A DNA stretch of 13,095 nt from Lachnoclostridium sp. UBA933. Lineage in GTDB: Bacteria; Bacillota; Clostridia; Lachnospirales; Lachnospiraceae. A program made the translations under genes and the position numbers. Location: positions 16,129 to 29,223 of the forward strand of contig DBDL01000035.1 of NCBI GenBank assembly GCA_002293545.1, read 5' to 3'. Below the pieces are notes generated by a model that had not been told where the DNA came from, ran no database searches, and worked only from the letters and a program-made list of their open reading frames with translations. Positions 1 to 13,095 of the stretch are shown here, piece by piece; within the stretch, counting starts at the first letter, position 1, and each line of letters begins with the position of its first letter.

Positions 1-306
1 AGAAGTAAAAACATAGTCACTAATCAAAACGGTATCCGGGCTTATCATCTCTTTTACTTTATGATAATGCTCTGCCGGGGGAGTTTTATATGGTAAAAGG
101 ATAATCCATGCGATAAACCGTTTTGCCGCGGGCAAAACACTTAAAAATGCAATAATGGTAAAAAGATTTGCCCGGTTTCCGTTATTTATGATATAACCGG
201 CAACGAAAATCATAATTCCGATAAAAATATAGAGCAGGAGCATCAAAAACCTTATTTTCTTTTCATAATTAATATACCCATACTCTTTTTGATTTATTTT
301 TTTCAT
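1..306 (-). CDS. Unrecognised membrane protein, N-terminal part (cut by window edge)
   Basis: An open frame of 102 codons starts at ATG 306 and runs off the left edge without a stop, so only the N-terminus is visible. It begins with a basic/polar stretch (MKKINQKEYGYINYEKK). Two hydrophobic segments follow, at about residues 20-40 and 48-70, separated by a short polar loop (NNGNRAN); a soluble part starts near residue 72. This suggests two N-terminal membrane helices followed by a cytoplasmic domain. An AAAGGA-like ribosome binding site lies about 12 bases upstream. A second in-frame ATG at 318 is possible but sits directly on that site. The gene lies 66 bases downstream of the HAD gene on the same strand with no convincing terminator between them, so cotranscription is likely. 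I do not recognise the family and assign no function. Confidence 0.7.
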   Translation of the reverse strand, partial: MKKINQKEYGYINYEKKIRFLMLLLYIFIGIMIFVAGYIINNGNRANLFTIIAFLSVLPAAKRFIAWIILLPYKTPPAEHYHKVKEMISPDTVLISDYVFTS

Positions 307-372
307 ATGAATTGGCATTCCTTTCCCCGCAGATAAATCTGCTGTATTCCCATAGTACAAGATTCAATAATG

Positions 373-1047
373 TTACCTATAACAGTCCTCCGCTGTAAAA
401 TGAATCAAAAGCTGGAAAAAATCTTCAATCCAAAAATCAGAAAGACGCTTTTTTTCTTCTTCTTCCTCTTTGCTGAAATCATCCGCTACGGCACACACTT
501 TCATTCCGGCACTTTTTCCGGCGCAAATCCCCTGCACCAGGTCTTCAAATACAAGACACTCCTCCGGCAAAACACCAAGCTCTTTCGCTACAAGCAAATA
601 GATATCGGGTGACGGTTTCCCCTTTCCTACTTCACATGCCGTATGTACAGAATCCAAATACGGCATCAGCCGGTGTCTGGTCAAAACCAGTTCCGCTAAT
701 TCCTGAGAATTGCTGGTTGCAATCCCTGTCTTTAATTTATTTTTTTTGCAGTATTTTAGAAATTCCCTGCTTCCCGCCTTGCATGGTACTTCCGTCCGGT
801 ATTTCTCCCATGCCATCCGGTTCCATTCTGCTTTCATATCCTCAACCGTTTCGGGGATATCAAAAAAATTTTTAATAAAAACCGCTGTTTCCGTAAAACT
901 CATTCCTTCAATCTTTGATTGAAATTTCTCAGGAAGCGTATGCCCGTATCGTCCGAGATATTCAATATCAATCGCTTTCCACAGCCACATGGAGTCAACA
1001 AGCGTTCCGTCTAAATCAAAAATAACCGCCTTTATTCCCGTCAGCAT
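373..1047 (-). CDS. HAD-superfamily hydrolase, beta-phosphoglucomutase-like
   Basis: This 224-residue cytoplasmic protein has the four HAD motifs. Motif I is DLDGT with the nucleophile and acid/base aspartates D11 and D13. Motif II is the IATSNS stretch (T111/S112). Motif III is the lysine in GKGKPSPD near residue 144. Motif IV is FEDLVQG (E168, D169). The helical cap between motifs I and II places it in subfamily I, in the broad beta-phosphoglucomutase/phosphatase group. Members remove phosphate from, or isomerise, small phosphorylated sugars or metabolites; the substrate cannot be read from sequence. The ATG at 1047 has a GGGGG ribosome binding site five bases upstream and a consensus promoter about 50 bases further upstream. 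A run of acidic and lysine residues (KEEEEEKK, about 193-200) near the C-terminus is unusual but lies outside the catalytic core. Confidence 0.9.
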   Translation of the reverse strand: MLTGIKAVIFDLDGTLVDSMWLWKAIDIEYLGRYGHTLPEKFQSKIEGMSFTETAVFIKNFFDIPETVEDMKAEWNRMAWEKYRTEVPCKAGSREFLKYCKKNKLKTGIATSNSQELAELVLTRHRLMPYLDSVHTACEVGKGKPSPDIYLLVAKELGVLPEECLVFEDLVQGICAGKSAGMKVCAVADDFSKEEEEEKKRLSDFWIEDFFQLLIHFTAEDCYR

Positions 1048-1100
1048 TTTTTCCCCCTTAGCGATTGTTTCGTCTTATCGTATTGGTTGTACAGAAGTTT

Positions 1101-1129
1101 ATTATAATATGAGGTATGTGTTTTGTCAA
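1101..1129 (-). promoter_or_regulatory. Sigma-A promoter for the HAD gene
   Basis: Read on the minus strand there is a perfect TTGACA (1129-1124), a 17-base spacer and a perfect TATAAT (1106-1101). Transcription should start near 1094, giving a leader of about 47 bases before the ATG at 1047. It is divergent from the promoter at 1272-1300; together they occupy the 306-base gap between the HAD and PepSY genes. Confidence 0.9.
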
Positions 1130-1212
1130 ACCGGACTGTATGATATGTACTATCATTGAATCTTATACTTTGAATAATGAAGTGTTTGGAGAATACGAAA
1201 CTTTAAAATTAA

Positions 1213-1236
1213 AGACGTTAAGACGTTATATACGTC
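1213..1236. repeat. Tandem 8-base repeat plus dyad upstream of the PepSY promoter
   Basis: The 8-mer AGACGTTA occurs twice in tandem (1213-1220, 1221-1228). The second copy is also the left half of a dyad, GACGT-TATAT-ACGTC (1222-1236). The element ends 35 bases upstream of the -35 box of the PepSY promoter and lies about 85 bases upstream of the divergent HAD promoter. Position and shape fit a transcription-factor site. I do not recognise the factor, and a chance origin is possible in AT-rich DNA. Confidence 0.35.
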
Positions 1237-1271
1237 GATTTCATTTGGGAAAAATTTTTTATAAAAATGAC

Positions 1272-1300
1272 TTGACAAACAAACAAGACGGATGTAGAAT
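1272..1300 (+). promoter_or_regulatory. Sigma-A promoter of the PepSY-BlaI-M56 locus
   Basis: A perfect TTGACA (1272-1277), a 17-base spacer and TAGAAT (1295-1300) are present. The expected transcription start is near 1307, about 47 bases before the ATG at 1354. No comparably good promoter was found in the 169 bases before the blaI-like gene, so this promoter probably drives all three plus-strand genes. Confidence 0.85.
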
Positions 1301-1307
1301 ATGATTA

Positions 1308-1322
1308 TACAAGACATTTGTA
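1308..1322 (+). promoter_or_regulatory. Candidate BlaI/CopY-family operator at the transcription start
   Basis: The sequence TACAAGACATTTGTA is a dyad with TACAA/TTGTA arms. It contains GACATTTGTA (1313-1322), which fits the cop-box consensus KACANNTGTA known for CopY, a member of the BlaI/MecI/CopY family. A second copy with one mismatch, GACGGATGTA, lies at 1287-1296 and overlaps the -10 box. A repressor bound here would block initiation or early elongation of the PepSY transcript, and the adjacent BlaI-like protein is the obvious candidate. The motif is short enough to occur by chance about once per window, so its position is the main support. Confidence 0.5.
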
Positions 1323-1353
1323 GAAAATCAATTTTTTGAAAGGGGACTTTATT

Positions 1354-1887
1354 ATGAAAAAAAGAACATTCGCTATTTTTACCTGTTGGACAATGATTTT
1401 TATGATAACGGCATTGTTATTCGGAGGATTGATTCCTGCTTCTGAAAGCAGCAGCGCAGGCAAAATCACGATGCAGAGAAGGCAGCGGAGGATTTCATCA
1501 AGAAAAGCAATAAAGATTGCAAGGAAAGCGACACGCGGCGGTACGGTAACCGACTGCGATTTAGATTATGAAAGAGGCGTATTGGCATATGAAGTCGAGA
1601 TTTATAAAGGCCGGAACGAGTATACTGTTTTCGTAAGAGCTTCTAGTGGAAAAATTATGAAAAGCAGGAGTATTTTACCAAGTCAAAAGAAAATATCCGT
1701 AGCACAAGCCAAAAAAATTGCTTTGAGAAAGGCAGGCGGCGGGGTTGTTACCGACTGGGATTTGGATAATGAGTTCGGTATCCGTGTTTATGAAATAGAA
1801 GTCCGCAGAGGAATGTATGAATATGATATAACAATTAAGGCATCCAACGGAAAGGTCCTAAGCTGTACAAGAGAATATGATGACTGA
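1354..1887 (+). CDS. Secreted protein with two PepSY domains
   Basis: This 177-residue protein has a basic N-terminus and a hydrophobic segment (residues about 6-28) that looks like a signal peptide or membrane anchor, then a short basic linker rich in Arg and Gln. Two PepSY-type repeats follow (about 47-106 and 114-173). Each has the pattern I-S-x-x-x-A-x-K-I-A at its start, a GG(G/T)-V-T-D turn, Y-E-(V/I)-E, a G-x-x-E-Y stretch and A-S-(S/N)-G-K. PepSY domains occur in propeptides of M4 peptidases and in regulators such as YpeB, where they are thought to inhibit or modulate proteases. The ATG at 1354 was preferred over an upstream TTG because AAAGGGG (1339-1345) is spaced eight bases before it; the TTG would lie inside or ahead of that site. 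The BlaI-like and M56 genes follow on the same strand. Confidence 0.85.
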   Translation: MKKRTFAIFTCWTMIFMITALLFGGLIPASESSSAGKITMQRRQRRISSRKAIKIARKATRGGTVTDCDLDYERGVLAYEVEIYKGRNEYTVFVRASSGKIMKSRSILPSQKKISVAQAKKIALRKAGGGVVTDWDLDNEFGIRVYEIEVRRGMYEYDITIKASNGKVLSCTREYDD

Positions 1888-1889
1888 AA

Positions 1890-1969
1890 AGCGGGCGGCT
1901 GAGAAACGCGTTCGCAAAGAAAGAACTTTCCTAATTTGACAAATTATTTAGCGGGCGGCTGAGAAACGC
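1890..1969 (+). repeat. 20-base direct repeat, two copies 60 bases apart
   Basis: An identical 20-base GC-rich unit beginning AGCGGGCGGCTGAG occurs at 1890-1909, directly after the PepSY stop codon, and at 1950-1969. The copies are exactly 60 bases apart and the sequence between them is AT-richer and unrelated. The second copy is completed into a hairpin by the following GCCGCCGCT; the first is not. The rest of this 169-base gap also holds a small hairpin, TGAAC-GAAA-GTTCA (2012-2025), and an inverted pair GAACTTTC (1923-1930)/GAAAGTTC (2017-2024). Confidence 0.9.
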
Positions 1970-1976
1970 CGCCGCT
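1950..1976 (+). terminator. GC-rich intercistronic hairpin, weak terminator or processing site
   Basis: The arms AGCGGGCGGC and GCCGCCGCT pair as six G-C pairs, one bulged G and three more pairs around an 8-base loop. Only a poor U-rich stretch follows (AAATTTATTTC), so full termination is doubtful. It may reduce read-through from the PepSY gene into the blaI-like gene, or protect the 3' end of a processed PepSY mRNA. Confidence 0.45.
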
Positions 1977-2056
1977 GAAATTTATTTCGTAAACTTTGCT
2001 CCGCGGGAACATGAACGAAAGTTCACCTGACTTTCTATTATAAAAAGGAGAGCGTT

Positions 2057-2422
2057 ATGAAAAAATTACCGAATGCAGAATTTGAAATTATGAAAGTGGT
2101 TTGGAATAATGAATCACCGATTTCTACGAATCAAATCATTTCAAATTTAAAATCAAAGGCATCACGAAAACCTCAAACGATCTTAACACTTCTCATTCGG
2201 CTGATCGACCGTGGTTTCTTAGTCAGTGAAAAAAACGGAAAAGAACGAACCTATATTCCGATTATAACGGAAAAAGATTACTTACAATTTGAAACAGGCG
2301 ACTTTATTGATCGGTATTATGATAATTCGATAACTGATTTGGTAAATACACTTTATGACGGAAAAAGGCTTACCGAAAAGGAATTGGAAAGTTTATCTGT
2401 ATGGATCAGGGAAAGGAGTTGA
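2057..2422 (+). CDS. BlaI/MecI/CopY-family transcriptional repressor
   Basis: This 121-residue protein is of the usual length for the family. The N-terminal two thirds is a winged helix: LPNAEFEIMKVVWN (helix 1), STNQIISNLK (helix 2), PQTILTLLIRLIDRGFLV (recognition helix), then the wing KNGKERTYIPIITEKDY. The C-terminal helices (about 75-121) would form the dimer interface. Family members bind dyad operators as dimers and are lost from DNA when cleaved as a result of a partner M56 sensor being activated. Such a partner is encoded seven bases downstream. The ATG has AAGGAG about six bases upstream. The likely target is the operator-like dyad at 1308-1322. I do not use the name blaI because nothing here ties it to beta-lactam resistance. 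Confidence 0.92.
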   Translation: MKKLPNAEFEIMKVVWNNESPISTNQIISNLKSKASRKPQTILTLLIRLIDRGFLVSEKNGKERTYIPIITEKDYLQFETGDFIDRYYDNSITDLVNTLYDGKRLTEKELESLSVWIRERS

Positions 2423-2429
2423 GCGGATT

Positions 2430-3701
2430 ATGAATTCATGGATTTTATCGCTGTTTGAAACCAGCATCAGTATGACCGTCCTGATTGTGATACTTTACAT
2501 TGCCGGAATGCTGTTTATCAGTAAATTTGCCGCAAAATGGCGTTATTTTATCTGGATCATGATAGCCGCCGCTCTGCTTTTTCCGTTCCGTCCAAAAACA
2601 ATCCGTCCGTTGATTACCTTTGAAATTCCGGAACAATATGTCATGTATTCTTTAATCATATGGGCGTTTGGATTTCTTGTTTCACTCGGAATCAAGCTTG
2701 CTAATTATTTTCGTTTTACCGGCACTGCGAAACGCTGGCGGAGCGAAATCACAGATAAAGAAATCCTTGATATTTATTATTCGGTCCTGAGCAAACACCA
2801 TATTACAAAGGAAATCACTCTTTACGAATGCCGTTCCGTAACGACGCCTATGCTTCTGGGTATCCGAAATCCTGTTATTCTGCTGCCTGATATAGAATTC
2901 CCGCCGGACGAACTGGCGCTGATCCTTGAACATGAACTGATACATCATACGCATAAGGATTTATTGATAAAAATATTATCTATTACGGCGCAGTCAATCC
3001 ACTGGTTTAATCCCTTTATATACCTGATGGATAAAGTCATGCAAAGCGATTGCGAGGCTTATTGTGACGAATCCATCTTGGTTAATGCAGACAGTGGTAC
3101 CAGACAATTATACGGGGAATCAATTATTGGTGTAATCCGAAAACAAAATCGGTATAAAACAGCCTTTTCGACCGCTTTTTTCGGTGGTGTGAAAGACATA
3201 AAAAGGAGGTTGAATTCTGTCATGAATAAAAACAAAAAATGGAATTCGTTAGCAGCATTTATCGCATTCTTTTCGGTAGTATGCATTCTATCCTCCGGTT
3301 TACTTTTTTCTGCATGTGCGGTATCCACTCCCGATGCATCAAATACTCCGGTTCATGATACCAATCGTGGTACCAAACCGGAAACAAATGCCGATACCCC
3401 TCAGAATGAAAACATAAACAATACAGAAAACACAAACAATGAAAAAGATGGAAACAATACGGATTCCTTGCCAAATGACAAAGCTCGGACAGATAAAAAC
3501 ATGATCTCGGCGGAGAAAGCTAAAAAAATTGTTTTAAACGATATCGGCGGAGGCAAAATCACAGCTTATGAACTGGAACGCGACGACCATATGATGCAAT
3601 ATGAAATCGAAGCAATGAAGGGTGATACCGAATATGATTATTCTATTGATGCTTTCAGCGGAACGATTCTCGGCAAGGAATCAGAAAGCATATTTGACTG
3701 A
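2430..3701 (+). CDS. M56 (BlaR1/MecR1-type) membrane metalloprotease with C-terminal PepSY sensor
   Basis: This 423-residue membrane protein has helices at about residues 5-30, 37-53, 70-92 and 273-295, as in BlaR1. The protease loop between helices 3 and 4 carries the zinc motif HELIH (H168, E169, H172), followed by HWFNPFIYLM and the acidic CEAYCDE stretch (209-214) typical of M56. Helix 4 ends in a lipobox-like LLFSAC. A 60-residue Asn/Thr/Asp-rich linker follows, then a single PepSY domain (about 358-420) that aligns closely with both domains of the upstream secreted protein. In BlaR1 this outer position holds a penicillin-binding domain, so the signal here should differ. ATG 2430 was chosen because AAAGGAG (2412-2418) lies 11 bases upstream and the blaI-like gene stops at 2422. 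An earlier in-frame ATG at 2355 lies inside the blaI-like gene. Confidence 0.92.
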   Translation: MNSWILSLFETSISMTVLIVILYIAGMLFISKFAAKWRYFIWIMIAAALLFPFRPKTIRPLITFEIPEQYVMYSLIIWAFGFLVSLGIKLANYFRFTGTAKRWRSEITDKEILDIYYSVLSKHHITKEITLYECRSVTTPMLLGIRNPVILLPDIEFPPDELALILEHELIHHTHKDLLIKILSITAQSIHWFNPFIYLMDKVMQSDCEAYCDESILVNADSGTRQLYGESIIGVIRKQNRYKTAFSTAFFGGVKDIKRRLNSVMNKNKKWNSLAAFIAFFSVVCILSSGLLFSACAVSTPDASNTPVHDTNRGTKPETNADTPQNENINNTENTNNEKDGNNTDSLPNDKARTDKNMISAEKAKKIVLNDIGGGKITAYELERDDHMMQYEIEAMKGDTEYDYSIDAFSGTILGKESESIFD

Positions 3702-3735
3702 TTCGCAGCCGGCTGCAATGAAAACATATGAAATA

Positions 3736-3790
3736 TAAATAAAAATCCTCAGAGGAACGGATATACTGTCAAATCACTCCTCTGGGGATT
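3736..3790 (-). terminator. Intrinsic terminator of the M23 gene, overlapping its last codons
   Basis: On the minus strand the arm 3790-3778 (AATCCCCAGAGGA) pairs with 3756-3744 (TCCTCTGAGGATT) with one C/A mismatch, then TTTTTATTTATATTT follows. The 5' arm includes the last sense codons of the M23 gene, whose TGA is at 3776-3774. A second hairpin uses 3804-3790 with 3776-3762 (twelve uninterrupted pairs) and would place the terminator 5' arm in its loop. The convergent M56 gene ends at 3701. Confidence 0.75.
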
Positions 3791-4634
3791 GATTTGACAG
3801 TGTACCGGGAGTCTGAAATGTCTGACGGTAATCCTCAATAAACCGCAATATTTCATATGGATTCATGCTTACTTCTTTCCCTCCGATATCCAGATAAATC
3901 CCAACATGCAGGTGTGTGTCAAATTTTCCGACGGTCCCTTCTTCGCCGTAACCGGTGTTCCCCATTCTTCCCAAAAGCTGCCCTGCCTCTACTTCACTCC
4001 CCACTTCCAGGGCCTCTGCGTATTCATCCAGATGTGCATAATAAATAAATGCCCCGCCGGGAGTCCTTATACCGATCCGGTAGCCGCCCATATTCAGCCA
4101 TCCGATTTTTTCGATCACTCCGTCCGTCATACTCTGTACGGGGAAATATCCGGCAATATTATTGCTTGTCATAATATCACAGCCCTCATGGGCACGTTCT
4201 CCCCCATACGAACGTTTTCCGCCCCATGAATTTTCGTATGCCGTTGTTTCTCCTCCGGATATATCTTCGGGAACAGGGAAGAATTTTATATCACCGAGTA
4301 ATATCATCAATTGGGTTTGGTATTGTATGGCAATTTTCTGCGGCAGCAGCAGTGCAAATAAGCTGTTGTCATTGATTAATTCCGTCCCTTTTTGTATTTT
4401 CCCATCCTGCTTACATATATTGATGGCAATATTTCTGGTCCACCACTCTTTTGTATTATTCTCTGCCAGCTCTTTCAGTGCCTCGGCAGAAACATCAAAA
4501 GCACGGAATTTTTTCAAGTTTTCCTCCAAAGGGATAACCGACTTTGCATCACTTCCTACTAAAAGCAATTTTGTTTCCAAAACAACGATAAGTATTACAA
4601 TCAGCAGATTCATCATCTTCTTTTTCGATTTCAA
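3774..4634 (-). CDS. M23 (LytM-type) peptidase, membrane-anchored or secreted
   Basis: This 286-residue protein has a basic start (MKSKKK), one hydrophobic segment (about 7-27) as signal anchor, a roughly 90-residue region I do not recognise, and a C-terminal M23 fold. Metal ligands are visible as HEGCD (H149, D153) and HLHVG (H241, H243), with the supporting YYAHL (H201) and GNTGYG stretch. M23 enzymes cut peptide bridges in peptidoglycan outside the membrane; the complete ligand set suggests activity. The start is a TTG at 4634, chosen because AGAGGGGG lies just upstream; the first ATG, six codons later, has no good ribosome binding site. The gene follows murI by 51 bases on the same strand, and both concern the cell wall. 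Its ribosome binding site is locked in a hairpin (4633-4677). Confidence 0.88.
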   Translation of the reverse strand: MKSKKKMMNLLIVILIVVLETKLLLVGSDAKSVIPLEENLKKFRAFDVSAEALKELAENNTKEWWTRNIAINICKQDGKIQKGTELINDNSLFALLLPQKIAIQYQTQLMILLGDIKFFPVPEDISGGETTAYENSWGGKRSYGGERAHEGCDIMTSNNIAGYFPVQSMTDGVIEKIGWLNMGGYRIGIRTPGGAFIYYAHLDEYAEALEVGSEVEAGQLLGRMGNTGYGEEGTVGKFDTHLHVGIYLDIGGKEVSMNPYEILRFIEDYRQTFQTPGTLSNQSPEE

Positions 4635-4677
4635 AAAAACACCCCCTCTAGGAATTGTATGTGAGGCGGTGTCTTTT
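4633..4677 (-). terminator. Terminator-like hairpin at the murI-M23 junction that covers the M23 ribosome binding site
   Basis: On the minus strand AAAAGACACCGCCTC (4677-4663) pairs with GAGGGGGTGTTTTTT (4648-4634), with one G/G mismatch and one G-U pair, around a 14-base loop. The 3' side is followed by or includes a run of seven T (4639-4633). It has the form of an intrinsic terminator for murI, yet GAGGGGG is also the M23 ribosome binding site and the last two Ts begin its TTG start codon. It could be an attenuator, a translation-blocking hairpin, or both. Confidence 0.7.
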
Positions 4678-4685
4678 CATTATGA

Positions 4686-5489
4686 TTAATAGCTTTCTAT
4701 ATCAATTACTTTTGTTTCACTGACGGTAAACGGCAGTACGCCGTCGGCAAATGTGACAAACTTCTCCGGACCGTCACTGACATAATAATCATGAACCGGC
4801 TTTTCATTCTTTTGGTTGCATAAATTCTTATGTTCCAGCAATTCTTTCAGCTTTTGTGTCGTCGCATAAGCGGGGTTTACCAGTTTGACACGTTCTCCTA
4901 TTTCTCTCCCGATTAAGCGCTTAATCAGGGGATAGTGCGTACAGCCCAGAACCAATGCATCAATATCATATTCTTTCATTTCGCAGAGATAACGGGCTGC
5001 AATGTCTTCTGTTATCCGGTCATCCCACAATCCTTCTTCTACTAACGGCACAAATAAGGGACATGCCTTACTGACTACCGTTATTTCCGGTTTGACCTTC
5101 CGTAAGAATTCATTGTACATTCCGCTCTTTATTGTACTGGAGGTTCCGATAATCCCAATGTTATTGGTTTCTGTCATCTCTGCCGCCATCAGAACGCCCG
5201 GCTCTACCACTCCGATAATCGGAATATGGATTTCCTTATTGATTTCTTCCAGAGCCAGCGCACTTGCCGTATTACAAGCCACTACAATTGCTTTCACTTT
5301 TTTGGTCAATAAAAAGCGAACAATCTGTCTGCTGTATTTCAAGACCGTTTTTTTTGATTTGCTTCCGTAAGGCACGCGTGCGGTATCGCCAAAATATATG
5401 GTGTTTTCATTGGGCAGCTGCCTCATGATTTCACGTAATACCGTCAGTCCGCCGATTCCGGAATCAAAAACCCCAATCGGTGCATCCAT
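4686..5489 (-). CDS. murI: Glutamate racemase
   Basis: This 267-residue cytoplasmic enzyme converts L-glutamate to D-glutamate for the second position of the peptidoglycan stem peptide. All family hallmarks are present: IGVFDSGIGGLTV at the N-terminus (D9, S10), YFGDTARVPYG (31-42), the first catalytic cysteine in VACNTASA (C72) and the second in LGCTHYPL (C183). The length is normal. The ATG has an ideal AAGGAGAGAG site upstream and lies only 24 bases downstream of the RND gene stop, so it is probably cotranscribed from the promoter at 9562-9589. It may also serve a separate internal promoter that I could not identify. The M23 gene follows. Confidence 0.97.
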   Translation of the reverse strand: MDAPIGVFDSGIGGLTVLREIMRQLPNENTIYFGDTARVPYGSKSKKTVLKYSRQIVRFLLTKKVKAIVVACNTASALALEEINKEIHIPIIGVVEPGVLMAAEMTETNNIGIIGTSSTIKSGMYNEFLRKVKPEITVVSKACPLFVPLVEEGLWDDRITEDIAARYLCEMKEYDIDALVLGCTHYPLIKRLIGREIGERVKLVNPAYATTQKLKELLEHKNLCNQKNEKPVHDYYVSDGPEKFVTFADGVLPFTVSETKVIDIESY

Positions 5490-5513
5490 AATAACTCTCT
5501 CCTTATCCGTTAT

Positions 5514-8500
5514 TTATACGATTTCATCTTTTACCATACTCTTTTTACGGGTCAATAAACCATAAATACACGGTACTACTACGAGTGTGAGAATCGTTCC
5601 GTAAATCAGTCCGCCGATTGTAACAATTGCCATCGGCTGCACCATATCACTTCCCATTCCCATACCAAATGCCATCGTGGACAATCCAAGAATCGTTGTC
5701 ATTGCGGTCATTAAAATCGGCCGCATTCTGACCTGACCCGCCAGAATCATTGCTTCGGTTCTCTCCATCCCCCCGCGTCTGAGCTGATTGATATAATCCA
5801 CCAATACAATACCGTTATTAACAATAATACCTGAGAGCATTACAAATCCTATCATGGCAATGACACTGATTTCTTTCCCGGCAATCATCAGCCCTAAGAA
5901 TCCTCCCGTAAAGGCAAGCGGCAGCGTAAATAATATGATGAACGGGGATAACAATGACTGGAACTGCGCTACCATAATCAAATACATAAACAGGATTCCC
6001 ACAACCAGCATAAGCATTACCTGTTCCATTGACTCATTGATACTGGCGTCTTCCCCTTCCATTATATACTCATAACCTTCCGGCGCCTGATATCCGTCTA
6101 ATGCTTCGTTTACCTCTTCGCTGACTAAACCGATATTATAATCATCTTCCAGCTCCGCCCGCACCCTCATAGTCCTTGACTGGTTATCTCTTGAAATTCC
6201 TTTGGGAGCTAAGGATACACTGAAATCTGCAATTTCAGATAATTTTACATTCTTCTTTTTTCCTTCTTTTGTCGTGTATTCGATATCCATATTGCGGATA
6301 TCTTTTCGTTCCAGGGTTTCATTTGCTTCATCTTTTACAAAAATATCATAGTCTTTCGTATCTGTTTCTATCGTCGTTGCCGCCGTGGCTTCGGCGGCTT
6401 TCAGACGAATCTGCTCAAACACCTGAGCTACCGTTAATTGATAACTCATCGCCTTTCCTTTGTTGATACTGATATGAAATTCCTGTGAATCTTCGTCCAA
6501 TCCGTTAGAAATTTCTTTCAGTCCTTTTATATGTTCGATTCTTTTTATGATATCATCGGTAATCTCCTGAAGCCGATCCAAATCTTTTCCCTTTACCTGA
6601 ATACTGATGCCGTTTCCTCCGAGCGCGCTCATATCCATGCCGGCAGTTTCAACAGTGACCTCTCCCGGAAACCCTTTCGTACGTTCTGTTATCATGTCTG
6701 CGAGTTCGTCGTTGGTCAGCGTCCGTTCTTCATTTAACATAATATACATGTCTACCGATTCACGGCTTCCTCCGCCGCCCATGCCGCCCATGTTCATCAT
6801 CATGTTGGCACCGCCGCTCATGGCTCCGATTGTCGTAATGTCCGGAATATCCTTAATGGCGTCCATAATTTTATCCGAAATCTCCGTTGCTTCTTCAAAG
6901 GTAGCCTCCTTTTCCGCCCGATATGTGACCGAAGCTTGTGTGCTTTCCATCTCCGGCATTAAGGAAGTTCCTTTTCGGGATGCAAGAAAAGCAGTCAGAA
7001 CCATAAGTCCCAGACTTACCAATACTACGATTATTTTGGCATGTAACAGCTTTTTCATGACAGCCGCATAGAACCGGTAAACGACACCTAAAAAAGTATC
7101 CTTTGTTTCCCTTGTTTTACGCAATGTACCTGCCGCCAATGCAGGAATCAGCGTCAATGCCACAACCAGACTCGCTATAAGCGAATATGCCAGTGTCAAA
7201 CCCAAATCCACAAAAAGCTGCCTTGTAAGTCCGTCGGTAAATATAATCGGGGCAAACACACAAATTGTTGTCAGCGTAGAGGCTGTAATAGCACCGGCAA
7301 CTCCCTTTGCCCCTTCTACGGCTGCTTTTTTTGCACTCACGCCTTCTTTTCTCAGACGATATATGTTCTCAATTACAACAATGGAATTATCTACCAGCAT
7401 CCCAACGCCAAGCGCCAAGCCGGAAAGGGAAATAATGTTTAATGTAACGCCGGTAAAATACATAAGTACGATGGTGCTTACCAGGCTGAACGGGATCGAA
7501 CAGGCAACAATCAATGTCGGACGCCAATCCCACAGGAATATGAGAAGGATGAAAATTGCCAGTATCCCGCCCATCAGAAGATTCTCAAATACAGAACCTA
7601 CAACCAAATCAATATACACACCCTGATCCATTAATGTCGTTATGTGCATCTCTTTATCGGCGGACTGCATTTCATCAAATTTTTCCAGGATACGATCCGA
7701 TACATCACCGGTTGAGTAACCGGACTGTTTTTCCATCGTCAGGGCAACTGCGGGTTTTCCGTCAATCTTTGCGTACACTTCCGCCGAATTGTCCGTTATT
7801 ATCACATCCGCTACATCTTTTAATTTGATCGGCTTCAAGCCGTCGATATCATAATCCATGATGACAAGGTCTTTAAACCCTTTGGCATTGGGAATGTCAT
7901 CACCTACCCGGACAAGATAATCCACGTCATCTTCCGTTATATAACCGGCAGGCATTTCAAAGTTTTCTGCCATCAGAATACCTTTTACCATCTCCGTTGT
8001 CAGCACTTTATTCAAATCCGAACTTTTCTTGGTTTCCTTCTTTGTATCGTCAAACTGCTTCTTCGCATCATCCAGCTTGCTTTTTCCGCTGCTTAAATTT
8101 GCCTGTGCCACGCTCAATTGAATCGAAGCCAATATTTTTTGCTCGCTCAATTGTTTGATTGCCTTATCGGTCGTAATCTCACCGTTCTTTAATTTTTGTC
8201 TTGCGGTACGCAGCTTCTTCAGACCGTCTGCAATTTGCTTCTTTGCCTTTGTGATTGCCGGCTTGGAAGCGATCAATTCTGCCTCCTGTTTATTTAAGTC
8301 TACAAGTGTAGACTCCAGTTTGTCGACCCCTCCGCTTACTTCATTCAGTTTTTTATCAATATCATCCCTTGTCATATTTTGTGACTTCAGCTCTTCATCA
8401 ATTTGAGCCAGCTGCCTTTCAACGAGCTGCAAGGCGGATTTTAAAGCTGCTTTCGCCGCCTGATTATCCGTCAATGCAATTTGCTCATAGAGCATTGTAC

Positions 8501-9467
8501 GCTGCTCCGACAGTTTTTTAAGTCCGGTTTGAATTTTATTTAATTCTTCTTCGGCTTTCTTCAAGGAACTCAAATTTTCCTGCAGCTTATCTTTTGCCTT
8601 TTTGATTTCGGACAGTCCGTCATTTAATTTCTTTTCCTGTGCTAACAGCTCGGTACGCTGGGATTTTACTTGGGTAATTTGACGGTCCACCTCTTTTAAG
8701 CCGTCGGAAATCTGCGATGAAGCCTTGCTTAATTTATTCTCACCGTCTGCCATCTTCTTTGCCGCGTCGCCTTGCCTGTCTTCTAACGTTCGCTCACCAT
8801 CTTCTATTTTATGAACGCCCTCGTCTATTTTTTTCTCGGCATCGGAAAGCTGGGCATTGATTGCCCTCCTAACTTCCCTGTTCATCTGCTTAACCTTTTC
8901 TTCGCGAATGATGACCTCTATTTTTTCCTCGATTTCACCGGCTGCCGATACCGAAGCCACGCCCTCCACACTTTCCAAATCCGGGATTACTTCCTGATTC
9001 ACCAAATCGGTAACTTCCAGACTGCTTTTATCGTCATAATCAATACCTGCCACCATAATCGGCAGCATTTCCGGATTCATCTTCATAATAATCGGATTCC
9101 CTATGGTATCCTCCCATATAGCCGATATGGTATCCAGGCTTTCCCTCATTTCAATCATGGCAGAATCCATATTAACCGCCTGCTCAAATTCTAACATAAC
9201 CATTGATACGTTATCTCTTGAATTAGAAGAAATTGTTTTTATATTACTAATACTTGCCATTGCCTGTTCAACAGGCTTTGTTACCGATGTTTCCACTTCT
9301 TCCGGGCTTGCCCCGACATAGGAGGTCATAACGATCGCATACGGCAATTCCATTTTCGGCAATAAGTCCGTATTCATATCCCGAAATGATAATCCTCCTA
9401 ACACAAGGACAAGTGCCACTACTACCAGCACGGTAAACGGTTTCCTAACACTTAATTTTGACAGCAT
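5514..9467 (-). CDS. RND-family efflux permease with large coiled-coil insertion
   Basis: About 1317 residues. The N-terminal helix (LSVRKPFTVLVVVALVLVLGG) and the porter-domain start (LPKMELPYAIVMTSYVGASPEEVE) identify an AcrB-type pump. A helix cluster (about 623-780) contains GVGMLVDNSIVVIENIYR with a single proton-relay aspartate (D693), where AcrB has two. The C-terminal half repeats the fold and has IIVNNGIVLVDYI in the matching helix, with Asn where AcrB has Lys. Between about residues 205 and 495 lies a charged, heptad-like coiled coil with recurring D-G-x-x-x-L units, absent from Gram-negative pumps and making the protein about 250-300 residues longer than SwrC-type pumps. No membrane-fusion or outer-membrane partner is nearby. 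The ATG at 9467 has GGGG six bases upstream. A longer frame to 9563 is rejected because that ATG overlaps the -10 box. The substrate is unknown. Confidence 0.9.
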   Translation of the reverse strand: MLSKLSVRKPFTVLVVVALVLVLGGLSFRDMNTDLLPKMELPYAIVMTSYVGASPEEVETSVTKPVEQAMASISNIKTISSNSRDNVSMVMLEFEQAVNMDSAMIEMRESLDTISAIWEDTIGNPIIMKMNPEMLPIMVAGIDYDDKSSLEVTDLVNQEVIPDLESVEGVASVSAAGEIEEKIEVIIREEKVKQMNREVRRAINAQLSDAEKKIDEGVHKIEDGERTLEDRQGDAAKKMADGENKLSKASSQISDGLKEVDRQITQVKSQRTELLAQEKKLNDGLSEIKKAKDKLQENLSSLKKAEEELNKIQTGLKKLSEQRTMLYEQIALTDNQAAKAALKSALQLVERQLAQIDEELKSQNMTRDDIDKKLNEVSGGVDKLESTLVDLNKQEAELIASKPAITKAKKQIADGLKKLRTARQKLKNGEITTDKAIKQLSEQKILASIQLSVAQANLSSGKSKLDDAKKQFDDTKKETKKSSDLNKVLTTEMVKGILMAENFEMPAGYITEDDVDYLVRVGDDIPNAKGFKDLVIMDYDIDGLKPIKLKDVADVIITDNSAEVYAKIDGKPAVALTMEKQSGYSTGDVSDRILEKFDEMQSADKEMHITTLMDQGVYIDLVVGSVFENLLMGGILAIFILLIFLWDWRPTLIVACSIPFSLVSTIVLMYFTGVTLNIISLSGLALGVGMLVDNSIVVIENIYRLRKEGVSAKKAAVEGAKGVAGAITASTLTTICVFAPIIFTDGLTRQLFVDLGLTLAYSLIASLVVALTLIPALAAGTLRKTRETKDTFLGVVYRFYAAVMKKLLHAKIIVVLVSLGLMVLTAFLASRKGTSLMPEMESTQASVTYRAEKEATFEEATEISDKIMDAIKDIPDITTIGAMSGGANMMMNMGGMGGGGSRESVDMYIMLNEERTLTNDELADMITERTKGFPGEVTVETAGMDMSALGGNGISIQVKGKDLDRLQEITDDIIKRIEHIKGLKEISNGLDEDSQEFHISINKGKAMSYQLTVAQVFEQIRLKAAEATAATTIETDTKDYDIFVKDEANETLERKDIRNMDIEYTTKEGKKKNVKLSEIADFSVSLAPKGISRDNQSRTMRVRAELEDDYNIGLVSEEVNEALDGYQAPEGYEYIMEGEDASINESMEQVMLMLVVGILFMYLIMVAQFQSLLSPFIILFTLPLAFTGGFLGLMIAGKEISVIAMIGFVMLSGIIVNNGIVLVDYINQLRRGGMERTEAMILAGQVRMRPILMTAMTTILGLSTMAFGMGMGSDMVQPMAIVTIGGLIYGTILTLVVVPCIYGLLTRKKSMVKDEIV

Positions 9468-9561
9468 ATGATACCCCATTCTTTCGCATGTTTTTTGCGC
9501 ATGATTCTGCTTTCCTATATACAAGCATTGATACGGCTTCTCAAAATAAACCGCATCTTTC

Positions 9562-9589
9562 ATTATATCACTTGTTTGTATTATGTCAA
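9562..9589 (-). promoter_or_regulatory. Extended -10 sigma-A promoter of the RND-murI-M23 unit
   Basis: On the minus strand there is a perfect TTGACA (9589-9584), a 16-base spacer and a perfect TATAAT (9567-9562) preceded by TGA, an extended -10. The predicted start is near 9555, giving a leader of about 88 bases before ATG 9467. The ATG at 9563 shares bases with the -10 box. The promoter begins 12 bases after the rny terminator hairpin. Confidence 0.9.
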
Positions 9590-9600
9590 TAGTACAGTAT

Positions 9601-9654
9601 AAAAAAGAACCTCATTTTTATTCCCTGCCCGGAAAATAAAATGAAGTCCTTTTT
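9601..9654 (-). terminator. Intrinsic terminator of rny
   Basis: On the minus strand a long AT-rich hairpin (arm 9654-9631, loop 9630-9625, arm 9624-9601) has a few mismatches or a one-base slip and closes with G-C pairs at the loop. The distal arm ends in TTCTTTTTT. It begins 12 bases after the rny stop codon and separates rny from the RND promoter. Confidence 0.85.
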
Positions 9655-9665
9655 AAGCCAATTTG

Positions 9666-11231
9666 TTATTTTGCATAATCCGTGACTCTGGATTCACGAA
9701 TTACATTTACTTTTATCTGTCCCGGATATTGCAGTTCCGCTTCGATTTGTTTCGACAAATCTCTTGCCAGCAATACCATTTCATCATCATTTACCTGTTC
9801 CGGAACAACCAACACTCTTACTTCTCTACCTGCCTGAATAGCAAAGGATTTATCAACACCTTTTATACTATTCGAAATATCTTCTAATTGTTTTAACCTG
9901 TTCGTATAAGTTTCTAACGTTTCTCTCCGTGCTCCCGGACGCGCCGCTGATATAGCGTCTGCCGCCTGTACAAGACAGGCAATCATACTTCCGGGTTCAA
10001 TATCACCGTGGTGAGCCTCCACCGCATTAATAACAAGTGCTGATTCCTTAAACTTCCTGCACAAATCAACACCCAACTGAATATGGGATCCTTCCATATC
10101 ATGATCAACGGATTTCCCAATATCATGAAGTAATCCTGCTCTTTTCGCCATACGCACATCGGTGCCTAATTCCCCGGCAAGTAAACCGGACAAATGTGCC
10201 ACTTCAATGGAATGCCTTAATGCATTCTGTCCATAACTTGTTCTGAATTTCATTTTACCTAACAAACGAATCAGTTCGATATGGATGCCGTGTACGCCTA
10301 CTTCTAATGCTGCCGCCTCTCCTTCTTCACGAATCATTACTTCTACTTCTTTTCTTGCTTTTTCAACCATCTCTTCTATTCTTGCAGGATGAATCCTGCC
10401 GTCAACGATTAATTTTTCCAAAGCAATACGTGCTATTTCTCTGCGAACCGGATCGAATCCAGAAAGAATAACTGCTTCTGGTGTATCATCAATAATCAAA
10501 TCTACACCGGTAAGGTTTTCAAGTGAGCGGATATTCCGCCCCTCTCTGCCGATAATACGACCTTTCATTTCATCATTAGGCAATGGTACAACCGAAATCG
10601 TTGTTTCTGTTACATGATCGGCAGCACATTTTTGAATGGCGGTTACAATGATTTCTTTTGCTTTTTTATCCGCTTCATCTTTTGCCCGCTGTTCCATCTC
10701 TTTAATGATTACTGCTGTTTCATGCTTCACATCGCCTTCTACCAATTTTAAAAGATAATCCTTTGCTTGTTCGGAGGTGAGACCGGAAATTTTCTCTAAT
10801 TCTTGTAAGTGGCTTTGACGAAGCTTTTTTACATCTGCTCTTTCCCTTTCAAAATCAGCTTCTCTTACGACAAATTTAGATTCCCTTTTCTCGAGTGCGT
10901 CCAACTTTTTATCCAAAGTTTCTTCTTTGCCCAACACTCTTTTCTCATAGCGTTGAATTTCATTTCTGCGTTCTTTGACCTCTTTTTCCAACTCATTCCT
11001 GGCTTTCAAGTTGTCTTCTTTTGCTTCAAGAAGAGCTTCTCTTTTTTTCGTTTCCGCAGTCTTTAATGCTTCATCGATAATCTCTCTCGCTTTTTCTTCC
11101 GCACTTCCTACCTTAGCTTCTCTGATACGGATATGATAGGAAATCGCCGATTTCCAAGCAATATAAGCTACTAGCGCCAACAGGATGAGTACTACAACGA
11201 TGCCAATTATCATGAACTTGAACTCTGGCAC
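9666..11231 (-). CDS. rny: Ribonuclease Y
   Basis: This 521-residue membrane-anchored endoribonuclease is central to mRNA decay in Firmicutes. Domains in order: one N-terminal helix (about 6-26), a long charged coiled coil (about 40-200), a KH RNA-binding domain with [10 protein letters not shown] (225-234), and an HD domain with LRHSIEVAH (339-347) and the metal-binding LLHDIGK (H369, D370) followed by DHDMEGSH. Length and order match Bacillus RNase Y. The start is a GTG at 11231 with a perfect AAGGAGG seven bases upstream. A promoter at 11285-11313 and a terminator at 9601-9654 make it a stand-alone unit. The gene is conserved; the DNA upstream of it is accessory. Confidence 0.98.
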
Positions 11232-11284
11232 AGGAGCACCTCCTTAAATATTAAATTTTCATTGTACAAAAATACAACATATCA

Positions 11285-11313
11285 ATTCTACACTTAATCA
11301 TAGCTTTTGTCAA
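11285..11313 (-). promoter_or_regulatory. Sigma-A promoter of rny
   Basis: On the minus strand TTGACA (11313-11308) is followed by a 17-base spacer and TAGAAT (11290-11285). The expected start is near 11278, leaving a leader of about 47 bases. Spacing and -10 sequence match the PepSY promoter at 1272-1300. Confidence 0.88.
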
Positions 11314-11351
11314 GTAACTATCTGATTTCATTTTTGACCACATTTCTGACC

Positions 11352-11528
11352 TTATTCGGAAAGTTCAGTGCGCCCCTTAATCCTCATGTATTGAAATTTC
11401 AATGCCACACCCTGTCCATAGCTTACGGTTCTGACCGATACGGTGTTTTCCGAACTCTCCCGTCCGACCGTCGTTCCGGGACCCAGGGATTGGTATCGTG
11501 AGGGGTCTGCCGGATTCAGTGCCTGTTT
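11352..11528 (-). other. GC-richer island, possible gene remnant or structured RNA; rest of the gap empty
   Basis: Within the 438 bases between rny and the lipoprotein gene, about 11350-11520 is clearly GC-richer than its flanks. On the minus strand a frame of 58 sense codons ends at TAA 11352-11354 and has no usable start. Its end reads SVRTVSYGQGVALKFQYM and RIKGRTELSE, which looks protein-like, suggesting the tail of a lost gene. A competing reading is structure: TTCGGAAA (11356-11363) has its complement TTTCCGAA about 95 bases downstream, and the CCGTCGTTCCGGG area can fold on itself. I recognise neither a protein nor an RNA family. The remaining 11529-11669 is AT-rich, and I see no gene, promoter or terminator in it. 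Confidence 0.35.
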
Positions 11529-11669
11529 TTATAAAAATTGAATTGCAACAGATATAAATAAAGAACGTTGCTTTAAAAAGTTGTAATTGGAATTAATAAG
11601 GAACAAGATGTATATCCAAGAAATGCAATTGGACATACACGGCTTTTAAATTATCCTCGCGAATCCTTT

Positions 11670-12380
11670 TTATCTTTTTATGATGAAAACTGCCTCAGCA
11701 TTTTTAGTATTATCTTGCAAGTATATCTCAACTTGATCTCCTTTGCGCAGATTGCTCCATCCTATCCCTTTTACAGTATCAAATATATATGAATAACTAA
11801 TATCTATTTTATCATTACTTGTATCTATCACACATGTTCGATTTTTATTTTTATTATATATCTCTATAATTTTACCTGAAATAGATTTTTTTTCTTTATT
11901 ATTATGATATTGTCCTAAAATAATGTTACCAACCACGTTATCAAAAGCTATCGCTTCCTTATATCCCACTTCTTTAACATGCTCGTTAATCATAATAAAC
12001 ATAGCTCCATCAAAATTGACTTCAATGGTATTATTTCCATCAACTTGGAATACAAGTAAATAGGACATTCCCCCAAAGTACAAATCTGGATTCTTTCTTG
12101 TCTTAATCGTATGAATAGCTTCAAAATAATCCACAAGTATTTTAATATTTTCCGAATCAGTTATTTCAAGATTTTTAAAAGGTCCTTGTGGTATAGGTAG
12201 GGTGCTAATACTTATTTTAGTTATCTTATCCTCAAATATAGTATTTAATGCCTCGTCAACTTCTTTATATTCTCTATAACATCCCGAAAACAATACTATC
12301 ATAGCCAAACAAAAGATGAATCTTGACGGATACTTAAGCAATTTTCTTTTTAACCAAAGTCCCTTGCTGTTAATGACCAT
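11670..12380 (-). CDS. Lipoprotein, probable immunity partner of the Rhs toxin
   Basis: This 236-residue protein has a basic N-terminus, a hydrophobic segment (about 20-32) and a lipobox-like FSGC that would make C34 the lipidated residue, placing it on the outer face of the membrane. The mature part appears to have two parts: about 50-150, with alternating beta-like stretches (YLLVFQVDGNNTIEVNFDG), and about 165-236, a small beta-rich region (GKIIEIYNKNKNRTCVID, GDQVEIYLQD) that may be an OB-like barrel. I do not recognise either family. The gene overlaps the Rhs coding end by 31 bases, has GGAGG and GAGGG before its ATG, and is very AT-rich. Its place directly after a polymorphic toxin tail is where an immunity gene is expected; that role is inferred from position. 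Confidence 0.75.
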   Translation of the reverse strand: MVINSKGLWLKRKLLKYPSRFIFCLAMIVLFSGCYREYKEVDEALNTIFEDKITKISISTLPIPQGPFKNLEITDSENIKILVDYFEAIHTIKTRKNPDLYFGGMSYLLVFQVDGNNTIEVNFDGAMFIMINEHVKEVGYKEAIAFDNVVGNIILGQYHNNKEKKSISGKIIEIYNKNKNRTCVIDTSNDKIDISYSYIFDTVKGIGWSNLRKGDQVEIYLQDNTKNAEAVFIIKR

Positions 12381-13095
12381 TTTCCCTCTGCACCTCCATT
12401 TTTACCAAAGACATGTTTTTTGAAATCATCAAATTTTACCCTTTTAGTATTTCCTTTATTTACGGGCAATGGATCATTAATGTGTATATATCTTTCTCCA
12501 TTAAGATACTCATATCCACGGATTACCACAGCATGACCTCCTCCTCTTGCCCAATTTATTATGGCCAAGATTGGACTTCTTTTATTAATTTGCTTCATTA
12601 CTGTGTTCCAATTAGCTGACCAAGGCCAAATAGTTGATTTCATCTTATTCTTATGTGCTCCCAAAAAAAATTGAAGCATATTAATATCTGTATTCTTTGC
12701 ATTACCGATACAGTTTTTGTGTAGTTGTTTTTGGCTTACCTTTCTCCCTTTTTTATATTTAAGAATCATCTGTAAAGAAGCCACTCCACACCACCTAGTT
12801 CGCTTCTGCCCGAACAACTTAACCCCTAACAACTTCTTTTTATTGGGATGAACATAGTCAGGTGATGGTGCAGGTTGAGGTGGTGCGGGCGTTGTACGTG
12901 CCCTAGGTGGTGGTTGTAATGGCATTGGAATATGTCCACTTGGGTCTGAATAATTAATCGGATTTCCTGCGGTAAAACTCCGCAAATTCCACTTCCCCGG
13001 TTCATTCTGCTCTCCCCGGTAACTATCCTGTGTCAAGAACACGCCATCTTCGGGACGATATATCCTCGCATTCATATAATACTGCTGAGAAACCC
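12350..13095 (-). CDS. Rhs-repeat polymorphic toxin, C-terminal end with papain-like cysteine protease domain
   Basis: The frame runs off the right edge; the ATG at 13075 is an internal methionine, because the frame continues upstream as VSQQYY and then ARIYRPEDGVF. This is the conserved end of an Rhs core (usually YYLRARYYDPETGRF), and it closes with NPINYSDPSGH. A proline-rich linker follows (PMPLQPPPRARTTPAPPQ), then a domain of about 165 residues with a papain-like set, counted from M13075: Q90, C96 in RWCGVAS six residues later, H181 in GGGHAVVIRGYE, and N200/D201 in HINDP. This matches C39/C70-like cysteine proteases. The Rhs shell is thought to encase and deliver the C-terminal toxin; the target is unknown. 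The lipoprotein gene overlaps its stop. DNA of the toxin part is AT-richer than the Rhs core, as expected for a swapped cassette. Confidence 0.88.
   Translation of the reverse strand, partial: VSQQYYMNARIYRPEDGVFLTQDSYRGEQNEPGKWNLRSFTAGNPINYSDPSGHIPMPLQPPPRARTTPAPPQPAPSPDYVHPNKKKLLGVKLFGQKRTRWCGVASLQMILKYKKGRKVSQKQLHKNCIGNAKNTDINMLQFFLGAHKNKMKSTIWPWSANWNTVMKQINKRSPILAIINWARGGGHAVVIRGYEYLNGERYIHINDPLPVNKGNTKRVKFDDFKKHVFGKNGGAEGKWSLTARDFG

Follow-up and report, generated by a model that had tools for sequence, protein, structure and literature searches.

The BlaR/BlaI design is known mainly for the sensing of beta-lactams. In BlaR1/BlaI and MecR1/MecI, a repressor and a receptor-protease are encoded by a pair of genes; the receptor has an M56 fold with a HEXXH motif, four membrane helices and a C-terminal sensor, the output gene has operator boxes at its promoter, and the output is akin to the sensor domain. 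These features are shared by the locus described here (where the boxes are predicted), which lies within a stretch of 13,095 nucleotides referred to as the window. The locus differs from both systems in its sensor, which is a PepSY domain with no penicillin-binding domain, and in its output, a secreted PepSY protein that is neither a beta-lactamase nor PBP2a.

According to passages of PMC12714742, DbfQRS likewise has a secreted PepSY protein as the first gene product of an operon that also encodes a membrane sensor; electrostatic contacts of this protein with the sensor have been proposed, and DbfQ damps the kinase DbfS. That system relies on a histidine kinase and a response regulator, whereas an M56 sensor and BlaI, i.e., regulated proteolysis, are found here; moreover, the sensor itself carries a PepSY domain in this locus, whereas DbfS is not termed a PepSY protein in those passages. 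Two tandem PepSY domains after an N-terminal hydrophobic segment, as in the secreted protein of the window (P0001), are present in TseB (YpmB)/CopD; passages of PMC10653890 describe these as membrane proteins acting on penicillin-binding proteins, whereas P0001 looks secreted and falls below the cut-off of the TseB model (17.9 bits, cut-off 200). No published description of a PepSY-sensing BlaI/M56 circuit was found in the open-access literature, covered partly at the title/abstract level; the passages of PMC9170149, PMC7693968 and PMC12131822 in which PepSY, BlaI or M56 terms occur treat other subjects.

Gene products of the locus

Three neighbouring genes on the plus strand code for a secreted double-PepSY protein, a BlaI-type repressor and an M56 membrane protease ending in a PepSY tail (Table 1). 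This arrangement, which the earlier note had read from the sequence, was confirmed by the Pfam domains PepSY, Penicillinase_R and Peptidase_M56 plus PepSY, the repressor scoring 86.5 bits against a curated cut-off of 22.6. The start of the M56 gene had been placed at 2355; position 2430 is most likely the correct one, because the closest homologue (P0004) begins with the same MNSW. Rfam models, used at their gathering thresholds, gave no match in the window.

Table 1. Features of the PepSY/BlaI/M56 locus, in positions of the window.
Feature	Position	Strand	Evidence
Promoter TTGACA-17-TAGAAT before the PepSY gene	1272..1300	+	Consensus scan, 11/12 match
Candidate BlaI-type box 1, AAGACGGATGTAGAAT, on the -10 element	1285..1300	+	Pattern search (G000:C196:17413-17428)
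Candidate BlaI-type box 2, AAGACATTTGTAGAAA, 26 bp downstream of box 1	1311..1326	+	Pattern search (G000:C196:17439-17454)
Secreted double-PepSY protein P0001, 177 aa	1354..1887	+	Pfam PepSY, two stretches, E 5.8e-24
Gap with a 20-nt direct repeat (copies 1890-1909 and 1950-1969)	1890..1979	+	
BlaI-type repressor P0002, 121 aa	2057..2422	+	Pfam Penicillinase_R, E 2.2e-24
M56 (BlaR1-type) membrane metallopeptidase P0003, 423 aa, with C-terminal PepSY tail	2430..3701	+	Pfam Peptidase_M56, E 6.7e-46; one PepSY, E 5.4e-10
Receptor PepSY domain, residues 361-420	3510..3689	+	Pfam PepSY; structure model

The zinc motif of the receptor P0003 is HELIH (residues 168-172), and H168, E169 and H172, together with E209, C212 and D213, are invariant among 44 sequences. 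Its structure model contains four membrane helices (2-29, 35-50, 68-103 and 269-292), a low-confidence linker (pLDDT under 50, residues 322-354) and a PepSY tail (about 359-420) modelled at pLDDT 90-98. The six Foldseek matches of this model at E <= 0.001 are all S. aureus BlaR1 entries, which are also the only sequence matches of the receptor at E <= 0.01. P0003 scores below the cut-off of blaR1_generic (133.7 bits, cut-off 400) and, according to Pfam, a PepSY domain occupies the place of the absent penicillin-binding sensor domain. According to passages of PMC3356374, BlaR1 has its zinc loop in the cytoplasm and its C-terminal domain outside; on the model, and by analogy with BlaR1, the zinc protease of the receptor would lie inside the cell, with the PepSY domain held by a flexible linker on the outer side.

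As judged by eye, P0001 starts with a signal-peptide-like segment, followed by two PepSY domains (about 47-102 and 114-169), and its homologues have A-x-A sites, so that the protein looks cleaved and secreted. As many as seven PepSY repeats are found in secreted proteins, and Asp-rich tails are present on several secreted proteins and several receptors. The secreted-protein profile, compared with solved structures, gave two matches only at E <= 1: an M4-propeptide PepSY entry and 4exr (CD1622, a putative lipoprotein), the latter being the best-scoring (E 5.8e-15).

The earlier note had described the three PepSY domains of the window as closely similar, which is too strong: the receptor domain is 38% identical on average, and 40% at most, to the two secreted ones, and it is no nearer to them than to their secreted counterparts in other genomes. 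A quick midpoint-rooted tree separates the receptor lineage from the secreted one, each of them also including LBR68 homologues; this tree does not support a recent duplication linking receptor and secreted PepSY within the window.

Boxed promoters and recurrence in other genomes

The promoter of the PepSY gene, whose TTGACA has its first base at position 1272, carries two candidate BlaI-type dyad boxes, which the earlier note did not mention and which are conserved in related loci. The search of the whole 2.6-Mb genome with the box pattern (at most one mismatch) yielded three matches, two of which are located at this promoter. Between the PepSY gene and blaI (1888-2056), there is no box and no promoter in the consensus scan, which is weak evidence either way; the sole other plus-strand site that scores 10/12 in the scan lies inside blaI, at 2082-2110. 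An internal promoter for blaI-M56 was rejected on this basis, in line with the earlier note, which had seen no good one.

The same boxed promoter form is found again in related loci, both before PepSY genes and before blaI. In four Peptostreptococcaceae-type genomes (G820, G822, G824 and G831), a boxed promoter precedes all eight separate PepSY ORFs retrieved by the Pfam search, two of which sit on other contigs. Considering these genomes and the window's locus, 9/9 PepSY genes have the box on the -10 element of a TTGAC-17/18-TAGAAT promoter, against a mean of 0.0045 and a maximum of 1 in 2000 sets of shuffled upstream regions, the box expression having been written after the sequences were seen and five gene starts having been placed further downstream than the earliest start codon available. 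The PepSY gene on contig C157 of the window genome is outside this test, since the contig starts within the gene. In 12 distinct genomes, the box pattern gave 44 matches versus 12 for a reversed control; half of them (22/44) precede PepSY or blaI genes of the PepSY/BlaI/M56 system, and the remaining half fall at other sites, notably those in G816, G817 and G826. In G826, no box was found before blaI or the PepSY-like ORF within the stretch tested. The box is also located before M56 genes without PepSY in 4/49 such loci (L119, L142, L146 and L147).

Linkage of the genes in other genomes, which the earlier note had set beforehand as a test, was found to recur. Of the M56-PepSY loci, 3/12 have a separate PepSY gene, confirmed by Pfam, in their vicinity, against 0/68 M56 loci without PepSY (p 0.0027, the three loci being from related genomes); the downstream ORF of L079, which is not a Pfam PepSY, was left out of this strict count, and its inclusion gives p = 0.0003. 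BlaI adjoins M56 in 78 of the 80 loci; this pairing is thus generic, and the PepSY part alone needs explaining. No boxed separate PepSY gene was retrieved by the Pfam search in G818 (Listeria), G057, G060 (74% complete) and G825, so the secreted partner is optional; two PepSY ORFs over the cut-off in G818 and one in G057 have no pattern match nearby. In the window's own family (397 genomes searched), the window's locus is the only M56-PepSY among the 30 loci listed, and the PepSY tail is present in none of the 16 further M56 loci listed from a search of the class (391 genomes); in both searches, the best three candidates at most were scored per genome and part of the matches was taken further.

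In G831, the first 329 bp of the secreted gene are a 94%-identical copy of the receptor segment that spans helix 4 and the PepSY domain, and blaI has a matching promoter. Since all eight separate ORFs are boxed and since G831 harbors this copy, the secreted PepSY proteins are very probably, as judged from sequence, the output of a BlaI/M56 circuit sensing through PepSY. The recurrent linkage and the boxes conserved on PepSY promoters thus favour what the earlier note had proposed, i.e., a BlaI/BlaR-like circuit in which PepSY replaces the penicillin-binding sensor.

The proposed circuit and its alternatives

The reading that we favour, with a probability of about 0.6, is a proteolytic switch encoded by one operon, with BlaI on the boxes, the M56 protease sensing through its outer PepSY, and the secreted PepSY output feeding back on the tail. 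As the conserved boxes suggest, BlaI would occupy the two sites over the -10/start region, holding the operon low. A change at the outer PepSY would activate the inner M56 protease and this, by homology with BlaR1/BlaI, would lead to BlaI loss. The output would be the secreted PepSY protein, plus more repressor and receptor, and the secreted protein would then act back on this circuit from outside the cell. A PepSY sensor switching on a secreted PepSY protein suggests a self-referring feedback loop. The regulatory half of the switch is well supported; tail binding and the feedback's sign are what we infer. If this switch is real, BlaR/BlaI would represent a chassis of general use, whose outer sensor can be exchanged, and PepSY, a domain still poorly understood, would gain a defined regulatory circuit, whose receptor, repressor, operator and output genes are all open to assay in laboratory strains of Bacillus; with the operator as a query, the regulon could be searched for in sequence data.

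A wider reading, which we put forward tentatively, is that of a circuit family in which the output duplicates the sensor domain in soluble form. The last membrane helix of the receptor would double as a signal peptide, so that a copied receptor tail would become a secreted protein made of the sensor domain and governed by the same operator; such proteins would later have gained repeats (up to seven PepSY) or diverged into binding partners of reversed charge, the latter being the case in the window. The receptor-to-output duplication in G831 could represent a concrete route for the origin of such feedback proteins.

The 94%-identical copy in G831, with its blaI-like promoter, is also what might be expected if the secreted protein were a free receptor ectodomain titrating the same ligand (e.g., a metal ion or a cationic peptide) and thus shutting the circuit off, as beta-lactamase does for BlaR1; the repeat numbers and the Asp-rich tails mentioned above also fit such a decoy, which we consider less likely. 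The secreted domains of the window lineage are indeed at most 40% identical to the receptor domain and charge-reversed with respect to it. P0001 is basic (pI 9.85 for residues 34-177) and the receptor tail is acidic (pI 4.33 for residues 319-423), the corresponding ranges in the lineage being 9.06-9.85 (n=3) and 4.16-4.33 (n=2). Furthermore, K/R is found in 6/6 secreted domains of this lineage at a position where D stands in 33/41 secreted domains overall. Given the charge contrast between secreted protein and receptor tail (pI 9.9 against 4.3), direct binding looks likelier in this lineage than a plain decoy; within the proposed switch, the basic face of the secreted protein would most likely bind the acidic tail and damp the signal, as DbfQ does on the DbfS kinase. 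In other lineages, the secreted PepSY and the receptor are mostly both acidic, so charge-driven binding is no general rule.

It is unlikely that the receptor PepSY detects an extracellular protease which the secreted PepSY then inhibits in the manner of an M4 propeptide. Passages of PMC3356374 describe PepSY as the inhibitory prodomain of thermolysin-like peptidases, and an M4-propeptide entry is one of the two structural matches of the secreted protein; however, no M4 peptidase gene is linked to the locus within the window, its neighbour on the opposite strand being an M23 peptidase gene, and other roles are described for TseB/CopD and DbfQ in passages of PMC10653890 and PMC12714742, respectively.

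Still more doubtful is the idea that the receptor is its own output, a signal peptidase cutting after helix 4 and freeing the PepSY tail, so that loci lacking a secreted PepSY gene would shed the tail of their own receptor. In a crude scan, [AVST]-x-A was found at the end of helix 4 in 15/15 M56-PepSY proteins, and the equivalent segment begins the G831 secreted protein; however, the motif is also present in 98/136 M56 proteins without PepSY, and the stricter A-x-A in 8/15 and 48/136, respectively, while helix 4 of the window ends with FSAC, where strands 62-67 and 293-298 are modelled. A signal-peptide-like helix 4 was therefore rejected as a hallmark of PepSY receptors, being common in M56 proteins at large.

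The earlier note had also left room for the outer PepSY as either sensor or autoinhibitor. Recurrence and boxes favour the sensor; direct inhibition of the receptor's own zinc site is highly improbable, for even though cognate thermolysin-like peptidases are inhibited by PepSY (passages of PMC3356374), it is contradicted by the BlaR1 topology, if this holds here, by the BlaR1 fold of the receptor and by the equivalent helix 4-PepSY segment at the N-terminus of the G831 secreted protein. That the genes are chance neighbours with no functional link can hardly be believed, given the PepSY-specific linkage and the shared promoters, even though BlaI-M56 adjacency is generic.

The gap between the PepSY and blaI genes

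The second copy of the direct repeat in the gap forms a hairpin at about 1947-1979, likewise not mentioned in the earlier note, which may attenuate read-through. The fold of the whole gap is not significant (z -0.99); significance is reached only by a 51-nt piece picked afterwards (z -3.22). The 20-nt repeat itself is dispersed across the window genome.

Structure of the PepSY–BlaI–M56 locus

The locus comprises the genes for a secreted double-PepSY protein (gene 1), a BlaI-type repressor (gene 2) and an M56-PepSY receptor (gene 3). The start of gene 3 was set at 2430 by comparison with its closest homologue, P0004, which shares 59-62% identity and has the same first residues. According to Pfam searches, the genome (2.6 Mb, 207 contigs) harbors a single M56 gene, and its PepSY domains are confined to this locus and to the short contig C157 (L002 1-510), which begins inside the gene for a second double-PepSY protein. 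The latter is acidic and, in a quick tree, groups with the PepSY sequences of other genomes and not with the gene 1 product; the promoter of its gene lies off the contig. Elsewhere in the window, on the minus strand, a C39-like peptidase domain (12350-13075, Pfam) comes after a stretch that by eye resembles the terminal part of an Rhs-type repeat protein; next to it, at 11670-12380, is a small protein that matched no Pfam family. The two may be a polymorphic toxin and its immunity protein, of the kind used in competition between bacteria.

Genes and promoter elements of the locus, in window coordinates
Feature	Position	Strand	Basis or remark
Gene 1, two PepSY domains after a signal-peptide-like start	1354-1887	+	Pfam
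Gene 2, Penicillinase_R (BlaI-type) repressor	2057-2422	+	Pfam
Gene 3, M56 metallopeptidase with one PepSY domain at its end	2430-3701	+	Pfam
Promoter TTGACA-17-TAGAAT	1272-1300	+	Top plus-strand match of the promoter scan
Box 1, AAGACGGATGTAGAAT	1285-1300		On the -10 element of this promoter
Box 2, AAGACATTTGTAGAAA	1311-1326		26 bp further on than box 1

In the receptor model (pLDDT 87.5, pTM 0.72), four membrane helices are joined to a PepSY domain predicted with confidence, through a linker of low confidence. When it was submitted to Foldseek, the sole matches at E 0.001 or better were Staphylococcus aureus BlaR1 entries, followed by the PepSY proteins CD1622 (E 0.002), YpmB (0.045) and YpeB (0.12). 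The secreted protein, modeled with eight sequences (pLDDT 75, pTM 0.43), shows two PepSY-like folds whose relative placement is uncertain. Computed on slices cut at chosen residues, the pI is 9.85 for the secreted protein (9.56 and 9.06 for homologues) and 4.33 for the receptor tail (4.16 for a homologue). One PepSY position is occupied by D in 33/41 secreted and 32/40 receptor domains, and by K or R in all six secreted domains of the window lineage.

Recurrence of the gene arrangement

Species genomes were scanned with an M56-PepSY alignment, and the best 80 of 556 loci were retained, in which PepSY tails and blaI ORFs were scored with profiles built for this analysis. The recurrent linkage of the three genes that the earlier note asked for as a check was found: among these 80 loci, a blaI ORF is present at 78, and a Pfam-confirmed separate PepSY gene, i.e., one distinct from the receptor tail, was found in the fetched flanks of 3/12 loci with PepSY-tailed receptors (L020, L046 and L050) versus 0/68 of the others (Fisher p 0.0027, a value that overstates independence, since the three loci come from one bacterial family). 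A fourth candidate, at L079, was too weak for Pfam. A further genome of the same family, G831, also harbors a separate PepSY gene, and M56-PepSY occurs in five of the 11 genomes searched within this family.

Eleven of the 12 tails are in one frame with the receptor; in the twelfth case, L009 of Listeria grandensis (5989-7928), receptor and tail are two ORFs in different frames, in contrast with the four other Listeria loci. These receptors come from Listeria and from several Clostridia-type genomes; in a protein search (120 matches listed of 164) both Pfam domains were found in at least 14 proteins, the query included. The closest homologues of genes 1 and 3, P0124 and P0004, are both listed under Lachnoclostridium MAG names, and in both entries the longest contig measures 6004 bases; this hints at neighbouring genes without proving it.

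Boxed promoters of PepSY and blaI genes

Both window boxes resemble the TACA-NN-TGTA dyad, the consensus of BlaI-type boxes. In the whole genome, AAGACANNTGTAGAAT with at most one mismatch gave three matches, two of which are the window boxes (reversed control, one). A promoter TTGAC-17/18-TAGAAT carrying a box on its -10 element precedes all nine separate PepSY genes of the window, G820, G822, G824 and G831 (the last three being, like G820, Peptostreptococcaceae-type genomes); in most cases another box follows some 22 bp further on. Shuffling of the nine upstream regions gave a mean of 0.0045 boxed genes (maximum 1); the box expression was composed after viewing the sequences and covers the G831 variant, and five genes were given a start further downstream than the earliest candidate codon. 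Of 14 blaI genes inspected, 12 have at least one box upstream, and in nine of these 12 it coincides with the -10 element; the two exceptions are the blaI genes of G826 and of the window, the latter of which sits downstream of the boxed PepSY gene. At four PepSY promoters (L020, L046, L050), the paired boxes are preceded at a distance of about 100 bp by a further, perfect TACAAATGTA site.

Across 12 distinct genomes (G821 and G823 duplicate G817 and G816), the pattern gave 44 matches versus 12 for the reversed control, half of them (22/44) before PepSY or blaI genes of the M56-PepSY system. The matches before system genes were 2/3 in the window genome, 4/4 in G820, 3/5 in G822 and 7/8 in G824 (controls 1, 2, 0 and 1, respectively), and those in G822 and G824 revealed PepSY genes on other contigs (L194/L198 and L197). 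In a Pfam search, all eight separate PepSY ORFs of G820, G822, G824 and G831 were boxed, yet most matches in G816, G817 and G826 lie away from the system, and at 4/49 loci whose M56 gene has no PepSY the box is likewise present in front of that gene. On these sequence grounds, the element is read as a BlaI-family box whose putative targets, in the four related genomes G820, G822, G824 and G831, include every separate PepSY gene found. No pattern match adjoins two over-cutoff PepSY ORFs of G818 (Listeria) or one of G057. At G057:C1:2044918-2046369, an open reading frame of 896 aa carries four PepSY domains and has no box match close by.

A putative variant of the BlaR/BlaI plan

The working plan appears to be that of BlaR1/BlaI, but the window receptor was tested for the sensor by which BlaR1 is defined and does not have it; the system was therefore placed as a variant of this plan. 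Literature searches retrieved no description of PepSY together with BlaI or M56, though the M56-PepSY architecture is already on record in precomputed Pfam assignments. By homology, BlaI would repress the operon; an event at the outer PepSY would activate the inner protease, BlaI would be lost, and the PepSY protein would be produced. As for the last step, we infer that the secreted protein may act on the receptor or on its ligand. The papers used for the BlaR1/BlaI mechanism disagree on the fate of BlaI, which is either cleaved directly or set free by a peptidoglycan dipeptide (PMC7593790, PMC3356374, PMC3305447). The best precedent for direct binding is DbfQ, a secreted PepSY protein reported to bind the DbfS sensor with an affinity of 30 nM and predicted electrostatic contacts (PMC12714742).

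In G831, where the promoters of the secreted PepSY gene and of blaI match, the first 329 bases of the secreted gene are 94% identical (310/329) to a part of the receptor gene that starts at a methionine codon shortly ahead of helix 4 and takes in the first PepSY. Since a secreted gene starts with this copy, a receptor helix 4 can apparently act as a signal peptide, which also speaks for a tail outside the cell. A looser similarity of this type exists in G820 and G824. In a crude scan, a signal-peptidase-like site ([AVST]-x-A) was found where helix 4 ends in 15/15 PepSY receptors and also in 98/136 without PepSY; it was thus rejected as a mark of the former, and would represent a general pre-adaptation among M56 receptors. 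The receptor and secreted PepSY domains of the window share a mean identity of 38% (maximum 40%) and each groups in a quick tree with its counterpart from LBR68, a source of related homologues; the two lineages look old.

A hairpin between genes 1 and 2 (z -3.22, for a 51-nt piece picked afterwards) could keep the regulator levels under those of the output. However, the element may be of a repeat or terminator-like kind and play no particular part here, because the repeat that precedes the hairpin-forming sequence (core GCGGGCGGCTGAGAAACGC, at 1890-1909 and 1950-1969) is dispersed in the genome, with 16 matches at up to two mismatches (control, 0), and is REP- or terminator-like in character.
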